Assembly (NCBI RefSeq): GCF_009806575.1
Contig: NZ_CP047095.1
Coordinates: forward strand, 2,794,001 to 2,858,000
Direction of reading: 5' to 3'
Length of the DNA: 64,000 bases
DNA from: Rossellomorea marisflavi
Lineage (GTDB): Bacteria; Bacillota; Bacilli; Bacillales; Bacillaceae_B
Positions 1 to 64,000 of this stretch are shown here, piece by piece (within the stretch, counting starts at the first letter, position 1; each line of letters opens with the position of its first letter). The position numbers were made by a program, and so were the translations under genes. The notes beneath the pieces are model-generated. The model made no database searches and was not told the DNA's origin. It saw nothing but the letters and a program-made list of their open reading frames with translations.

Positions 1-11
1 AGTTCTGACAT
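1..11 (-). CDS. gcvT: Aminomethyltransferase GcvT, first codons only (partial)
   Basis: Only the first four codons lie in the window (M-S-E-L, reading leftward off the edge). An AAAGGGGG ribosome binding site at 19-26 fixes the ATG at 11-9. Identity rests on the glycine riboswitch and terminator directly upstream and on the divergent yqhH-yqhG pair, the arrangement known next to gcvT-gcvPA-gcvPB in Bacillus. GcvT is the T protein of the glycine cleavage system. The coding body is not visible, so the call is an inference from context. Confidence 0.8.
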
Positions 12-50
12 GGCGATTCCCCCTTTAGTGGTTACACTGCATTCTTTTGC

Positions 51-101
51 ATGAAAAAAGGACAGAGAAGCCCCTTTTCAATAAGTGGGCTTCTCTGTCC
101 T
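51..101 (-). terminator. Glycine riboswitch expression platform (intrinsic terminator)
   Basis: GGACAGAGAAGCCC at the 5' side and GGGCTTCTCTGTCC at the 3' side form a long stem on the leftward transcript, followed by a run of U. It lies between the aptamers and the gcvT ribosome binding site, so it is the switchable terminator. Its 5' arm (GGACAGAG) overlaps the end of the second aptamer, which fits antitermination on glycine binding. Confidence 0.85.
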
Positions 102-268
102 GGCACCTGAAAGTTTACCGATTCATACGGCTTTCCCCTTTGGTGGTCCCCATCCGGGACGCTCTCCAGAGTTGCGTCCGACAAGAGTCTTTTTGCCTGA
201 GAGATTCACATCGTGATGCTTGCTCCTTCGGCGCTGCAGACTGCAGTCTCTCCCCTTGTCATCATTCG
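98..268 (-). promoter_or_regulatory. Tandem glycine riboswitch
   Basis: Two glycine aptamers can be read on the minus strand. The first has GGGGAGAGACTGCAG, then GCGCCGAAGGAGCAAGC, and closes with ATCTCTCAGGCAAAAAGAC. The second has CTCTGGAGAGCG, then CACCAAAGGGGAAAGCC, and closes with AACTTTCAGGTGCCAGGAC. These are the family's conserved cores (GAGAG, CGCCGAAGG/CACCAAAGG, CTCAGGCAAA/TTCAGG). It controls the glycine cleavage operon, and the terminator follows immediately. Confidence 0.95.
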
Positions 269-437
269 CCAATATTCCTTGCAATAATTGGTCATACTAA
301 AGATATAAAAGAAATGCAGCAGATGCTAATGTTCGGATTTAGATCATTTTTGTAAGATTGTAAATCTATTTTCATCCTACCATTAATCAATTGTTCCGGG
401 CAATCAATTTTTGCAGAAAAAAAGGAGTTGTTTTCAT

Positions 438-2138
438 ATGAATGTAGATATCATATTCGATGAGGGATGGGGAGAAAATCTTGAAAGCCTTATCAACAAT
501 GACGGGCCCTGGGGAAGTTTCGACCTGTACAAACTCGCTGTCGAATTCGAGCACCATCTTGCAATTCCGAACTTTGAGGGGCTGCAGGCACCGAAACATT
601 TGGCAAATGTCACTCCCCTCCCCCATCAGCTCGAAGCTGCGAGGCAGGTGGTGGAGACCATGAACGGAAAAGCGATCCTCGCAGATGAGGTCGGGCTCGG
701 GAAAACAATCGAAGCAGGACTTGTCCTCAAGGAATACATGATCCGTGGACTGGTGAAGAAGGTGCTCATCCTCGTGCCGGCGTCCCTGGTATCCCAGTGG
801 TGCTATGAGTTGAACACAAAATTCTTCATCCCTGCCGTCCCCCAGCGGAAAAGTTACGTCTGGGACCAGTGTGATATCGTCGTATCTTCCATGGATACGG
901 CCAAGAGAAGCCCTCACCGTGAAAAGGTCTACGAACAGGATTATGATCTCGTCATCATCGATGAAGCTCACAAACTGAAGAATCACAAAACGAAAAACTA
1001 TGAATTTGTGCAGAACCTGAAGAAAAAATTCTGCCTTCTTCTGACGGCCACTCCCATCCAGAACCGGATCGAGGAAATCTTTCATCTTGTTTCCCTCCTG
1101 AAGCCGGGGCACCTCGGAAGCGAATCGGGCTTTACCGACCGGTATAAAAATGGAGATCGGTCCCTTGAGGATGACGACCATCTGAAAAACTTGATCAACA
1201 AGGTGATGATCAGGAATCGCCGCCATGACACGGGTATCGAATGGACGAAGCGCCATGTGAAAACGGTCCTTATCGACTTTTCACATGGCGAGAGGGACCT
1301 GTACGACAGCTTTGACCTTCTGCGCGGCCGCTACGATGACTGGGCGGCGTCGAGCTCATTCTCCCTCCTCACCCTGCAGCGGGAAGCATGCTCCAGCCGG
1401 GAAGCCGTGTACTTTACGTTGAAGAATATGCTCGCCAAAAAGGAAGATCCTTCAGAAGGATTCAAGCAAGTCATCGGAACGCTCATGCAGAAGGTGGAGA
1501 ATGTCTCCGTCAACTCCAAGGCAAAGAAAGCCCTGGAGCTGATCCAATCCATCGACGACAAAGTGATCATCTTCACTGAATACCGGGCCACCCAGATGTA
1601 TCTTCAATGGTTCCTGAAGCAGCATGGCATCACATCGGTTCCTTTTAGGGGCGGGTTCAAGCGTGGGAAAAAGGACTGGATGAGACAATTGTTCCAAAAT
1701 CACGCCCAGGTCCTCATCGCGACGGAAGCCGGCGGGGAAGGGATCAACCTTCAATTCTGTCATCACGTCATCAACTTTGACCTGCCGTGGAATCCCATGA
1801 GACTGGAGCAGCGGATCGGACGGGTCCACCGTCTCGGACAGACCGAGGATGTTCATATCTATAATTTCGCCACAAAAGGAACCGTCGAAGAACATATCCT
1901 CACCCTGCTCTATGAAAAAATCAACCTGTTCGAGCGGGTGATCGGCGAACTTGATGACATCCTGACCCGACTCGATTTCAAAGAGTTTGAAGATCATATG
2001 ACGGATATCTTCGCCTCCTCAAGAACCGAGGGTGAAATGAAGATCAAAATGGAAAACCTGACGAGCATGATTCAATTTGCCGAAGAGATGAAGGAGGAGA
2101 AGGCCGATGCAGCAGCACGAAATACATCGATTTCTTGA
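438..2138 (+). CDS. yqhH: SNF2-family DEAD/DEAH helicase YqhH
   Basis: A 566-residue SNF2-type (SF2) DNA translocase. Walker A ADEVGLGKT lies near residue 90, a DEAH box (IIDEAHKLKN) near 175 and motif III LTATP near 205. The C-terminal RecA lobe has EAGGEGINLQ and the motif VI block EQRIGRVHRLGQ near 470. The start is the ATG at 438 because an AAAGGAG site sits 10 bases upstream; an in-frame ATG at 411 has none. It diverges from gcvT and overlaps yqhG by 32 bases, as in B. subtilis. The cellular role is not established. Confidence 0.92.
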   Translation: MNVDIIFDEGWGENLESLINNDGPWGSFDLYKLAVEFEHHLAIPNFEGLQAPKHLANVTPLPHQLEAARQVVETMNGKAILADEVGLGKTIEAGLVLKEYMIRGLVKKVLILVPASLVSQWCYELNTKFFIPAVPQRKSYVWDQCDIVVSSMDTAKRSPHREKVYEQDYDLVIIDEAHKLKNHKTKNYEFVQNLKKKFCLLLTATPIQNRIEEIFHLVSLLKPGHLGSESGFTDRYKNGDRSLEDDDHLKNLINKVMIRNRRHDTGIEWTKRHVKTVLIDFSHGERDLYDSFDLLRGRYDDWAASSSFSLLTLQREACSSREAVYFTLKNMLAKKEDPSEGFKQVIGTLMQKVENVSVNSKAKKALELIQSIDDKVIIFTEYRATQMYLQWFLKQHGITSVPFRGGFKRGKKDWMRQLFQNHAQVLIATEAGGEGINLQFCHHVINFDLPWNPMRLEQRIGRVHRLGQTEDVHIYNFATKGTVEEHILTLLYEKINLFERVIGELDDILTRLDFKEFEDHMTDIFASSRTEGEMKIKMENLTSMIQFAEEMKEEKADAAARNTSIS

Positions 2139-2892
2139 GCGGTATTTCCATGCGAACGGATGTGAGCTGAAGGCAAGCGGTGATGGCTATATGACCGTCC
2201 AGCTCACGATCGAGATGGATAAAGAGCTCATGAACCGCCCATTCTACTGGCATTATCTCGAAAAGACCGGCGGTGAACCGAATCCCATGGCGCTAAGCCT
2301 CATCACCGATCAGGAAAAGGCTCCTGAAGGACTCAATGGGGAAGTCATCCATTTCGGTTCACCCCGACTGCACCAGATTTTCCGTTCAACCCGGAGTCTC
2401 GCGGGGTATACCCGGCTCTATGAGGACCGTGCGGGGTATAGCCAGCAACAGATCCCGCTTCATCCGTGGCTCGGCATGAACGTCAAGATCTCCTATCAAT
2501 CCAATCGCAAGAAGGATACATTCCGGAGCATCGGCCTCAATCTCATTAACGGCATGATGAAGGAAGGATTTCACGATGAACTACTCACCCTCAAGCTGAC
2601 GCCGAAGATACCGGATCTCTGCTTCACCCTGACCCCGATCATCCGCCCCAAAAGTGGGATCGGACGCATCCAGCAACAACTGCGGGATGAAATCAGCCGG
2701 GAGTCGACGGAATGGGCAGAATCAGCCCTTGCCTCATGGAAGGAAGACCGGGAGCTGTTGGACCACTTTTATAAAGAGGTCGAAGATAAGCCCGAATCCT
2801 ACTTCCTTGAACAAGCTGCCCTAAAGGATCAATACGAACCGAAGATCGAGATCGAGATCATCAATGGGGGGATCTTCTACCTTCAGCAGTGA
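2107..2892 (+). CDS. yqhG: YqhG family protein
   Basis: A 261-residue conserved Bacillus protein of unknown function. It starts inside the 3' end of yqhH (32-base overlap) after an AGGAGAAGG site at 2095-2103, so the two are translationally coupled. The protein begins MQQHEIHRFLERYF and has no membrane segment or recognisable catalytic motif. The pairing with yqhH is conserved in Bacillaceae, which suggests a joint function that the sequence does not reveal. A MITE copy begins a few bases after the stop codon. Confidence 0.85.
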   Translation: MQQHEIHRFLERYFHANGCELKASGDGYMTVQLTIEMDKELMNRPFYWHYLEKTGGEPNPMALSLITDQEKAPEGLNGEVIHFGSPRLHQIFRSTRSLAGYTRLYEDRAGYSQQQIPLHPWLGMNVKISYQSNRKKDTFRSIGLNLINGMMKEGFHDELLTLKLTPKIPDLCFTLTPIIRPKSGIGRIQQQLRDEISRESTEWAESALASWKEDRELLDHFYKEVEDKPESYFLEQAALKDQYEPKIEIEIINGGIFYLQQ

Positions 2893-2897
2893 CAGAT

Positions 2898-3072
2898 TAA
2901 AGAGATTGGGACAAAACTAAAAGGTACCTTGTAATGAAAACCAATTGGGATAGGTTCTAGGTTATTCATACCGCTCAAGATTTCCGTGCAAGACTTCACT
3001 TTCCGCAGGGTAGCCCGTGAGACTCTTCAGTAAGCCGGCGGATTCTCACATCAGCTACTCTTCCCGCAGGAG
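2898..3072. repeat. MITE-like interspersed repeat, left part (split by IS110)
   Basis: The sequence matches, in reverse complement, the repeat at 40980-41235. It has the outer end ATTGGGACAAAAC, the block ACCGCTCAAGATTTCCGT and the block TCTCACATCAGCTACTC followed by CCGCAGGAG. Similarity stops at 3072 and resumes at about 4829, so the IS110 element lies inside the repeat. Without the insertion this copy would be about 316 bases long. It carries no gene. Confidence 0.85.
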
Positions 3073-3110
3073 CTATTCCTGTGGGGAAAGTATGGACCTA
3101 TTGCACAAAA

Positions 3111-3165
3111 AAAGATCCTCCTTTATGATGCAGGTGCGAAGCCACACACAAAAAGGAGGATCTTT
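3111..3165 (+). promoter_or_regulatory. Inverted repeat sequestering the transposase ribosome binding site
   Basis: AAAGATCCTCCTTT (3111-3124) and AAAGGAGGATCTTT (3152-3165) are a perfect 14-bp inverted repeat with a 27-base loop. The right arm contains the Shine-Dalgarno sequence (AAAGGAGG) of the transposase, nine bases before its ATG. A transcript entering from outside the element would fold this stem and block translation. Protection from read-through by such hairpins is known for several IS families; applying it here is inference. Confidence 0.75.
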
Positions 3166-3168
3166 AAC

Positions 3169-4449
3169 ATGCATGATAATCGAAATGAACGCATTAATCA
3201 AATTTCTGAGGACACATTGGTGATTGGCGTCGACATCGCCAAGTGTGTACATTATGCCTGCGCAGTGGATGAACGAGGTAGGGAGGTCAAGAAAAGCTTC
3301 TCATTCCGTCAGTCCAGACAAGGCTTTGAAACCTTTTACGCTACCATCCTAAAGGTGATGGAATCTCATCAAAAGAAGAATGTAGTCGTTGGATTTGAAC
3401 CTACCGGTCATTACTGGATGAATTTATCCTCGTACCTTACGGACCGGGGCATTCGCTTTGTTCTCGTCAACCCTCTCCATGTGAAGCAAACCAAAGAATT
3501 GGATGACAACCTACAGAGTAAAAACGATCCGAAAGACGCTCGTGTCATTGCCAAGATGATACCGCAAGGCTATTACAGTATTCCTCGTGACATGACTCCT
3601 ATTGAAGCAGAGTTGCGTCATGGTTCGGCATTTAGGGCTCGTCTGAAAAAACAAGGAGCGTCGACTCAAAACCGGATCAAGCGATGGATTGATCTATACT
3701 TCCCTGAGTTTATTTCGGTTTATAAGTCCATTGGAATGAACGCCTCCACTGTTCTTTCTTCTTATCCTCTTCCGGAAGACCTTGTGAGAGAAGATCCTGA
3801 GAAGCTCTTGGAGAACCTCAAGAACCTGGGAGGTAAGCATTTCTCGGTTAAAAACCTTACTAAGCTTCTTGATGTCGCGGCCACATCTATTGGCTATCAG
3901 GAGAGTCCTGAAATGGCACGGGCAGAAATCCAAATTCTATTGACACAGATGAAGCTGCTTGAAGAACAACTGGTAAGCATAGAAAAGCAGTTAGTGACGT
4001 TGGCGAAACAGATGACAGATTTCGATCTGTTCCTTTCGGTCCCTGGTATTGGAGAAAACACCGTAGTAGAGATCCTTTCAGAAATAGGAGCCTTTTCACA
4101 CTATAAGAGTCCACGCCAAATCCTTAAATTAGCGGGTCTTACGTTAGTCACCAATTCCTCGGGAAAAAAAGAAGGGAACAAACGCTTGTCGAAACGCGGG
4201 CGGAAACGGCTACGCTCCTTGATATATAAGGCGATTTTCCCGATTTTACACGCCATACCAGCGTTTCGGTCCCTGTACGATTACTATAGTGAACATCGCG
4301 AACACCCCGTCGCTAAGAAAGAAGCGTTGTTAATCCTATGTCGGAAATTGATTCAAGTCCTTCATGGTTTAAGCAAAAGGGGCGAAACATTCAATGAAGA
4401 ACGTATGGTAGCTGATATCTCCTTCTTTGGTAATCAAGAAGCTGCGTAA
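3169..4449 (+). CDS. IS110-family DEDD transposase
   Basis: A 426-residue IS110-family transposase. The N-terminal RuvC-like DEDD domain shows IGVDIAK (first D, near residue 20), FEPTGHYW (E, near 80) and NDPKDAR (two D, near 120). The C-terminal Transposase_20 domain shows VPGIGENTVVEILSEIG (near 290) followed by KLAGL and the serine-bearing TNSSGKKEGN. ATG 3169 is set by AAAGGAGG nine bases upstream. The frame is intact with no internal stop, so the copy may be active. This family recombines at targets chosen by a bridge RNA encoded in its non-coding end. Confidence 0.93.
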   Translation: MHDNRNERINQISEDTLVIGVDIAKCVHYACAVDERGREVKKSFSFRQSRQGFETFYATILKVMESHQKKNVVVGFEPTGHYWMNLSSYLTDRGIRFVLVNPLHVKQTKELDDNLQSKNDPKDARVIAKMIPQGYYSIPRDMTPIEAELRHGSAFRARLKKQGASTQNRIKRWIDLYFPEFISVYKSIGMNASTVLSSYPLPEDLVREDPEKLLENLKNLGGKHFSVKNLTKLLDVAATSIGYQESPEMARAEIQILLTQMKLLEEQLVSIEKQLVTLAKQMTDFDLFLSVPGIGENTVVEILSEIGAFSHYKSPRQILKLAGLTLVTNSSGKKEGNKRLSKRGRKRLRSLIYKAIFPILHAIPAFRSLYDYYSEHREHPVAKKEALLILCRKLIQVLHGLSKRGETFNEERMVADISFFGNQEAA

Positions 4450-4832
4450 CATCTACGCTCGCTTAATTAAAACAACCTAGACACTGAGAAGCCGGCACAC
4501 ACAAGACTTTCGACGATCATCTTAGATCAGTCCATGCAGGAGCATAAGCTGGCCTCTGCGTTAAGGCGAGACCCAACGAAGGAATGTGAGCACATAGATG
4601 CCAGGAGATATGGGAGGGTGAGTCCCCTTAACAAGCAGAGATCAAAGGTGCCCATAAGAATTAAAAAGGGGGGATTTATCCAATCTCCTGACGCAACGCG
4701 TAGGCTCGATCCCCTTTATTTTGAATAAATGATAAATGAAGGAATGAAGAAAATCCGAAAGGATATTCAAAAAAATTTTTCACCTAAGAAAAGTGTTGGG
4801 AACACCCGTCATAATAACTTTTTCCGAGGGAG
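4450..4832 (+). ncRNA. Candidate bridge-RNA region in the IS110 right end
   Basis: About 380 bases of non-coding DNA follow the transposase. IS110-family elements encode their target-choosing bridge RNA in a non-coding end, and in the IS1111-type branch it is the right end. The left end here has only 96 bases, mostly taken by the RBS hairpin, so the right end is the more likely source. Short complementary pieces occur, for example GGGTGAGTCCCC and GGATTTATCC. RNA boundaries and guide loops could not be set by eye. Short open frames here (4534-4728, 4729-5025) look non-coding. Confidence 0.4.
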
Positions 4833-4973
4833 TCTTCAGCTTGCACTCCAATCAACGGCTGGATACAATGGAATCGTAATGATCATGAAACAAAGTAAAA
4901 ACCCGAATTTTTTGCCTGATCATCGGCAAAAGAATTCGGGTTTTATTATGACTGAAACACGTTTGTCCCAGCC
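4829..4973. repeat. MITE-like repeat, right part, with terminator-like hairpin
   Basis: This is the continuation of the split repeat. CTTGCACTCCAATCAACGGC matches the other copy's CTTGTACTCCGATCAACCGC. A hairpin AAAACCCGAATT...AATTCGGGTTTT follows (4897-4944), then the terminal inverted-repeat end GTTTGTCCCAGCC. The hairpin has U-rich flanks on both strands and lies just past the yqzE stop, so it probably ends the leftward comG-aroK-yqzE transcript as well. Confidence 0.8.
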
Positions 4974-4982
4974 AGTCACCTT

Positions 4983-5168
4983 TTATTTATTCCTATTTTT
5001 TTTGAAAAACAGCCCGACCGCATAAGGGATGATGCCGAACCACCGATACAGGAATGGTTCCTTCCGAGTCTTGCGCTGCTTCCTGATTGTTTTCCGTTCC
5101 TGGGGTGATTTGTTATAATGCTGAACCACGGTTTGGGTCAAGAATTTGACGTAGTCATTCACAGACAT
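4983..5168 (-). CDS. yqzE: YqzE family protein
   Basis: A 61-residue basic protein (MSVNDYVKFLTQTVVQHY...) ending in a hydrophobic stretch and a lysine/arginine-rich tail (FFKKNRNK). It is the conserved small gene next to comG in Bacillus. The chosen ATG at 5168 has AAGGTGG upstream; an upstream in-frame ATG would add a glycine-rich MGEGGGR with no clear signal. It ends the leftward block comGA-GG, aroK, yqzE. In B. subtilis it is grouped with competence genes; no biochemical role is known. Confidence 0.85.
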   Translation of the reverse strand: MSVNDYVKFLTQTVVQHYNKSPQERKTIRKQRKTRKEPFLYRWFGIIPYAVGLFFKKNRNK

Positions 5169-5213
5169 CCTGCCACCACCTTCACCCATCCAGTATGCCC
5201 AGATTCCCTTGCT

Positions 5214-5714
5214 TTAATTCCTCCCGAGGAGGGAGAGGATCTCGCGTGTGACCGCCTCTTCATCTTTCCCGCCGGTGTCCACCTCATGGGTCCTCGCTTC
5301 CTCATATAGAGGAATGCGACGACTGAACAGACTCTCCACTTCATGACGGGGATTCTGTGCAAGGGGTCTGTCGGGATCTCCTTCAAGCCGCTCCCACAGG
5401 CTCTCGAACGGAGCGGACAAATGGATCACACACCCGTTTTCGCCAAGCAGGGTGCGGTTCTCCTTCCTCTCGACGATCCCTCCTCCCGTCGTGATGATGC
5501 ACGCTTCATTCAGTAGCTTTGACAGGACGGCCGTTTCGAGATCACGGAAATGCCCTTCGCCGAAACGCTCGAAAATCTCGCGGACAGGCATCCCCTCCTG
5601 CTTGACGATGTATTCATCCATGTCCACGACATGAAGGCCGACCTTTTCGGAGAGCATATGCCCGATTGTCGTCTTTCCTACTCCCATAAATCCGATAAGC
5701 ACAATTGATTCCAT
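5214..5714 (-). CDS. aroK: Shikimate kinase
   Basis: A 166-residue shikimate kinase, usual family length. It phosphorylates the 3-hydroxyl of shikimate with ATP in chorismate synthesis. Walker A is GFMGVGKTT at residues 8-16, the shikimate-binding DMDEYI follows near 32, then FRDLE (near 57) and GGGIV (near 77), all diagnostic for AroK. It lies between comGG and yqzE, three bases after comGG, so it is probably co-transcribed from the comG side as well as from any promoter of its own. Confidence 0.95.
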   Translation of the reverse strand: MESIVLIGFMGVGKTTIGHMLSEKVGLHVVDMDEYIVKQEGMPVREIFERFGEGHFRDLETAVLSKLLNEACIITTGGGIVERKENRTLLGENGCVIHLSAPFESLWERLEGDPDRPLAQNPRHEVESLFSRRIPLYEEARTHEVDTGGKDEEAVTREILSLLGRN

Positions 5715-5717
5715 AAT

Positions 5718-6110
5718 CTACTTCCAATCCACTATCTTTTTTGTGTCCTTATTATACACGACTACGACCGGAAGAAAAACCTCACCGGGCTGATTCAGTC
5801 TCACTTCGATTTGCTGGAGGTCACCAGAATCCTCCAGGTAGTCCACACTCATCGTGCCGAAGCTTCCCTTCCGCAGTCCATCGACACCACCTCCTGCTTC
5901 CATTTCATAAAGGACGGTCTGGTACAAGCTGATTTTTCGTTCATACACGTTCTGCATATTGGTCAAGTATCGGTATTTGCTCACATAAAGATCTTTTGAA
6001 GTGACGGCAACGGTCAAGATGACGGACAGGAACATCAATGTGAACGGTAGGATGAATCCTTTCTCATTCCCCAAAGTAAAAGAACTCTCCTTCATGCTTC
6101 GTCCCATCAA
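5718..6110 (-). CDS. comGG: Competence pseudopilin ComGG
   Basis: A 130-residue ComGG-like minor pseudopilin of the DNA-uptake pilus. It has the short N-terminal stretch ending NEKGFILPF and a single hydrophobic segment (LPFTLMFLSVILTVAVTS), then a variable extracytoplasmic part. ComGG is poorly conserved, so the call leans on position: last of seven comG genes, overlapping comGF by 47 bases. A second possible start (MKESSF at 6095) is equally likely. Confidence 0.85.
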   Translation of the reverse strand: MMGRSMKESSFTLGNEKGFILPFTLMFLSVILTVAVTSKDLYVSKYRYLTNMQNVYERKISLYQTVLYEMEAGGGVDGLRKGSFGTMSVDYLEDSGDLQQIEVRLNQPGEVFLPVVVVYNKDTKKIVDWK

Positions 6111-6507
6111 GGAATACCCCCTCTATCCTGACTCCGCCGTCTATCGCGTTGAAAGTGACCCTTGAAAGCTTCTGAAGGACAACTTCATGGCCTTTATCAT
6201 TCACCCGCCTCCTGATAGAATCCTGATATTTTTCATATGTGACCTTCTCTCCATTCAGAATGAATGAAAATCCTGAATTCGTTACGGTCATCCCCCCGGA
6301 TTTCCACGTCTCTTGCCTTACACTCTCGTTGAATAATGTCCATTGATAATACGGCGGCGGGATCATCTCCTCCCGGACGAGGGAGAAGCCCTTGATCACC
6401 AACGGGATGGAAAACGAAATCAGACATACGATAAAGAAGGAAAACAAGGCTTCAAGCAGGGTGAATCCACGGTCATTCCACAGAGCTGCATATTTTCTTG
6501 ACGCCAC
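6064..6507 (-). CDS. comGF: Competence pseudopilin ComGF
   Basis: About 147 residues. It contains the class 3 prepilin signal RGFTLLEALFSFFIVCLISF near the N terminus, then the ComGF domain with NGEKVTYEKY. I place the start at the GTG at 6507, preceded by AGAGGGG, because an upstream in-frame ATG at 6627 would put 60 unlikely residues before the prepilin motif. It overlaps comGE by 35 bases and comGG by 47 bases, typical for this tightly packed operon. The exact start is uncertain. Confidence 0.85.
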   Translation of the reverse strand: MASRKYAALWNDRGFTLLEALFSFFIVCLISFSIPLVIKGFSLVREEMIPPPYYQWTLFNESVRQETWKSGGMTVTNSGFSFILNGEKVTYEKYQDSIRRRVNDKGHEVVLQKLSRVTFNAIDGGVRIEGVFLDGTKHEGEFFYFGE

Positions 6508-6790
6508 GGCCCCTCTGTATTTCCACGCAGATTGATGATGCCCCTCCTTCCCAATACCTCGTATAGTCGACACCTCCATAGGATTTCGAGCTCCTTTCAT
6601 ACTTTTTCGTGACCATGGCACGTTCAACCCCCTCCTCCATCCACTTCAATGCTTCCACCTCGGACTCCTTCTCCCTGAGCAGGACGGATTGGTTCATCAA
6701 CAGGGGCAGGAAGATGCCGGTGATCAGCAGCAGGCAGCTGAATGCCACGAGCATTTCGGGGAAGGAGAATCCATCATTTCTTCTGAACAT
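6473..6790 (-). CDS. comGE: Competence pseudopilin ComGE
   Basis: A 105-residue minor pseudopilin. Its prepilin-like start is RRNDGFSFPEMLVAFSCLLL: a glycine before a phenylalanine, E at position +5, then a hydrophobic helix. B. subtilis ComGE is about 115 residues. It overlaps comGD by 17 bases and comGF by 35 bases. Assignment is by position in the operon and the prepilin helix; the C-terminal part is divergent. Confidence 0.87.
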   Translation of the reverse strand: MFRRNDGFSFPEMLVAFSCLLLITGIFLPLLMNQSVLLREKESEVEALKWMEEGVERAMVTKKYERSSKSYGGVDYTRYWEGGASSICVEIQRGRGVKKICSSVE

Positions 6791-7205
6791 AATAACGCCC
6801 CTGTCCGATCTGAAAGGTCAATTGATACTTGGTCCCGCCACGCGCAAAATTGACGCTGCCGAATCGATTGGTATTTCCGTTCGGATAGAACGTGATGTCG
6901 TACAACGTGCTGGATTTGATTTCGAAACCGTCCTGGAGTTTTCGATTGAATAACATTTCATTCAGGACATTTTTCGCGATATAGGACCCATTCTCGGGAT
7001 AAAAGGTGAGACGGACGGGAATCTGGTAGCGGAACGCATAGCTTTGAACGTACGCGAGGTCGGATTGAAGCTGGGAGACGAAAACCTCTTCATCCGTTGA
7101 AGCCTTCGTCGGTTTCACGGAAAAAACAACCCATGTCAGCAGGACGCCCGTCATGAATAGGACGAGGAGCATCTCCACAAGGGTGTATCCCTTTTCCTCC
7201 CGCAT
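6774..7205 (-). CDS. comGD: Competence pseudopilin ComGD
   Basis: A 143-residue pseudopilin with the class 3 prepilin cleavage site EKGYTLVEMLLVLFMTGVLL at residues 4-23, where prepilin peptidase ComC would cut after the glycine. A GspH-like region follows, with VFVSQLQSDLAYVQSYA. It begins one base after the comGC stop, so translation is coupled. Length agrees with B. subtilis ComGD. Confidence 0.93.
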   Translation of the reverse strand: MREEKGYTLVEMLLVLFMTGVLLTWVVFSVKPTKASTDEEVFVSQLQSDLAYVQSYAFRYQIPVRLTFYPENGSYIAKNVLNEMLFNRKLQDGFEIKSSTLYDITFYPNGNTNRFGSVNFARGGTKYQLTFQIGQGRYYVQKK

Positions 7206-7206
7206 C

Positions 7207-7527
7207 CTACGAATCGCTCACCTTTACATCACCATTCTGACTGATTGTGATGGCCCTCCCATCGGGACAGGCCTTGTACTCATCCTTCAAGTACCCTTCT
7301 GTGACAAGATTCTGGATTGTGACTTGCCCCGTATTTCCGTCCATTTTATACGCTTCGACCTGACCTTCCACCATATTGACAAAGGCCTCACAGCCTTTCG
7401 CATTGATGGAACCGCTCTGTTTCGTGACATTCGGGATCGCGATGAACAACAGGACCGAGATGACCAGGAGTACGATCATCATTTCAATGAGGGTGAACCC
7501 TCTTTCATTGTTGAATAGGTGTTTCAC
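7207..7527 (-). CDS. comGC: Competence major pseudopilin ComGC
   Basis: A 106-residue major pilin of the transformation pilus. The prepilin motif ERGFTLIEMMIVLLVISVLL is textbook: G/F cleavage site, E at +5, hydrophobic helix. Two cysteines (in KGCEAF and KACPDG) match the pair that forms the intramolecular disulfide in the B. subtilis protein, introduced by BdbDC. It lies between comGB and comGD in the conserved order. The frame is intact although the operon's first gene is interrupted. Confidence 0.96.
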   Translation of the reverse strand: MKHLFNNERGFTLIEMMIVLLVISVLLFIAIPNVTKQSGSINAKGCEAFVNMVEGQVEAYKMDGNTGQVTIQNLVTEGYLKDEYKACPDGRAITISQNGDVKVSDS

Positions 7528-7549
7528 GTTTTTATTCCCCCTTCTGAAC

Positions 7550-8605
7550 TCATACTCCCTGCATCATTTGGAACAGGGGCATCATGATTGAAAAGTAAAT
7601 GGCCATGATGAATAAGCCGACAAAACTGAAGATGACTGGCTGGATGTATTTAAGGAGGGCACCGCTCCTTTCTTCGAGTTCCACGAAGCACATATCCCCG
7701 TAGAGCTGCAATTCTTCCGGCAGCCGTCCGTTCGTTTGCCCATGGTGGATGATATAGGCGACCTCCGACTGAAAAAAAGGGATGGCACCTGCACACTCAT
7801 GGAGAGACATACCCGACTTCAAGCCCTGTATGAGCTCGCCGGATACATATTGAAGGGTCGGGCGGAAGGTTTGTTGTTCGATGATTCTGAGGGATTCGGT
7901 GATGGACACACCATTGCTTAGTAAAAACCCGAGTTCCCTTGCAAAGAAGTGGGTGTGTGCCAGTTTGAAGAAGCGGGATAGGAAAGGAATCCTGCTCGTG
8001 TGGATGGAAATGGTGACCGGGGAGATCCGGTGCCGGAAAAAGAAAAGAATGACCCCAGCTGAGAGAAGTACAGCAAGGATTCCCGCGAGCAGGAGGGGGA
8101 CGGCTTTTACGAACGAGAGTAAAAGCTGCACGCCAGTGGAAGGTTCATAGCCCATGGAGCTGTAGAGGGTTTCAAATTTCGGAAAAAGCACATTCCGGAG
8201 GAGGACCATCATCATTCCGGCGATGATGATGAGCATCAAGGGATACTGGATGACCCGCTTGAGCCTCTCTTGATTTTTCTGCTTCTGCAGGAGGTAATCC
8301 CCTGCACCCATGAGGGTTGCTCCCATCTGACCGTGGAACTCGGCAAAATAGATCTGGGCGCTCACATGGGTGGGGAGTGAGAGTTCTTTTGTGATGACCT
8401 TGGAAACCTGCACGCCTTCCTGCAGGGAATGGAGGATCCGGGTCTTCAAGACGGTCGCCTCCGGATGATCGGGTATGAGAAGGAAGTCCACTGCCTCACT
8501 GAACGTATATCCCTTCTCGAGGAGGGAACCCATACGCTTCAGGAACTTCCCCTGCTCATCCCTTTTCTTCATGTATCCATTTCCGATACTCAGATTCTGG
8601 AACAT
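7550..8605 (-). CDS. comGB: Competence pilus platform protein ComGB
   Basis: A 351-residue T2SSF/PilC-type polytopic membrane platform of the competence pilus. It has two repeated T2SSF domains, each with a cytoplasmic helical part, and three hydrophobic segments (LMLIIIAGMMMVLL, VPLLLAGILAVLLSAGVIL, and the C-terminal IFSFVGLFIMAIYF). The ATG at 8605 has AAGGGGGTGG nine bases upstream. The start overlaps the end of comGA by 50 bases. The reading frame is intact. Confidence 0.95.
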   Translation of the reverse strand: MFQNLSIGNGYMKKRDEQGKFLKRMGSLLEKGYTFSEAVDFLLIPDHPEATVLKTRILHSLQEGVQVSKVITKELSLPTHVSAQIYFAEFHGQMGATLMGAGDYLLQKQKNQERLKRVIQYPLMLIIIAGMMMVLLRNVLFPKFETLYSSMGYEPSTGVQLLLSFVKAVPLLLAGILAVLLSAGVILFFFRHRISPVTISIHTSRIPFLSRFFKLAHTHFFARELGFLLSNGVSITESLRIIEQQTFRPTLQYVSGELIQGLKSGMSLHECAGAIPFFQSEVAYIIHHGQTNGRLPEELQLYGDMCFVELEERSGALLKYIQPVIFSFVGLFIMAIYFSIMMPLFQMMQGV

Positions 8606-9191
8606 ATCCGAGTGCCACCCCCTTCCGGATGAGCTGCTTCAGCGTCAGGTATTGATGGTCGACCTTTTCCCCTTTTGCTTCCATCAGTACATTCTTCAGC
8701 TCTTTGCCCGTCAGGATCTCGAAAACCGTAGCCCGGTTGGTCCTCTTCCCTTCAGCGAGGCATTCCCCGAAGCAATCATTCCCGCAGACCGGGCATTTCA
8801 ATCGCAGCAGCCTCTGGGCAGAAACCGCCAAAATGGTCTGTTCGATATCATGCCATTTGATTCCGAGCTCCATGAGCCGGTAGATGGCCCCCTTCGCATC
8901 CCGCGTATGGACAGATGAGAGGACGAGATGTCCGGTGAGGGCTGCCCTGACGGCAATTTCAGCGGTTTCTTTATCCCGGATCTCCCCGACCATGATGATA
9001 TCCGGATCATGGCGAAGAATGGCTTTAAGACCGGTCGAATACGTGATACCTGCCTTTTCATTCACCTGGATCTGGACCATCTCATCGTGGGCCTTCTCAA
9101 CAGGATCTTCCAGGGTGATGACGTTGCGGTTAAGGGAAACGGCACAATGGTGGACAAGGGAGTAAAGGGTTGTCGTCTTCCCGCTTCCCGT
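8556..9191 (-). pseudogene. comGA: comGA, 3' fragment (split by integrative element)
   Basis: This is the C-terminal 60 percent of the competence pilus ATPase ComGA. Reading leftward from 9191 the frame opens with T-GSGKTTTLYSLV (second half of Walker A), then TLEDPVEKAHDEM (Asp box), EIRDKETAEIAVRAALTGH (Walker B) and LSSVHTRDAKG (His box), and ends KWIHEEKG. It has no start codon of its own at the junction; the first internal ATG is at 9080. Joined to 19350-19789 with one copy of the 2-bp core it gives 357 codons in frame, close to the 356-residue B. subtilis protein. While the element is integrated no intact ATPase can be made. Confidence 0.95.
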
Positions 9192-9207
9192 TAGTATAGT
9201 ACTTGGG
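9190..9207. other. Left attachment site of the element (core plus arm)
   Basis: The core dinucleotide is GT on the plus strand (AC on the minus) at 9190-9191. It is followed by a 6-base spacer and the arm AGTACTTGGG at 9198-9207. The arm is the exact reverse complement of the one at 19334-19343, at the same distance from its core. Left of the core is comGA sequence, right of it the AT-rich element. Confidence 0.88.
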
Positions 9208-9220
9208 GATGACCTTTTAG

Positions 9221-9262
9221 GAAATAAAAAAAGACTTTAAGCAGAAGTGCCTAAAGTCTTTA
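9221..9262 (-). terminator. Intrinsic terminator at the left end of the element
   Basis: AAAGACTTTA and TAAAGTCTTT form a 10-bp stem with an 11-base loop; on the leftward transcript it is followed by a U-rich run. It overlaps the last codons of the 40-residue gene at 9237-9359 and separates element transcription from the comGA 3' fragment, so comGB-GG get little read-through from the element. Confidence 0.75.
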
Positions 9263-9359
9263 ATATCCGTGCTGTATTTAATAAAGTGTCATGTGATGGG
9301 TCATTCAAAACCTCAACAATGATTTTTATATTCTTCTTTTTATTCAATACATTCCCCAT
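9237..9359 (-). CDS. Small protein of 40 residues, unknown
   Basis: A 40-codon frame reading MGNVLNKKKNIKIIVEVLND and ending in GTSA. Support comes from an AGGAGGT site (9371-9377) before an ATG at 9359 or an in-frame TTG at 9365, the terminator at its end, and a 38-bp element motif (9392-9429) placed upstream like those before two other element genes. It is rich in lysine and isoleucine with no recognised domain. The last gene at the element end, small and basic, would suit a regulator or a recombination directionality factor, but nothing shows this directly. Confidence 0.5.
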   Translation of the reverse strand: MGNVLNKKKNIKIIVEVLNDPSHDTLLNTARILKTLGTSA

Positions 9360-9391
9360 TTTCAATTAGTACCTCCTAGATTGTTCTGTTT

Positions 9392-9429
9392 CAAAGAGGT
9401 ACTTGCAATTTAAATACCAATTGGGACAT
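9392..9429 (-). promoter_or_regulatory. 38-bp element motif, copy 1
   Basis: On the minus strand: ATGTCC, 16 bases, TGCAAGT, 4 bases, CTTTG. The same pattern with identical spacing occurs at 15686-15723 and 17663-17700, each time 30-65 bases upstream of a leftward start codon. If ATGTCC and TGCAAGT act as -35 and -10 regions, transcription would begin near CTTTG, about 35 bases before the small gene at 9237-9359. Confidence 0.65.
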
Positions 9430-9973
9430 TGAGGTATTACAAGGAGTGACTAAATCAACAGAGTTCCATCATAATGAGGAAAAAAAGAAAAGTTTCCAGC
9501 ATGGTATATAACATCAAAATCCACAATTATACTGATCAGATACATCCAAAGATTCTACTTCGCAAAATGTTTGATATATGATTATCTAGAACCATCAAGA
9601 ATCTAAAATGTGGTATGAGTGAATACGTTAGTAAAATTAAGCAGGGGAGTTAAGAAGATACTTGAAAAGCAAGGTGTAACAAACGTCCCGAAAAACTTTA
9701 AACTTCCGCATACTTTTCATTTCGGACAACTATAATTAAATGGTAGAAAACTTACTAATGAGAATTGGGCTAGATTAACTGACTAGAACTGTTATGAAAC
9801 AACTTACGTGTAAATAATTATTACAAAAAAAGAAATAGCCAAGATCATTGGTTAATGCCCATGATCTTAGATATTTCCTTGAAGAGGTAGAATTAATTGA
9901 TTACTGCTTATTATAGTTATTTATAAAAGATTACCTTCTAAACGTCTTTTTACTTACTAGACATATATTATGA
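9430..9973. other. Gene-poor 540-bp stretch of the element, possible decayed coding sequence
   Basis: No intact gene is seen. On the plus strand one frame from about 9620 to 9800 reads like protein between stop codons: LEKQGVTNVPKNFKLPH, then after a stop LNGRKLTNENWARLTD, then another stop. This suggests a decayed gene, but I recognise no family. An inverted repeat AAGATCAT...ATGATCTT lies near 9840-9870, without a clear U run. Confidence 0.35.
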
Positions 9974-10339
9974 CTAAATATCTAATAAATTAGCTAGCTG
10001 TGAAAACCACTGGAAAACAAGGGATAAAAAATAAATCAACATCAATATGGCCAAAATTTGGACTAGTACATATAATATACCTCCAAAAGAATTATCAAAA
10101 AAAGAATATAAAAATTTTTTAAGCAACTTGGTAATTCCGAAAAATATCCACGCGTACATTATTCCAACTAAGGTACTTATAATTAATACCTCTATCGCAG
10201 CTTGAGTAATTAGTGTAGTGAATGCTGCAACCGCCGAAAACCCAAAAATAGTAAATAAACTACTAATTACACCTAACTTAGTAGAGGCCGGCACTTTCGG
10301 ATCTTTTAACTCAGATATTATTTTTTTCAGAAAACCCAT
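9974..10339 (-). CDS. Small membrane protein, third gene of the GHKL-HNH module
   Basis: About 121 residues starting MGFLKKIISELKDPKVP. Three strongly hydrophobic segments are visible (LGVISSLFTIFGFSAVAAF; ALIEVLI-type helix IEVLIISTLVGIMYAWIFF; ILYVLVQILAILMLIYFLSL). The start at 10339 is chosen for AAAGAGG about 10 bases upstream. It begins 25 bases after the HNH nuclease stop on the same strand, so it is probably the last gene of a three-gene operon. No family is recognised. In defence operons such proteins may act as membrane effectors, but that is speculation here. Confidence 0.7.
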   Translation of the reverse strand: MGFLKKIISELKDPKVPASTKLGVISSLFTIFGFSAVAAFTTLITQAAIEVLIISTLVGIMYAWIFFGITKLLKKFLYSFFDNSFGGILYVLVQILAILMLIYFLSLVFQWFSQLANLLDI

Positions 10340-10364
10340 GGATAACATTCCTCTTTCCAACTAT

Positions 10365-11444
10365 TTATTCATACATCTTTATTAAACTTTCGTACGTTAC
10401 AGCAATTCCAAAATCATTTAGTTCATCTGCTTTATTTTTGTATAATTCTCTAATCATTAGTTCACGTTCAGTTTTGCTTGCGTGATGAATCTGCCTATGA
10501 CAATTTGGACAAATAGATACAATATTTCCTGGAACATCTAGACTCCAGATAAAATCACTCTGGAACCTAATAGGAATAAGATGGTGTGCTTCTACAAAAT
10601 TCTCCCCTGTTACAGCAGATTTGAAAGTTTTATGGTTTTGATCATATTCACATGAATAATTTGAATTTAGTAATGCTTCTTTAGCAATTGCAGCATCTCT
10701 TTTCCATTTACTCCGTTCACCTGTTTGTTCTTTTAAAGGTACAGGTTGGGGTACATATGGGGTATGGGTAGGAGATACTAATTGCACGTCAGATTGAAAC
10801 TGAGTATCGTCGATCGCTTCAATATTAAGTAAATAATCAATAAAATGTTCCGTATTTCTACGACCCATAGTAATTTTCAGCCTGCGATAAACCCTTATCA
10901 TTTTCTTCAGATCATCAAATAACTCGTCATCATCAGGAAGACTTTTTAATGAATAATACTTTCCGCATATATGTGCCGCCATATAGTTTTGGGCATTATC
11001 TGTAGTGGACCTTAAATCAATTTCGTTATTCGGAAAATCTTCTTTGGAGTAATCTAAAGAACTTCTTAATATACTTGATACTTCTTTCATTTTGCTTCTT
11101 GGCTTATTTCCTTTATATTTATTCTTTATATATGTAGTGCCTTGATTTAATGATAAGTAAACGCCAGTCATGTCATTTTTAAATAGATATACAATGTAAA
11201 ACCCTTTCGTTGCTGAATTAGTAATAGTACGGTCCATAATACTTACCCAAGGGGTTTCTGTCCATTTACCCTGCCCAACAGAACCCTGAACTTTGAATAG
11301 GAATTCAATACTGCGGGATTTGTGCTTAATTAATTCTGGGAATTCTCTTGTTATGTATTTTGCCATTTCATTTTCAGTAGGTTTGAATGGTAAAGATATT
11401 TGGTCTAAGTAATTAGTTAATACTTTCTCAAAAGCTTTCCTCAT
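10365..11444 (-). CDS. McrB-N (DUF3578) plus HNH endonuclease
   Basis: A 359-residue two-domain nuclease. The first 180 residues match the McrB N-terminal DUF3578 type, with GSVGQGKWTETPWVSIMD, then TNSATKGFYIVYLF and YLSLNQGTT; relatives of this domain bind modified DNA in type IV restriction. A linker follows, then a C-terminal HNH domain: CEYDQNHKTF, VEAHHLIPI (catalytic HH), NIVSICPNCHRQIHH (N, CxxC, H). ATG 11444 is set by an excellent AGGAGGG. It follows the GHKL ATPase after 52 bases holding a terminator-like hairpin. Likely role: cleavage of foreign or modified DNA, with the ATPase as partner. Confidence 0.85.
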   Translation of the reverse strand: MRKAFEKVLTNYLDQISLPFKPTENEMAKYITREFPELIKHKSRSIEFLFKVQGSVGQGKWTETPWVSIMDRTITNSATKGFYIVYLFKNDMTGVYLSLNQGTTYIKNKYKGNKPRSKMKEVSSILRSSLDYSKEDFPNNEIDLRSTTDNAQNYMAAHICGKYYSLKSLPDDDELFDDLKKMIRVYRRLKITMGRRNTEHFIDYLLNIEAIDDTQFQSDVQLVSPTHTPYVPQPVPLKEQTGERSKWKRDAAIAKEALLNSNYSCEYDQNHKTFKSAVTGENFVEAHHLIPIRFQSDFIWSLDVPGNIVSICPNCHRQIHHASKTERELMIRELYKNKADELNDFGIAVTYESLIKMYE

Positions 11445-11465
11445 AATATCCCTCCTGGAACAACT

Positions 11466-11492
11466 AAAAAGGGTGGAACTTTCCCACCCTTT
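11466..11492 (-). terminator. Terminator-like hairpin between the ATPase and nuclease genes
   Basis: On the leftward strand AAAGGGTGG, a 7-base loop and CCACCCTTT are followed by TTTTAG. It has the shape of an intrinsic terminator but lies inside the module, 20-odd bases before the nuclease ribosome binding site. It would let only a fraction of transcripts reach the nuclease and membrane protein, keeping the putative toxic part low. Confidence 0.7.
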
Positions 11493-11496
11493 CAAA

Positions 11497-13359
11497 TTAC
11501 AATTCTGCACTAAACTTTTTATTCAGGACCGTCTTCAATTCAATAATGGGTAAGAAATTCGTGTTTCTTCCAAGACCTGCTACTTCATGCGTCACTCCAT
11601 AGTATGCGTTTTCTGACTGATCTACTTCTTTCAAAACAATGCCTTCTGTTTCAACAAACTCATTGACCTTATCATATTCTACACTCCAACAAACTAAAAT
11701 ATCTATATCTTGTAATCGTTTTTTCACCTCTTTTAGATCTCTAAAAATGCCTCTTAGAAATGTTTTATATTCAATTACAATCTCTCGATCCATTTCTGCT
11801 TGACGATTTTTTACACTTTCAGATATTCCTAAGGGATCATGTGGAAGTAAAATTTCTTGTGGGAAATCAGTTTTATAATCATATAGGCCATCATAGACGT
11901 CAAATCCTGAAATTACTTTTGGAAAATAACCTGGTAAAACCCCTCTACTTATCAACTCGGTAAAGAGAGTAATTACTTCTTGTTCATTATCGATAGGGAA
12001 ATATTTATGGACCAAATCAATTTCAAGTAGTTGTTTGTTAGCTAGTTTATTTCTTAATTCTCTCTTAGCATCATATCCATCAGTATTTATCCGCGTATCT
12101 ACACCAAGCACATATTCTCTGTAGTCAATAAAGTTCTTGTCCTTTAGTAGCTTTTTAACTACAGCAACTATTTGTGCTGCCCGATATTCAGTAATACCTT
12201 TCCTACCGCTATCTAATTCATTCTTGACTTCTTTATTTTCATCAATCACATCTACAATTACAGTAAAAGGAAGATAACTACCGTGACTTAGAGGATCTAA
12301 ACATATACCAGTTGGTAACCCATCGATCGCTAACCATATTCCATTTTTTACATGTAAGTTCTCATATTGGTCATCATTAGGAAACTTGTCATTGTATGTT
12401 TTCAGGTGGGCTTTACTTGTTTCAGCAATATAAATATTTACTTTTAATGGATTAATTAAACCAATGTTAACATCAGTGTATTTTCCGTCGATTAGCATTG
12501 CTTTTCTAGCCACTCGTTTTCCTGATTGGTCTAAGTGTTGTGTCGCTTTAATGAAATCATCATAATCATTTATGTCATAAAAGTTACCGGATGGATATAT
12601 TTTTTTGATTATTTCTCTTGTTGATAAATGTCCTGCTTTAATCGGAACTACCTGATCATTAACTTCTACATGAATATTAAATAAATTTGTGTCTTCATTA
12701 AATATGCTGTCAACTAAACCAACAGCAGATTTCGTTCGTAAAATGTATTCAAGCATTTCAATTGAGTTAGCATGATAAAATGCAGAGTTTATGTTCTTTT
12801 CTAGTGTTTCGTTAGGGAACTTTTTGGGAAAGCGAAGAGTTATCTTAGTTCCACATTCTTCCAGAGTCTCCTCTTCGTTTTGTCCGTTCTTTTCCTCTTC
12901 TGAAAGCGGGAGGTCGGCACCTTCAAATACGAATTTATATAGGTCAAAATAGGTTCTCGATGCTTTTTTTCCTTTATAAACACTTTCAATTCTAATAAAT
13001 TCTGTTTGAAAAGACACAAAGGTAAAACCATACCCCATAAAACCGTATTTGCCTCTACCTTCTTTTCTTTTTAACGACTCACCCATGACTAGGATACTTG
13101 AGATATCTGAGGGTTTAATACCTATACCATTATCTTCAATAAATATTTCTCGTTCTTCTGTGTGGAATGAAAGCTTTATTTCTCCATTATTAATGTCTGC
13201 ATACCCGAACTTATCAATGATTGCATCAACAGCATTCTGTAACAATTCTGTATAAAGATCCCAAGATGATCGGTAACTCATAATAGTTCTTCTGACATTC
13301 TCTCTAATTTGTTCAATTGCCAATGAAGAAAACTTACTCCCCAATTCTCCAACATTCAT
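11497..13359 (-). CDS. GHKL/Hsp90-type ATPase, partner of the HNH nuclease
   Basis: About 620 residues. The N-terminal Bergerat-fold ATPase has the N box ELLQNAVDAIID (near residue 40), the G1 box EDNGIGIKPSD (near 75) and the G2 box EGRGKYGFMGYGFTFV (near 100), as in Hsp90, MutL and Morc proteins. The remaining 450 residues match nothing I recognise. ATG 13359 follows GGGAGGG eight bases upstream. A -10-like TATACT lies near 13400. It heads an operon with the McrB-N/HNH nuclease and a membrane protein. I infer a sensor or clamp ATPase of a defence module; substrate and trigger are unknown. Confidence 0.85.
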   Translation of the reverse strand: MNVGELGSKFSSLAIEQIRENVRRTIMSYRSSWDLYTELLQNAVDAIIDKFGYADINNGEIKLSFHTEEREIFIEDNGIGIKPSDISSILVMGESLKRKEGRGKYGFMGYGFTFVSFQTEFIRIESVYKGKKASRTYFDLYKFVFEGADLPLSEEEKNGQNEEETLEECGTKITLRFPKKFPNETLEKNINSAFYHANSIEMLEYILRTKSAVGLVDSIFNEDTNLFNIHVEVNDQVVPIKAGHLSTREIIKKIYPSGNFYDINDYDDFIKATQHLDQSGKRVARKAMLIDGKYTDVNIGLINPLKVNIYIAETSKAHLKTYNDKFPNDDQYENLHVKNGIWLAIDGLPTGICLDPLSHGSYLPFTVIVDVIDENKEVKNELDSGRKGITEYRAAQIVAVVKKLLKDKNFIDYREYVLGVDTRINTDGYDAKRELRNKLANKQLLEIDLVHKYFPIDNEQEVITLFTELISRGVLPGYFPKVISGFDVYDGLYDYKTDFPQEILLPHDPLGISESVKNRQAEMDREIVIEYKTFLRGIFRDLKEVKKRLQDIDILVCWSVEYDKVNEFVETEGIVLKEVDQSENAYYGVTHEVAGLGRNTNFLPIIELKTVLNKKFSAEL

Positions 13360-13365
13360 AAACAA

Positions 13366-14300
13366 TTCCCTCCCATAATTTTCTTTCTACTAGTATATTT
13401 TAACTATAAAGGTTAGAAAAGGGAATAAAAAGATGAATTGGTATAAAGGTTTTTAAAAACTGCTACAAAAATTTTCAAAAGGTTGGTCTTGATATAAACA
13501 ACTCATATACTTGACCACCACAATCTAATAGTATAAAACAACACTAAAAGGTTTTTGACATAGTGCATAAATTTTGCAGACACCAGATTCCCCCCCACTT
13601 ATACCCCCATCCCCCTATGGTGGGGGGCATATCATATGTTTACAGTGTGATCTATTTTCAGGGATCTGTTACTCCAGTACATATCTTCTATTATTCTTAT
13701 CATTTTTTGGTACATTACCTTAATTATTCATCCCTTCTAATTTTCCATTCTTATGTTAACCTCATCTTTTGTTGTCGTTGTCTTTACCTTTACTGCAGAT
13801 GCTATTTGGTGGTGGTATCTCTTACTCTCCTCTGCATTGGAGTGCCCCTATACGCTGCTGTAATGGTCCTTTACACGCTTGTATAGTGTGCGGTAACTCA
13901 ATATGAGTATGTATCCCTCCCCCCTTTTAATCAGCATTTGTGTCGGATATTTCTAACAGCGTCGGTTTTTTACTACCACATCTTGTAGATCATTAAGTAG
14001 AAAAGCCTTCTGAAAATATGTATGGTACATCTAGGGATTCATATCGTGTCATTTATGTATGAGTAATTAGTCCACGGCGTATAGTCCTGATCTATTTATC
14101 TAAAGCCACTACTAATTCTTTAAGGAAGAAAAGTTTGAGTTTAAATCACAAAAATAATAATGGATTCAGGTTTAGATCAAGCTTAACTTTTGGTATTTTC
14201 GGAGGATTAAATACACTTATAATAAAAAGATGGAGTAGTCGTATTTGACTTACCGAGTGTATAAGTTATGAATCAAAACTTAACTTTCCCTTCTATAACT
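13366..14300. other. 935-bp intergenic stretch with a G/C-run hairpin
   Basis: Between the divergent ATPase and resolvase genes no convincing gene is seen; a plus-strand frame at 13563-13886 has composition and residues of non-coding DNA (runs of S, Y, V and H, no ribosome site). The notable part is 13591-13627, where CCCCCCAC and GTGGGGGG form a strong stem in an otherwise AT-rich area, with CCAT/ATGG as an alternative pairing inside. Its place in a divergent intergenic region would suit an origin or a regulatory site. Confidence 0.45.
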
Positions 14301-14381
14301 GTGTCATAACTTAATAGTATTGACACCATTTTTTTAATGCTGTATTATCAACTCACCAACAGGTGTCATAACTTAGTGTCA
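14301..14381 (+). promoter_or_regulatory. Resolvase promoter and res-like recombination sites
   Basis: GTGTCA...TGACAC is a 26-base dyad (14301-14326) with the size and symmetry of a resolvase crossover subsite. A partial second copy, GTGTCATAACTTAGTGTCA, lies at 14363-14381; the 13 bases GTGTCATAACTTA are identical in both. Between them is a near-consensus sigma-A promoter, TTGACA (14320-14325), 17 bases, TATTAT (14343-14348). The promoter is flanked by both sites, so the resolvase would repress itself, as Tn3-type resolvases do. Confidence 0.7.
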
Positions 14382-14409
14382 AAAATTGATTTAGAAAGGA
14401 CTAATACAT

Positions 14410-14970
14410 ATGAAATATGGATATGCAAGAGTAAGTACTTTGTCGCAAGAATTAGAGATACAGCTACTTGCACTAGAAAATGAAAACTGTGATCTAATCT
14501 TCTCAGAGAAATACACTGGAACTAGATCAGACAGACCCCAATTCAATGAATTACTTAATTCACTTAAAGACGGTGATACTTTGGTTGTTACCAAACTCGA
14601 CAGACTAGCAAGAAATACTTTAGAAGGTATCCAGATAGTTAGGGACTTATTTTCCAAGGGTATAAGAGTTCACGTTCTAAATGTTGGTCTGTTAGAAGAT
14701 ACTACAATGGGACGTTTCTTTCTAACAACATTGTTAGCAGTTGCTGAAATGGAAAGGAATATGATTGTAGAACGAACTCAGGAAGGTAAGGCGATAGCTA
14801 GAAAACGTCAAGACTTCAGGGAAGGTAGACCTAAGGTTTATGGGAAGAAGCAAATTGAACATGCTTTAGGACTACTAGAAAGCCGTTCATATAAGCAAGT
14901 AGAAGAGATCACAGGTATAAGTAAAAGTACGCTTATTAGGGCAAAGAATAAGCTAAAGACGTCACATTAA
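14410..14970 (+). CDS. Small serine recombinase (resolvase/invertase family)
   Basis: A 186-residue serine recombinase of Tn3-resolvase/Hin type. The catalytic serine is in YARVS (residue 9). The conserved arginines are in [10 protein letters not shown] and TKLDRLARN (near 65), and the long E helix is [19 protein letters not shown] (near 115). The C-terminal part holds a helix-turn-helix ([20 protein letters not shown]). AGAAAGGA lies nine bases before the ATG. It is the only plus-strand gene of the element. A role in resolving multimers or element cointegrates at the upstream res-like sites is likely. Confidence 0.93.
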
Positions 14971-15107
14971 AGGCCATCGCAGCTTTACCTGCCATTGTGC
15001 AGACAACTTTTTATACAGGTGATTAACCTATAGCCGACTTGCTTTTGTGCAAAAAAATATTCTCAGAGGGCACAAGTATGCACAGTGTTAAAGGGATAAT
15101 TCACAAG

Positions 15108-15141
15108 AAAAAGCTGGAAGAATGCATACCTCCAGCTTCTG
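15108..15141 (-). terminator. Intrinsic terminator after the small HTH gene
   Basis: AAGCTGGAGG-type stem: AGCTGGA and TCCAGCT pair around a 13-base loop, with a U-rich tract on the leftward strand. It lies a few bases past the stop codon of the 15145-15375 gene. Confidence 0.7.
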
Positions 15142-15144
15142 ATC

Positions 15145-15375
15145 CTAATTAAATATCTCAATCACTTTGTTAAGATTGTTTCTCTTATAGTCAGTGAAAG
15201 CGTAGTAACAATCTTTTCTACTTTTTCCATTAACAATATTCTTTATGGTTGTTCTAGATACATTGTATCTTTTTTCTATTTCAAAGGGTTGTAACCCCTT
15301 AACCATATATAGATACAGAATTTCATAAACTTGCCTATCGGTTAATTTAATGTTATAAAACCCATGATCATTCAT
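15145..15375 (-). CDS. Small helix-turn-helix protein
   Basis: About 76 residues from MNDHGFYNIKLTDRQVYEIL. A helix-turn-helix is likely in LQPFEIEKRYNVSRTTIKNI, the pattern of a resolvase-like or sigma-4-like HTH. I chose the start at 15375 because CAGGAG lies nine bases upstream; a longer frame to 15417 has no ribosome site. It follows the 67-residue gene at 15430 on the same strand. A small DNA-binding regulator of the element is the natural reading and it is a candidate to bind the 38-bp motif, but this is inference. Confidence 0.65.
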   Translation of the reverse strand: MNDHGFYNIKLTDRQVYEILYLYMVKGLQPFEIEKRYNVSRTTIKNIVNGKSRKDCYYAFTDYKRNNLNKVIEIFN

Positions 15376-15429
15376 TAGCAACATCTCCTGAATTTTAGTA
15401 TCATTCTCAATTTTCACATTTTATTAATC

Positions 15430-15633
15430 TTATTCAGCAAATGGTTCTAGGTTTATAACCAACTGCCTTACGATTCCTTTTTGATCTGTTTTACCCATCA
15501 CAGAAAACCACCCTCCATCACTTTCTGTTTCTATATGCAGTCCTAAAATTTCGCAGTCCCCTAATCCTATAGTTCCTGTATCTGTAGCAAACTCTCCTAA
15601 TTTGATGATGCCGTTTTTTACATTTGTTTTCAT
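15430..15633 (-). CDS. Small acidic protein of 67 residues, unknown
   Basis: Starts MKTNVKNGIIKLGEFATDTG after a GTGGAGGAA site. It is an acidic, glycine-rich protein with alternating hydrophobic residues (IGLGDCEILGLHIETESDGG), suggesting a small beta-rich fold; no known family. The 38-bp element motif (copy 2) lies 53 bases upstream of its ATG, so it probably heads a short transcript with the small HTH gene that follows. Confidence 0.6.
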   Translation of the reverse strand: MKTNVKNGIIKLGEFATDTGTIGLGDCEILGLHIETESDGGWFSVMGKTDQKGIVRQLVINLEPFAE

Positions 15634-15685
15634 TTTTTATTCCTCCACTTTAATTTTTAAAGGGCTGTGCATGTATCAACCCTCT

Positions 15686-15723
15686 CAAAGGAGTACTTGC
15701 AATTTCATTTCTAACTAGGACAT
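15686..15723 (-). promoter_or_regulatory. 38-bp element motif, copy 2
   Basis: On the minus strand: ATGTCC, 16 bases, TGCAAGT, 4 bases, CTTTG, the same fixed spacing as copies 1 and 3. Outside the motif the flanks differ from copy 1, apart from a few bases, so conservation is confined to the motif. It lies 53 bases upstream of the 67-residue gene. Confidence 0.65.
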
Positions 15724-15747
15724 TGAAATAAAATTAAATTTACTACA

Positions 15748-15778
15748 TAAAAAAAGCCAGGCATTTAAACCTGACTTG
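15748..15778 (-). terminator. Intrinsic terminator after the 15820 gene
   Basis: GTCAGG and CCTGGC pair across a short AT-rich loop, followed on the leftward strand by a run of seven U. It lies about 40 bases past the stop codon at 15820. Confidence 0.6.
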
Positions 15779-15819
15779 AAAGTTCATTTTATGATTATAC
15801 CTACCATACTAGATCACAT

Positions 15820-16067
15820 TTACAGTTTTGCTTTGTGTTGAAACTCATCAAATGATTGTACAAATGACTTATTTTTCATTTTCCCCACTTCTAATTCCCT
15901 TTTTAACTCTTCAACTATTGCAGGAAGATCAATGTAATTCCTCATGAATTTCACAGAGTGTCTAATCGTTTCAGGTTGACTGGGTTTCTTATATGAACGA
16001 CTATCTAACTCAAACATAAGTGTTTTTAAAATCTTGTATTCTTCTTCATTTAAGGTAACTTAGACAT
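15820..16067 (-). pseudogene. Small gene with a frameshift at its start, unknown function
   Basis: An open frame continues upstream of the internal ATG at 16017 as VTLNEEEYKILKTL and is closed by TAA at 16062-16060. Reading ATG TCT from 16067 and restoring one base near 16060 would give MSKVTLNEEEYKILKTLMFE, a normal-looking start of an 82-84 residue protein rich in charged helices. As it stands the frame breaks after three codons. Either the gene is broken or translation starts at 16017, where I see no good ribosome site. No family is recognised. Confidence 0.5.
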
Positions 16068-16187
16068 TCTGAACTCTATTCACATTTAATTCCCATTATT
16101 AAAATGATTAAGACTCGGCTGGGCCTCGTGCTTGGTCTAACGACCTTCGCTAACATTTAGTAATAGAATAACTACTGGTGAATATCC

Positions 16188-16237
16188 ATAATAACATGGA
16201 GTGTGTTAGCTTTAGCTATCACAGGTAATGTTATTAT
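16188..16237. other. Nested 50-base hairpin next to the helicase gene
   Basis: ATAATAACAT (16188-16197) and ATGTTATTAT (16228-16237) are perfect 10-bp arms. Inside them GTGTTAGCT and AGCTATCAC form a second stem with one mismatch around a 2-base loop. No U run follows on either strand, so it is not a simple terminator. Position between the helicase 3' end and the small gene suggests an origin or an RNA structure. The 285-base gap around it (16068-16352) contains no gene I can support. Confidence 0.5.
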
Positions 16238-16352
16238 GCGTTCTAAGCAATCGTTCACCTATACTTTTTATATGTTTTCTTATAAGGAAATAGCTTGAAA
16301 ACCTATATATATCAAGGGATACAGCATTTGTTTATACCTTTTTAAAAATAGA

Positions 16353-17633
16353 TCAACTTTCATTAAGTACGCTTTGGTTATTCAAATACTTTTCTAGTAA
16401 TGTTCGCATTCTATTGCTGGGGATATATATGTTAATGGGCTTACCTTTTCTTACTCTACTTCTAAATACCCATTGTAGTAACTCTGATAGTGCAAATAAA
16501 TCCTCGTCTACTTTTACACCTTTACTATTGAAGAATTGTTTTGTAATTGGATTCATGTAGCGATTCGCAAAGTAGATACATGTTGATTTATCTGCATAAT
16601 CATTAGTTGCCCTTGCAGTAACCTCCACAAACTGCTTCTTTAAATTTTTGGGACAAATATTCTTTTCAAAGGCTAAAAATGTTGTCCACATCACCTCATT
16701 GCTTGGTACTTTCATTTTGTTGTAATAAAAGTTAAATCCATGATCCTTTAAAAGTTTCTGCTGCATCTTGTTCCCTGTTAGCTTAGTTAATTGTGATTTA
16801 CTAAAAGCAGAAGTCTTTTCTCCAATTTTGTTTATATCAAATCTATCTGTAGGTTGAGAATAATATATCTGTATCAAATTTTTCAAATGTACTCTATTCT
16901 CTTGTTGCAAAGGTATATAAGGAACTAGTTCATAACTATCGTTAATAAATGATACGGCTTGAAAGTTGTAATCTAAATTAAACAAGTCATAGTAGTAACG
17001 TTGAATCTGTCCATTAAACATATATGTTAGTACGTATACCTCCTCAAATCCTTTAAAAGCTGATACAGGAAACATCCAGTACATTGCTATACCATCGTAA
17101 ACCATTAAATTATTCGAATTTGCAAGATTACGGATATGTTCAAAATTACCATCTTTATATTCTTTATCGTTCCATTGTACAAAGCCTTTGTTGTCAATTG
17201 AAATTGCTGGATCACCTGTTTTGGTTCGTGCTGTAAGAAGCAGTTGTAAATCATTCTTAGATATATTAACTTGATCAATAACATTCATGACTTCATCTAA
17301 TATAAGTGTGTAGCCCTGCATTTCAATTAGTTCAATTAGTTCATTATCCATTCGCTGAAACAATGCATGAGTTGAGACAATATCCTCACGCTTATAAATA
17401 AGTTCTTTCAAGCTTTCTAGCTTTGTACCTCCTTTCTTATTTTCAGGCTGTGCAAACTTTCTTACCGAGGATGATAGTACTCGTTCTACCTCATTTAGGA
17501 AAGGAGTAATATATATGAATTTTTTATTATTTGGTGATCTATTCATATGTTGGATAGCCCAGCTTGTCTTTCCACTTCCCATAATTGAATCAATTATTGT
17601 AATCTTTTTTTCTGTTGGATTTTTACATAACAT
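16353..17633 (-). CDS. Phage-type SF2 helicase / origin-binding-like ATPase
   Basis: A 426-residue P-loop helicase. Walker A SIMGSGKTSWAIQHM lies near residue 20 and the DEAD-like motif II TLILDEVMNVID near 120. Motif I is followed by YITPFLNEVERV (motif Ia), and DIVSTHALFQRM resembles motif Ic. The C-terminal lobe includes YADKSTCIYFANRYMNP. Similar small helicases occur in phages and satellites of Firmicutes, for replication. The start is the ATG at 17633, nine bases after AAAGGA; an in-frame ATG at 17654 lacks a ribosome site. Copy 3 of the 38-bp motif lies 30 bases upstream. Confidence 0.75.
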   Translation of the reverse strand: MLCKNPTEKKITIIDSIMGSGKTSWAIQHMNRSPNNKKFIYITPFLNEVERVLSSSVRKFAQPENKKGGTKLESLKELIYKREDIVSTHALFQRMDNELIELIEMQGYTLILDEVMNVIDQVNISKNDLQLLLTARTKTGDPAISIDNKGFVQWNDKEYKDGNFEHIRNLANSNNLMVYDGIAMYWMFPVSAFKGFEEVYVLTYMFNGQIQRYYYDLFNLDYNFQAVSFINDSYELVPYIPLQQENRVHLKNLIQIYYSQPTDRFDINKIGEKTSAFSKSQLTKLTGNKMQQKLLKDHGFNFYYNKMKVPSNEVMWTTFLAFEKNICPKNLKKQFVEVTARATNDYADKSTCIYFANRYMNPITKQFFNSKGVKVDEDLFALSELLQWVFRSRVRKGKPINIYIPSNRMRTLLEKYLNNQSVLNES

Positions 17634-17662
17634 ATTCCATCTTCCTTTCTTCATAGCCCGTA

Positions 17663-17700
17663 CAAAGTAAGACTTGCAGAAAAAAATTCAAAAAGGACAT
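17663..17700 (-). promoter_or_regulatory. 38-bp element motif, copy 3
   Basis: On the minus strand: ATGTCC, 16 bases, TGCAAGT, 4 bases, CTTTG, spacing identical to the other two copies. The helicase ATG at 17633 begins 30 bases past the end of the motif, the right distance for a promoter with a short leader. Confidence 0.65.
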
Positions 17701-17811
17701 ATGATTGGAATCAAAAACAACAGAACATTCCCCCCCTAGCCCGTTTACCTTTCCTACATTCTCTTACAAATAGTAGTATTTTTAAAAAGTAAAAAGGAAT
17801 AATCTAAACGA

Positions 17812-19296
17812 TTACTCCTCCTTGAACCTTATTATAATTTTTGGTGATTCCTCACCCTTCCCATAAGACCAAAAAATTCCGCTAATTAAACCATGTAATA
17901 GACGATTTATCTTTTCGTCTAAGAATCCTTCTCCATCGAGAAAATCCCATTTCTCCATAAGGCTGTCTACAGTTTCTATCTGTTCCTGAAGATCATTGAT
18001 TCTCACTGTCTTATCTTCACTATCTACCCGAAATATTTCTTCTTCGATTTTCAATATTTCTTCCAACCTTGTAGCTTTTCGTTCCCGATATGTAACAATG
18101 TCTATTTCATCTTCCTCAAAAAGTATATTGATTTTTTCCAAAGCCTTCTCAGACCTCTTTAGTCGGCTTATTAGTTTGTCTTTTATAAATTGAGTGTTGT
18201 CTTCATGTTTACCTTCTTTAAGGGTTTCTAGTGCCTTTAAAATGCTTTCTTTATGTTGTAGAACTTCTCTCTTAATTTCCACTAGTACAGGATTATAATA
18301 AAAACCTCTGTTCCCGCACTTACAGTGCTTAATGTAAACCTTATCAAGACGTTTAAGATAGTTGCACCCTTGTGACTTTCCACAATTAGCACAATAAATT
18401 AGATTACTTGTAGGGTATATTCTGTTCTTACTTCTGGGTGCTTTAAAAGAATATTCGTTAACGATCTTATTAGCCGATTCCCAAGTTTTCTCTTCTATTA
18501 TTGCTGGGTGGGCATTATGAACAATAATCCATTCCTCTTTAGGTCTAATTGTATTAGCATGTTTACCAGTGGTTTTGTTACTAATTATTGTGCCTCTATA
18601 CGCCTCATTGTTTATTATTCTTAGTATGCTGTTATAGTGAAAATCGTTCCCTTCTCTTGTCTTAATACCCATACTTTTTAACTGCTTAAGCACATCAGGT
18701 ATAGTAGTACCTTTATCAACCTCAGAAAAGATAAACTGAATGTCTTTTGCACGTTCATTCGGAACAAGTTTCTTTGTCTTAGTGTCCTTTTTGTATCCTA
18801 GCGGGGCAATTCCATTTGTCCAATGACCCTGCTTTTGTGCGTATTCCTTTCCTCTTCTCATACGCTTTAAGATTTGTTTATATTCTCCACTAGCAATTAA
18901 GTTCGTAATCCCTAACAGCAAACTGTCATCATCTTTAGTAAGATCAAATATTCTATGTGGTGTAATGATATATGTCTCGGTTTGATACAATATCCTTTTA
19001 ATTTCACTTGCGTCGAATTCGTTTCTTGAAAGCCTATCAATGTCCATGACTACAACAGCATCATAATAATCTTGTTGAACCCGTTCAAGTAGTTTAACGA
19101 ACTCTTTCCTTTTTAAAATGGTGCTACTTGAAGCCACTTCCTCAAATAACTCATATGACCAGTGATTTTCATTAACTAAGTCAATTAAAGTTTGACGATG
19201 ATTAGCAAGTACTTGTTCAATTCCTTGATTTTCTTCATCTCGACTTAACCTTAAATACACAGCAACATGCTTTACTTTCTCGTTGTTAAATAGCAA
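17812..19296 (-). CDS. Large serine recombinase (site-specific integrase)
   Basis: About 494 residues with the order typical of large serine integrases. The N-terminal catalytic domain has VAVYLRLSRDEEN (nucleophile S near residue 16), and VMDIDRLSRNE (near 90) carries conserved arginine. The recombinase domain has GIAPLGYKKD and NEAYRGTII. A zinc ribbon has CANCGKSQGC and HCKCG. A coiled coil of E/K-rich repeats (330-430) follows. The start is TTG 19296, six bases after AAGGTG. It lies at the element edge beside the right attachment site and should carry out insertion and, with a partner factor, excision at comGA. Confidence 0.95.
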   Translation of the reverse strand: MLFNNEKVKHVAVYLRLSRDEENQGIEQVLANHRQTLIDLVNENHWSYELFEEVASSSTILKRKEFVKLLERVQQDYYDAVVVMDIDRLSRNEFDASEIKRILYQTETYIITPHRIFDLTKDDDSLLLGITNLIASGEYKQILKRMRRGKEYAQKQGHWTNGIAPLGYKKDTKTKKLVPNERAKDIQFIFSEVDKGTTIPDVLKQLKSMGIKTREGNDFHYNSILRIINNEAYRGTIISNKTTGKHANTIRPKEEWIIVHNAHPAIIEEKTWESANKIVNEYSFKAPRSKNRIYPTSNLIYCANCGKSQGCNYLKRLDKVYIKHCKCGNRGFYYNPVLVEIKREVLQHKESILKALETLKEGKHEDNTQFIKDKLISRLKRSEKALEKINILFEEDEIDIVTYRERKATRLEEILKIEEEIFRVDSEDKTVRINDLQEQIETVDSLMEKWDFLDGEGFLDEKINRLLHGLISGIFWSYGKGEESPKIIIRFKEE

Positions 19297-19317
19297 TATA
19301 ATCACCTTCCCAAGGTA

Positions 19318-19346
19318 ATTATACAGTGTACTACCCAAGTACTCAA
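19318..19346 (-). promoter_or_regulatory. Integrase promoter overlapping the attachment arm
   Basis: On the minus strand TTGAGT (19346-19341), 17 bases, TATAAT (19323-19318). The -10 is consensus and the -35 has four of six matches. Transcription would start about 15 bases before the integrase TTG. The -35 lies within the attachment-site spacer and arm (19334-19349), so integrase bound there would block its own promoter. All of it is element sequence, so it persists in the excised circle. Confidence 0.75.
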
Positions 19347-19351
19347 CTAGT
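19334..19351. other. Right attachment site of the element (core plus arm)
   Basis: The core GT (plus strand) is at 19350-19351, preceded by the 6-base spacer CAACTA and the arm CCCAAGTACT at 19334-19343. It mirrors the left site exactly (arm 10, spacer 6, core 2). Right of the core is the comGA 5' part, so this is the comGA/element hybrid junction. Confidence 0.88.
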
Positions 19352-19789
19352 CGGTCCGGTAAACAAGATCAGACCGTGGGAGTGCATGAGCAGGGCGACG
19401 AGTTTTTTGGCTGAGGACGGATAGAGGGACATATGCTCGATGGGGATCTGATAGCGTTCGGGCAGGATCCGGATGACGAGGCTTTCTTTGAGATGGGTGG
19501 TCGGAAGGGTGGATACCCGCAGTGCCAGGGGGATCCGTGAGATGAAATGGGTGTAGGAGCCGCTTTGGGGCTTTCGCTTCTCTGCGATATCCATGGAGGA
19601 CATGAACTTCAGATGGGCGATGAGGCGCTCGGCCTGGTCTTCGTCGATCGTCTTGAACGGGACGAGTGTTCCGAGCTTTCTGAATTGAATGAGGTAATCG
19701 TGCTTGCGAGGGACGAGATGGACATCTGTTGCATGACTGCGAAATGCTTCCGAAATCATCCGTTCGGAGAAGGTTTCGACAGAGTGGAT
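19343..19789 (-). pseudogene. comGA: comGA, 5' fragment (split by integrative element)
   Basis: The N-terminal 146 codons of ComGA: ATDVHLVPRKHDYLIQF, then IAHLKFMSSMDIAEKRKPQSG, STLPTTHLKESLVIRILPE and HSHGLILFTGPT, where the Walker A motif breaks off. The element adds S and a stop. The first ATG in frame is only at 19759. Sequence like the family's true N terminus extends further up (HSVETFSERMISEAF) to a TGA at 19798-19796, and an AAAGGTGG lies at 19803-19810. The only initiation candidates there are ATC codons at 19792 or 19789; the latter gives the family length of 357 residues after excision. Confidence 0.92.
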
Positions 19790-19895
19790 GATGAATCACA
19801 CCACCTTTCAGTAGTCTTGAAGATATATATACGACAAAAAACCTGAAAATCCTGCAAAGCTCACTATTTTTTTCGTTTACTCTGTTTTACCAGAA
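19790..19895 (-). promoter_or_regulatory. Upstream region of the comG operon
   Basis: The leftward leader contains the ribosome site AAAGGTGG (19803-19810), a -10-like TATATAT (about 19824-19830) and A/T tracts. I looked for the ComK box (AAAA, 5 bases, TTTT, paired) and found A and T runs but no exact match, so ComK control is expected from the family rather than shown. Any transcript from here runs through the 5' fragment of comGA straight into the integrase gene. Confidence 0.45.
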
Positions 19896-19896
19896 A

Positions 19897-19920
19897 GGCC
19901 CCGTCCAATTGGACGGGGCC
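19897..19920 (-). terminator. Terminator of the Liv/acyl operon
   Basis: GGCCCCGTCC-AATT-GGACGGGGCC-type perfect stem directly after the last permease gene and before the comG promoter region. The U tract on the leftward strand is short (CUUUCUGG), but the 11-bp GC-rich stem is strong. Confidence 0.7.
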
Positions 19921-19926
19921 GATGGG

Positions 19927-20922
19927 TCAGGCTGCTTTCTTCACTTCGTCGTTCTTTCTCTCTTTCTTCTTTTTCCCCTTCAGGGACTTCACTACACCTG
20001 CCAATCCTTTCGGGAAGCCCAAGAGGACGACGATATAGAGGAAGCCGAGGAAGATCGTCCAGCGCTCGAAGATCGGGTAGACCGATGCCAGTTCCGATAG
20101 GTAGTGACGCAGGAACTCGATGATGCCGGCCCCGATGATGGGACCGATCAGCGTCCCGAGACCGCCGATCATGGTCATGAGCAGGGCATCGAGGGTCACT
20201 TCGATGGAGAATACGCTCACATTGATGAACCGTAGCGAAACCGCATACAGGGCCCCGCTCAATGCGGCCACCATGCCGGACGTGACACTCGCCATGAGCT
20301 TGTAATGAAGCGTCTTGAACCCAAGCGCTTCCGTCCTGTACTCATTCTGGGAAATGGCCTTCAGGACCTTCCCCGTCGACGAGGAGGTGAATAACTTCAA
20401 CAGTATGAAGATGGATGCCATGACGATCAAGGTTACATAATAGAAGCTCATGCGATCTTTGAATACATCCGGCACAGAGAATGTAAAGCCGTCCCCTCCC
20501 ATGGTCAGCCCCCTCCACTTCTCGGCAAGAACCAAGAACAGCTGAGAAACGGCCAAGGTGAGCATGGCGTAGAAGTGACTCTTTAGGCGAAGGGACAGTA
20601 GTCCGATCACATAGCTCACCACGGCTGAAAGGGCGATGCCGATCAGGAGCCCGATGATGAAGTTCCCCAGTGTGGCCTCATGATTATTGAACATGAGGGC
20701 CACGCTGTAGGCACCCAGGCCGAAGAACATGCAGTGACCGAAGGAAACGATCCCTGTATACCCAAGAAGGATATCGAAACTCATGGCGAAGATGGCGAAA
20801 ATGAAGATCTGCGTGAACATGATGAGCATGCTCCTTGAATCATTGACAAAAGGAAACAGCATCAAGGCCACCAAGCCTGCCATCCCCCCGTAAAGAGGGA
20901 TGCGATTCGTCATGCTTTTCAT
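19927..20922 (-). CDS. livM: Liv-type ABC transporter permease (LivM family)
   Basis: A 331-residue polytopic permease of the hydrophobic amino acid transporter (HAAT) family. About nine or ten membrane segments are visible, and the LivM signature GYTGIVSFGHCMFFGLGAY lies near residue 52. The cytoplasmic coupling region includes ISQNEYRTEALGF, followed by ALSGALYA, and GGLGTLIGPIIGAGIIE. It ends with a K/E-rich tail. It overlaps livH by four bases and is the last gene of the operon. HAAT systems import branched-chain amino acids but also other carboxylates; neighbours here favour an acid substrate. Confidence 0.92.
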   Translation of the reverse strand: MKSMTNRIPLYGGMAGLVALMLFPFVNDSRSMLIMFTQIFIFAIFAMSFDILLGYTGIVSFGHCMFFGLGAYSVALMFNNHEATLGNFIIGLLIGIALSAVVSYVIGLLSLRLKSHFYAMLTLAVSQLFLVLAEKWRGLTMGGDGFTFSVPDVFKDRMSFYYVTLIVMASIFILLKLFTSSSTGKVLKAISQNEYRTEALGFKTLHYKLMASVTSGMVAALSGALYAVSLRFINVSVFSIEVTLDALLMTMIGGLGTLIGPIIGAGIIEFLRHYLSELASVYPIFERWTIFLGFLYIVVLLGFPKGLAGVVKSLKGKKKKERKNDEVKKAA

Positions 20923-21791
20923 ACGGCTCCCCCCTTTTCCCCCATGAGTCCGGTCGGCTTCACCAATAAGACGAAGGCGAGGAGCAGCATATTAAGGGCA
21001 AGGGAAAGGTCTGGAATGTAATAGGCCATAAACGCGCCCAGGACCCCGACGATCAAGGAGGCGAGGGCCGACCCCTGAAGGCTTCCCATCCCGCCTATGA
21101 TCACCACGATGAAAGCAAGGACCGCATACTGCATCCCCATCTCTGCAAATACGACACCAGAATACGGGGCAAGGAGGGCACCGCCCATTGCCGCCATGGC
21201 AGAACCGAGCAGGAACACAAACGTAAAGATGGCTTTGACGTTGATCCCCATGGCCTGCACCATTTCCTTATCGATGACCCCGGCCCTGATCATAAGTCCG
21301 ATACGCGTCTTACTCAATAGAAGCCAGAGTGCGGCGTACATGATGACTCCCACTACGATCACAAACAACCTGTATTTGATGAGGATCACTCCCCCATCCA
21401 GCTGAAAACTGCCCTGCAGCCACTCCGGAAGATTGACCCTGATGGGATTCGGTCCCCATAAGATCTTGATGCTCTCTGTCAGGACGAGCATGCCTCCCAG
21501 TGTGATGAGGAGCTGCCTGACATGGTTTCCATAGACCGGTCGGATCAAAAATCGTTCCAATACGAGGCCGAGCACCATTCCGATCAGGATTGCTGCCGCT
21601 ACCGACAGGAGAAAATCCCCTGTCTCATTGAATACCCATGCCCCCATGAATGCCCCCCATACAAAGAGCCCCCCATGGGCAAAATTCAAAACGTCCATCA
21701 AGCCGAAGATCAGCGTCAGACCCGCTGCGAGGAGGAAAATCAGCAGTCCCGTCGAGATGCCGTTCACCAATAGATTAATGATTACGTCCAT
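20919..21791 (-). CDS. livH: Liv-type ABC transporter permease (LivH family)
   Basis: A 290-residue permease, family-typical length, with eight predicted membrane segments. The LivH signature is LTLIFGLMDVLNFAHGGLFVWGA (read near residue 25-45), and the coupling stretch GINVKAIFTFVFLLGSAMAAMGG and IIGGMGSLQGS follow. It pairs with LivM to form the channel. It lies 22 bases after the livF gene and overlaps livM. Confidence 0.93.
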   Translation of the reverse strand: MDVIINLLVNGISTGLLIFLLAAGLTLIFGLMDVLNFAHGGLFVWGAFMGAWVFNETGDFLLSVAAAILIGMVLGLVLERFLIRPVYGNHVRQLLITLGGMLVLTESIKILWGPNPIRVNLPEWLQGSFQLDGGVILIKYRLFVIVVGVIMYAALWLLLSKTRIGLMIRAGVIDKEMVQAMGINVKAIFTFVFLLGSAMAAMGGALLAPYSGVVFAEMGMQYAVLAFIVVIIGGMGSLQGSALASLIVGVLGAFMAYYIPDLSLALNMLLLAFVLLVKPTGLMGEKGGAV

Positions 21792-21813
21792 ACTTGATCC
21801 ACTCCCTAAACAC

Positions 21814-22518
21814 CTATGCTATCCCAAGATACTTCCGGCACATCTCACGGTCTTCCACCAGTTCGTTCATCCGTCCGTCGTGGACGATCTTCCCGTCATC
21901 CATGATATAAAAATAATCCCCGATCCTGCTTGCCATCATGAAGTTCTGTTCTACAAGGAGAATCGTTGTCCTTTCTTTCATCTTCAGGATCGATTCCATC
22001 AGCTTTTCCACCATGATCGGGGAAAGCCCCTTACTCGGTTCATCGATCAGCAGGAGGCCATCCCCATTGATGTATGCCCTGGAGATGGCGAGCATCTGCT
22101 TCTGTCCTCCTGATAATAGACCGCTCTTCTTGTGCCAGTATGTCTTCAGGTCCGGAAACAGGTCCAGCATCCATTCTGCCTTTTCCTCAGCCGCTTGGTC
22201 CCCTTTCACTTTTGCAAGACTCAAGGTCTCTTCCACCGTCAAGCTGCCGAATATCCCCTGATTCTCAGGAACATAACCGATCCCTTTCTTCGAAATCTGA
22301 TGGGTCGGGGCGCCTCTCAAGGATTCGTCCTTATAGCGGATCGACCCCGTGCTCTTCGGATTGAATCCCATGATCGAGCGGAGCGTGGTCGTTTTCCCTG
22401 CCCCGTTCCGACCGAACAGGACCGTGATGCTCCCTTCTTTGACCCCGAGGGACACACCCTGTAGAATATGGTACTGTCCGAGATAGGTTTGAAGATCATC
22501 CACTTTTAATAGATTCAT
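21814..22518 (-). CDS. livF: Liv-type ABC transporter ATP-binding protein (LivF family)
   Basis: A 234-residue ABC ATPase: Walker A GRNGAGKTT (near residue 37), signature LLSGGQKQMLAISRA, Walker B LLLIDEPSKGLSP, H-loop VEQN. SKGLSP with a following VEQNF is typical of LivF. The start is MNLLKVDDL at 22518, preceded by GGAGGG; longer frames upstream lie within livG. It overlaps livG by 23 bases. Confidence 0.93.
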   Translation of the reverse strand: MNLLKVDDLQTYLGQYHILQGVSLGVKEGSITVLFGRNGAGKTTTLRSIMGFNPKSTGSIRYKDESLRGAPTHQISKKGIGYVPENQGIFGSLTVEETLSLAKVKGDQAAEEKAEWMLDLFPDLKTYWHKKSGLLSGGQKQMLAISRAYINGDGLLLIDEPSKGLSPIMVEKLMESILKMKERTTILLVEQNFMMASRIGDYFYIMDDGKIVHDGRMNELVEDREMCRKYLGIA

Positions 22519-23269
22519 TATGCATCCCTCCAAGATACGCCGTCTGTACGCGCTCATCCTTGATGATCGTCCGTGGATCCCCGCTTGCGAGCAGCTCTCC
22601 GTTGAAAAGGACGACAAGACGATCAGACAGATGCATCACCATGTCCATCTTGTGTTCGATGAGGACAATGGTATGATCACCGCCTGCCTTGATCCTGTTG
22701 ATCACTTCGAGGATTGCCGGGATGTCTTCGATGGAGATCCCGGCAGTCGGCTCATCAAGGAGAAGCAGTTCCGTTTTGAGGGCGAGAAGCATGGCAAGCT
22801 CAAGCTTCCGTTTCTCACCGTGTGCCAGGTCGATGGCAAGGGCATCACCCTTTTCCTTCAGCATGCAAGTCTCCATCAGCTCTCTTGCTTCCTCTTCCTG
22901 CCGTCTTTTCAACCCTGGTTTCGGGAAGATGGAATAGTAATCCTTCCCTGCCGATTGAACACTGAGGCGGATATTTTCAAGTACGGTCAATTCAGGGAAG
23001 ATGTTGGTAAGCTGAAAGGACCTGCCAATGCCGGCACGCGCTCTCATGGGGATTGATAATCCCGTAACATTCCGGTCTTTGAAGAAGATTTCCCCTCTCG
23101 TCGGGGTGATCTGCCCGCTGATCAGATTGAACAGGGTAGTCTTGCCGGCACCATTAGGACCGATGATCGATACAAGCTTCCCCCGCTCAATCTCCAAATC
23201 GACCTCTTTGATTACGTCATGTTCCCCGAACGAGACGGATAGACCGGCCGTGCGTAATATCGTGTTCAT
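22496..23269 (-). CDS. livG: Liv-type ABC transporter ATP-binding protein (LivG family)
   Basis: A 257-residue ABC ATPase: Walker A GPNGAGKTT (near residue 37), the LivG-type stretch GIGRSFQLTNIFPELTVLENI, a somewhat degenerate signature LAHGEKRKLELAMLL, Walker B LLLDEPTAGIS, H-loop IEHKMD. It is the second ATPase of the importer. A hairpin at 23294-23318 separates it from the upstream binding-protein gene. The HGEKR signature is normal for LivG proteins. Confidence 0.93.
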   Translation of the reverse strand: MNTILRTAGLSVSFGEHDVIKEVDLEIERGKLVSIIGPNGAGKTTLFNLISGQITPTRGEIFFKDRNVTGLSIPMRARAGIGRSFQLTNIFPELTVLENIRLSVQSAGKDYYSIFPKPGLKRRQEEEARELMETCMLKEKGDALAIDLAHGEKRKLELAMLLALKTELLLLDEPTAGISIEDIPAILEVINRIKAGGDHTIVLIEHKMDMVMHLSDRLVVLFNGELLASGDPRTIIKDERVQTAYLGGMHNESIKSG

Positions 23270-23293
23270 TCCGGTACCTCCTTTATGGATAGC

Positions 23294-23318
23294 ATTCAGG
23301 GAGTTAAACTCCCTGAAT
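23294..23318 (-). promoter_or_regulatory. Intercistronic hairpin after the binding-protein gene
   Basis: ATTCAGGGAGTT and AACTCCCTGAAT (12-bp stem) stand between the substrate-binding protein and livG. No U tract follows. Hairpins here usually protect the upstream message and keep the binding protein in excess over the ATPases and permeases. Confidence 0.6.
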
Positions 23319-23330
23319 ATTCTGATTTCA

Positions 23331-24533
23331 TTACTTATTACGTACCGGTGGCTCCGTTTCGTTCATATCCAATTCCCTGATGAAGACGGGTACCGGGTGG
23401 TCGACCCCTTCTTCCTCTTCAAGCGTGATGGCATAGAGGGATTGAAGTGCCTGGTGGTCTTCCGGACGGAACTTCATCGTCCCTTTTGGCGTTTCAAACT
23501 CCATTCCTTCCATGGCTTTGATCAATGTCTCTGCTTCGGTATCACCATCGGTTTTTTTAATGGCTTCCACAATGGAGATGGCCGCGCTCATTCCGCCTGC
23601 AGTGAACAGATCCGGCACCTCGCCATCATATTTTTCCTTGTGTTTCTCAACGAGCCAGTCATTGACTTCATTATCCGGCAGCGTGTAATAATAGATGGAA
23701 TATCCGCTCATCCCCATAAGGGAGTCCATCGTCTTGAGGGAATTGATATCCTGAGCGGCCGTGGAGATCTTGATGCCCTGCTCTTCGACTTTCATATCCT
23801 TGAGCTGTTTCCAGGGCGCATTGGATCCGGCCCATACAATGAAGAGGTAGTCCGGCTTATCCTTGATGATGTTTTGGATATTGGCAGTGAAGTCAGTCGA
23901 ATTCGGATCTGCATACTGTTCGTTGATAATGTCTGCACCGAGCTTCTCTGCACCTTCTTTAAAGGCTTCAATCCCTTCTCGTCCATAGGCATTATCCTGT
24001 GCGAGCGTGGCGATCTTCACGTCCTTTTCGGCGATGGATGCAGCACCTGCGACCGCATCCTGAGAGGAATTCCGTCCGGTACGGAAGATGTATTTATTCC
24101 AGTTTTCGCCCGTGATGCTATCAGCCACGGCAGGTTCCACCACCATGATTTTCTCGTATTCTTCAGCCAGTGGAAGGACAGCGAGGGTATCTCCCGAACT
24201 CGAAGACCCCACCAGGAAATCGACCTCATCTTCTTCAAGGAGCTTTGTCGCTTTTTTTACTGCAACGTCAGGCTTTGTTTCTGTATCTTCCACGATGAAT
24301 TCAATTTTCTTCCCATCCACTTCATTCGTACCGTCCGTTGCATATTCAAGGCCGAGTTCAAAGCCTTGGATCGTTTGTTTTCCGTACGTTTCAAGCGCTC
24401 CGGTCTGGGAGGCGAGTACACCCACTTTGATTGTATCGTCACTGGAACCTGAACTTTTCCCGGAACAACCCGCCATCAACATGACCGAACACGCCGCCAG
24501 GAAGCTTGCTTTGACCCACTTAGATTTCTTCAT
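23331..24533 (-). CDS. Liv-type substrate-binding lipoprotein
   Basis: A 400-residue extracytoplasmic binding protein of Peripla_BP_6 type. The signal peptide ends in a lipobox LMAGC (C at residue 23), so it is anchored in the membrane. The family start KVGVLASQTGALETYGKQTIQGFELGLE is clear, with VGSSSSGDTLAVLPLAEEYEKI following. The linker is acidic. It serves the LivGFHM proteins encoded downstream. Together with the upstream acyl-CoA ligase, a carboxylic acid or modified amino acid ligand is more likely than plain leucine; this is inference. Confidence 0.93.
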   Translation of the reverse strand: MKKSKWVKASFLAACSVMLMAGCSGKSSGSSDDTIKVGVLASQTGALETYGKQTIQGFELGLEYATDGTNEVDGKKIEFIVEDTETKPDVAVKKATKLLEEDEVDFLVGSSSSGDTLAVLPLAEEYEKIMVVEPAVADSITGENWNKYIFRTGRNSSQDAVAGAASIAEKDVKIATLAQDNAYGREGIEAFKEGAEKLGADIINEQYADPNSTDFTANIQNIIKDKPDYLFIVWAGSNAPWKQLKDMKVEEQGIKISTAAQDINSLKTMDSLMGMSGYSIYYYTLPDNEVNDWLVEKHKEKYDGEVPDLFTAGGMSAAISIVEAIKKTDGDTEAETLIKAMEGMEFETPKGTMKFRPEDHQALQSLYAITLEEEEGVDHPVPVFIRELDMNETEPPVRNK

Positions 24534-24548
24534 CTTCTTATTCCCCCA

Positions 24549-26393
24549 TTATTCATCTTTTTTAAAGAACTGAAGCTTGTGAAGAAGACCGTCTGCAATG
24601 GTGATTTTTCCTGTTGAATCGATATCGAGTCCTTGAGGTGAGAAAAAGTTCCCATCTTCTCCCCCGAATGAGCCGAACTGCTCGAGGAACGCACCCTTAT
24701 CACTGTACACATTCATTCGATTGTTGGAGGTATCCGTCACATAGACCTTATCATTCTGGTCGATGGCGATACCCGTCGGCAGGAAGAGGTCACCAGGTTC
24801 CTCTCCCCAGTTTTCAAGGGGATCCAGATTCCCCGATCCTCCTGCCGTCCCCCATTTGGCGAGGAAGGTTCCATTATTGTCGAACTTCTGGACGCGGTTA
24901 TTGATGCGATCGACCACATACACGTTATCCTTTGAGTCTATGGCAAGCTGCATGGGCTGTGAAAATTCACCGTTCCCCGTCCCTTTTCTCCCCCATTCCT
25001 TTTGGTATACAAAGAAGGAGTTGAACTTCTGGATCCGGTTATTCTCTGAATCTGAGACGAAGATATTCCCTTTGCTGTCAACGGCAATGCCACTCGGAAG
25101 TCGGAAGAATCCGCTCAGTGTGCCCAATGAGCCGTATGCCGCAAGGAATGTTCCATTGTTGGAGAACTTCTGGATGCGGTTGTTGACGGAATCGGCTACG
25201 TATACGTTATCGTATTTGTCGACGGCCATCTGCCTCGGCACGTAGAATTGGCCAGCCAGGCTTCCGTATGCAATCGGACCGCCCGTTCCCAGTAGACTCC
25301 CCCACTTACCTGTTACCTTACCGGTGGAGTCATACTTTAAGATTCTGTGATTGAAAGAATCGGAGACGAATGTATTGCCTTTTGAATCACTTTCGACATC
25401 GAACGGCCCTGCATACGTCTTATCCCCATAGCGGCCGTCACCGATTGCCATCTTGAATGAGACCGTCAGCCCGACTTCCTTGAAGACCATCAACCGGTTG
25501 TTTCCCGTATCGGTGACGTATAGATCCCCTGTCCCATCGGAAATGATCTGGTTCGGGAAGGCAAGCGTCGGAAACGCACCTGTCGTATAGAGGAAACGGT
25601 CACTGGAATCGAACTTCATGATGCGGTTATTGTACGTATCAGCCACATAGAGGGCACCGGACCTCGCATCGAAATTCAACCCCCTCGGGTGATAGAATTG
25701 GTAGGGTCCCACACCCTGTGTTCCACCGATCTTACGCTTGAAGGCCCCATCTTTAGAAAATACCTGGATCCGATTGTTATAGGTGTCGGCTACGTAAACT
25801 TCGTTTTGGTCATTGATGGCAATTCCCTGTGGAAGGGCGAGCTTGCCGTCCGTTCGTCCGTAGGAGCCGATCGTCTTTTCATACGTTCCTTCACTGCTGA
25901 ATCTTTGGATCCGGTGATTGAATTCATCTGTGACATAGTAACGATTATCCTTGTCGACGGCAATTTCCCTCGGGAATCCGAACTCCTCAGGACCGTCTCC
26001 TTTTGTTCCCCAGCTCTTCAGGAAGTTGAAGTTCCGGTCGAATTTTTGGATCCGGTAGTTCCCTGTGTCCGCTACAAGGAAATTCCCTTCACGATCGACT
26101 GCAATACCGAAGGGCATATTGAATTTCCCAGGGGAGCTGCCAAGGGAGCCGATCGTCTTCACGACCTTTCCCCCGGCATCCATCTTGACGATGCGGCTGT
26201 TCCCCATATCCACCATGTAAATGAATCCGTTTTCATCTTTCGCCATTGCAACAGGAGTCCGGAATAGGTTACCGGGATCCACCCCGCTGCCGAACGCTCC
26301 CTTGAAGGAATAGACAGCCCCGGCTTGTGTTGGCGCCAAGAGGGTCAAGAGGGTCAAGAGCAGCACAACCACCACGGCGGCTCTTTTAAGCAT
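24549..26393 (-). CDS. Secreted NHL-repeat beta-propeller protein
   Basis: About 614 residues. An N-terminal signal peptide (MLKRAAVVVVLLLTLLTLLA, then TQAGA) is followed by 12 NHL repeats, each with a core such as VADTGNYRIQKFD, VTDEFNHRIQRFS, VADTYNNRIQVFS or VSDSENNRIQKFN. Twelve repeats suggest two six-bladed propellers. ATG 26393 overlaps the stop of the KAS III-like gene (ATGCTTAA), so translation is coupled. It lies between enzymes and an importer, so it may capture or process the substrate outside the membrane. No catalytic residues are evident. Confidence 0.85.
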   Translation of the reverse strand: MLKRAAVVVVLLLTLLTLLAPTQAGAVYSFKGAFGSGVDPGNLFRTPVAMAKDENGFIYMVDMGNSRIVKMDAGGKVVKTIGSLGSSPGKFNMPFGIAVDREGNFLVADTGNYRIQKFDRNFNFLKSWGTKGDGPEEFGFPREIAVDKDNRYYVTDEFNHRIQRFSSEGTYEKTIGSYGRTDGKLALPQGIAINDQNEVYVADTYNNRIQVFSKDGAFKRKIGGTQGVGPYQFYHPRGLNFDARSGALYVADTYNNRIMKFDSSDRFLYTTGAFPTLAFPNQIISDGTGDLYVTDTGNNRLMVFKEVGLTVSFKMAIGDGRYGDKTYAGPFDVESDSKGNTFVSDSFNHRILKYDSTGKVTGKWGSLLGTGGPIAYGSLAGQFYVPRQMAVDKYDNVYVADSVNNRIQKFSNNGTFLAAYGSLGTLSGFFRLPSGIAVDSKGNIFVSDSENNRIQKFNSFFVYQKEWGRKGTGNGEFSQPMQLAIDSKDNVYVVDRINNRVQKFDNNGTFLAKWGTAGGSGNLDPLENWGEEPGDLFLPTGIAIDQNDKVYVTDTSNNRMNVYSDKGAFLEQFGSFGGEDGNFFSPQGLDIDSTGKITIADGLLHKLQFFKKDE

Positions 26394-27402
26394 GAGATGG
26401 ACCGTTCCAGCGAATGACGGTTGCCGCCCATGTATATCCTGTTCCTGCACTGACCGCAACAGCGATATCACCCGGCTCGAGGAGACCTCTTTCCTGGGCG
26501 AAATGGAGGCCGATGCAGGGATCAAGGGACGACATGTGACCATGATGATCTAGGTACACCGCTTTTTCTTCCTTGATCTCCAGCGTATCGAGGAGCTCCC
26601 GAAACATGGAGCGCTTCGTATGAAGCGGAAGCAGTGCCTTGACGTCTTCCGTTTTATAGCCGCTTTTTGCAAGGGCATCCTTCACCACTTTGGCAAAGTT
26701 CGGAATCGAAACCGGATCCAATCGTTCTTTCATCGACATGGGGTCCTTGACGTCGATATAGTGTTGATTGGCATCTACCGATTCATGACTTGCATACTGC
26801 TTGGAGCCTCCCGCGGGGATCCTTACGTCATCATGGAAGGAACCGTCGGTGATGATCGCACTCTCGAGGATCTCACTCTGGGTGGCCTCACGGGAAACCA
26901 AGGCTGCCGCCCCACCGTCAGCGAAGTTGAACATGAAGCGCGCCCTCGGGTTTCCATGATCAAGGATCTGTGATTCCTTGCATCCTCCGACAAGCAGGAT
27001 ATGGTTGATCGATTCATCCGACCTGATCATATCCCTCGCCACTTTGAGGGCGATGGGAAAACATGAGCTCACATTCATGATTTCAAACGCATACGCATTC
27101 TTGGCCCCCAGCTCGTGCTGGATCTTCGGTGCACTGGACCAGACATGATAATCCTTGTGGGGACTGCCGAAGTAGATGACCACGTCGAGATCGGCAGGAT
27201 CCATCGCCCCCAGCGCCTCTTTCCCGGCGGCAATCGCCAGGTCCGATGCATGCATGGTGTCATCCGACACATGCTTCTCATACAATCCGAATTTTTCGAT
27301 GATGATGTTTTCCGGAATACCTGTCTTGATCGCCAGGTCTGCAGCAGTCTCTACCGCAGGGGAAAAGAAGGTTCCCGTCGATTGAATGCCGATTGCCATC
27401 AC
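26386..27402 (-). CDS. KAS III-like (FabH/thiolase fold) enzyme
   Basis: About 338 residues of the thiolase superfamily. The nucleophile Cys sits in MNVSSCFPIAL (near residue 113), a catalytic-type His is in LLPLHTKRSM (near 265), and the third position is DHHGHMSSLDP where FabH has GNTS. The C terminus keeps VAVSAGTGYTWAATVIRW. The Asn-to-His change suggests chemistry different from fatty-acid initiation, perhaps condensation or thioester transfer on a CoA substrate. It overlaps the MaoC gene by four bases. Confidence 0.82.
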   Translation of the reverse strand: MMAIGIQSTGTFFSPAVETAADLAIKTGIPENIIIEKFGLYEKHVSDDTMHASDLAIAAGKEALGAMDPADLDVVIYFGSPHKDYHVWSSAPKIQHELGAKNAYAFEIMNVSSCFPIALKVARDMIRSDESINHILLVGGCKESQILDHGNPRARFMFNFADGGAAALVSREATQSEILESAIITDGSFHDDVRIPAGGSKQYASHESVDANQHYIDVKDPMSMKERLDPVSIPNFAKVVKDALAKSGYKTEDVKALLPLHTKRSMFRELLDTLEIKEEKAVYLDHHGHMSSLDPCIGLHFAQERGLLEPGDIAVAVSAGTGYTWAATVIRWNGPSHA

Positions 27403-27815
27403 ACCGTTCCTCCTTCACTTGGGACCATCATCTTGGCGGTCCCGGTCAACACCACTTTTTCATTTTGATTGAAGCACTCGGTCAGGAGGGTCAGGACATG
27501 TTTCTCTTCATTGAACTCCTGTACCGTTGCCTTTGCTGTGATGGTATCCCCGATATAGACCGGTGACTTGAATCGGATCGATTGCTCCATATAGATGGAC
27601 CCTTTCCCAGGGAGATGGACACCGAGAAGCTGTGATAAGAGACTGCTCGTCAGCATGCCATGGGCGATCCGCTCCTTGAACCTTGTTGTCTGGGCATACT
27701 CCTTATCAATATGGACGGGGTTGAAATCACCGCTCAATCCGGCAAACATGACAATATCCGATTCCGTGATGGTTTTACTGCATGCGGCTTGCTGTCCGAC
27801 TGTATACGTACTCAT
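27399..27815 (-). CDS. MaoC-like (R)-specific enoyl-CoA hydratase
   Basis: A 138-residue single hot-dog MaoC dehydratase. The catalytic Asp/His motif is in FAGLSGDFNPVHIDKEYA (near residue 25-42), followed by ERIAHGMLTSSLLSQL, both diagnostic for PhaJ-type hydratases. It hydrates trans-2-enoyl-CoA to (R)-3-hydroxyacyl-CoA. It is flanked by the ligase (one base apart) and the KAS III-like enzyme, which agrees with processing of an acyl-CoA made from the imported acid. Confidence 0.9.
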   Translation of the reverse strand: MSTYTVGQQAACSKTITESDIVMFAGLSGDFNPVHIDKEYAQTTRFKERIAHGMLTSSLLSQLLGVHLPGKGSIYMEQSIRFKSPVYIGDTITAKATVQEFNEEKHVLTLLTECFNQNEKVVLTGTAKMMVPSEGGTV

Positions 27816-29294
27816 TTACGATCCGCTCCTTACCAGCTGAGTTTTTTGAATTTTTCCCGTTGCATTTTTCGGCAGTTCCTCGAGGAATGTGATCACCTTC
27901 GGCAGCTTGTATCGTGCAAGCTGACTGGTGCAGTGACCGAGGACCCCCTCTTCACTGAGTGAGCTTCCCTTCTTCTTCACGATGAAGGCAACAGGCACTT
28001 CCCCCCACCGTGGGTCGGCTGCACCGACGACGGCCACTTCCTCCACATCCTCGATCTGATTGATCACCTGCTCCACCTCGAGAGGATAAATGTTCTCCCC
28101 TCCGGAAATGATCATTTCCTTCTTGCGCCCGACGATATACACAAAGCCTTCTTCGTCCACACGGGCAAGGTCACCTGTATGAAGCCACCCATCCACGATC
28201 GTTTCCTTCGTGGCGTCCGGCCGGTTCCAATACTCTTTCATGACGTTTGCCCCTCGCACGGTGAGCTCACCCACTTCACCCGGACGGCACGTCTGCCCAT
28301 CTGCTCCCATCAATTTAAAATCATTGAACATGACGGGTTTTCCGATCGAACCGATTTTCCTTCGGGCATCTTCCTTCATGAGCATGAAGACGGTCGGCGA
28401 GGTTTCCGTCATACCGAATCCTTGACCGAACAGGAATCCCCGCTCAATGAACGCAGTGATCAGCTCATGTGGACACGGAGCTCCTCCGTTGTAAAACCAG
28501 CGCACGGATGATAGGTCCGTCCCATCAAAGGATGGTGAATGGAGGAGCGCCTGGTGGATCGTCGGTACCCCCATGACGATGGTGACCCTGTGTTCCTCGA
28601 TCATCTCAAGCGTCTTTTCCGGATCGAATTTCCCCGGAATCACAATCGTTCCACCGGCAAAGAGAGTCGGAAGGGCAAACAACCCGATGCCCCCGATGTG
28701 GAAAAGGGGCAGTAACACAACCGACCGATCATCAGACGTGAGCTCTACGGCAAGTGTATTATTCACTGCATTCCAGAACATATTTTCCTGGGTGAGGACC
28801 GCTCCTTTCGGCTTACCCGTCGTCCCAGATGTATAGCAGATAATAAAGGGAGCGCTTACATTTTTCTCTTCATGTAAAGATAATAGGGGGCCATCCAGCA
28901 ACTCATCCAAAGGTAGGATCGTTTCTGCTTTCGTATCCCTCAGTAGCCCCTTGGCAAGCGGGACATGCTCTTCATCCGCTGCAATGACCTTCGTGCCACT
29001 ATCCATGAGCTGAAACACCAGCTCACTCGCACTCAACCGGATATTAAGCGGAACTGCAACCGCCCCTATCTTCGCTGTGGCGAATAACAGGATGATATAT
29101 TCCATCCGGTTCTGCGACAGGATGGCTACCCGTTCCCCTGTGCCTACCTTCAACTCCTGTTGAAGCTTACCGGCGGCGCGATTGATCCTCTCATTCAATT
29201 CTTTGTAGGTGATGGACTCCTGATCGGTTATGATGGCGGTCTTCTCACCACGCAGATACGCCCATTTCCCGATCCAATATGATATTCCTTCCAT
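27816..29294 (-). CDS. Acyl-CoA ligase (AMP-forming)
   Basis: A 492-residue ANL-superfamily ligase. The P-loop is IICYTSGTTGKPKGA (near residue 150), A5 GMTETSPT (near 295), A7 GWLHTGDLARVDEEGFVYIVGRKKE (near 375) and the C-terminal catalytic lysine stretch PKNATGKIQKTQL. Overall similarity is to o-succinylbenzoate/long-chain acyl ligases. It adenylates a carboxylic acid and transfers it to CoA. It lies 13 bases after the TetR gene and starts the catabolic part of the operon. Confidence 0.92.
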   Translation of the reverse strand: MEGISYWIGKWAYLRGEKTAIITDQESITYKELNERINRAAGKLQQELKVGTGERVAILSQNRMEYIILLFATAKIGAVAVPLNIRLSASELVFQLMDSGTKVIAADEEHVPLAKGLLRDTKAETILPLDELLDGPLLSLHEEKNVSAPFIICYTSGTTGKPKGAVLTQENMFWNAVNNTLAVELTSDDRSVVLLPLFHIGGIGLFALPTLFAGGTIVIPGKFDPEKTLEMIEEHRVTIVMGVPTIHQALLHSPSFDGTDLSSVRWFYNGGAPCPHELITAFIERGFLFGQGFGMTETSPTVFMLMKEDARRKIGSIGKPVMFNDFKLMGADGQTCRPGEVGELTVRGANVMKEYWNRPDATKETIVDGWLHTGDLARVDEEGFVYIVGRKKEMIISGGENIYPLEVEQVINQIEDVEEVAVVGAADPRWGEVPVAFIVKKKGSSLSEEGVLGHCTSQLARYKLPKVITFLEELPKNATGKIQKTQLVRSGS

Positions 29295-29307
29295 GATTCC
29301 TCCCCCT

Positions 29308-29910
29308 TTAATTTTTCAACCCTTCGAATATCAGACTCATAGCTGATTCAAATGCCTCATCCGGGACGTCAGAGCGTTCCCAGTACACCCATCTCATTCC
29401 GAGGAACTGACCGATGGACATCAAACAATAGGCGACGGTTTCCTGGTCCAGCACCTTGAATTCACCGGACTCCATCCCTTCGGACAAACTTTTCAAGAAC
29501 CCATTGGCAAGCTTCCCGTAATACCATTTGTATAAGTCGCGGTCCACCACGACAGCCTGCTGGACGATGCTGTACAAATTCGGATGATTCTTGACCCAGG
29601 TGAAGAAGGAGTAGAATCCCTTTCGCTGTGCTTCCTCGTATGTAGAAGCAGCGGTCATTCCTTCCTTGATGGCCAACCTCAGATCACGGCTGTAATTCCG
29701 GATCAGCTCGTCATAGATATCCTTTTTAGAAGGGAAGTAGTTATAGAAGGTCCCCTGAGCCACTTTGGCTTCCTGAGAAATATTCACGATGGATGTTTCA
29801 TAAAAGCCTTTCGTCCCGAATATCTCTTCTGCTGCCTTCAGCAGTTTTTCCCTAGTTTCAATCCCTTTCGGTGTCAGCTGTTTCTCTTCGATCATGATTT
29901 TTTCTGACAT
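29308..29910 (-). CDS. TetR/AcrR-family regulator
   Basis: A 200-residue regulator. The N-terminal TetR helix-turn-helix is REKLLKAAEEIFGTKGFYETSIVNISQEAKVAQGTFYNYFPSKKD (read near residues 18-62). The C-terminal ligand domain is unassigned but resembles FadR/YsiA-like acyl-CoA-responsive members. The start at 29910 follows GAGAGGTG; three upstream codons lack support. It heads the operon, so it probably controls it in response to the CoA ester produced. I did not find a clear palindrome in the AT-rich 80 bases upstream. Confidence 0.88.
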   Translation of the reverse strand: MSEKIMIEEKQLTPKGIETREKLLKAAEEIFGTKGFYETSIVNISQEAKVAQGTFYNYFPSKKDIYDELIRNYSRDLRLAIKEGMTAASTYEEAQRKGFYSFFTWVKNHPNLYSIVQQAVVVDRDLYKWYYGKLANGFLKSLSEGMESGEFKVLDQETVAYCLMSIGQFLGMRWVYWERSDVPDEAFESAMSLIFEGLKN

Positions 29911-29995
29911 ATGAATCACCTCTCAGTTTTTATTATATTTAATATTCTAAAAATTACAATACAAAATTAGGATTTTTTTACTTTCCTAGGAAACA

Positions 29996-30023
29996 GTAAA
30001 AAAGCTCCCTTTAAGAGGGAGCC
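29996..30023 (-). terminator. Intrinsic terminator of the chemoreceptor gene
   Basis: GCTCCCT and AGGGAGC pair around a short loop; the leftward transcript continues in six U. It lies just past the stop codon at 30034. Confidence 0.8.
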
Positions 30024-30033
30024 TATTGAATCC

Positions 30034-30855
30034 TCATCTTGAAAAGGAGTCCATCAATTCTTTCAATTTATTCGACGTGGCGGTGAGACTCTCGATTTCT
30101 GTCATGAACTCCGTTACAAGTTTGGCTTCTTCACTGGTGGACTGCGCAATTTCCTTAAAGTCTTCCTGCATCCTGCTCATGGACATCTTGATGGAAGACA
30201 ATGTCTCTTCGATGGACAGAGTGGCATTCTTGGCATCCAGCGCGAGTTTCCTTACTTCTGTCGCCACGACTCCGAACCCTGCCCCTGCACTTCCCACCCT
30301 AGCTGCTTCGATGGCGGCATTCAGTCCGAGTAAGTTTGTTTGATCACTGATTCCTTTTATCGTGGTGGCCACGTCGGTGATTTTCGTTGACTGCTCCACT
30401 GTATTCTTCGTATTCTCTGAAATCTGTTCCGTAGTGGCGGACAGCTCTTCTGAGTGGGCAGCGATATGTTGCACCTTACCGAGAATCGACTCAGAGATCA
30501 TGTCAATATTCTCGACAATCTGGTGGAACATTTCTTGTCTCTTCCTTGAAACGGCTGCATTGACTGCACCCACCACTTGGCCCGCTCCGTCCTTGATTGG
30601 AAATGAGATGCTGTCAAACGGGATCCCGAACTCTTCCTCGGGAACCTTCACGACCGTCGTTCCGGTCCGATTGACCATCTTATAGTTCAGATAGGCTTCA
30701 GGTAAAGGATCACCCGGTTCGTGTCCGAAATTCAGCTCTGAACTCGGGGAATAAAAGAGGTATTTTTCATGATCGAAAACGGTGATCATCGTTTCTTCCC
30801 TCAGTATTTCTTTAATGTATGGTACGGAATGTATGAATGCTTGAACTGAATCCAT
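30034..30855 (-). CDS. Soluble methyl-accepting chemotaxis-type sensor
   Basis: About 273 residues without membrane segments. An N-terminal sensor part ([23 protein letters not shown], then [21 protein letters not shown]) resembles a PAS/double-cache fragment. The C-terminal signalling half has the conserved tip [20 protein letters not shown] near residue 185. It is like the short cytoplasmic receptors YfmS/YvaQ of Bacillus. ATG 30855 follows AAAGGAG; an earlier frame start at 30921 lacks a site. It would signal to CheA/CheW in the cytoplasm. Confidence 0.88.
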
Positions 30856-30978
30856 GGCCTTGACTCCTTTATATTCTTTTTCATGAAAATATATCGACAT
30901 AATTTCATCAATTTGAAGCATTATGATTTCTTTTTCCTAGGATAAAGGTCATAATAGAACAGAAAGGAGAGTTTTACC

Positions 30979-31737
30979 ATGACAAATATTGAAAATAAAG
31001 TAGCAATCGTAACCGGTGCCGGAAGCGGCATTGGCCGGGAAACAAGCATCCAGCTCGCAGCAAAAGGTGTCCGTGTTGCAGTGGTGGACCTTTCCGTGGA
31101 AGGCGGGAACGAAACCGTGAGGCTGATCAAGGAGGCAGGCTTTGAAGCATTCTTCATCCAGGCGGATGTAGGGTCAAGAGAAGACGTGAAACATTATGTT
31201 GAAAAAACAGTAGATACATACGGAACAATTGATATGTTCTTCAACAATGCAGGGATCGAAGGGGCCGTTTCCCCACTGGCTGAATATCCAGAAGATATCT
31301 TCGAGAAAGTGATCGATATCAATCTGAAGGGGGCTTTCTACGGGATGAAATATGTCCTGCAGGTGATGCTCGAGAATGGTGGCGGCTCCATCGTGAATAC
31401 AGCATCCAACGCGGGGCTCGTCGGTTCTCCGGGAGTCAGCCCTTATGCAGCTACAAAGCATGGTGTCATCGGTTTGACCAAAACAGCAACCGGTGAGTAC
31501 GCGTCCCAGGGCATCCGTGTGAATGCCATTGCCCCAGGTCCTACAGCGACCGGAATGATGGATCGCTTCACTCAAGGATCAGAAGAAGCGAAAAAAGCCG
31601 TAGAATCTGGCATCCCTGCCGGAAGGTACGGTACCGCCAAGGAAGTGGCAAGCCTGGTCGTCTTCCTATTAGGCGACGAAGCAAACATCATTAACGGTGC
31701 CGTGTATCCGATCGATGGTGGCCTTACTTCGTTATAA
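30979..31737 (+). CDS. Short-chain dehydrogenase/reductase
   Basis: A 252-residue classical SDR. The cofactor motif TGAGSGIG is at residues 12-19, D at the end of beta 2 (VVDLS) suggests NAD(H), NNAG lies near 90, and the catalytic S-Y-K set is SNAGLVG and YAATK near 140-160. The C-terminal motif YPIDGG is typical. Sequence falls among glucose 1-dehydrogenase/3-oxoacyl reductase-like SDRs; the substrate is not evident. AAAGGAG precedes the ATG and a terminator follows. Confidence 0.9.
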   Translation: MTNIENKVAIVTGAGSGIGRETSIQLAAKGVRVAVVDLSVEGGNETVRLIKEAGFEAFFIQADVGSREDVKHYVEKTVDTYGTIDMFFNNAGIEGAVSPLAEYPEDIFEKVIDINLKGAFYGMKYVLQVMLENGGGSIVNTASNAGLVGSPGVSPYAATKHGVIGLTKTATGEYASQGIRVNAIAPGPTATGMMDRFTQGSEEAKKAVESGIPAGRYGTAKEVASLVVFLLGDEANIINGAVYPIDGGLTSL

Positions 31738-31749
31738 GTTTTGCAGTAT

Positions 31750-31780
31750 CGACCCGTTTCGACACACGAAGCGGGTTTTT
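31750..31780 (+). terminator. Intrinsic terminator of the SDR gene
   Basis: ACCCGTTTCG and CGAAGCGGGT pair and are followed by TTTTTT, 13 bases past the stop codon. Confidence 0.8.
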
Positions 31781-31942
31781 TGTCATTTATGCCCATAAGT
31801 TTGTCAAAAAACTATCAAAACCCCATATATTTACACCTTCCGCCCCAACCACCCCTAATTACCCATTTATTCTAAACTTTTACATAATTTGATTTTTATT
31901 TACACTAAACAAGCAAGAATCATGAATTGAGGAGAGATGTAT

Positions 31943-32239
31943 ATGAAAAAAATAGGTAAAGTCGTCGTTGCTTCCGCTCTTTCTCTCGGTCTGTTAACAG
32001 GTGTAGGAGGGTTCCATGCTCCATCAGCAGAAGCCGCAACCAATGGAACGACCAAATGTGAGTATGCCAAAATCTATCACTATGTAAAATCAGGTGACAC
32101 CCTCTCCGGCATCGCAGCCAAGCACGGTGTATCTGTTAACACCATCATGAAGAACAACAACATTTCGAATCCAGACAAAATTTATGTCGGACAGAAGCTT
32201 TTCATTAAGTACAGCAACGTTCAAATATGTGACTCTTGA
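31943..32239 (+). CDS. Secreted LysM-domain protein
   Basis: A 98-residue exported protein. A signal peptide ([19 protein letters not shown]...) ends near AEAATNG. One LysM domain follows: [20 protein letters not shown], then [23 protein letters not shown]. LysM binds peptidoglycan, so the protein should attach to the wall. Two cysteines lie outside the LysM core (KCEYAK and QICDS) and could bridge. The start at 31943 is eight bases after AGGAG. It is a stand-alone gene with its own terminator. Confidence 0.9.
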
Positions 32240-32240
32240 T

Positions 32241-32277
32241 CAAAAGGAGCAGATCTTTTCAGATTTGCTCCCTTTTC
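32241..32277 (+). terminator. Intrinsic terminator of the LysM gene
   Basis: AAAAGGAGCAGATC and GATTTGCTCCCTTTT pair imperfectly around a small loop directly after the stop, ending in four U. Confidence 0.7.
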
Positions 32278-32328
32278 ATGTATAAATTCTCCCGTTCCCT
32301 CCATACTAATCTTTGTACAAGCAAACCT

Positions 32329-32400
32329 TGGGCTATAGCCAAGCGGTAAGGCATCGCACTTTGACTGCGACATGCGTTGGTTCGAATCCAGCTAGCCCAG
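32329..32400 (+). tRNA. tRNA-Gln (anticodon TTG)
   Basis: A complete 72-base cloverleaf. The acceptor arms are TGGGCTA and TAGCCCA, the D arm AGCCAAGCGGTAAGGC, the anticodon arm TCGCA-CTTTGAC-TGCGA with TTG at 32361-32363, and the T arm carries GGTTCGAATCC. The discriminator is G; CCA is not encoded. It is a single tRNA, not part of a cluster. Confidence 0.97.
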
Positions 32401-32404
32401 TTAG

Positions 32405-32782
32405 AAAAGCGGAGGCGGGTTGCCCTGAGGCGACAAGCATAAGACGAAGACCCCGGAAAGGCGTTCTGTGCCTTTTGGGGGTCTTTGGCTTATGACCTCG
32501 AGCCTCAACCCGCCGGAGCTAGACATCAAGAAAAGCGGAGAGGGCTCGCCCTGAAGCGACAAGCATAAGACAAAGACCCCGGAAAGGCGTTCTGTGCCTT
32601 TTGGGGGTCTTTGGCTTATGACCTCGAGCCTCAAGCCCCCGGAGCTGGATGTCAAGAAAAGCGGAGGCGGGTTGCCCTGAGGCGACAAGCATAAGACGAA
32701 GACCCCGGAAAGGCGTTCTGTGCCTTTTGGGGGTCTTTGGCTTATGACCTCGAGCCTCAACCCGCCGGAGCTAGATGTCAAG
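32405..32782. repeat. Three tandem 126-bp copies of a palindromic repeat
   Basis: Three units start at 32405, 32531 and 32657, each exactly 126 bases and each beginning AAAAGCGGAG. Within a unit the halves are complementary: GGCGGGTTG with CAACCCGCC, AAGCATAAG with CTTATG, AGACCCC with GGGGGTCT, AAAGGC with GCCTTTT. Each therefore folds into one long imperfect hairpin. Copies 1 and 3 are nearly identical; copy 2 has compensating changes at its base (AGGGCTCG, CAAGCCCC). Minus-strand open frames through it are by-products of the repeat. The array is non-coding and lies between tRNA-Gln and mgsR. Confidence 0.92.
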
Positions 32783-32853
32783 AAAAGCTTCGACTGGACC
32801 CATGCCCTCCTCCCTCTTCATTCACACCTGTTTTTCAAAGCCAAATACAACAT

Positions 32854-32885
32854 AAAAAAGCAGGCACTCCCTCGGGTGTCTGCTT
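32854..32885 (-). terminator. Intrinsic terminator of mgsR
   Basis: AGCAGGCAC and GTGTCTGCTT form the stem around CCCTCGG, with six U on the leftward strand. Confidence 0.8.
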
Positions 32886-32922
32886 GGCTATTCATATTGA
32901 ATTTTCTTCATGCCATGTACCT

Positions 32923-33303
32923 CTAGCTGCTCTTTTTCAGTGCTCTCTTCTTTGACGCAAGTCCCTGGAGCCCCTCTGGATTGTAGCCGACAACCAATTT
33001 CTTACCATCTGTGAGAAGGGGTCTTCTTAGAAGCTTAGGCTCTTTGACAATCAATTGAATGACTTCGGAAAGTGGAAGGTCGTTGACGTCCTTGCCGAGG
33101 TCCTTGAAAGTCTGGCTTCTGGTTGCGAGAATCTCATCCAGTCCTTCTGTTGTGAGGGCAAGGAGATTCATGAGTTCTTCCGGGCTGGGGGTTTCCCTGA
33201 ATAGGTGCCTTTCATTGAAATCGACGGCATTGGCGGTCAACCATTTTTTCGCTTTCCTGCATGATGTACAGCTTGGATACGTATAGAATGTTAAGTGATC
33301 CAT
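32923..33303 (-). CDS. mgsR: Spx/ArsC-family stress regulator MgsR
   Basis: A 126-residue Spx/ArsC-family protein with the redox motif CTSC at residues 12-15 and a thioredoxin-like fold. The RRPL (near 94) and KLVVGYNPEGL stretches are family-typical. In B. subtilis MgsR (YqgZ) turns on part of the general stress regulon by binding RNA polymerase. Position next to yqgY matches the B. subtilis order. A second Spx paralogue cannot be ruled out from sequence alone, but synteny favours MgsR. Confidence 0.88.
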   Translation of the reverse strand: MDHLTFYTYPSCTSCRKAKKWLTANAVDFNERHLFRETPSPEELMNLLALTTEGLDEILATRSQTFKDLGKDVNDLPLSEVIQLIVKEPKLLRRPLLTDGKKLVVGYNPEGLQGLASKKRALKKSS

Positions 33304-33638
33304 TGTTTCATCCTCCTTGAAATCGTTTGTTCAAGCTTTGTTAAACATATTGTATATTACTTGTACAACATATGTACAGTATTATCCCTCGAAATTTGTG
33401 AACATTTTTTTAACAGGCTCACGATCTTCTTTGAACGGAAAAAGAAAGGGCTTGCGCATTTCCAATTCCAATACGTTTGAAATCCCTTTCAAAGTGGAAC
33501 GATATGTACTATACTTCTTGTTGAGAGGCATGAATATCACTTTTCCGTCACAAAGTCCCAATAAACTGATATTTACTTTTATGGTAGATTTCATTTATAA
33601 TTACTTACGACGGACAGAGGGTAAAGGAGGGTTTACAT
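33304..33638. other. Divergent mgsR-yqgY intergenic region
   Basis: This 335-base stretch should carry the promoters of mgsR (leftward) and yqgY (rightward). A 70-codon minus-strand frame at 33382-33594 reads MKSTIKVNISLLGLCDGKVI and on, and looks partly protein-like, but it has no ribosome binding site. I give it low weight as a gene. No terminator or strong promoter match was found. Confidence 0.35.
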
Positions 33639-33884
33639 ATGGATCGAATGTTCAGAGTTTTAGGATTTTGGACGGGTATCTTTGCAGTATTTTTTTACCT
33701 TGGCGACATGCCAAAGACATCATTACTATTCTTAGGGCAAACTGGGTTCTTCATTATGCTTAGTTATTTAAAGCTATCCGAACGTATGTATATTTATGTT
33801 TTCGGTGCCTACCTTACCGTGTTTTTCGCCGGCTTCACATATTGGACCACCTTTATGATGACCCCAGGCGCAGGAGGCCACTAA
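33639..33884 (+). CDS. yqgY: DUF2626 membrane protein YqgY
   Basis: An 81-residue membrane protein with three hydrophobic segments (FWTGIFAVFFYLG, LLFLGQTGFFIMLSYLKL, YIYVFGAYLTVFFAGFTYW) and a GAGGH end. It matches the DUF2626/YqgY family, restricted to Bacillales. AAAGGAGG lies before the ATG and a strong terminator follows. The function is unknown. Confidence 0.9.
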   Translation: MDRMFRVLGFWTGIFAVFFYLGDMPKTSLLFLGQTGFFIMLSYLKLSERMYIYVFGAYLTVFFAGFTYWTTFMMTPGAGGH

Positions 33885-33885
33885 A

Positions 33886-33922
33886 AAAAAGCCTTTAGCT
33901 CAAATGCTAAAGGCTTTTTTTT
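33886..33922. terminator. Bidirectional terminator between yqgY and yqgX
   Basis: AAAAAGCCTTTAGC and GCTAAAGGCTTTTT form a perfect stem with U tracts in both directions, between two convergent genes. Confidence 0.9.
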
Positions 33923-34556
33923 AATATCCATTGAGAAAGGGATTCCCATCCATTTCATGACCGATGCTCGTTTCCGGTCCGTGGCCAGGCAGGACGATCG
34001 TTTCTTCAGGCAATGTCAGCAGATGGTCGTGGATGCTGGCTAGGAGCTGTTGAGGGTCCCCGCCGGGTAGATCTGACCTCCCGATGCTTCCCATGAAGAG
34101 AGTGTCACCTGCCACCACGATTTGCGCATCCCTCATATAGTAGGAGATGCTTCCCGGAGAATGTCCCGGCGTGTGGAACAGGTTCAAATGAAAGGAGCCG
34201 ATCACCAAGCTCTGCTCATCAGTCAATATGTAATCCGCTGCTCTCGCGCTTATCTTGTCTTCCATCATGAACAGGACCGATCCATTCAAGGAAGGGTCGA
34301 TCAACCACTGTGCTTCCTTTTCGTGTACATAGACCGGTATGCCGAAGCGATCACGCACATCATCCACTGCCCCGATATGATCGAAATGGGCATGAGTCAG
34401 TAAGATGGCCACCGGAGTGAGGCCCTCTTTTTCCAGCCAGCGGAGCAGGGTATCGGCGTTCCCTCCCGGATCGAAGATCAAGCAGTCTTTTTCATCGTTC
34501 CAAAAAACATAGCAGTTTGTTTGAAGCGGGCCGAGCGGAATTTGTTTCCATTCCAA
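33921..34556 (-). CDS. yqgX: Metallo-beta-lactamase-fold hydrolase YqgX
   Basis: A 211-residue MBL-fold hydrolase. The metal motif THAHFDHIG lies near residue 53, with HTPGHSPGS (near 128), GDTLFMGSIGRSDLPGG (near 150) and LPGHGPET (near 190), the glyoxalase II-like set. It probably hydrolyses a small thioester such as S-lactoyl-bacillithiol, by family analogy. Convergent with yqgY and divergent from yqgW, as in B. subtilis. Confidence 0.92.
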   Translation of the reverse strand: MEWKQIPLGPLQTNCYVFWNDEKDCLIFDPGGNADTLLRWLEKEGLTPVAILLTHAHFDHIGAVDDVRDRFGIPVYVHEKEAQWLIDPSLNGSVLFMMEDKISARAADYILTDEQSLVIGSFHLNLFHTPGHSPGSISYYMRDAQIVVAGDTLFMGSIGRSDLPGGDPQQLLASIHDHLLTLPEETIVLPGHGPETSIGHEMDGNPFLNGY

Positions 34557-34756
34557 ATGTCATCACCTCCTTCTACGTCGTATGCTTCATTGTATCAGAA
34601 GCACTCCCATCATAGAAAGATTCTGTCGAATCAAAAAAGTCAATTTTTTGACCTCGACAAACGAAGCAAAAAAATATAAAATGTAAATGCGTGCATATTT
34701 GTACATATTTTGTGGTATTATGAAAGCGTTAAACTGAACGGAAAGGGGTAGGATTA

Positions 34757-34930
34757 ATGGGTCTTGTCATCATCACAGCATTGGTTACACTTTTGGCATT
34801 ATTCGCCGTCGTTAGTACGTTTAAGAATAAAAACGCCCTTGGGATCTTCTTTTCCCTTGCCACATTAGGGGTATTTGGGTGGTTCACGGTCATGACCGTC
34901 CTTCACTCCGGTTATCCTGGAGGACATTGA
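34757..34930 (+). CDS. yqgW: DUF2759 small membrane protein YqgW
   Basis: A 57-residue protein: MGLVIITALVTLLALFAVVS, then KNKNALGIFFSLATLGVF, ending HSGYPGGH. Two membrane segments and a PGGH tail match the DUF2759/YqgW family. The ribosome site AAAGGGGTAGG precedes the ATG. A -10-like TATTAT lies near 34715. Its end resembles the GAGGH tail of YqgY, suggesting related small membrane proteins. The function is unknown. Confidence 0.88.
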   Translation: MGLVIITALVTLLALFAVVSTFKNKNALGIFFSLATLGVFGWFTVMTVLHSGYPGGH

Positions 34931-34936
34931 TCTAAG

Positions 34937-34970
34937 GAAAAAGCCTCGTTCAGCTGAACGAGGCTTTTTT
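34937..34970. terminator. Bidirectional terminator between yqgW and yqgV
   Basis: AAGCCTCGTTCAG and CTGAACGAGGCTT form a perfect stem with U-rich tracts on both strands, shared by the two convergent genes. Confidence 0.9.
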
Positions 34971-34973
34971 TGA

Positions 34974-35288
34974 TCATGAGTCCAACTTTTTCTGGACGGC
35001 AGAAAGCTTGCCTTCCATGGTCGAGACCTTATCGCGCCGGTCATCGATGCGTATATTCGTTGCAACACGTTGAATCCCCTGTTGAAACGGTGATTCATGG
35101 ATATCCTGGATCACTTGGAACAGGACAGGGAGCTCTCCCTCAATGATGGTATTCATCGGGGTGAGCTGATAACGGATTTTCCCCTCCGCTTCATATTGCT
35201 TCAAGATTCTCTGAAGGTCTGCCACATAGGAACTGACGCTTGGCGATTCAGTACCGATGGGGATGACCGTGACGTCTACGATGGCCAT
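34974..35288 (-). CDS. yqgV: MTH1187-family thiamine-binding protein YqgV
   Basis: A 104-residue MTH1187/YkoF-like protein: MAIVDVTVIPIGTESPSVSSYVAD and, near residue 40, YQLTPMNTIIEGE, which line the small-ligand pocket in this family. Members bind thiamine or its pyrimidine part. Its ATG overlaps the yqgU stop by one base (TAATG), so translation is coupled. Confidence 0.9.
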   Translation of the reverse strand: MAIVDVTVIPIGTESPSVSSYVADLQRILKQYEAEGKIRYQLTPMNTIIEGELPVLFQVIQDIHESPFQQGIQRVATNIRIDDRRDKVSTMEGKLSAVQKKLDS

Positions 35289-36382
35289 TATAGTTGTGCT
35301 CCTTTCACACTGAGTAGATGGATGATATTGCGATTGACCAGGGAGATGACTTTCTCCAGCTGGTTCCCGTACAAGCAGGCATTCCCCTTCGGAGCGCAGG
35401 TCAGTGGCTCAAGAGGGAGATCGGGGAACAATACCTTCTCCTTACCACTGAAAACATCCCACTCCTTCAACGAGAAGCCGTCTGTATCTGTATCTGCGGC
35501 CCCCTTCCCGTTCGAAGCGAACGTAAGAAAGCGACCTTTCCCTTCTATCATATCATAGTATGGGACCAGCCAGTCGGAATAGCGGCTCAGAAGCGATTGG
35601 GTAAAGGTCGATTGCTCGTCCCCTTCTGGAGAAAGGAAACGGTACTGAAAGATTCCTTTTTCATCTGTCGCCTTGATCGTCATGAGGGAATCGGAAAATT
35701 GATTGAAATGGATCAGATCCTCTGCAATCATCGTCCGCTTTCCATCGAGCAAGGATTTCTCCACCAGGGGAGCGGCGAGGGCGATGTCTTCTTTTGGCCA
35801 ATCCTGGAAGATGACGGAATCATCCGATTTCCACTGCACGAAAGGTTGATCCGTATCAAGGGTGCTCACATTCTTACTGTTGATATCCACCAGGGAGACC
35901 TCGAAGCTCCAATCCTCGGCAAAGCTTGTGAGGAGCATTTCCCCAGGAGAGAATTCATTCCATGCGAAAGAGATATCATAGGATGGGATATCCTGCTCGA
36001 ATGTAGAGTGTCCATCAGGATCGATATAGGTGACCGTTGCTAGATAAGAACCAGGAGAGGTCTGGACATAAATGCTTTTTTTATCAGGAGAGATACTGGA
36101 AGTGACATACGATGAGCCGGTCTCGAAAATCGTCTTTTGAGAACCGGTATAGATGTTATATTTATATAAGCGGGTGGTTTCATCCTTCGTGGCCACCGTC
36201 AGGATTTCGGAATCCGTGAGCCATCCGACGTTTTCCACAAATCCTTCTTCTTCAAGGTTTTCTGCTATGATGCTTTTTTCAGGCTCCTTATGAGGGGCTT
36301 TCACCCCATCGGAAGAAGTGCATGCCGATAGAATCGCCATGATCCCGATGATGCCACCTGCAATTGCGGCTTTATTCCACAC
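35288..36382 (-). CDS. yqgU: YqgU-like beta-propeller lipoprotein
   Basis: About 364 residues. A signal peptide ends in a lipobox ILSAC (C near residue 21), so it is a membrane-anchored lipoprotein. The mature part has WD40/TolB-like repeats such as VGWLTDSEILTVATKDETTRLYKYN and SISPDKKSIYVQTSPG. GTG 36382 follows GGGAGAGGGG; an ATG at 36400 lies on top of that site. It precedes yqgV in an operon. Role unknown. Confidence 0.85.
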   Translation of the reverse strand: MWNKAAIAGGIIGIMAILSACTSSDGVKAPHKEPEKSIIAENLEEEGFVENVGWLTDSEILTVATKDETTRLYKYNIYTGSQKTIFETGSSYVTSSISPDKKSIYVQTSPGSYLATVTYIDPDGHSTFEQDIPSYDISFAWNEFSPGEMLLTSFAEDWSFEVSLVDINSKNVSTLDTDQPFVQWKSDDSVIFQDWPKEDIALAAPLVEKSLLDGKRTMIAEDLIHFNQFSDSLMTIKATDEKGIFQYRFLSPEGDEQSTFTQSLLSRYSDWLVPYYDMIEGKGRFLTFASNGKGAADTDTDGFSLKEWDVFSGKEKVLFPDLPLEPLTCAPKGNACLYGNQLEKVISLVNRNIIHLLSVKGAQL

Positions 36383-36449
36383 TGACCCCTCTCCCTTCAA
36401 CTGCTTTCTCTATTAGTACGTCCCACATTGGGAAACGTTTCAAAAAGAT

Positions 36450-36478
36450 AAAAAAAAGATGGCTCAGGAGGCCATCTA
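36450..36478 (-). terminator. Intrinsic terminator of yqgT
   Basis: AGATGGCC and GGCCATCT-type arms (AGATGGCTC / GAGGCCATCT) pair around CAG, followed on the leftward strand by eight U. Confidence 0.8.
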
Positions 36479-36540
36479 TAAAACGCCGATCAACGTTCCT
36501 ATTCTTATCATACTCCATTTTTCTCCTATAGCGAAGGGGG

Positions 36541-37734
36541 TCACCACCATTTATATAGCGTAATGAGATAGATCCCAAGCGTATCCCTGTATATGGTATC
36601 GAATTGAGAGAGAGGGAGTGGATTGATCCCCTTGCCAAGCTCCAATGTGATACCTGTTTGCTGGAATTCTTGGATGTACCAATCCTTGAAACCTGCATAG
36701 CTGTCTACATAGCGGATCGATGCATATCCACTTGCCCTATTTATTTCTCCAGCGAGTCGCTCGGACTCTTTTGACTCTAGCCCTTCATATCCCCAGTAGA
36801 ATTCCTTACCCTGGGTATGGACGGAGATCAGCCTTTGAAACCGTTCCTTTCTGGCGAGCTGTTCCATGGCCTTGGACTCCGGCTCGGATATAGGCAGGTG
36901 TCCTGTAAAATCACGGGGACCCGGTACGTTCACTTCCATGCGCCGCTTCTCGAATTCCCAGCGCGCAGGAAACTGTTTATTCAAATCGATCCCCCGGATG
37001 TTCGCTTTCCATCCGGTAAATTCGACCCGACCTCCATTCAATTCGATCAATTCCTCAGCCATCCCATCAGGTGGACCATTCAGTACAAGATCAACCCCAT
37101 CCGGATTGACCATCGGAACCAGGGAGAGGGACACCGTCCGATACAGGGGCAGGATCGGGATCCCCCTCAAATCTTTGGAATTCGTCAAGGAAAGGAGATA
37201 GTCGTTCAGGAAGGTCATTAGAACTGCACTTGTAATCCATTCGTTCCCGTGGAAAGAACCGTTCATGTGGACCTTCCTCGCACCACGCCCGATCTTGCAT
37301 TCCATCAGATCTTTTCCGAGTACACTTTTCCCGATTGCGGTCACCCTGATAAATGGATAAATCTCCTGTAAGAGGGTCATATCGTTCTGAAAGCTCACGG
37401 AATCGTAAGGCTGCTTCCCATTCACAATGGGCGTGACCACGCGCCTCGGGAGGAATAGCTCTACACCGGGCACGACTTCATTGGGATCGCTGTTCTCATT
37501 GATCAGTAACAAGGCATCTACACCGATATTGCGGTCACCCGCCAGCCCCCAAAGGGTGTCCCCCTCCCGGACCATGCAGGCCTCCTTGATGAAACCAGGC
37601 ACCTCCACCATCTCGTCTGAATCAAGATGATCGGGGGCGAGTTCGGGATTTGAATCAACGAGCAGTTCGATAGGAATATGAAACAGGCTTGCATAGTACG
37701 ACAGGGAATCACCTTTCCTTGCCTTTACTTTCAT
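36541..37734 (-). CDS. yqgT: LysM/M14 gamma-D-glutamyl-meso-diaminopimelate peptidase
   Basis: A 397-residue peptidoglycan endopeptidase like YqgT and EndL. There are two LysM domains (residues 1-48 and 52-97, the second with VREGDTLWGLAGDRNIG). The M14 zinc carboxypeptidase domain has the zinc site HGNEW (near 155), a second zinc His in SVHTQG and a catalytic Glu in ITLELGKG near 375. It has no signal peptide, like spore-associated members. It would cut the D-Glu/Dap bond in stem peptides. Confidence 0.92.
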   Translation of the reverse strand: MKVKARKGDSLSYYASLFHIPIELLVDSNPELAPDHLDSDEMVEVPGFIKEACMVREGDTLWGLAGDRNIGVDALLLINENSDPNEVVPGVELFLPRRVVTPIVNGKQPYDSVSFQNDMTLLQEIYPFIRVTAIGKSVLGKDLMECKIGRGARKVHMNGSFHGNEWITSAVLMTFLNDYLLSLTNSKDLRGIPILPLYRTVSLSLVPMVNPDGVDLVLNGPPDGMAEELIELNGGRVEFTGWKANIRGIDLNKQFPARWEFEKRRMEVNVPGPRDFTGHLPISEPESKAMEQLARKERFQRLISVHTQGKEFYWGYEGLESKESERLAGEINRASGYASIRYVDSYAGFKDWYIQEFQQTGITLELGKGINPLPLSQFDTIYRDTLGIYLITLYKWW

Positions 37735-37787
37735 GAGACTCCTCCCATTTTATGCCTTTCTATACTCATATGATGTGGAGGGAGGTT

Positions 37788-38822
37788 CTATTCACCTGGT
37801 TCAAGTACACCATTTATTTCTGTAAAAGGGAGGGTCTGATCTGTGATGATCTTTTCAAGAGAAAGGATTCTAGGTTCACACTTGGCACCGATACTAATAG
37901 TAGCGGTTAGCTCCTTAGGAGAGTACACTACAGAATGCAGAGTACCAAAGAAGTGGTTGTAATCTTTGAAAAACAAAGGTGAGGTTGGTTGATTGAAATG
38001 CTGAAACATTTCGCGAGGCTTAAGGAAAGGCTCCAAGAGTTGATTAGCATAATGCCACCGATTCATTGAGCCTATAATGTTTTGTCGGTTCCATCCTCGC
38101 ATGGCTTCTGATCTAAAATGATTTGTACACGCAAGGGGTGATTCCTTTATGGCATTGCACCCTTGAGGGCTAGTTTCGACTATGATGGATTTCCCTGAAG
38201 CATCTGTCATGGAATAGTTGTAACAGTATTTATGAGGCAGAACCTGAAGAAATTCGCATGCTTCATCCAGATTCGAACACAAATCCAATAACATCCGTAC
38301 TATGATGGGTGCCACAAAACCTATTCCTCCACGCTCGCTGTTTACAAAATGAAGTCCCACCACTAAACCCTTTTCATTCATGCCATCCAATCTACCTAGC
38401 CGGTGCTGACTGAATCCAATCGATGTATAATGATCTTCAGAATGATTGATGAAAATCCTGCCATCATAAAGCTTATGGTGAAAATCGTAGTTCCTATAGT
38501 ATTTTCCTGAATGGTCTACCAGGGCTGTACACCCCATTGGCGGCAGTTCAATATCAAAACCGCTGAATGATTTAAGTACCGATTCCAGTTCCCAATCCAT
38601 TCCTTCCGCAAAGCCCGCCATTTCCTCCAAAAGGTGTGGAACAAATTCACTCAGTGCTGACCTAGCCTTTTCTGCATCAACACCGTTACCAAATGCCTTT
38701 ATAGCTTCAATTTCGGTGCAAGTTGATGTCTTCTTAAACTCCCTCCCCATTTGCCTACCCTTTTGAAAATCAGTTCCGACTATGTTGAGGACACTTACTT
38801 TTAAAACCTCTTCACCCCTCAT
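37788..38822 (-). CDS. C45/linear amide C-N hydrolase (acyl-CoA:6-APA acyltransferase type)
   Basis: A 344-residue Ntn hydrolase of the C45 (penicillin acyltransferase-like) family. The nucleophile would be the Cys in LPPMGCTALVDHSGKYYRNYDF (near residue 97), released by self-cleavage before it; the YRNYDFH stretch is the conserved oxyanion-side motif. DGMNEKGLVVGLHFVN follows. ATG 38822 is preceded by GGAGGGGAG. It overlaps the MerR gene by 11 bases. The substrate is probably an amide or acyl conjugate; the paired regulator may sense it. Confidence 0.85.
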   Translation of the reverse strand: MRGEEVLKVSVLNIVGTDFQKGRQMGREFKKTSTCTEIEAIKAFGNGVDAEKARSALSEFVPHLLEEMAGFAEGMDWELESVLKSFSGFDIELPPMGCTALVDHSGKYYRNYDFHHKLYDGRIFINHSEDHYTSIGFSQHRLGRLDGMNEKGLVVGLHFVNSERGGIGFVAPIIVRMLLDLCSNLDEACEFLQVLPHKYCYNYSMTDASGKSIIVETSPQGCNAIKESPLACTNHFRSEAMRGWNRQNIIGSMNRWHYANQLLEPFLKPREMFQHFNQPTSPLFFKDYNHFFGTLHSVVYSPKELTATISIGAKCEPRILSLEKIITDQTLPFTEINGVLEPGE

Positions 38823-39579
38823 TTTCTCCCCTCCAATTAACGACTGGCAAAAGCAAATCATGCTGTGAAAAACTTGGTCCTCTATACCACTCTATGATTG
38901 GCCCTGCAGGATACCATTGGTTTTGCGATGCGTACTCCAAAAGTTGATTATAATGCTGTTTGATTTGCTCTTCAGCAATACTCACTGGTAACGCGATACA
39001 TAGGCCCCCTTGCATGGTTTCCACATTTACATTATGTGGAATATCAATTCCTGTACATGCTTGTATACCGAATCCAATGTGGGCATGGACAAGGCTTTCT
39101 CCTGATATATATTTCAAGTACAGTGCATGAACAGGAACATCCAACTTTTGAAATTCTCTCAATCTTTCTCGAAATAGCGGGCCGAATTTACCAACATTTG
39201 CTGTTTCTTTATACCAAAGGATCGTATCTGGTGCCTTTTCAATTAATGAAACGTCTTGAAAATCCCCTTTAAGAAACCGAATACTATTTTCAAGGATTTC
39301 CACCCTTTTTTGTATAGTTTGAAGAAGGCTGTCGAGATAGTCCTCCCTTCTACTCGGCTCCTGGATTCCCTGCCACTGTTTGATATTTTCCAGTGGTACT
39401 TCAGCCAGCCTCAAGTTTGCGATCATACGAGCCTCTTTTACTTGTTCTTGACAATAAAAACGGTATCCCTTTGCATTTTTCTTCATTGGTGTGAGGAGCT
39501 CTTTTGTCTCATAAAAGCGAAGAGCACTCTTTGAGATACCCGTTCTTTGTGAAAATTCTTTTATCCCCATTAAAGACAT
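38812..39579 (-). CDS. MerR-family regulator with GyrI-like effector domain
   Basis: A 255-residue MerR activator. The winged helix is IKEFSQRTGISKSALRFYETKELL (residues 5-28), followed by the dimerisation coil (residues 80-115). The C-terminal half is like the BmrR/GyrI-type small-molecule domain (VHALYLKYISGESLVHAHIGFGI). It is co-transcribed with the C45 hydrolase. Its promoter has the stretched 19-bp spacer that MerR proteins act on, so it most likely activates its own operon when a ligand binds. Confidence 0.9.
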   Translation of the reverse strand: MSLMGIKEFSQRTGISKSALRFYETKELLTPMKKNAKGYRFYCQEQVKEARMIANLRLAEVPLENIKQWQGIQEPSRREDYLDSLLQTIQKRVEILENSIRFLKGDFQDVSLIEKAPDTILWYKETANVGKFGPLFRERLREFQKLDVPVHALYLKYISGESLVHAHIGFGIQACTGIDIPHNVNVETMQGGLCIALPVSIAEEQIKQHYNQLLEYASQNQWYPAGPIIEWYRGPSFSQHDLLLPVVNWRGENEG

Positions 39580-39601
39580 CCCGTCACCCCTTCCAATTCA
39601 T

Positions 39602-39632
39602 ATGATACAGCTTCATGTAGGTTGAAGGTCAA
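39602..39632 (-). promoter_or_regulatory. MerR-type promoter with 19-bp spacer and operator dyad
   Basis: On the minus strand TTGACC (39632-39627), a 19-base spacer and TATCAT (39607-39602). In the spacer CTTCA and TGAAG form a dyad (39611-39627). A 19-bp spacer with a central dyad is the hallmark of MerR-activated promoters, and it lies directly before the MerR gene. Confidence 0.85.
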
Positions 39633-39698
39633 TTCTTTTTATTTACCTTTTTTCACAAAAGAATGAGATCCCCATGTAAGTGATCTGGTACTGTATTA

Positions 39699-39730
39699 AA
39701 AAAACATCCGACCAGACGGCCGGATGTTCA
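39699..39730 (-). terminator. Intrinsic terminator of glcK
   Basis: AACATCCGGC and GTCGGATGTT pair across a small loop, with seven U on the leftward strand, just past the glcK stop. Confidence 0.85.
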
Positions 39731-39735
39731 AGTTC

Positions 39736-40695
39736 TTAATGTAGGGCGTTTTTGACAAGCCAGGCGGCCCCGATCACCCCTGCATCATTTTCAAGTGTTG
39801 CAATATCGATGTCAGTAGACGTTCGCACCTTCGGGAAAGCAAACCGTTTGAAATAATTCATTACGGGATCCAGAAGGGTTTTTCCCGCTTTTGAAACGCC
39901 ACCACCGATGACAATCTTCTCCGGATTGACGGCGTTTCCGAGATTCGCCAAACTCAAACCTAAATAGTAAGCAAGCTGATCTACGATCTTCAGAGCAAGG
40001 CTGTCCCCTTCTCTTGCGGCATCGAAAATCTGCTTTGATCCTAGGGACTCCAGGTCACGTAGCACAGAGGATTCTGTGGATGACTGGAGTTTCTCATGGG
40101 CGACCCTGACGACACCTGTTGCGGATGCGACGGTTTCAAGACAACCGGTCTTGCCGCAGTTACATGAATAGCCGTCTTTCGGAACAACGGTGATATGGCC
40201 GATTTCCCCGCCTGCACCCCTGACACCGTGAACAATCTCCCCGTTGGTGATGACACCTCCGCCGACTCCGGTACCGAGTGTGATACACACAAGATCTTTG
40301 GCTCCGTGTCCGGCACCTTTCCACATTTCGCCTAGTGCCGCGCAGTTGGCATCATTGTCGATGACCGCCGGCAGTCCTGTTTCCATTTCAATCAGGTCCT
40401 TGAGAGGTGTATGTTCACCCCATCCGAGATTGATGGCTTCATAGATGATTCCCCTTGTCTTTTCAACCGGCCCCGGTGCACCCATGCCGATCCCAACAAG
40501 CTTTTCCTTTGTGACATCGAGTTGTTCGAGCTTTACATCGATGCTTTTCGCGATATTGCCGATAATATGTTTACCGCTTTCCGATTTATCCGTGGGAATT
40601 TCCCACTTATGCTGGATCTCTCCGCATTCATTCAGGAACGCGATCTTCGTCGTCGTCCCTCCAAGGTCGACTCCTGCAAGCCATTTATCTACCAT
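39736..40695 (-). CDS. glcK: ROK-family glucokinase
   Basis: A 319-residue ROK kinase. The phosphate loop is GVDLGGTTTKIAF (residues 9-21), the catalytic Asp is in VIDNDANCAALGE (near 105), and the ROK zinc motif is GYSCNCGKTGCLETVAS (CxCGxxGCxE, near 177). It phosphorylates glucose with ATP. Synteny with yqgQ and gluP matches B. subtilis GlcK (YqgR). It lies six bases after yqgQ. Confidence 0.96.
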   Translation of the reverse strand: MVDKWLAGVDLGGTTTKIAFLNECGEIQHKWEIPTDKSESGKHIIGNIAKSIDVKLEQLDVTKEKLVGIGMGAPGPVEKTRGIIYEAINLGWGEHTPLKDLIEMETGLPAVIDNDANCAALGEMWKGAGHGAKDLVCITLGTGVGGGVITNGEIVHGVRGAGGEIGHITVVPKDGYSCNCGKTGCLETVASATGVVRVAHEKLQSSTESSVLRDLESLGSKQIFDAAREGDSLALKIVDQLAYYLGLSLANLGNAVNPEKIVIGGGVSKAGKTLLDPVMNYFKRFAFPKVRTSTDIDIATLENDAGVIGAAWLVKNALH

Positions 40696-40701
40696 ATTGA
40701 A

Positions 40702-40908
40702 TCACCTGTCCTGTTTATCTTTTTCCCGTTCCATTTCACTGCGGAGCAGCAGCAGGGCCGTTTGGAATTCCTTCTGTTCGATGAGGTTGGAAACATAAAG
40801 CTCCCTTAGTTCCCCCTCCATCAGCTCGAGGTCTGAAAGACGATCCCCTACATAGATGATGGTACCGAACCGTTTCAATAATTGCTGGATATCATAGATT
40901 GTTTTCAT
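40702..40908 (-). CDS. yqgQ: YqgQ family protein
   Basis: A 68-residue three-helix protein (MKTIYDIQQLLKRFGTIIYV, then DRLSDLELMEGELRELY) of the DUF910/YqgQ family, suggested to bind single-stranded nucleic acid from structure. ATG 40908 is preferred over one six codons upstream because of its MKTIYDIQ family start. It is co-transcribed with glcK. Confidence 0.9.
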   Translation of the reverse strand: MKTIYDIQQLLKRFGTIIYVGDRLSDLELMEGELRELYVSNLIEQKEFQTALLLLRSEMEREKDKQDR

Positions 40909-40979
40909 GACCACACCCCGATTCAAATGTTCACTTTTAGAAGTATAAATGAAAATCTGCCTCTTCTCAATAAAATAGA

Positions 40980-41235
40980 AGGGGCTGGGCCAAAAGTGTT
41001 TTACTCATAGTAAAACCCGAATGGATTTGCCTACATCCAGACAAATTCATTCGGGTTTTTTAGCGGTTGATCGGAGTACAAGACGAAAACTCCTGCGGGA
41101 TGAGCAGCTGATGTGAGACGGCTCACGGGCTACCCGCAGAAAGCGTAGTCTTGAACGGAAATCATGAGCGGTATTAAGAACCTACACTGATATTATTCGT
41201 CATGAAAGGGTCCCTTTTTAGTTTTGTCCCAGCCT
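40980..41235. repeat. MITE-like interspersed repeat, intact copy
   Basis: About 256 bases with terminal inverted repeats (GGGGCTGGGCCAAAA on the left, TTTTGTCCCAGCCTC on the right). It carries a hairpin AAAACCCGAATG...CATTCGGGTTTT and the conserved inner block TCCTGCGGGATGAGCAGCTG. The reverse complement matches the split copy at 2898-4973. It fills the gap between yqgQ and the GerA-type gene, whose stop codon it touches, and may serve that gene as terminator. Confidence 0.88.
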
Positions 41236-42695
41236 CAACGGTCCGGGTCCTTAGGGTGAAGGAAACGCGGCCTCCGATTCTTAAGAGGCATGGGAGAACG
41301 GAGGAACACATCCCTGAAGGCCCTGAAGTTGAAGGGGATGAACGGCCACATATAGGGAATGTCGAAGGACTTCATCCTGGACAGCATCATCAGCCATAGG
41401 AAGACCCCGATGATGAAGCCGTAGACTCCCCACAGGGAGGTCATGATCAGCAGGAAGATCCTCACCAGGCGATTGGCAAGACTCATCTCATAACTTGGAG
41501 TCGAGAACGTGCCGATGGCTGCAATGGCAAGATAAAGGATGACTTCATTCACCAACAGGCCGACTTCCACGGCTACCTGACCGATCATCAGTGCAGCAAC
41601 GAGACCAAGTGCCGTCGCAAGGGAAGAAGGCGTATGGATCGCTGCCATCCTCAGGATGTCGATTCCTACCTCGATCATGAGGAACTGAAGGAATAACGGG
41701 ACTTCCCCGGACTCATTCACCCCTATATACGAGAGAGAATCGGGCAGGAGAGCAGGATTGATCGTGAACAGGTAATACAGCGGCAATAAGAAAATGGAAC
41801 ACCAAACTGCAATGAACCTGACGAATCGTAAATATGCCCCCACGGACGGTTTATTGCGGTATTCTTCCGCGTGCTGGAGATGATGCCAGAACGTTGTGGG
41901 AGTGATCATGACGCTCGGTGATCCATCCACCATGATGATGATATGGCCTTCATATAAATGAGCGGCCGCCGTATCGGGACGCTCTGTATAGCGCACCATG
42001 GGATACGGATTCCAGTGACGGCCGGATATGAATTCTTCCAGTGTCTTCTCACCCATGGGCAGCCCGTCAGTGTCGATCTTGGAGAGGGCATCCTTGATGC
42101 GATGGACAAGTTCAGGATCTGCTATGTCTTCGATGTAACTGACCACGATGTCGGTTTTGCTCCTTCTCCCTACCTGCATGTACTCCATCCTCAGGGATGG
42201 GTCCCTGACCCTTCTCCTGGTCAATGCCGTATTGAAGACGATCGTTTCCACGTACCCGTCGCGTGAACCACGGACCACCCGTTCAATATCAGGTTCCTGC
42301 GGTCCCCTTACAGGGTAGGTCCTGGCATCGATCATAATGACTTTATCGACCCCATCCACCACGAGTGCCGTCGGTCCGGCCAGTACAAGATCCACCACTT
42401 GATTCAAATCATCGACCTGTTCGATTTCGATATAGGGGATATAGGTCTTCAAAAGCTTCTGGAGGGCATCTTCCTGGAGCTGTTCCGGGTCCAGGCCCGA
42501 AAGGAGCTTCATCAGATAGTGCATGATGTCATCTTTTACAAAGCCGTCCACCATGAACAGGCCCATTTTCCTTTCGGCGTACTCCACATCGAGCTGGATG
42601 ACATCGAAACTCTTATCGACAGCAAGGACTTCCCTTAAATAACTTGTATTTTCTTCAATTACAGATGAAACAGGTTTCTTTTCCTGCATGGCCAT
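41235..42695 (-). CDS. GerA-family spore germination protein (SpoVAF-like)
   Basis: About 486 residues of the GerA A-subunit family. A soluble N-terminal part (to about 270) includes VDGFVKDDIMHYLMKLL and EGHIIIMVDGSPSVMITPTTFWHH. The membrane part has four or five segments, e.g. FIAVWCSIFLLPLYYLFT and IFLLIMTSLWGVYGFIIGVFLWLMM. A C-terminal basic tail follows. Length and tail resemble SpoVAF more than GerAA. No B or C subunit gene is next to it. The stop codon abuts the MITE, so its last residues may have been altered by the insertion. Confidence 0.85.
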   Translation of the reverse strand: MAMQEKKPVSSVIEENTSYLREVLAVDKSFDVIQLDVEYAERKMGLFMVDGFVKDDIMHYLMKLLSGLDPEQLQEDALQKLLKTYIPYIEIEQVDDLNQVVDLVLAGPTALVVDGVDKVIMIDARTYPVRGPQEPDIERVVRGSRDGYVETIVFNTALTRRRVRDPSLRMEYMQVGRRSKTDIVVSYIEDIADPELVHRIKDALSKIDTDGLPMGEKTLEEFISGRHWNPYPMVRYTERPDTAAAHLYEGHIIIMVDGSPSVMITPTTFWHHLQHAEEYRNKPSVGAYLRFVRFIAVWCSIFLLPLYYLFTINPALLPDSLSYIGVNESGEVPLFLQFLMIEVGIDILRMAAIHTPSSLATALGLVAALMIGQVAVEVGLLVNEVILYLAIAAIGTFSTPSYEMSLANRLVRIFLLIMTSLWGVYGFIIGVFLWLMMLSRMKSFDIPYMWPFIPFNFRAFRDVFLRSPMPLKNRRPRFLHPKDPDR

Positions 42696-42825
42696 AGCGT
42701 TCACTTCCCATTTTTCACATTATCCTCACCATCTTTGACACATTCCCCTTCCGTCATACCTCTCATAATCCAGACTCCCTCTTCATAGATTGGATGGAAG
42801 GGACAAACTTTTGGAGTGGATGATC

Positions 42826-43695
42826 ATGAAAAACCGGATAAAAGACGTTTGGCCGTTCCTCATCATCTTGGCATCTGCCATTCTATTGATTCAATTGCTA
42901 TACAAGCCCGAGACAAGGGAGAGCATCATCTTCTTCCCTATTGACCAGAACGCCTCCTTCCTCTCAGCCTCGACCTCCCTGAACCTCACTCAACAGAAAG
43001 ATCAGGTGGTGGACTGGACTGTAGCCTCTGAACTTGACACCCCGGCGTATCTCAGGCAGGATGTGGGACTTCTGTTCAGCAACGGGAAGCTGAAAGGCGT
43101 ATTGAACAAATGGAAGCCGAACACCACCAGCCTGTACCAGAAAATGAAAGTAGAGGATGATGAGAGCAACCTCCTTCAGGCAGTGGCTTATCACTATGCT
43201 GAGATCCATGAAGGGGAAGACACCTTCAAAAGTGCACAAACCATGACCAGTGACCAGCTTTATATCATCGATTCCTCTTTCAGTCCCTTGGGCTCATTCA
43301 AAACGCCGACGACGGATGTGCAGGCCGAATGGAAGAAAAGCCTCGACCGGTTGGTCACAAAGACCGTTGACACTTCATGGGCCAAGGGAATGAAAGAGCT
43401 GCAGATCAATGCGGGGGACTATAACGCCCTTCCCTTGACAGAACTCCCCGCTTATTCAAGCCGCCCCTATCCCGGATTCACCCCTGCCCAGTGGGCAAAA
43501 GTAACGGGAAATCTATGGGAGGGCCTCTATAAGAATTATGCAATAGGCATAAAAAAAGAGGATGGAGCCATCCTGAATCCAGTGGACAGCACCATCCCCC
43601 TAATCCTTCTAAAAAAAGACCGCAAGGAAGTCCTTGTATTGATCATCGACAAGAAAGGTGAGGCTTCGCTCCTTCGCCAGGCGATTTCCTATTAA
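42826..43695 (+). CDS. Membrane-anchored conserved protein, unknown
   Basis: A 289-residue protein with an N-terminal anchor (MKNRIKDVWPFLIILASAILLIQLL) and the rest outside. It contains CapA-like or lipase-like features I cannot pin down: IYIIDSSFSPLG-type strands (LYIIDSSFSPLGSF) and a conserved-looking SRPYPGFTPAQWAKVTGN. The start at 42826 has GGAGTGG about seven bases upstream. It diverges from the GerA-type gene and converges with gluP, overlapping it by four bases at the 3' ends. No family or function is recognised. Confidence 0.75.
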   Translation: MKNRIKDVWPFLIILASAILLIQLLYKPETRESIIFFPIDQNASFLSASTSLNLTQQKDQVVDWTVASELDTPAYLRQDVGLLFSNGKLKGVLNKWKPNTTSLYQKMKVEDDESNLLQAVAYHYAEIHEGEDTFKSAQTMTSDQLYIIDSSFSPLGSFKTPTTDVQAEWKKSLDRLVTKTVDTSWAKGMKELQINAGDYNALPLTELPAYSSRPYPGFTPAQWAKVTGNLWEGLYKNYAIGIKKEDGAILNPVDSTIPLILLKKDRKEVLVLIIDKKGEASLLRQAISY

Positions 43696-45206
43696 TATTC
43701 TTGTTTCAGGTAGTCGTAAAGCTCTTTAAATTTCTCATTGGAAGCCGAAAGTTCGTAGGCCCTCTCGGCATGTTTGAGGGCTTCTTCCCTTTTCCCCTCT
43801 TCACTTTGTAAGATGTAGGCAAGATTATAATGGGCTTCCGGAAGGGATTCATCTTCCTGGATGGCCTTTTTGAGGTGTTCCTCTGCCTGATCCATTTTGT
43901 TCAGTTGGATTTCTGCGTAGGAAAGTTGAAAATACACAATGGCATCGGGATCGCCTTTTTCTGCCACCGGTCTCAAAAGCGCTTCCGCTTCCTCCCATTT
44001 CTCTAAGGCAAGCTTTTCCGCAGCCATGGCATTGACATGGTCCACACTCATTTTAAGTGGATCGTCGTTCCATCCCCTATTGATGGACAGGGAAAGGATG
44101 ATGATCATGACGGCAAGGAACAGCAGCTGCCTGATCTTCTTACCAGACTTCGGCACACCTACAATACCTGCCATGATGAAGCCTCCCACCACACCACCAA
44201 AGTGCCCGGCGTTATCGATTCCCGGGAGAATGAATCCGATGACGAGATTGAGAGCGAATACGACGATGATATTATTGCCCATCGTACGGAAAAAGATCGT
44301 TGGATGAACGGTGCCGAAATACAATAGGGCTCCGAAACATCCGAAGATCGCCCCGCTCGCACCTGCCGAAACCGTATCGGTGAACAGGAAGCTCCCGAGT
44401 GACCCCATGATACCTGCGACGACGTAGACCAGGATAAACCTGAATCTCCCGTAAATCCGCTCGACTGCTCCCCCCAGATAGAACAGGGCGACGCTGTTGA
44501 AAAGGAGATGAATCATGCCGATATGCAGAAAGACCGGGGTGATCAGACGCCACCATTCCCCTTCAAGCATGAGCGGTTTGTACTTGGCTCCGAAGCGGAT
44601 GAGGGTTTCAGTATTGTGACTTCCCCCGTTCAGTTCCAAAATCCCGAACATAACCACCTGGATAGCGATGAATAGGTATGTAAAAAAGGGTTTCCCCGAT
44701 TGGAAAAGACTTTGCTCTTCCTGGATCCGCCTCCTGGCAGAGGTGAGGGCAAGCCCTCTCATCCATTCCACATCACGGTCCCCGATATCCTGAGGCAGAT
44801 CCCAGTCCCCCCCGCCGAGCACAGGATCGTTTCTCAGCGTTTCCTTGTAGCGGGCGGACTCGACAATCAAGGGGGTGACCGTCACATTCCCCCTGCTAAC
44901 AGTGTCCATTCCATCATCCACAGGAGGATAAGTGGATACATAAATCGTTTGGATGTTGAGCTTACGCTTACGGAGTGATTTACGCAGGTTCTCTCCGTTC
45001 TGAAGGACTAGTTCCATATCCCGCTCCATCCAACGGAAGAAATCCAGATCCTTCAACCGGACGCGGACGATGCCGGCTTGTTTCATCCCCGTATTTTCAA
45101 GCCACACTTCCCCGTGTTCATCGGATTGATGGATAAGTCTGTACTGTTTCCTTTCCACCAGATGATGAACGATTTTCCAAAACAGATAGTGATTCGTCAG
45201 ATCCAC
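43692..45206 (-). CDS. gluP: Rhomboid intramembrane serine protease GluP with TPR tail
   Basis: A 504-residue rhomboid. A soluble N-terminal domain of about 175 residues is followed by the membrane core with HIGMIHLLFNSVALFYLGG, the catalytic serine in SAGASGAIFG (near residue 288) and the catalytic histidine in NAGHFGGVVGG (near 340). The C-terminal tail has two or three TPR repeats (AEKLALEKWEEAEALLRPVAEKG, then ESLPEAHYNLAYILQSEE). In B. subtilis GluP (YqgP) works with FtsH on membrane proteins such as MgtE. The position near yqgQ-glcK matches. Confidence 0.95.
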   Translation of the reverse strand: MDLTNHYLFWKIVHHLVERKQYRLIHQSDEHGEVWLENTGMKQAGIVRVRLKDLDFFRWMERDMELVLQNGENLRKSLRKRKLNIQTIYVSTYPPVDDGMDTVSRGNVTVTPLIVESARYKETLRNDPVLGGGDWDLPQDIGDRDVEWMRGLALTSARRRIQEEQSLFQSGKPFFTYLFIAIQVVMFGILELNGGSHNTETLIRFGAKYKPLMLEGEWWRLITPVFLHIGMIHLLFNSVALFYLGGAVERIYGRFRFILVYVVAGIMGSLGSFLFTDTVSAGASGAIFGCFGALLYFGTVHPTIFFRTMGNNIIVVFALNLVIGFILPGIDNAGHFGGVVGGFIMAGIVGVPKSGKKIRQLLFLAVMIIILSLSINRGWNDDPLKMSVDHVNAMAAEKLALEKWEEAEALLRPVAEKGDPDAIVYFQLSYAEIQLNKMDQAEEHLKKAIQEDESLPEAHYNLAYILQSEEGKREEALKHAERAYELSASNEKFKELYDYLKQEY

Positions 45207-45278
45207 TCGTCTTCACTACTTTCATTGAGTATAGATGTTACCCATACTATACCGGACAGTCGAAAATAAAGAAATGAA

Positions 45279-45304
45279 AAAGCCCGTATCCATTGGATAC
45301 GGGC
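45279..45304 (-). terminator. Intrinsic terminator after yqgO
   Basis: CCCGTATCCA and TGGATACGGG pair tightly, with CUUUUUC on the leftward strand; it lies eight bases past the yqgO stop. Confidence 0.8.
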
Positions 45305-45310
45305 CATGCA

Positions 45311-45487
45311 TTACCGGAATGTACTCTGTATGAACTTTGAGCGTATTGCCGGAATCCCCATCATCCACCTGACCGCCCATTTCCTCAGGAAGCTGCTTCC
45401 GAGGATGAGGTTAAGCAACCTGTAGCGATTGGGAACGAGCATGAATAAGACGAGTCCTGCTATCAACCATTTCATCCATCCGTTCAT
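45311..45487 (-). CDS. yqgO: Small membrane protein YqgO-like
   Basis: A 58-residue protein: MNGWMKWLIAGLVLFMLVP, then NRYRLLNLILGSSFLRKW and ending in QSTFR. One N-terminal membrane helix and a basic C-terminal half. AGGAGGG lies at the right distance before the ATG and a terminator follows. Size and place between gluP and yqgN match B. subtilis yqgO; sequence identity was not tested. The function is unknown. Confidence 0.75.
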   Translation of the reverse strand: MNGWMKWLIAGLVLFMLVPNRYRLLNLILGSSFLRKWAVRWMMGIPAIRSKFIQSTFR

Positions 45488-45550
45488 CTTGATCCCTCCT
45501 GATGATAGTTTGGATGAATACGGTGGAACTTATGCCAGAACTTTTCTTTT

Positions 45551-46336
45551 TCACCAGAAAAATAAAACCGGTAAAATGCCGGCAATTAGACAGGAAAGGA
45601 AATTCACCATTTCATTGGTCATCCAGGGGATTCCCCCTGTGTGCACCGTAGCCATGCCGCAGTGCTCATGGGATTCCGTTTCCAGTCCGCATTCAGGGCA
45701 CACCGAGCGGGATTGGATCGTCCCTCCGATCACCGTATCGAAAACACTCCCCAAAAATCCAGCTGCTGCAATCACTCCCGCTCCCCCCAGGGAGGTGCCT
45801 GGAAGAAGGAGAAGAGAAGCTCCAGCGATCAGTAAGGCTCCCCCGGCTGATGCACCGGTTCCGAGGATGGAAACCCCGCCTGAGGTTCCCCGTTCCACCT
45901 TCCTGAAGGTGAGGAAGTGACGGGGTGCCTCTTTCGACAGGGGGCCGATTTCAGAAGCCCATGTATCGGAATTGGCCGAGGCGATGGCAGCAGCGAATCC
46001 CATGGTCCACACAGCGTCACCGGTCCAAAGGGCCAGGATGGCAAAGATTGCCGGGACCCCACCGTTTGCCGCTACCTGCTCCCAATCCCTGGTTGACGAC
46101 TTGGCCAGCTTTTCTTCCACTCCCGCCTTCTCCTCTTTCCTGAATGCAGAAAACAAGGAAGAAGTGATGAAGAAGAGGAATAGGAGCATCAGGCCCTGAA
46201 TCCCGCTTCCGAGCACAATCAAAGAACCAACCAAGAAGGCCATTCCAGCACCCGAAGCAGTGAGGAATTTCAACTTCCATCCCGCCGCTGCTCCCCCCAC
46301 GATTCCTATGAATGAGAAGATGAATTCAATCCCCAC
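45551..46336 (-). CDS. DUF92 family polytopic membrane protein
   Basis: A 261-residue DUF92/TMEM19 membrane protein with about six membrane segments. Family motifs are AAIASANSDTWASEIGPLSK and TFRKVERGTSGGVSILGTGASAGG (near residues 118-165), then GSVFDTVIGGTIQ. A CPECG...HCG pair suggests a metal site in the last loop. GTG 46336 overlaps the stop of yqgN, giving translational coupling. In some organisms DUF92 genes work in isoprenoid phosphate metabolism; nothing here shows it. Confidence 0.87.
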   Translation of the reverse strand: MGIEFIFSFIGIVGGAAAGWKLKFLTASGAGMAFLVGSLIVLGSGIQGLMLLFLFFITSSLFSAFRKEEKAGVEEKLAKSSTRDWEQVAANGGVPAIFAILALWTGDAVWTMGFAAAIASANSDTWASEIGPLSKEAPRHFLTFRKVERGTSGGVSILGTGASAGGALLIAGASLLLLPGTSLGGAGVIAAAGFLGSVFDTVIGGTIQSRSVCPECGLETESHEHCGMATVHTGGIPWMTNEMVNFLSCLIAGILPVLFFW

Positions 46337-46889
46337 AGTGGATGATCCCGGATTCTGTGACGATCTTTTGGACAGGGAGATCAAATGACTCAACCGGGAC
46401 TTCCGCAACCAGCTGTTCGTCTGCAGCCAGTGAGATGGTCGTCCCTTTGTATCCCGTCAGGATCCGGTCGTAATAGCCCCCGCCAAAACCGAGGCGATAT
46501 CCATCGGTAGTGAAGGCAAGTCCCGGAACGATCATCAGGTCGATCTCATCCAAAGCAATCGGTTCAGCCTCTTTCGTCCTCGGTTCGTAGAGTCCGTAAT
46601 AGACTTGTTCAAGTTCTCCGAAGTCGTTCAGGGCATAGAAATCCATCCCCCTCGTCTTAGGCAGGCACCTTGGCACGACCATGATCTTTCCTTCTTCCCA
46701 TCCCCGTTTCACGATCCCCCATGTATCGATCTCCGGTGGTTTGGATACGGTGACGGCAATCACCCTGCTGCCGGTCCAATCGCCGGAAGTAAACAGGTTC
46801 TGTTCGATCCTATACCCTTTTTGTTTCCCCGTGGCGAATGGGATGTTCGCAAGCTTCTCAAGCTGCCTTTCCCTCATGATTTGCTTCAT
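46326..46889 (-). CDS. yqgN: 5-formyltetrahydrofolate cyclo-ligase
   Basis: A 187-residue 5-FTHF cyclo-ligase (MTHFS). It converts 5-formyl-THF to 5,10-methenyl-THF with ATP. The diagnostic C-terminal block is DLMIVPGLAFTTDGYRLGFGGGYYDRIL (read near 130-155), with PRCLPKTRGMDFY and EPRTKEAEPI before it. ATG 46889 follows AAGGAG. B. subtilis YqgN lies at the same place. Confidence 0.95.
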   Translation of the reverse strand: MKQIMRERQLEKLANIPFATGKQKGYRIEQNLFTSGDWTGSRVIAVTVSKPPEIDTWGIVKRGWEEGKIMVVPRCLPKTRGMDFYALNDFGELEQVYYGLYEPRTKEAEPIALDEIDLMIVPGLAFTTDGYRLGFGGGYYDRILTGYKGTTISLAADEQLVAEVPVESFDLPVQKIVTESGIIHCGD

Positions 46890-46981
46890 GGTCCCACTCC
46901 TTCCTGTATGTTGTACCTTCATTATATAGAATCTTGTTGTGAAGAACACCCGTCTCATGAAAGGTACCCATTGGTTCAGGT

Positions 46982-47026
46982 AAAAAAAGAGACCGCATCC
47001 TTTTGGGATCCGGTCTCTTTTTTTAC
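46982..47026. terminator. Terminator between rpmG and yqgN
   Basis: AAAGAGACCGCATCC and GGATCCGGTCTCTTT form a long stem with U tracts at both sides. On the leftward strand it ends rpmG transcription. Confidence 0.85.
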
Positions 47027-47027
47027 A

Positions 47028-47177
47028 TTATTTTGTTTCACGGTGCAATGTAACACGCTTCAATTTCGGGCAGTATTTTTTTAGCTCAAGACGGTCTGGA
47101 TTGTTACGCTTGTTCTTCGTTGTAATATAGTTACGCTCACCAGTTTCTGTGCAAGCTAAAGTAATGTTTACACGCAT
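47028..47177 (-). CDS. rpmG: Ribosomal protein L33
   Basis: A 49-residue L33: [39 protein letters not shown] and [16 protein letters not shown] lies before the ATG. Zinc-binding forms have two CxxC pairs. Here each half keeps only one cysteine (CTET and YCPK), so tight zinc binding is doubtful. The position next to yqgN is as in B. subtilis (rpmGA). Confidence 0.96.
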
Positions 47178-47234
47178 TATAATTTCCCTCCAAACATTAA
47201 CATGTTCTTCTCATCATACGACTTTTCTATAATA

Positions 47235-47810
47235 TCACTTTTCTGAGGGAAATGCTAGTCTGTTTTTCATTCTCTCATCCAAATTTATTACCTCTTCCTT
47301 CAATGCTCCTTCGATGCCGTAAACGCTCCCGCTCTTCCGTTCGAATGGCTCCAGTGAAAAGTCCAGCATGTAGACCATCATATTCTGGCCATTGGTGATG
47401 GGATAGTAGTACAAACTGCCTTCCTTCAAGGATTTCCTCCATAATTGCAGGCCCTTCAGGTTCAATGGATAAATCGTCTTTTTAACTGAATCTGCTGTCG
47501 ATACGATATTCGTTGCAGCGAGATTCCTTCCTCCATAATTCCAGAAGATGTCTTTCCCGAAGGATACGATACCAATAGTATCTTCTTTGCAGGAGAGCCA
47601 TTCCACCAAGAAAAACACCTTCAGCTTCCTGGACTTATCCGTTGTATTCTGGAGGCGGAACGAAAGGGATTCTCCCCATTCCTCGCCATTCCCTTCCACC
47701 GACACACCGATCCCATTCACGACACATTCCTTTCCCCTGTCAAGGGTACGGTTCTTTCCGGAGTCCCATGCGATCCCCTGTATATGAAATGTCCGATTAT
47801 ACTCATTCAT
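47235..47810 (-). CDS. Unknown protein of the glucan-type cluster
   Basis: About 191 residues, starting MNEYNRTFHIQGIAWDSGKN after AAAGGTG. It is probably beta-rich (GESLSFRLQNTTDKSRKLKVFF, then LVEWLSCKEDTIGIVSFGKDIF), resembling a carbohydrate-binding or accessory beta-sandwich domain, but I recognise no family. Its start overlaps the nucleotidyltransferase end, so it is the last gene of the four-gene operon. It may bind the polysaccharide product; that is inference from context. Confidence 0.75.
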   Translation of the reverse strand: MNEYNRTFHIQGIAWDSGKNRTLDRGKECVVNGIGVSVEGNGEEWGESLSFRLQNTTDKSRKLKVFFLVEWLSCKEDTIGIVSFGKDIFWNYGGRNLAATNIVSTADSVKKTIYPLNLKGLQLWRKSLKEGSLYYYPITNGQNMMVYMLDFSLEPFERKSGSVYGIEGALKEEVINLDERMKNRLAFPSEK

Positions 47811-48813
47811 ATGCTTCGACACCTTTAGCCATATTTTTTATTTTCTCTCCATAGTATTCGGCCAGTTTCTTCGATTGTTGTTTTCGCTGGGCTTTCGAGT
47901 AAATGATGAACCCTCGTTCCGGGTCATTTATGATTTTAGTCCTGCCCCCGCCTTGATCCCTGAATACCATTTCCCCGCTGCTCCAAAAGGCAGGGACCGT
48001 TTCCATCAATTTCGCAAACACGATCGGTTTTTTCCGTTTCGGGCAGGAAACGCGGATTCTGGTCATGTACGGCTCTCCCTTCATGGACAGGTCACTGAGA
48101 AAAGGGGCGGCAATCGTACCTGCCATGACGTCTTCCCTGGCATGCTTATATTGATCGGGACTTCCGATATCCCTCCAATATGCGTTGGTCCTGTAAGCAA
48201 ACACCCGCTCATTGGAAGAAAGGAGATCCGGAATCAAGTCACTGCTGAAATCGACTTTCCCTTCCCGGTGATACTCATCCAGGAGGATCGGATCCAAGAC
48301 ATAGATGCCGGTATTGACTTCATCACCGATCCAGTTTTCAGGTTTTTCCCTGAATTCAATCAGTCTTCCCATGCTGTCCGTGTGGCACACCCCGTAACCG
48401 GCTGGATTGCTGACCTCCTTGGTGACCAGGGTCATGCGGGCCTTTTTCCGGAAATGATACGAGATGACATCCTGAAGCTTGAGGTCAGTGAAAGCATCAC
48501 CGCTCATGACCAGGATGGGTTCCTTGAACCGCACCCGGGCACGGAAGAGACCTCCCGCAGTCCCAAGGGGGAACGGTTCCTCCAGGTACGATATGCTTAC
48601 ACCATGTCTGCGCCCATCTTTGAAGTGGGAGCGGATCGTATCCGCTTTGTAGCAGGTTGTGATCACGATATCCCTGATCCCTTGGGACTTCAGGAGATCG
48701 ATCGTGTACTCCAGCAGCGGCTTATTCAAGATAGGGACCATCGGTTTTGGTACGGTAAGGGTATAGGGGCGCAGCCTGCGCCCTTCCCCGCCTGCAAGAA
48801 TGACAGCCTTCAT
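47803..48813 (-). CDS. NDP-sugar nucleotidyltransferase (ADP-glucose pyrophosphorylase type)
   Basis: A 336-residue sugar-1-phosphate nucleotidyltransferase. The nucleotide loop is AVILAGGEGRRLRPYTLTVPKPMVPI (residues 3-28), FPLGTAGGLF (near 81) binds the sugar nucleotide, and EKPENWIGDEVNTGIYVLDP (near 155) is the sugar site. The C-terminal 100 residues are not a left-handed helix domain but a basic, DUF-like tail. It should supply NDP-glucose or -mannose to the GT4 domain encoded upstream, whose stop it overlaps. Confidence 0.88.
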   Translation of the reverse strand: MKAVILAGGEGRRLRPYTLTVPKPMVPILNKPLLEYTIDLLKSQGIRDIVITTCYKADTIRSHFKDGRRHGVSISYLEEPFPLGTAGGLFRARVRFKEPILVMSGDAFTDLKLQDVISYHFRKKARMTLVTKEVSNPAGYGVCHTDSMGRLIEFREKPENWIGDEVNTGIYVLDPILLDEYHREGKVDFSSDLIPDLLSSNERVFAYRTNAYWRDIGSPDQYKHAREDVMAGTIAAPFLSDLSMKGEPYMTRIRVSCPKRKKPIVFAKLMETVPAFWSSGEMVFRDQGGGRTKIINDPERGFIIYSKAQRKQQSKKLAEYYGEKIKNMAKGVEAYE

Positions 48814-51011
48814 TGGGCACCACCCGCTACTTTCGCTTCCAATCTCACGTCCTCATAGATCTGCCAGGTCAATTCGGCGATGCGCTCCCAGCTGAACAAG
48901 CTCTCTGCCAGCTTGTGGCCGTTTCGTCCCCACTCTGCTGCCTGTTGACGATTTTCCATCACCCTCCGGATTTGACCATACAGATCATCGGCATCCTCCG
49001 GCTGGAATAAAAGTCCCGTCTGTTCATGCTTCACGATTGTTTTCAATCCCCCGGTATTCGAGGCGATGACCGTTTTTTTATACGCCATGGCCTCAAGGGC
49101 TACGATTCCAAAAGGTTCATAGAGACTTGGAAAGAGAACGGCCTGGCACCCTCTCAAGTAGCGGTTTCGCTCTTCGTCCGAGATGAATCCGACGAAGTTG
49201 ATCATGCCCGACAGTCCGCCTTCCCTTACACGCATTCTGTAGTCATCTAGCAACGGGCCTTTGCCCGCAATCACCACGGAGAAGTCACGCTCTTCCTTCT
49301 TCATCCGCTCGGCTGTTTGGATGATCGTTTCAAACCCCTTCTCGCTGACCATTCTCCCGATGGCGAAGAAGTAGCCGCCATCTTTGGATGGTTCTATTTC
49401 CGTCCCCTTACCGAGCTCTACTCCGTTCGGTATGACCGTGCATGCTTTCGCTGCCGGAAAGAGGGTCCTTACTTCATCCTTCATATGATCGCTGCAGACG
49501 ATGACATGATCTGAATCCCTGGTCAGCCTCTCTTCTTCCTCATGGATTTTCCGTTGAAGATCCGTATGGATCCCGTGATTCCTCCCGTGTTCCGTCGCAT
49601 GGATCGTTGTGATCAATGGGAGTGATCGGGTCGCTTTCAGGTGGCGTGCGGAGGTTCCGACGATCCAATCATGTGCATGGAGGAGGGTGATATTCTCATG
49701 GATCATCAACTCCCCGGCATAGCGGATGAATGCCTGATTCAGGTCAAGCACCCATTTGAAGAAGTCGTCTTCATAAGGATGGAGAGGATGGACACGGTGG
49801 ACTTCCACCCCTTCGACCTTCTCATAAGGAGCCACTCCCGGAGTGCGGGCAGTCAATACGTGCACGCTCCTCCCCTTTTTGGCAAATGCGGTGGCAAGAT
49901 CATGCACATGCCTTGAAAGCCCACCTACCACATTGGGCGGGTATTCCCAGGAAAGGATCAGGACCGAGCCCTGCTTCTCCTCATTGACACGACCGACTGG
50001 CAGTGTACCTGCGATATCTTCTGCGCGTGGATAGGGGATGAGGATCTCTCTTTGCTTGAAGAATGGGTGTCTTTCCACTTGCGTTTCGATCAATCGACGG
50101 CACATCTCAAACTGGTCAGATTCGGCATTCCCTCCCTGCATCACCCTGTCGATGGCAGCCATCCACTCTCTCACAAGATGAATGAGATGAAGATCTTCCC
50201 CATACCCGCTCACATGGGATTCAATGGCAGCTTCCATTCGATGTAAGGACGGCAGTTGCCTGATGGCCTCGTCAGGTAGAATCGGCTCGTTCAGCTCCGC
50301 CCCTCTGTAGCCGAATTCCACCCTCGCAAGGACGGATTCCGAGGACTCATAAAAGGATGGCGTTTGTCTCATTTGCAGAGCATCATCCCGTTCTTCCACG
50401 GGGATGAGGTTCAATCCACGCGGGGTCCGGATCTTATCTCCCGATCCTTCTTTTTCACTATGATCGAATGATCGTCCTGATATGAACGAGGTGTGGATAT
50501 GGTTTTGGACCAAGTACGCATCGATTCCGGGAATATACGCTGCCTGAGGCATCCAGAACCAGGTTGCTTGATGGTCGAGGTATCGCTTCATCAGAATCAC
50601 ACTCAATCGGATCTGAAACTCGATCGCCGTGGAGGTCCTGTAATGTGTAAGGGGTAGGGAATTGACCGTGGTGGGAACAACAGTCAGTCCGTCCTCCATG
50701 ACGAGTTCTCTCCATACTTTGACAAGATCCCCATCATACATGCTCCACATCGTGAAGATCTGCTGCCATTTTCCATTTTCCCCTTGTCCGAGAAGCTTTT
50801 TCTGGATCAGGCTATGGGCTTCTGCCTGGAAATCATCGCTTGAACAGATCGGGAAGACCATGGGGTTCACGACGACAAGGCTGTGATCTCTTGATGACAC
50901 GAGTGATCCCGTTTCCATCAGGATGGAGGTCAGGCATGCCTCCCTGCCTTGAGGAGTGTTCCAGTCTGATAGGATGGATTCATTGAATGCTGGATAGGTG
51001 ATCTGCTTCAT
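48810..51011 (-). CDS. GH57-like / GT4 glycosyltransferase fusion
   Basis: A 733-residue two-part protein. Residues 1-330 resemble a GH57/DUF1957-like barrel (FWMPQAAYIPGIDAYLVQNHIHTSF and DLHLIHLVREW). Residues 345-725 are a GT4 glycogen-synthase-like transferase: SWEYPPNVVGGLSRHVHDLA (near 352), HAHDW, IPNGVELGKG, GRMVSEKGFET and the E-x7-E block SLYEPFGIVALEAMAYKK (near 640). A coupled barrel and transferase suggest synthesis and branching or trimming of an alpha-glucan. It overlaps both neighbours by four bases. Confidence 0.85.
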   Translation of the reverse strand: MKQITYPAFNESILSDWNTPQGREACLTSILMETGSLVSSRDHSLVVVNPMVFPICSSDDFQAEAHSLIQKKLLGQGENGKWQQIFTMWSMYDGDLVKVWRELVMEDGLTVVPTTVNSLPLTHYRTSTAIEFQIRLSVILMKRYLDHQATWFWMPQAAYIPGIDAYLVQNHIHTSFISGRSFDHSEKEGSGDKIRTPRGLNLIPVEERDDALQMRQTPSFYESSESVLARVEFGYRGAELNEPILPDEAIRQLPSLHRMEAAIESHVSGYGEDLHLIHLVREWMAAIDRVMQGGNAESDQFEMCRRLIETQVERHPFFKQREILIPYPRAEDIAGTLPVGRVNEEKQGSVLILSWEYPPNVVGGLSRHVHDLATAFAKKGRSVHVLTARTPGVAPYEKVEGVEVHRVHPLHPYEDDFFKWVLDLNQAFIRYAGELMIHENITLLHAHDWIVGTSARHLKATRSLPLITTIHATEHGRNHGIHTDLQRKIHEEEERLTRDSDHVIVCSDHMKDEVRTLFPAAKACTVIPNGVELGKGTEIEPSKDGGYFFAIGRMVSEKGFETIIQTAERMKKEERDFSVVIAGKGPLLDDYRMRVREGGLSGMINFVGFISDEERNRYLRGCQAVLFPSLYEPFGIVALEAMAYKKTVIASNTGGLKTIVKHEQTGLLFQPEDADDLYGQIRRVMENRQQAAEWGRNGHKLAESLFSWERIAELTWQIYEDVRLEAKVAGGAQ

Positions 51012-51691
51012 GACTTGACCTCCTTCACATAGTATGAATAGGTGCTCACGTGTTCAACCCAGTTGGGGGTATGGATCCTGCCGGCTTCAAAATCGTGCAG
51101 GTCCTGCAAGCGATGCTGTTCCTGTGTTTCTTCCGTCCTTGGCGCATGGATCACATTGGATCTTGTGAATGCCAGAAACGTCCCGTCTTCCAGCTTCCAG
51201 CCGATATCCATACAATAGCTTCTATTTTCCTTCAGGCCCGACACGAACCACCCATTTTCTTTGGCCGGTACATATGTATCCATATGAGAATGGTGGTTAT
51301 GACCGTCAAAGGCAATGGAAGTGACATCATATAGCCTCAAGATGAAAGGACGGCCCTCTCCATGCAATGATAATTGTTCCCTGGTACGCTGTAGCCAGGT
51401 GTCCGGTATATCCCAATAACAATAAATCCGAGTGAAGCTAGAGAAAGTGAGGATCAATTCTACGGGAGGATGGGCCTTCAATGCAGGGCGCTGCTTCGTC
51501 GCCCTTACTCTCCCCACCCTTTTGGCCGGTCCACTGCTTTGATCCAATCCTGTATCAGGCTGTCCAACTGTGAGGGTCTTTTGATATTTGACCCACTGAT
51601 ATTGTACTTTGCCTACTGTCATATCAAGTTCCTTGGCGATTTTCCTGAATGAAACTCCCTGCTCCCTCAATTTGATGATTTCTTCCAGCAT
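51008..51691 (-). CDS. DUF4912 protein with N-terminal helix-turn-helix
   Basis: A 227-residue protein. An N-terminal resolvase-like HTH is IIKLREQGVSFRKIAKELDMTVGKVQYQWVKY (residues 5-36). The C-terminal DUF4912 domain has PVELILTFSSFTRIYCYWDIPD, then DTYVPAKENGWFVSGLKENRSYCMDIGW, with a fold like family-48 carbohydrate-binding or Ig-like domains. DUF4912 genes often sit beside GH57-type glucan enzymes. It heads the operon and may bind both DNA and glucan, hence regulate the cluster; that is inference. Confidence 0.85.
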   Translation of the reverse strand: MLEEIIKLREQGVSFRKIAKELDMTVGKVQYQWVKYQKTLTVGQPDTGLDQSSGPAKRVGRVRATKQRPALKAHPPVELILTFSSFTRIYCYWDIPDTWLQRTREQLSLHGEGRPFILRLYDVTSIAFDGHNHHSHMDTYVPAKENGWFVSGLKENRSYCMDIGWKLEDGTFLAFTRSNVIHAPRTEETQEQHRLQDLHDFEAGRIHTPNWVEHVSTYSYYVKEVKS

Positions 51692-52021
51692 ATAATTCCC
51701 TCCTCAAGAAAGACGATCTACATCTGTATGAACGTATCGAAATATTATGACAATTGTATAGAAATATCGTACCACTCAACTCAAATTCCTACAATAAACG
51801 CATTTTGTCGTATCCTAGCCGTTTCAGTCACAGTAGTGCTTCCCCTACGAAAATTTATTGAAAAATCACCAAGTCGTTTGGTTTCCACACTGGATCTCTT
51901 CTCCCTGAATCGTTTTCTTGACATAATATTGGAGATTTCTACAAATAGAACCAAATGATGATAGAGTTAGGAAGAAAACTATGCTATAACTAGAGAGAGT
52001 TACGCATAAGAGGTGATGAAT
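51692..52021. other. Divergent intergenic region upstream of the glucan cluster
   Basis: The 330 bases between the divergent DUF4912 and 52022 genes are AT-rich and without a gene. A TTGACA at 51918-51923 has no good -10 at 17 bases. TATAAC near 51985 could serve the rightward gene. No terminator or long repeat is seen. Confidence 0.4.
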
Positions 52022-52357
52022 ATGTTGTATGTTTTACTTGGTATATGGGGTGTATCCCTTCTACTCTTCCTCGCTTCCTTCCTACAAAAGGATCCTTTGA
52101 ACGCTGTCGAAAAGAGTGTCGAAGAACTCTCGATCAATATGTATCAGGAACAATTAAAATTAAAAAAGAGAATCAAAGTGCTGGAAGAAGAGTTGATGAT
52201 GGGAAGCCCGGTACCACGTCCTAAAAAAGCCATTAATGAAATTATTCGCAACCAGGTCATATCCCTTTATAAACAGGGGGTGCCCCCTGAGAAGATCGGC
52301 TCTCTTTCCGACCTGTCAAAAGAAGATGTCCGTTCCATCATACAAGGGATTTCCTGA
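52022..52357 (+). CDS. Membrane-anchored coiled-coil protein with HTH-like end
   Basis: About 111 residues. An N-terminal membrane helix (MLYVLLGIWGVSLLLFLASFL) is followed by a coiled coil (VEELSINMYQEQLKLKKRIKVLEEEL). A C-terminal helical hairpin NEIIRNQVISLYKQGVPPEKIGS with SDLSKEDVRSII looks like a resolvase-type helix-turn-helix and is similar in build to the HTH of the divergent DUF4912 protein. It starts at 52022, eight bases after AGAGG. It may be the counterpart of a small B. subtilis Yqz protein of this region, but that is unproven. Confidence 0.75.
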   Translation: MLYVLLGIWGVSLLLFLASFLQKDPLNAVEKSVEELSINMYQEQLKLKKRIKVLEEELMMGSPVPRPKKAINEIIRNQVISLYKQGVPPEKIGSLSDLSKEDVRSIIQGIS

Positions 52358-52359
52358 TT

Positions 52360-52398
52360 AAAAAGGGGAGACCGGGCCTAATGTCCCGTCTCCCCTTT
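52360..52398. terminator. Bidirectional terminator
   Basis: AAAGGGGAGACCGGG and CCCGTCTCCCCTTT pair between the convergent genes at 52022 and 52403, with A/U-rich flanks. Confidence 0.8.
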
Positions 52399-52402
52399 CG
52401 AT

Positions 52403-54106
52403 TCACACCTGAAAACGGTCCACAAGCCTCTGGAGGAACACCGCCTCCTCGTTCACCCGGTCCGATTGATCATACATGGTATCGATCAGATTATGCTGCA
52501 CCTGTATGGAAGAGTGGGTGTCTCTCGCACCTTCATCGAATGTATGGCAGAGTTCTGAAAGCATGGACACAGATATGGACATCTCATCCCTGTATTCATT
52601 CAACAGTTTCATCCCCGCAGAGATTTCCCCAATTCCCGCCCCCATTTCGGTTACAAGTGCCGTGACCCTCTCAGCATCCTGACCCACTTGCTCGGTCAGG
52701 TTCTTTGCAATGCCCACTTCTTCAAAGCCTCCATCTAAACTTGCCGATACATGATGCGTGATGTGACGGACGCCCTTGATATCCCTATCCATCTCTGACA
52801 ACGATTCATGTATGTGATGAGAGAGCTGACGTATTTCTCCCGCTACTACTTGGAACCCCCGTCCTGACTCACCCACCCTCGCTGCTTCTATGGACGCGTT
52901 TAAAGAAAGGATGTCCGTCTGGGTGGCTATTTCCTTTATAAAGTGAGTGAGACGGCTGATCGAGTCCATCCGTAACTGCAGTTCTTTCATCAGGTCCGTT
53001 GTCTCGCCTATTTTCACATACACTTTTTCCATCTGTTCAGCATTTTTCATCATGGAGTGGCCAGACTTGCCCGTTATCGTTTGAATCGTCAAGGATTTAG
53101 TCTTCAACGAGTTGAATTCTTCTGCCACCTGTCCCATTCTGCTGCTGAATGTCCGGTAATGACTGGAAAGATCGGATGTCGAAGCGGCTTGTTGGGTTGA
53201 TCCGGCCGTCAGTCCTTTCATGTGGACAGACACCCCCATGCTAGATTCCTTGAGGCTATCAGCCAGGCCCACCATCTTTTGACTATTTTTCTGGACATTC
53301 CCCGCTCCCCGTTCGATTCCTTGCACAAGCCCCTTCAATTCCTGTACCATCTTGCTGATTGAATCACCGAGAAGGTGGATTTCATCCCTGCCTTTAGAAG
53401 AGGACAGGTTTTTTGTAAGATTTCCTGCTGCCACCGATCGGGTGATATCCAATAGTTCATCGATGTCACGCTTCATTCTCGATCCGGTTCTATGTATGAT
53501 CCAATAGCTCAATACGGTTGTGAGGATGATCATTCCCACCGTCAGTGTCTGGCTAAGGGCAATGGAGCGCTCTGCCTTTTTCACGATCACTTCCTGTTCA
53601 CTGGAAGTCTGATTTCTTAACGTTTCAAGGATCAGGTTGTTTTCTTGCCTCAGCCCCGATATCCTTTCTCTCGCGTCGGTATAAATACCCTCATCCAGCC
53701 GGACGACGGCCGGGGCAATTTCTTTTGAAAACGTCTCATCGATCGCCTTATTATTTTCAATGAACGTTTCCATGGCTTTTTTTGTCTCTTCATCAACCGA
53801 TGCCAGGTTCCATTCCGTAGTCTGCGTTTGAAGTTGATTCCGTAACCTGCGATACTCCTTGAGGTCTTCCTCCTTCATGAAGGTGATATAATCCGCAATC
53901 CGGATATCTTTCTCGTTCACAATTCTCGAGAGATCCGTCACTTCGACAGAACGCTGTCCCTTCTCTTTTACAAAAAGGAGGTCTCCATGGATTTTATGGA
54001 TGGTCACGAGACTGCCTCCCACACACAGCAGGAATAATAGGGTGTTTGCCAACAAGGCGATGAAAAGCTTGCGCATGATTGAATGTTTTGGTTTCATAAC
54101 GGTCAT
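52403..54106 (-). CDS. Methyl-accepting chemotaxis protein
   Basis: About 567 residues. TM1 is LFIALLANTLLFLLCVGGSL, then an extracytoplasmic four-helix-bundle sensor (about residues 40-190) and TM2 LSQTLTVGMIILTTVLSYWI. HAMP follows (RSVAAGNLTKNLSSSKGRDEI), then the signalling domain with tip EIATQTDILSLNASIEAARVG (near 420). A start at 54106 follows AAGGAGGACC; a frame to 54148 is not needed. The ligand is unknown. It signals through CheA/CheW. Confidence 0.93.
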   Translation of the reverse strand: MTVMKPKHSIMRKLFIALLANTLLFLLCVGGSLVTIHKIHGDLLFVKEKGQRSVEVTDLSRIVNEKDIRIADYITFMKEEDLKEYRRLRNQLQTQTTEWNLASVDEETKKAMETFIENNKAIDETFSKEIAPAVVRLDEGIYTDARERISGLRQENNLILETLRNQTSSEQEVIVKKAERSIALSQTLTVGMIILTTVLSYWIIHRTGSRMKRDIDELLDITRSVAAGNLTKNLSSSKGRDEIHLLGDSISKMVQELKGLVQGIERGAGNVQKNSQKMVGLADSLKESSMGVSVHMKGLTAGSTQQAASTSDLSSHYRTFSSRMGQVAEEFNSLKTKSLTIQTITGKSGHSMMKNAEQMEKVYVKIGETTDLMKELQLRMDSISRLTHFIKEIATQTDILSLNASIEAARVGESGRGFQVVAGEIRQLSHHIHESLSEMDRDIKGVRHITHHVSASLDGGFEEVGIAKNLTEQVGQDAERVTALVTEMGAGIGEISAGMKLLNEYRDEMSISVSMLSELCHTFDEGARDTHSSIQVQHNLIDTMYDQSDRVNEEAVFLQRLVDRFQV

Positions 54107-54219
54107 CTGGTTATCTGGTCCTCCTTCTTTTCTGGTCCCCCCTTCCACTATGGGTCAAATATCCCATTAATGCCATAGCTTTGAAGCAAAGTTAACTTTA
54201 TCTTTACGCTTGCTTTACA

Positions 54220-54250
54220 AAAAAAAATCCAGACCTTTCAGTCCGGATTT
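54220..54250 (-). terminator. Intrinsic terminator of the pst-phoU operon
   Basis: AAATCCGGAC and GTCTGGATTT pair around TGAAAG, followed by nine U on the leftward strand, right after phoU. Confidence 0.88.
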
Positions 54251-54254
54251 CTCA

Positions 54255-54914
54255 TCAATTATTGAGGTCAAAACGCTCCCCGGTTACGAGGAAAATGACA
54301 TTTTCACAAATATTCGTCACATGGTCCCCCACCCGTTCAATATAACGGCAGGTGAAGGCCAGCTGAGTGATCTGGCTGATCTCATTTGGGTAATTTGGAA
54401 TATACGTCATGAGCTCGGCTACAAGCTTTCCATACATCTCATCCACCTGATCATCTCGGTCAGCCACTTTTTTCGCCAATGCTGCATCTTCTTCACGGAA
54501 CGCTTCGAGCGCCCCTTCCAGCATTTCTTCCGCGATCCCAAGCATTTTCGGGATTTCCTCTATAGGTTTGATCAATTTTTGATCACCGATATGGAGGGTC
54601 GATTTGGCAATATTCGTAGCCAAGTCACCGATGCGTTCAATCTCAGATGAAATCCTCAGTGCAGAGATGATTTTCCTCAGATCAGTTGCCACCGGTGACT
54701 CTTTGGCAATCAGGAGGATGGCTTGCTGATTGATGCTGTTATCCATGCGGTTGATTTCTTTATCGTGCGCGATGATTTCCTTAGCCTTTTCGATATCCTG
54801 CGTTTTCAATGCTTCGATTGACGCATGAAGGGACTGGCTTGCCTCAGCAGCCATGGCGAATAATTTATCCTTTAATTCCTTAAGATTCAAATCGAAATTG
54901 CTTCTGCTTACCAT
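54255..54914 (-). CDS. phoU: Phosphate signalling protein PhoU
   Basis: A 219-residue PhoU with two three-helix PhoU repeats. Each has the metal-binding E/D-rich motif, seen in IASALRISSEIERIGDLATNIA-type form (ISALRISSEIERIGDLATN near residue 90) and LAFTCRYIERVGDHVTNICE near 185. PhoU links the Pst transporter to phosphate sensing. Last gene of the pst operon, 36 bases after the second pstB. Confidence 0.96.
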   Translation of the reverse strand: MVSRSNFDLNLKELKDKLFAMAAEASQSLHASIEALKTQDIEKAKEIIAHDKEINRMDNSINQQAILLIAKESPVATDLRKIISALRISSEIERIGDLATNIAKSTLHIGDQKLIKPIEEIPKMLGIAEEMLEGALEAFREEDAALAKKVADRDDQVDEMYGKLVAELMTYIPNYPNEISQITQLAFTCRYIERVGDHVTNICENVIFLVTGERFDLNN

Positions 54915-54950
54915 CTACGGAACACCTCTTTAGTCAGATTGATATCACGC

Positions 54951-55724
54951 TTATCCAAATCGCCCTGAAACATAATCCTCGGTACGTTTATCTTCGGGAT
55001 TGGAGAATATCTTATCCGTCTCATCGAGTTCAATGAGGTCTCCAAGAAGGAAGAACGCTGTCTTATCAGACACCCTGGCAGCCTGTTGCATGTTGTGGGT
55101 GACGATGACAATGGTGTATTTCTTCTTGAGTTCGGATATGAGCTCCTCGATCTTGACAGTGGAAATGGGATCGAGGGCCGAAGTCGGTTCATCCATGAGC
55201 AGGATCTCAGGTTTTGTCGCAAGCGCCCTTGCGATGCAGAGCCTTTGCTGTTGACCACCCGATAGCCCCATGGCCGGAGCATCCAACCGATCCTTTACTT
55301 CATCCCAGAGTGCGACACTTTTCAACGTCGTTTCCACAATTTCATCAAGCTCCGCTTTCTTTTTCACACCGTGGACCTTAGGGCCGAAGGTGATGTTGTT
55401 ATAGATGCTTTGAGGAAATGGATTCCCTTTCTGGAAGACCATCCCCACCTTTTTGCGAAGGTCGACAAGGTCGACTTTGTCTGACAGGATGTTCACACCG
55501 TCGTAATTGATCTCCCCAGACATCTTAATGCCCGGGACCGACTGATTCATCAGATTCAACGTTTTAATGAACGTCGATTTCCCACACCCCGACGGTCCGA
55601 TGATCGCTGTTACATCATTATCATAAATCGGGAAGGTGATATTTTTCAGTGCGTGATTCTTCCCGTACCACAGGTTCAGATCGTTGATGTCAAATGCCGT
55701 CTTGGCAGCTGTTGCTAAAGCCAT
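54951..55724 (-). CDS. pstB: Phosphate ABC transporter ATP-binding protein PstB (second copy)
   Basis: A 257-residue PstB: Walker [11 protein letters not shown] (near residue 40), signature [15 protein letters not shown], Walker [16 protein letters not shown]-loop [13 protein letters not shown]. Start at 55724 follows GGAGGGG. It is the second of two PstB proteins in tandem, as in B. subtilis (pstBA-pstBB), about 60 percent alike by eye. The two probably form a heterodimer on PstCA. Confidence 0.95.
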
Positions 55725-55769
55725 ATGAAACCCCTCCATCCAGTTTAATTCTTTTGGATCTCTCGTCCC

Positions 55770-56576
55770 TTAACTGAAACGACCGGAAATGTATTCTTCC
55801 GTCCTTTTCTCTGAAGGATTGGTGAAAATCTTCTCGGTTTGATCGAATTCGATCAGGTCTCCATTGTAGAAGAATGCTGTTTTGTCCGACACACGTGACG
55901 CCTGCCCCATGTTATGGGTGACGATTACGATGGAATAATCCTTCTTCAAGTCGGCAATCAATTCTTCGATCTTGGCGTTTGAGATCGGATCAAGGGCCGA
56001 GCATGGTTCATCTAAAAGCATGACAGTCGGTTTCATGGCGATGGTCCTCGCGATACAGAGACGTTGTTGCTGTCCTCCCGAAAGAGCGTGTGCCGATGTA
56101 TGAAGGCGGTCCTTTACTTCATCCCAGAGAGCGGCTTTGGTCAAGCTTTCCTCTACGATTTCCTCCAGTACAGCTTTTTTCTTGATGCCTGAGAAAGTCA
56201 GGCCGTGGGTAATGTTTTCATAAATCGATTTATTGAATGGATTCGGCTTCTGGAATACCATACCGATTTCTTTGCGAAGGGCTACGACGTCAATATTCTT
56301 ATCAAGCAGGTTGACATCTTCATACATGATTTTGCCTTCCGCCCTTGCAATCGGGACAAGATCGTTCATTCTGTTGATGGTGCGCAAAAATGTCGATTTC
56401 CCGCATCCAGAAGGTCCAATCAGTGCCGTGACAGCGTTTTTCTCGATTTTCATGTTGATGTCCTTGACGGCATGGTTGTCACCGTAGAAAAAGTCAAGAT
56501 TTTGCACGTCCAGGATCGTATCATTTCCAGGGTTGAAGGTTTTTTCAACGGGTCTAGTTTGCATTTCAATCGTCAT
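55770..56576 (-). CDS. pstB: Phosphate ABC transporter ATP-binding protein PstB (first copy)
   Basis: A 268-residue PstB with an N-terminal extension of about 15 residues ([17 protein letters not shown]). Walker [20 protein letters not shown] (near 55), signature [17 protein letters not shown], Walker [15 protein letters not shown]-loop [13 protein letters not shown]. The Cys in DEPCSAL is common in PstB. It lies 17 bases after pstA and provides ATPase for phosphate import. Confidence 0.95.
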
Positions 56577-56593
56577 ATCAATCCCACCTTCAC

Positions 56594-57481
56594 TTATTTA
56601 GTCGCCGTAATTTTTTTATGAATATAGCTTCCAAGAATCCTTGCACCCAGATTGAAGATCAGAACGACAATGATCAGGACTGCCGATGCGCCTGCTGCTT
56701 TCTCTGCTACGTCAGGAATGATTCCCTGTGTATTGATGGACCAGATGTGGACGGCAAGTGTTTCAGCCGGTCTGAAAACATTCAGGGGCGAAGTAGGGGA
56801 CAGTGGATTCAAGTCTCCATAATTCAGTCGCGGTGTCGACAATCCGGCTGTAAATAACAGGGCTGCCGCTTCACCGAATACGCGTCCCGATGCCAGGATG
56901 GCACCTGTCAGGATCGATGGGAAAGCGCCGGGGATCATGACAGTCTTGATCGTATGCCAGTTGGTGATGCCGAGTGCCAGGCTTGCTTCTTTCAGTTCAC
57001 GCGGAACGCCACGGATGGCATCCTCGCTCACCCTGACCATGACAGGCAGGTTGAAAACGGTCAGAGCCAGGGCACCCCCGATGATGGTGTAACCCCATCC
57101 GGTGATGTTCACGAAAACCAATAGACCGAACATACCGATGACGATGGATGGGAGCGATGCAAGTACTTCAATACATGAACGGATGGTGTTGGTGATCTTA
57201 CCCGGTTTTGCATATTCAGCCATGTAGATCCCACCGCCTACTCCGAGTGGGACGGTGATCAACATCGTGATGAACAGGATGTAAACGGAGTTGAATAGCT
57301 GGTCGCGTATTCCGCTCCCTTCACGAACTGTACTGGATGGAGTCGTCAGGAAATCCCATGTAATATACGGTACTCCTTTGACAAGGATATAGGCGAATAG
57401 GGCAACCAGCAGTGCAATGATGAGTGTTGCGATTCCGACGAATACGCCGGTTGCCAGTTTATCTGCTCGTTTGCTGTTCAT
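56594..57481 (-). CDS. pstA: Phosphate ABC transporter permease PstA
   Basis: A 295-residue inner-membrane permease with six segments. The ABC permease coupling loop is [29 protein letters not shown] (EAA-type motif near residue 175), and [14 protein letters not shown] is a PstA signature. It overlaps the pstC stop by one base. Confidence 0.95.
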
Positions 57482-58404
57482 TAGATTTTCCTCCTAGATG
57501 AGAGATAACGGATCAATAGGATAAATAGGAAGGACATGATCAGAAGGATAAGTCCCATGGACCACAGCGTATTGTTCTCTACGCTTCCGTAAGTGGTATG
57601 TCCCATATTCAGCGTAATGATCGTCGTCAATGTCGCAGAGGCATCCAGAAGGCTGGATGGAAGATCACGTGTATTACCGATGACCATCTGCACAGCAAGG
57701 GCTTCACCGAATGCCCTGGCCATCCCCAGGACCACCGCCGTCAAAAGCGTCGGTAACGCAGCAGGGATCAAGACCTTCCTGATCGTCTGCCAGCGTGTCG
57801 CACCGAGGGCATATGAACCTTCACGAAGGTTTTTGGGCAGTGAACTCATGGCATCTGTTGCGATAGTCGTAATCGTAGGCAGGATCATGACGGCAAGGAC
57901 GATGGTCCCTGCCAATAATGAGAATCCCATGCCGGAGAAGGTTCCCCTGATGAATGGGACCAATACTGTAAGCCCTATAAATCCATAAACGACGGAAGGA
58001 ATCCCGACGAGGAGTTCCACGATCGGCTGCATGATCTTGCGGCCCCATGATGGGGCAATATCCGTCATGAAGATGGCGGCGCCAATTCCGAGTGGAGCGG
58101 CCACAATGGCGGCCAAGATCGTGACAGCGAATGATCCAAATATGAACGGAAAAGCACCGTATAAGGGGTTTTCCCCTGTGGGATTCCATTTTGTACTGGT
58201 TAAGAACTCAATGGGGCTTACACCATTTTTTATGAATGATTGCAACCCTTTTGTGGTTAAGAAAATCGTGATGGATATTGTCGCCACAATCATGATGACG
58301 GCACTGAGTGTGACAAGAAATTTCCCTTTGAATTCCCCGCTCATCCAAGATCGGTTATTCTTCAGTAGCCTTTTGGAGGCCGGTAGTTGCTTTTCTGACA
58401 TCAT
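57481..58404 (-). CDS. pstC: Phosphate ABC transporter permease PstC
   Basis: A 307-residue permease with six membrane segments. The coupling loop is EGSYALGATRWQTIRKVLIPAALPTLLT (near residue 195), and VELLVGIPSVVYGFIGL is a PstC signature. It pairs with PstA. A hairpin at 58431-58460 separates it from pstS. Either of two adjacent ATG codons (58404, 58401) can be the start. Confidence 0.95.
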   Translation of the reverse strand: MMSEKQLPASKRLLKNNRSWMSGEFKGKFLVTLSAVIMIVATISITIFLTTKGLQSFIKNGVSPIEFLTSTKWNPTGENPLYGAFPFIFGSFAVTILAAIVAAPLGIGAAIFMTDIAPSWGRKIMQPIVELLVGIPSVVYGFIGLTVLVPFIRGTFSGMGFSLLAGTIVLAVMILPTITTIATDAMSSLPKNLREGSYALGATRWQTIRKVLIPAALPTLLTAVVLGMARAFGEALAVQMVIGNTRDLPSSLLDASATLTTIITLNMGHTTYGSVENNTLWSMGLILLIMSFLFILLIRYLSSRRKI

Positions 58405-58430
58405 CGTTAAACACCCCTAGTTACGAGATA

Positions 58431-58460
58431 ATAGGGTAAATGCCTATGCATTTACCCTAT
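58431..58460 (-). promoter_or_regulatory. Hairpin between pstS and pstC
   Basis: ATAGGGTAAATGC and GCATTTACCCTAT form a perfect 13-bp stem around four bases. No U tract follows. It should protect pstS message and favour excess PstS over the membrane parts, a familiar feature of binding-protein operons. Confidence 0.75.
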
Positions 58461-58472
58461 CAGTTTCATGCA

Positions 58473-59369
58473 TTACTTCTTGGTGATTTTCCCTTCTGCA
58501 TCGCGTTCCACTTTCATGTCAGCAGAGGAGATATACCCTTGATCCTTCACTAGTCCGCCTTGGACATCTTCGCTCATCATATAATCAAGGAATGTTTTGG
58601 CCAGACCATCAGGCTCACCCTTCGTATACGAATGCTCGTAAGCCCAGATCGGGAAGTCGCCTTTTTGTACGTTTTCATCAGTCGGTTCAACACCATCTAC
58701 TGAAAGTGCTTGTACCTTGTCATCCGTGAAGTAAGAGAATGCCATGTAACCGATGGCTCCGTCCGTCTCACTGATGATTTTCTTGACGGTATTTGTGGAG
58801 TCCTCTGTGATTCCTTCAGCAGGGTTTTCTCCATCAAGTGCATATTTTACAAAAGTGGCACGGGTACCTGAAGAATCAGGACGGTTGACGAGGGTGATCT
58901 TCTGATCTTTACCGCCAAGTTCTTTCCAGTTCTTGATTTCTCCCGTGAATACTTTCTTCAAGTCTTCTTTGGAAATGTCTTTGACTCCAACGTTCGGATT
59001 CACCGCAGCCGTCATTCCAACTACAGCGACTTTATGATCAACAAGCTCGTCAGCTGGAATTCCTTCTTTTTCTTCGGCGAACACATCGGAGTTACCGATT
59101 TGGACTGAACCTTCTGCTACCTGGGATAGTCCTGTTCCAGAACCACCGGCATTCACTTGGATATCGGCTTCTGGATTTTCAGCCATGAATTCTTCAGCTG
59201 CTGCTGCAACTAGTGGTTGCATGGCAGAAGAACCTGAAATGACGATGGAACCTGATGCTTTTTCATCACTTTTTCCTTCGTCGGTGCTGCTTCCATTTCC
59301 GCACGCCGCCGAGAATGTGACAGCTGCTGCTAGTACTGTAAGCAGTCCTACTTTCTTGAAGTTCTTCAT
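58473..59369 (-). CDS. pstS: Phosphate-binding lipoprotein PstS
   Basis: A 298-residue phosphate-binding protein. The signal peptide ends in FSAACGNG (lipobox, Cys at residue 23), so it is a lipoprotein. Phosphate-site motifs are ISGSSAMQPLV (near 45), NAGGSGTGLSQVAEGSVQIGNSD (near 77-98) and VNRPDSSGTRATF (near 160). It is the first gene of the pst operon, behind a PhoP box array. Confidence 0.96.
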   Translation of the reverse strand: MKNFKKVGLLTVLAAAVTFSAACGNGSSTDEGKSDEKASGSIVISGSSAMQPLVAAAAEEFMAENPEADIQVNAGGSGTGLSQVAEGSVQIGNSDVFAEEKEGIPADELVDHKVAVVGMTAAVNPNVGVKDISKEDLKKVFTGEIKNWKELGGKDQKITLVNRPDSSGTRATFVKYALDGENPAEGITEDSTNTVKKIISETDGAIGYMAFSYFTDDKVQALSVDGVEPTDENVQKGDFPIWAYEHSYTKGEPDGLAKTFLDYMMSEDVQGGLVKDQGYISSADMKVERDAEGKITKK

Positions 59370-59429
59370 TCGTTGATTCCCCTAGAATATTGGTTGTTTT
59401 GTCCTACATGAATTAGATTAAGGGATAAG

Positions 59430-59468
59430 TGTTAATGGGGTTTTAATCGATTGTAAAGCTTTTGTAAA
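59430..59468 (-). promoter_or_regulatory. PhoP box: four direct hexamer repeats
   Basis: On the minus strand TTTACA, TTTACA, TTAAAA and TTAACA are each separated by exactly 5 bases, the PhoP-binding pattern of Bacillus (TT[A/T/C]ACA, 4-6 base spacing). A -10-like TAATCT follows at 59419-59414. Phosphate-starvation activation of pst by PhoP~P is thus expected. Confidence 0.88.
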
Positions 59469-59669
59469 TCGTGTATGTTCTTGATTTAATAAGCATCGGA
59501 GCTTGCCTTGATCGGAGAGAGTGCTCTCCCACATTCCTGCTGGAGGATATTTTTTCCTAGGAATATCACCTCATTCCTCCCCATTGCATAGTCCCTATTA
59601 CCTTGTAGGGTCTCCTATCCTCCGCCTTGCATTCGTTCCTTTTCTGCGCGACTCGAAGCATTGAAAAAA

Positions 59670-59702
59670 AACAAAAAAGAGGGTGGATTTCTCCACCCTC
59701 TA
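59670..59702 (-). terminator. Intrinsic terminator of pbpA
   Basis: AGAGGGTGGA and TCCACCCTCT pair around GAAA, followed by six U on the leftward strand, just past the pbpA stop. Confidence 0.88.
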
Positions 59703-59706
59703 AGGA

Positions 59707-61890
59707 TCAGTTGCTTTCTTCCCTTATCTTTTCCTGTTGCTTTTCAGCATCTTTTGCATTCTCGACTTTTTTGTCCACGGTATTTGTATCTCCTGCGGTC
59801 TTCGCCCGTTCTTTCTTCAACTCGAAATATTTATCCATGACCCGTTTGGCGATCTTTTTGTTTGTATAGGGATCGCTCACCCCACTAGCTTGGATGTGGG
59901 AAGATGGGACGACGGTTGCATACGCCACTTCCGGGTTGTCAAACGGCGCGTAGCCGATGATCGTCGTATTGTAATTCAGCTTGCCGTCTACATATGTTTC
60001 GGCTGTACCTGATTTACCTGCCGCATTATAGGGAGCGTCTTTGAACTCATTATAGGCCGTACCATCAGGGTTGTGATAGACCCGGTAGAACCCTTTTTGT
60101 ACATGTTCGATCTGATCCCGTGTTGCGTCGATTCTGTTCAGTACCTTTGTCTCGTCTTCAAACAGGACGGAACCGAGACTCTTCTTATCATTGGTCGGCT
60201 CCCGGATTTCCTTCATCATATGAGGCTGAATCCTGTACCCGTCATTGGCGATTGTCGATACATACTGAGCGAGCTGCATGGTCGTGTAGGTATCGAACTG
60301 CCCGATGGCGTAGTCAAGCAGGAACCCGGGATCGGTAGCCGTTCCTTTCAGTCCAGGTGATTCACCAGGAAGGTCGATGCCCGTCGGTACACCTAGGCCG
60401 AATTGGGCGAAATGCGTGCGGAAGGTATCGAATGCTTCCGGATTATTCACGATCGGCTGATTCGGTACATATCGTCCCCCTGCAATCCGAAGGGCGACTT
60501 TCCACATATAAGAGTTTGATGACTTTTCCAAAGCGAACAGATCCGTGATCGGCATCTGGCCATACTTATTGAACCAGGATGATTTCGGAGGCGTACCTTT
60601 GATTTTAAGGGGTTCATCGATCAAGGTTTCGCCCGGGGTCAGATTCCCCGTCATATACCCCGTCAGGATCGTAGCCCCTTTCACAACGGAACCGACCTCA
60701 TAGGAAGAGGTAAAGGTGCCGAGAGCAGCATCCCTCATTTCGTATTTGCCGGTCTCTTCATTCTTCATATATTGCTTCCCTGCCATGGAAAGGATCTCTC
60801 CCGTATTCGGATTGATCATGACCACATAGGCACGGTCAAGGTTCGGGGATGCCCCCCGGTCCTGTATTTGTTTCGAAAGCTCATCTTCAATGATTTTCTC
60901 CACTTCACGCTGAAGCTCCATGTCGATGGTGAGGACAACATCTTTCCCACGCTGTCCTTCCTGGACAAGAAGGGATTCAATGACGCTTCCGTTTTTCGTG
61001 ATGTTCTTCATCTGCTCTTTTTGACCTTGGAGCAGGTCTTCATATTGAAGCTCCAAGTAGCTTTTCCCTACCCGGTCGTTCCGGTTGTATCCTTCAGCAA
61101 GATACGCATCGACAAGATTTTTCGGAAGACCTTCCCTTGCAGAGGATACGTTTCCAAGGATCGTCCTCAGCGTATCATCGAATACATAGGACCGCTTCCA
61201 GTCCGTCGTTGTATTCACCCCCGGCAGTTCGTTCAGGTGCTCACTCACCTTGGCAAACTCATCTGGGGTCACATCTTCATTTTTCACGATTTGCGGATTC
61301 AATGCGTAGCCACCGGCAAACTCACGGTAGATCGCAATGATCTCAAGATCCTTTTTCGATAGGGACTCAAGCATGTTGTCCGAGATGCGGTCGAGCCTCA
61401 TCTGGTATACCTTGGCATTTACGTCATCTTCCGAAAGTTCTTCGTCAGCCTGGAGTTTCTTGATTTCAGATGAGGTAACCAATTTATCTGCTTCATCGCT
61501 ATTCTTGATGATCCAATAGTCTTTTTTATCCCGGACCGTCACGCTTTCCGGGTCTTTGTCAATAAACTCTGAAAGCTTGGTGGCGACATCGATCATTTCC
61601 TCCGTCGTCGTTGTATTCGTCCGGGTATATGTGATGGCATTCAACGGGACATTATCCACGATGACGTTACCGTATCGATCATAAATCTTCCCACGAGGAA
61701 CACCGGTATTCACGACCACATCCTCGGTCCGTTCCACTTCACTCTTATAACTTTCCCCATTTACGATCTGGACGACGCCCAACCGCAGCACCAGCATGGA
61801 GAACAGCAGAAAAACAGCAAAAAACAGCATATTCATCCGAATGGGGACGTGCGTTTTCTTTTTCCTTTTACTCCTTTTCAATCCTTCCAA
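59707..61890 (-). CDS. pbpA: Penicillin-binding protein 2 (transpeptidase PbpA)
   Basis: A 727-residue class B PBP. A cytoplasmic basic start (KRSKRKKKTHV) and one membrane anchor (MLFFAVFLLFSMLVLRLGV) are followed by the dimerisation domain (RGKIYDRYGNVIVDN near 70). The transpeptidase domain has SxxK in YEVGSVVKGA (near 405), SxN in EKSSNSYMWK (near 460) and KSGT in AAGKSGTAETY (near 627). The C-terminal tail is rich in K and E. It cross-links lateral-wall peptidoglycan in rod-shaped growth. Order pbpA-yqgE-sodA is as in B. subtilis. Confidence 0.95.
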   Translation of the reverse strand: MEGLKRSKRKKKTHVPIRMNMLFFAVFLLFSMLVLRLGVVQIVNGESYKSEVERTEDVVVNTGVPRGKIYDRYGNVIVDNVPLNAITYTRTNTTTTEEMIDVATKLSEFIDKDPESVTVRDKKDYWIIKNSDEADKLVTSSEIKKLQADEELSEDDVNAKVYQMRLDRISDNMLESLSKKDLEIIAIYREFAGGYALNPQIVKNEDVTPDEFAKVSEHLNELPGVNTTTDWKRSYVFDDTLRTILGNVSSAREGLPKNLVDAYLAEGYNRNDRVGKSYLELQYEDLLQGQKEQMKNITKNGSVIESLLVQEGQRGKDVVLTIDMELQREVEKIIEDELSKQIQDRGASPNLDRAYVVMINPNTGEILSMAGKQYMKNEETGKYEMRDAALGTFTSSYEVGSVVKGATILTGYMTGNLTPGETLIDEPLKIKGTPPKSSWFNKYGQMPITDLFALEKSSNSYMWKVALRIAGGRYVPNQPIVNNPEAFDTFRTHFAQFGLGVPTGIDLPGESPGLKGTATDPGFLLDYAIGQFDTYTTMQLAQYVSTIANDGYRIQPHMMKEIREPTNDKKSLGSVLFEDETKVLNRIDATRDQIEHVQKGFYRVYHNPDGTAYNEFKDAPYNAAGKSGTAETYVDGKLNYNTTIIGYAPFDNPEVAYATVVPSSHIQASGVSDPYTNKKIAKRVMDKYFELKKERAKTAGDTNTVDKKVENAKDAEKQQEKIREESN

Positions 61891-61999
61891 CCCTTCCTCT
61901 ATGTAAAAATTCTATCTATGTATAGTGTATAAAAAAAGCGGCTGAGTTTCTAGCTGTAACTAAAGGGAGGGATATTTTCCCTCCATTTGAGGAATTTGG

Positions 62000-63214
62000 C
62001 TAGGACTGTTGGAATTGAATCTTCCGGATGAAAAAGTAAATCAAACTGTGCCCCGCACCAAGCAGTAAGAGGAGGACCGGGATGCCTACATCCTGGTCGA
62101 AAAGGGTCACAGCCGCAATGAATGCGAGGACCGATACGATCCTTCCTCCATTCAGGAAAAGCTCGCGGACGACGATGTACTCAATCCGCATTTCGGCCGC
62201 CTTCCAGCCGGTCCCGATGACGTCATAGGTCATGGAGATATAGGGCACCAGAAGAATGGGATAGGCAACGGCGATCAATCCAGCGTAAATCAGGAGGCGG
62301 GTGTACGTCATGTCAAAGACGATCAAGAAAACAGCGAGATAGAGAAGGATGCCGCCGAGCAATATCGCTCTTTTCCTGAATTCCTTTTTAATGACCCTCG
62401 AGGCGATATAGTAGCTGATGAAGGCGATGCCGGAGTTTACCAGACCGAATGTCCCGAGTGCGAATTCACTTCCCGTACTGATGTATACGAAGACCGATAC
62501 GGCAAATATGAATGTCCCTTCACGGATCCCCTGAAAGAAATGGGCATTTGTGATCCGACGCCAGTTCGGGTCATTGCCCCTCTCCTGAAAGATCCTCCAG
62601 AACAGATACTGTCCGTCTGCTGGTCTCCTTTTCAGGAAGAAGCTCAGCACAACTGCCACTGCGAACAAGAACAGGGAAAGTCCGAAGACGATGGTGTAGC
62701 CCTTGAACGATTCGAAACGGGAAATGATAAATCCAGCAAGCATCGGTCCGATGATTCCGCCTGCAGAAGTCAGGATCCCGAGGAATCCATTAAAGAAGTC
62801 CCTCGTCTCAGGCTCGGTGATCTCGAATGTGAGCACATTGAAGGCAAGCCAGTAAAACCCATACCCGATTCCGAGCAGTGCGCCCAGGATAACAAGATAA
62901 TGCTCGGCCAGGGAACCGAATGAAAGGACTGATATATAGAAAAGCGCAAGGAAGATGACGCCGATTCGAAGAACGATTACGCGATCGACCTTCTTGGCCC
63001 ATCTCCCTGCCAGGATGAATGTCAATGGCTGCAGGATGACGACGGTCAGATTGTAGATCCCTAGGTCGACAAATTGACCCGATTGTTTCCATAAATAAAT
63101 ATTGACGAACGTATTCGACAAGGCAATGCTCAATGAGTACATGCCGCCGATCAACAAGAGCAGCGTCAATTCTTTCGTTAAATCGATATCACCTAAAAAT
63201 CGTTTATAGCTCAT
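62000..63214 (-). CDS. yqgE: Major facilitator superfamily transporter YqgE
   Basis: A 404-residue MFS protein with about 11-12 membrane segments. The loop 2-3 motif is seen as LAGRWAKKVDRVIVLRIGV (near residue 65-85), and a long cytoplasmic middle loop (FLKRRPADGQYLFWRIFQERG) follows segment 6. Upstream of pbpA and downstream of sodA as in B. subtilis. Substrate unknown. Confidence 0.9.
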   Translation of the reverse strand: MSYKRFLGDIDLTKELTLLLLIGGMYSLSIALSNTFVNIYLWKQSGQFVDLGIYNLTVVILQPLTFILAGRWAKKVDRVIVLRIGVIFLALFYISVLSFGSLAEHYLVILGALLGIGYGFYWLAFNVLTFEITEPETRDFFNGFLGILTSAGGIIGPMLAGFIISRFESFKGYTIVFGLSLFLFAVAVVLSFFLKRRPADGQYLFWRIFQERGNDPNWRRITNAHFFQGIREGTFIFAVSVFVYISTGSEFALGTFGLVNSGIAFISYYIASRVIKKEFRKRAILLGGILLYLAVFLIVFDMTYTRLLIYAGLIAVAYPILLVPYISMTYDVIGTGWKAAEMRIEYIVVRELFLNGGRIVSVLAFIAAVTLFDQDVGIPVLLLLLGAGHSLIYFFIRKIQFQQS

Positions 63215-63275
63215 AGCAAAACTCCCCTTTGATGTACCCCTATTCTTTGAATAAGGAAGGGAAGTTATGCAGGAA

Positions 63276-63311
63276 AAAAGGGGGCTCCCGGTAACGGGAA
63301 CCCCCTTCTAG
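63276..63311 (-). terminator. Intrinsic terminator of sodA
   Basis: AAGGGGGTTCCCG and CGGGAGCCCCCTT form a strong stem with six U on the leftward strand, 12 bases past the sodA stop. Confidence 0.9.
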
Positions 63312-63322
63312 ACATCATGAAA

Positions 63323-63931
63323 TTATTTAGCAGCGCTGTAAAGCTTAGCCACTTCATCCCAGTTGACAACGTTCCAGAAAGCTGAAATGTAGTCAGGACG
63401 ACGGTTTTGGTAGTTGAGGTAGTATGCATGCTCCCAAACATCAAGTCCAAGGACAGGCGTTTTGCCTTCCATTAGAGGAGAGTCCTGATTTGGTGTGCTA
63501 GTTACTTCCAATTCACCGTTGTTCACAACAAGCCAAGCCCAGCCTGAACCGAAGCGACCTGCAGCTGCTGCAGCGAATTCTTCTTTGAATTTGTCGAAGC
63601 TACCGAATTTAGATGTGATGGCATCAGCCAGTTCGCCTGATGGAGTGCCTCCACCATTCGGTGAAAGAAGCGTCCAGAATAGAGAGTGGTTGGCATGACC
63701 GCCACCGTTGTTGCGCACAGCAGTACGTGCACCTTCAGGAACGGCATCAAGATTCGCTACAAGCTCCTCGACAGATTTGCTGAGAAGGTCGTCGTGACCT
63801 TGAAGGGCATCATTCAATTTTGTTACATATGTGTTGTGGTGCTTCGTATGGTGGATGTTCATTGTTTCCTTGTCGATATGAGGTTCCAATGCGTCATACG
63901 CGTAAGGCAGTTGTGGTAATTCGTAAGCCAT
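63323..63931 (-). CDS. sodA: Superoxide dismutase (Mn)
   Basis: A 202-residue Fe/Mn superoxide dismutase, family length. Metal ligands: His in [19 protein letters not shown] (residues 27-32 region), His in [13 protein letters not shown] (near 81), and Asp/His in [21 protein letters not shown] (near 163-167). GGAGG lies before the ATG. The Gly-rich GGGHANHS and the QNRRPDY end fit the manganese type. It removes superoxide in the cytoplasm. Confidence 0.97.
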
Positions 63932-64000
63932 GATTAAATTCCTCCCTATGTAAGTTTGTCCGGACTTCTAGTTCCGGCCTGTTTCAGTTTAAGATTACCA

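Follow-up and report, generated by a model that had tools for sequence, protein, structure and literature searches.

In Rossellomorea marisflavi, the Walker A codons of the competence gene comGA are interrupted by an element of 10,160 bp with a G+C content of 33%. Analysis of a 64,000-nucleotide chromosomal window (positions 2,794,001 to 2,858,000 of NZ_CP047095.1; all coordinates below refer to this window) confirmed that the gene is split by a cleanly removable element. The element is a compact, non-phage mobile island, and integrases of the same family occupy the same comGA codons in five other hosts.

Frame repair and empty-site relatives

The 5' part of comGA (19352..19792, minus strand) comprises codons 1 to 138 counted from the ATG at 19759, with a possible upstream AT[ATC] start at 19787-19792, while the 3' part, from the remaining Walker A codons onward, lies at 8556..9189 (minus strand) and is followed by comGB-comGG. 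Five equivalent joins (+9188/19348 to +9192/19352), each of which drops 10,160 bp, restored the frame. With the element left out, the gene reads as an open ComGA frame with GPTGSGKT and a single remaining AC core, exactly as the first-pass annotation had claimed. The joined frame matched the NCBIfam model NF041000 (ATPase_ComGA) with 355.8 bits (cut-off, 300), and the repaired protein was 98.8% identical over 347 amino acids to ComGA of two close relatives, G034 and G027, so that its ComGA-like nature was borne out. The suggested length of 1,074 bases or 357 codons held only in part: the frame is open throughout, but it begins at an ATC codon (19787-19789), whereas the ATG at 19759 gives 347 codons. 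Since a nonstandard AT[ATC] start near 19787-19789 is conserved in the genus, the longer frame may be real.

The search for relatives with an empty comGA site was likewise successful, as both G034 and G027 carry one. The joined flanks aligned end to end with them over 1,841 columns (95.7% and 94.9% identity, respectively), and G034 was identical across the 24 bases around the core. comGA showed a pN/pS of 0.03 versus G034, and private amino acid changes numbered two in each of the three ComGA copies. comGB to comGG, described earlier as intact, were indeed open and of full length (92.5 to 98.9% identity to G034). Chance can be excluded because frame repair, empty-site relatives and an identical insertion point in five other hosts coincide. 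That the locus represents a dead relic or an assembly artifact is extremely improbable: the chromosome is contiguous (the assembly has two contigs and a completeness rating of 100%), the integrase is open, comGA shows no decay, and the same junction type recurs in independent assemblies.

Attachment sites and integrase

On the minus strand, the attL AC core (19350..19351) is preceded by host GGACCG and followed by element TAGTTGAG, and the attR AC core (9190..9191) is preceded by element CTATACTA and followed by host GGGAAGCGG. attB and attP thus have a 2-bp AC core in common, and a dyad-symmetric attP adjoins the integrase gene. The attP dyad of this element matched at 15 of 20 positions, which none of 50,000 random pairs reached; across five elements the dyads scored 11 to 16 of 20, the weaker ones being matched by 147 to 387 of 50,000 random pairs.

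The gene next to attL (17812..19296, minus strand; TTG start after GGAAGG, as read from the sequence) encodes a large serine integrase with Resolvase and Recombinase domains (PF00239, 6.7e-22; PF07508, 1.1e-19; phrog_95 integrase, 3.2e-77) and a long C-terminal part. Together with the clean junction and the paired att sites, this open gene upheld the initial proposal of insertion by a serine integrase. It is preceded by a promoter-like TTGAGT-17-TATAAT (19318..19346, minus strand) whose -35 box lies inside the att arm; the 17-bp spacer is kept in 6 of the 7 integrase-family members examined. Just inside attR, a conserved 40-amino-acid protein (9237..9359, minus strand) is, by its position, a candidate recombination directionality factor, and a terminator-like hairpin (9230..9261, minus strand) lies 3' of this open reading frame (ORF), before attR. 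A small ORF was present on the attR side of five family elements, with pN below pS in 10 of 10 pairs, in one of them barely. A search of the 40-amino-acid ORF against phage records gave no match.

Element cargo and type

Inward from the integrase, the minus strand encodes a 433-amino-acid protein of phrog_2467 (16353..17654; function unknown, weak subthreshold helicase matches) with a relative in the G214 element (38% identity), small ORFs of 65 (15820..16017) and 67 (15430..15633) amino acids, and a 90-amino-acid protein (15145..15417) with a weak subthreshold UPF0122 helix-turn-helix match. A small resolvase/invertase-type serine recombinase on the plus strand (14410..14970) has a 64% identical counterpart in the Terribacillus element, and AAGTTATGACAC repeats recognized by eye upstream of its gene (14301..14381) form a possible res site. 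The remaining genes, again on the minus strand, encode a 622-amino-acid GHKL/HATPase protein with a weakly HSP90/sacsin-like N terminus (11497..13365), a protein combining MrcB_N with an HNH endonuclease-like domain (10365..11510; Pfam HNH just below the cut-off, HNH-type matches in PHROG and PADLOC), and a 128-amino-acid protein with hydrophobic stretches judged by eye (9974..10360). The GHKL-ATPase and MrcB_N-HNH pair likely constitutes anti-phage genes. McrBC type IV restriction was rejected as a classification, as MrcB_N is fused to HNH and neither an AAA+ nor a McrC match was found.

A PHROG scan of nine element ORFs matched recombinase and HNH-type families and the unknown-function families 15103, 6203 and 2467, but no phage structural family. 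The comparison with A118-type prophages drawn at first was therefore not sustained beyond the shared trait of insertion into a competence gene: no packaging, head, tail or lysis match was obtained among these ORFs, and the A118 integrase fell in a different part of the integrase tree, on a long branch whose place is unsure. The same ORFs yielded no packaging-related match of the kind expected for a PICI-type phage satellite and, with respect to conjugative or mobilizable elements of described types, no relaxase or type IV secretion match in Pfam. No Rfam RNA reached the gathering threshold between positions 8500 and 20000. A dnd co-occurrence test was post hoc, with n = 2.

Related islands in other hosts

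The integrases in the five other hosts were 54 to 76% identical to that of R. marisflavi. Their elements measured 11.3 kb in Bacillus tianshenii, 7.4 kb in Terribacillus halophilus, 13.0 kb in Bacillus sp. CGMCC 1.16541 and 17.7 kb in G214; in G136 the element was seen on the 5' side only, and an intact comGA is retained beside the struck piece. Each of the four delimited islands (7 to 18 kb) carries restriction or other defense-like genes, the cargo being a type II restriction-modification system with Vsr, a type III restriction-modification system, an AbiC-like protein with an Aga nuclease and HNH, and an Ltp-like lipoprotein. Altogether, 6 of 8 integrase-family loci lie at the comGA Walker A codons. 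The other two are an IMG/VR contig (L056), without a comGA match within its 56-kb record, and a remnant outside comGA in Metabacillus iocasae (L054); a further candidate (L055, 27%) was dropped as not belonging to the family. The integrase family was found in 0 of 397 genomes besides our own in a class-wide sample (E, 1e-90) and in 4 of 396 other genomes in an order-wide sample (E, 1e-100) and is therefore rare.

Among phages and plasmids, the collections searched contained relatives of the integrase only at identities below 60%. The best phage matches were SPbeta-type integrases (29 to 34% among the matches listed), which fell in the same broad part of a tree that was built by a quick method, has long branches and leaves out the truncated integrase of G002. 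SPbeta-type phages, in contrast, exceed 120 kb, and their attachment site differs from comGA.

Interruption of comGA versus pilB

Within the genus, 14 of 36 genomes carry an interrupted comGA; the insertions lie at three sites and belong to at least four recombinase lineages. Two genomes with one TGA inside an otherwise whole comGA match (G008 and G011) were scored as uninterrupted. The paralogue pilB was unbroken in all 34 genomes for which pilB-like matches were listed (all but G002 and G019), with open frames of 547 to 576 amino acids and, in G035, a second, shorter copy of 460 amino acids (14/36 versus 0/34; Fisher, 2.7e-5). Of the 287 genomes sampled outside the genus in an order-wide scan, no fewer than 7 have an interrupted comGA, a lower bound because only 14 genomes, chosen by eye on the best E values among the matches listed, were checked. 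The count becomes 9 if two ambiguous genomes are added, G199 and G258, in which the comGA pieces run up to the end of a contig. Not counted were frameshift-like cases (G163 and G077), single matches covering nearly the whole query (G071 and G110), single partial matches with no sign of a split (G176, G293 and G313) and G136 with its intact copy. Two loci with comGA fragments were present in IMG/VR, at sites as in the genus.

These distributions bear on the view that comGA is a neutral landing site, i.e., that integrases pick conserved motif-coding DNA shared between hosts and that the resulting loss of uptake is simply tolerated. In comGA, both the Walker A region and the region of codons ∼204-227 are strongly conserved, and according to the available text of a survey of large serine recombinases (PMC10083194), distantly related recombinases often target one shared gene, both of which would fit. 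However, the pilB Walker A stretch in our genome is 36/46 identical to attB and pilB nevertheless stayed open wherever listed, four or more lineages of recombinases have converged on comGA, and the same text reports DNA competence genes as strongly enriched among recombinase targets, so that we regard neutrality as unlikely. In the host, pilB- and pilT-like genes are open, and their products might take over part of the role of ComGA. Among uptake genes outside comG, the analysis covered a ComEC-family gene, which is present.

Proposed reversibility of the insertion

We consider it likely that the compact island integrates by its own serine integrase at the AC dinucleotide of comGA, that a presumed block of DNA uptake pays the element, and that the lesion is reversible over evolution. 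Anatomy, att sites, the insertion point shared with five other hosts and empty-site relatives were directly observed for the island, and the following course is proposed from them. The large serine integrase would insert the island site specifically within the Walker A codons, which would abolish ComGA and sever comGB-GG from the comG promoter; the cell would therefore be unable to take up DNA. Most likely, integration into comGA benefits the element because an untransformable cell cannot swap the island for imported empty-site DNA by recombination, and the restriction-type cargo may aid the host against other elements. The integrase and a directionality factor, for which the 40-amino-acid ORF at attR is the candidate, would excise the island and restore comGA exactly. 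As the empty site can regenerate intact, the lesion appears reversible over evolution rather than a dedicated developmental switch. Points that weigh against this account are the two integrase-family loci outside comGA, the intact comGA kept by G136, and the open pilB- and pilT-like genes of the host.

Active lysogeny has been described for Listeria comK: the prophage is excised when the gene is needed and later reinserts. A comparable regulated switch, in which integrase and directionality factor would excise the island under competence-inducing conditions, is conceivable, but we judge it very unlikely. The att sites, the integrase and the candidate directionality ORF look intact, the comGA halves show no decay, and in 6 of the 7 family members examined the integrase promoter extends into the att arm, which would allow self-control. 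Interrupted comGA copies displayed low pN/pS, in comparisons whose pairs are not independent; yet recent insertion predicts this equally, and a recent or recurrently renewed knockout accounts for the same data without regulation. Moreover, pN/pS was raised to 0.23 in a close pair with both copies interrupted (G013-G010), G028 and G033 each contain one TGA within the matched 3' piece, and in three genomes an old 5' piece lies upstream of a second comGA copy, which indicates recovery by duplication or replacement instead of clean excision. A broader reading is that comGA is contested in the genus, being repeatedly taken at three sites by islands and prophages and regained by excision, replacement or a second copy, and that the islands represent a reversible trade of uptake for restriction-type immunity, with excision controlled by the att-arm integrase promoter and the 40-amino-acid attR protein; taken as a whole, this seems quite unlikely to us.

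Relation to known systems and implications

It is already known that integrases target competence genes and that a prophage occurs in comGA. According to the sections available of the respective articles, prophage SpST71A splits comGA of the comG operon in Staphylococcus pseudintermedius (PMC7029219), similar to our element, but it is a ∼44-kb prophage that divides the ORF into 509 and 479 bp, near codon 170 and not at Walker A; in Macrococcus, the comG locus is disrupted as well, but by the prophage phi-MC1 (PMC6008420). Other elements likewise use a competence gene as attachment site, but different ones, with prophages in comK of Listeria and in comYC and comFA, and mobile elements in comM (PMC4774983); in the available part of that article, comGA occurs once, in a reference title. 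In the main text available for the recombinase survey, comG is absent, and defense cargo at comGA was not met there either (PMC10083194). Defense islands keyed to comGA, together with the convergence of recombinases on this gene, thus look like a new variant.

The analysis yielded a serine integrase family with inferred attB/attP pairs, and small islands were found to occur alongside 40-kb prophages at comGA. With a single gene struck at three attachment sites by four or more recombinase lineages, and with many empty-site sister species, the genus offers a natural test system for the idea that mobile elements disable transformation to escape curing. Since related islands and unrelated phages have repeatedly struck comGA in related bacteria, our findings point to an enduring conflict in which mobile elements are set against the uptake of DNA by bacteria.

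A putatively excisable element within the Walker A codons of comGA

The minus-strand comGA gene was interrupted within its GPTGSGKT (Walker A) codons. Five equivalent joins, each omitting exactly 10,160 bp, restored an open frame, and the core common to both ends was AC (19350-19351 and 9190-9191). The joined frame scored 355.8 bits against the ATPase_ComGA profile (cut-off, 300), and comGB to comGG were full-length open frames in the same genome. G+C content was 33.1% in the element, compared with 53.7% for the two parts of comGA and 49-52% for 5 kb of flanking DNA on either side. Two congeneric relatives with an empty site, G034 and G027, carried an intact comGA (98.8% protein identity to the joined frame); the joined flanks matched them at 95.7% and 94.9%, respectively (alignment of 1,841 columns), and the 24 bases around the core did not differ between the join and G034. 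A search of both genomes with the integrase of the element at E 0.001 returned no match in either.

In the window (19787-19792) and in loci L021-L047, the start codon of comGA in this genus appears to be ATA, ATT or ATC. This putative non-standard start lies 11 codons upstream of an ATG and 3' of GAAAGG[TC]GGTG. Of 30 loci searched, the region was located by pattern in 18 and not in 12, and 17 of the 18 followed the pattern (exception, L040).

Anatomy of the element

The integrase is a large serine recombinase. A promoter-like TTGAGT-17-TATAAT starts 3 bases past the core, before the integrase gene, and the -35 box therefore falls within the att arm. Of 7 family members examined, 6 share the 17-bp spacing; only the broken copy in G136 departs from it. 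Placed side by side, the element ends formed a dyad at 15 of 20 positions, which none of 50,000 random pairs reached; four other elements showed 11-16 of 20. A 40-aa ORF just within attR had counterparts at a like position in Bacillus tianshenii, Terribacillus, CGMCC 1.16541 and the IMG/VR contig L056, and a weak relative ~1 kb from attR in G214. Its pN was below pS in 10/10 pairs (only barely between the host element and L056). We propose the ORF as a candidate directionality factor. Further genes encode a phrog_2467 protein that matches helicases weakly, a resolvase, a GHKL ATPase of 622 aa, a protein joining MrcB_N to HNH, and another of 128 aa; small ORFs are also present. Among 9 element ORFs scanned, none matched phage structural or conjugation families.

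By eye, like stretches at 9380-9440 and 15680-15740 precede the 40-aa ORF and a 67-aa ORF, each reading GAAATTGCAAGTAC or TAAATTGCAAGTAC, then CTCTTTGA or TCCTTTGA; L056 has a similar stretch before its copy of the 40-aa ORF. They possibly represent a shared regulatory element.

The HATPase and MrcB_N-HNH pair (10365-13365) was also seen in G055 (L086, G055:C3:133000-152000; 78% and 59%), where it adjoins dnd phosphorothioation genes (dndC and a DndA-like gene; others by eye). The host itself has dndA-E with dptF and dptG elsewhere (L110, G000:C1:880000-899000). HATPase occurred in 2 and dndC in 8 of 150 genomes; both HATPase carriers had dndC (P = 0.0025, post hoc), and six genomes had dndC without HATPase. 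We regard the two genes as a candidate phosphorothioate-linked restriction pair. PMC10853773 contains none of the terms Hsp90, histidine kinase, MORC, MutL and McrB.

A family of islands located mostly at comGA

Integrase searches yielded 8 distinct loci of this family (family 1), own included (L053 and G145 counted as one, likewise L051 and G274). Six lay at the comGA Walker A codons: those of the present host, B. tianshenii, Terribacillus halophilus, Bacillus sp. CGMCC 1.16541, G214 and G136, with integrases 54-76% identical to that of the host element. Core-to-core lengths, taken for the first five, were 10.2, 11.3, 7.4, 13.0 and 17.7 kb, respectively; G136 had an intact comGA besides its struck copy. 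Outside comGA lay a remnant in Metabacillus iocasae (L054) and L056, a 56-kb record without a comGA match. The L056 island retained its att arms with a host side unlike comGA, adjoined a transposase-like fragment and, by eye, carried a DNA methylase-like gene.

Cargo varied, yet looked defence-like in all four delimited relatives: a C5 methylase, an NgoFVII-like endonuclease and Vsr (B. tianshenii); a type III methylase and restriction proteins (CGMCC 1.16541); AbiC-like, Aga nuclease and HNH proteins (G214); and, in Terribacillus, a member of the Ltp lipoprotein family, which is linked to superinfection exclusion.

comGA as a recurrent target

Tracing comGA with the joined protein in 36 genus genomes, one per species, revealed two pieces in 14: five were broken at the Walker A codons (G000, the host, and G005, G007, G012, G028), eight near codon 227 (G001, G002, G010, G013, G016, G021, G026, G033) and one near codon 204 (G018); in G002, G016 and G018 the pieces were on separate contigs. 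All 14 had an integrase gene, or part of one, within ~2 kb of the 5' piece. At least four recombinase lineages were present: family 1; another serine lineage that likewise occupies the Walker A codons (G005, G007, G012, G028 and IMG/VR L085), grouping with phage AP45 and phi105 integrases with full support; one or two serine lineages near codon 227, where the G033 integrase clusters with that of phage A403; and, near codon 204, a tyrosine recombinase (G018, IMG/VR L084 and, outside the genus, G049). Since two separate serine lineages use the Walker A codons, this site was picked at least twice independently.

The paralogue pilB was listed for 34 genomes and in each formed a single open frame, 547-576 aa long (comGA versus pilB interruption, Fisher P = 2.7e-5); pilB Walker A DNA of the host matches attB, the empty comGA site, at 36/46 positions. 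In an even order-wide sample of 299 genomes, at least 7 of the 287 outside the genus had confirmed comGA splits (G145, G274, G214, G140, G196, G248, G049), or nine with the ambiguous G199 and G258, versus 14/36 within it (Fisher P = 2e-10; 1e-9 with nine).

The host also has PilB-like and PilT-like ATPase genes (G000:C1:3026214-3028318), with which it could perhaps build a second type IV pilus; a PilB-like match was seen in 34 of 36 genus members.

Age of the interruptions

Host comGA differed from that of G034 by 42 synonymous and 4 non-synonymous changes (pN/pS, 0.03), with two private amino-acid changes each in the host, G034 and G027. Over the first 136 codons of 20 comGA copies, in pairs within set divergence limits, median pN/pS was 0.055 for intact pairs (n=32), 0.072 with one copy interrupted (n=35) and 0.091 with both (n=7; highest, 0.23, G013-G010), and may climb slightly with interruption. 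By these results, comGA interruptions are mostly young or else regularly undone. The first-pass annotation had suggested a reversible switch or a very recent knock-out; that the island would leave and re-enter comGA as a regulated switch is a rival reading, viable though unproven.

Loci L072 (G012:C1:2846500-2866400), L079 (G017), and L080 and L039 (G019) showed a 5' piece of comGA that ends near codon 227, where the gene is broken. The same three genomes had a second comGA copy 2 to 36 kb downstream, with DNA identities to the 5' piece of 97.6, 93.7 and 90.0%. G017 has an attR-like end resembling that of the phages at codon 227 and, after it, a complete comGA that has an upstream region of its own; the second copy in G012 is itself struck at Walker A. 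The pattern suggests that comGA was regained and lost repeatedly.

Implications for competence

Published accounts, as far as their accessible text goes, describe a prophage within comGA (PMC7029219) and one within comG (PMC6008420), elements in comK, comYC, comFA and comM (PMC4774983), and competence genes as over-represented targets of serine recombinases overall (PMC10083194). The islands described here are non-phage elements with defence-like cargo, and most of them sit at the Walker A codons of comGA. Neither such an island family nor several recombinase lineages converging on comGA in one genus was found in the open-access literature, as far as its accessible text extends; targeting of competence genes is known, and these two features look new. 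ComGA is described as the ATPase of the competence pilus (PMC7029219).

The anatomy, site, family and recurrence of the element are established here. Its serine integrase would insert it at comGA, and excision would need the integrase plus a directionality factor. As known from B. subtilis genetics, loss of ComGA blocks DNA uptake. The element would gain at comGA because a non-transformable cell would be unable to replace the island via recombination, the same anti-curing argument that PMC4774983, in its accessible text, makes for other competence genes.
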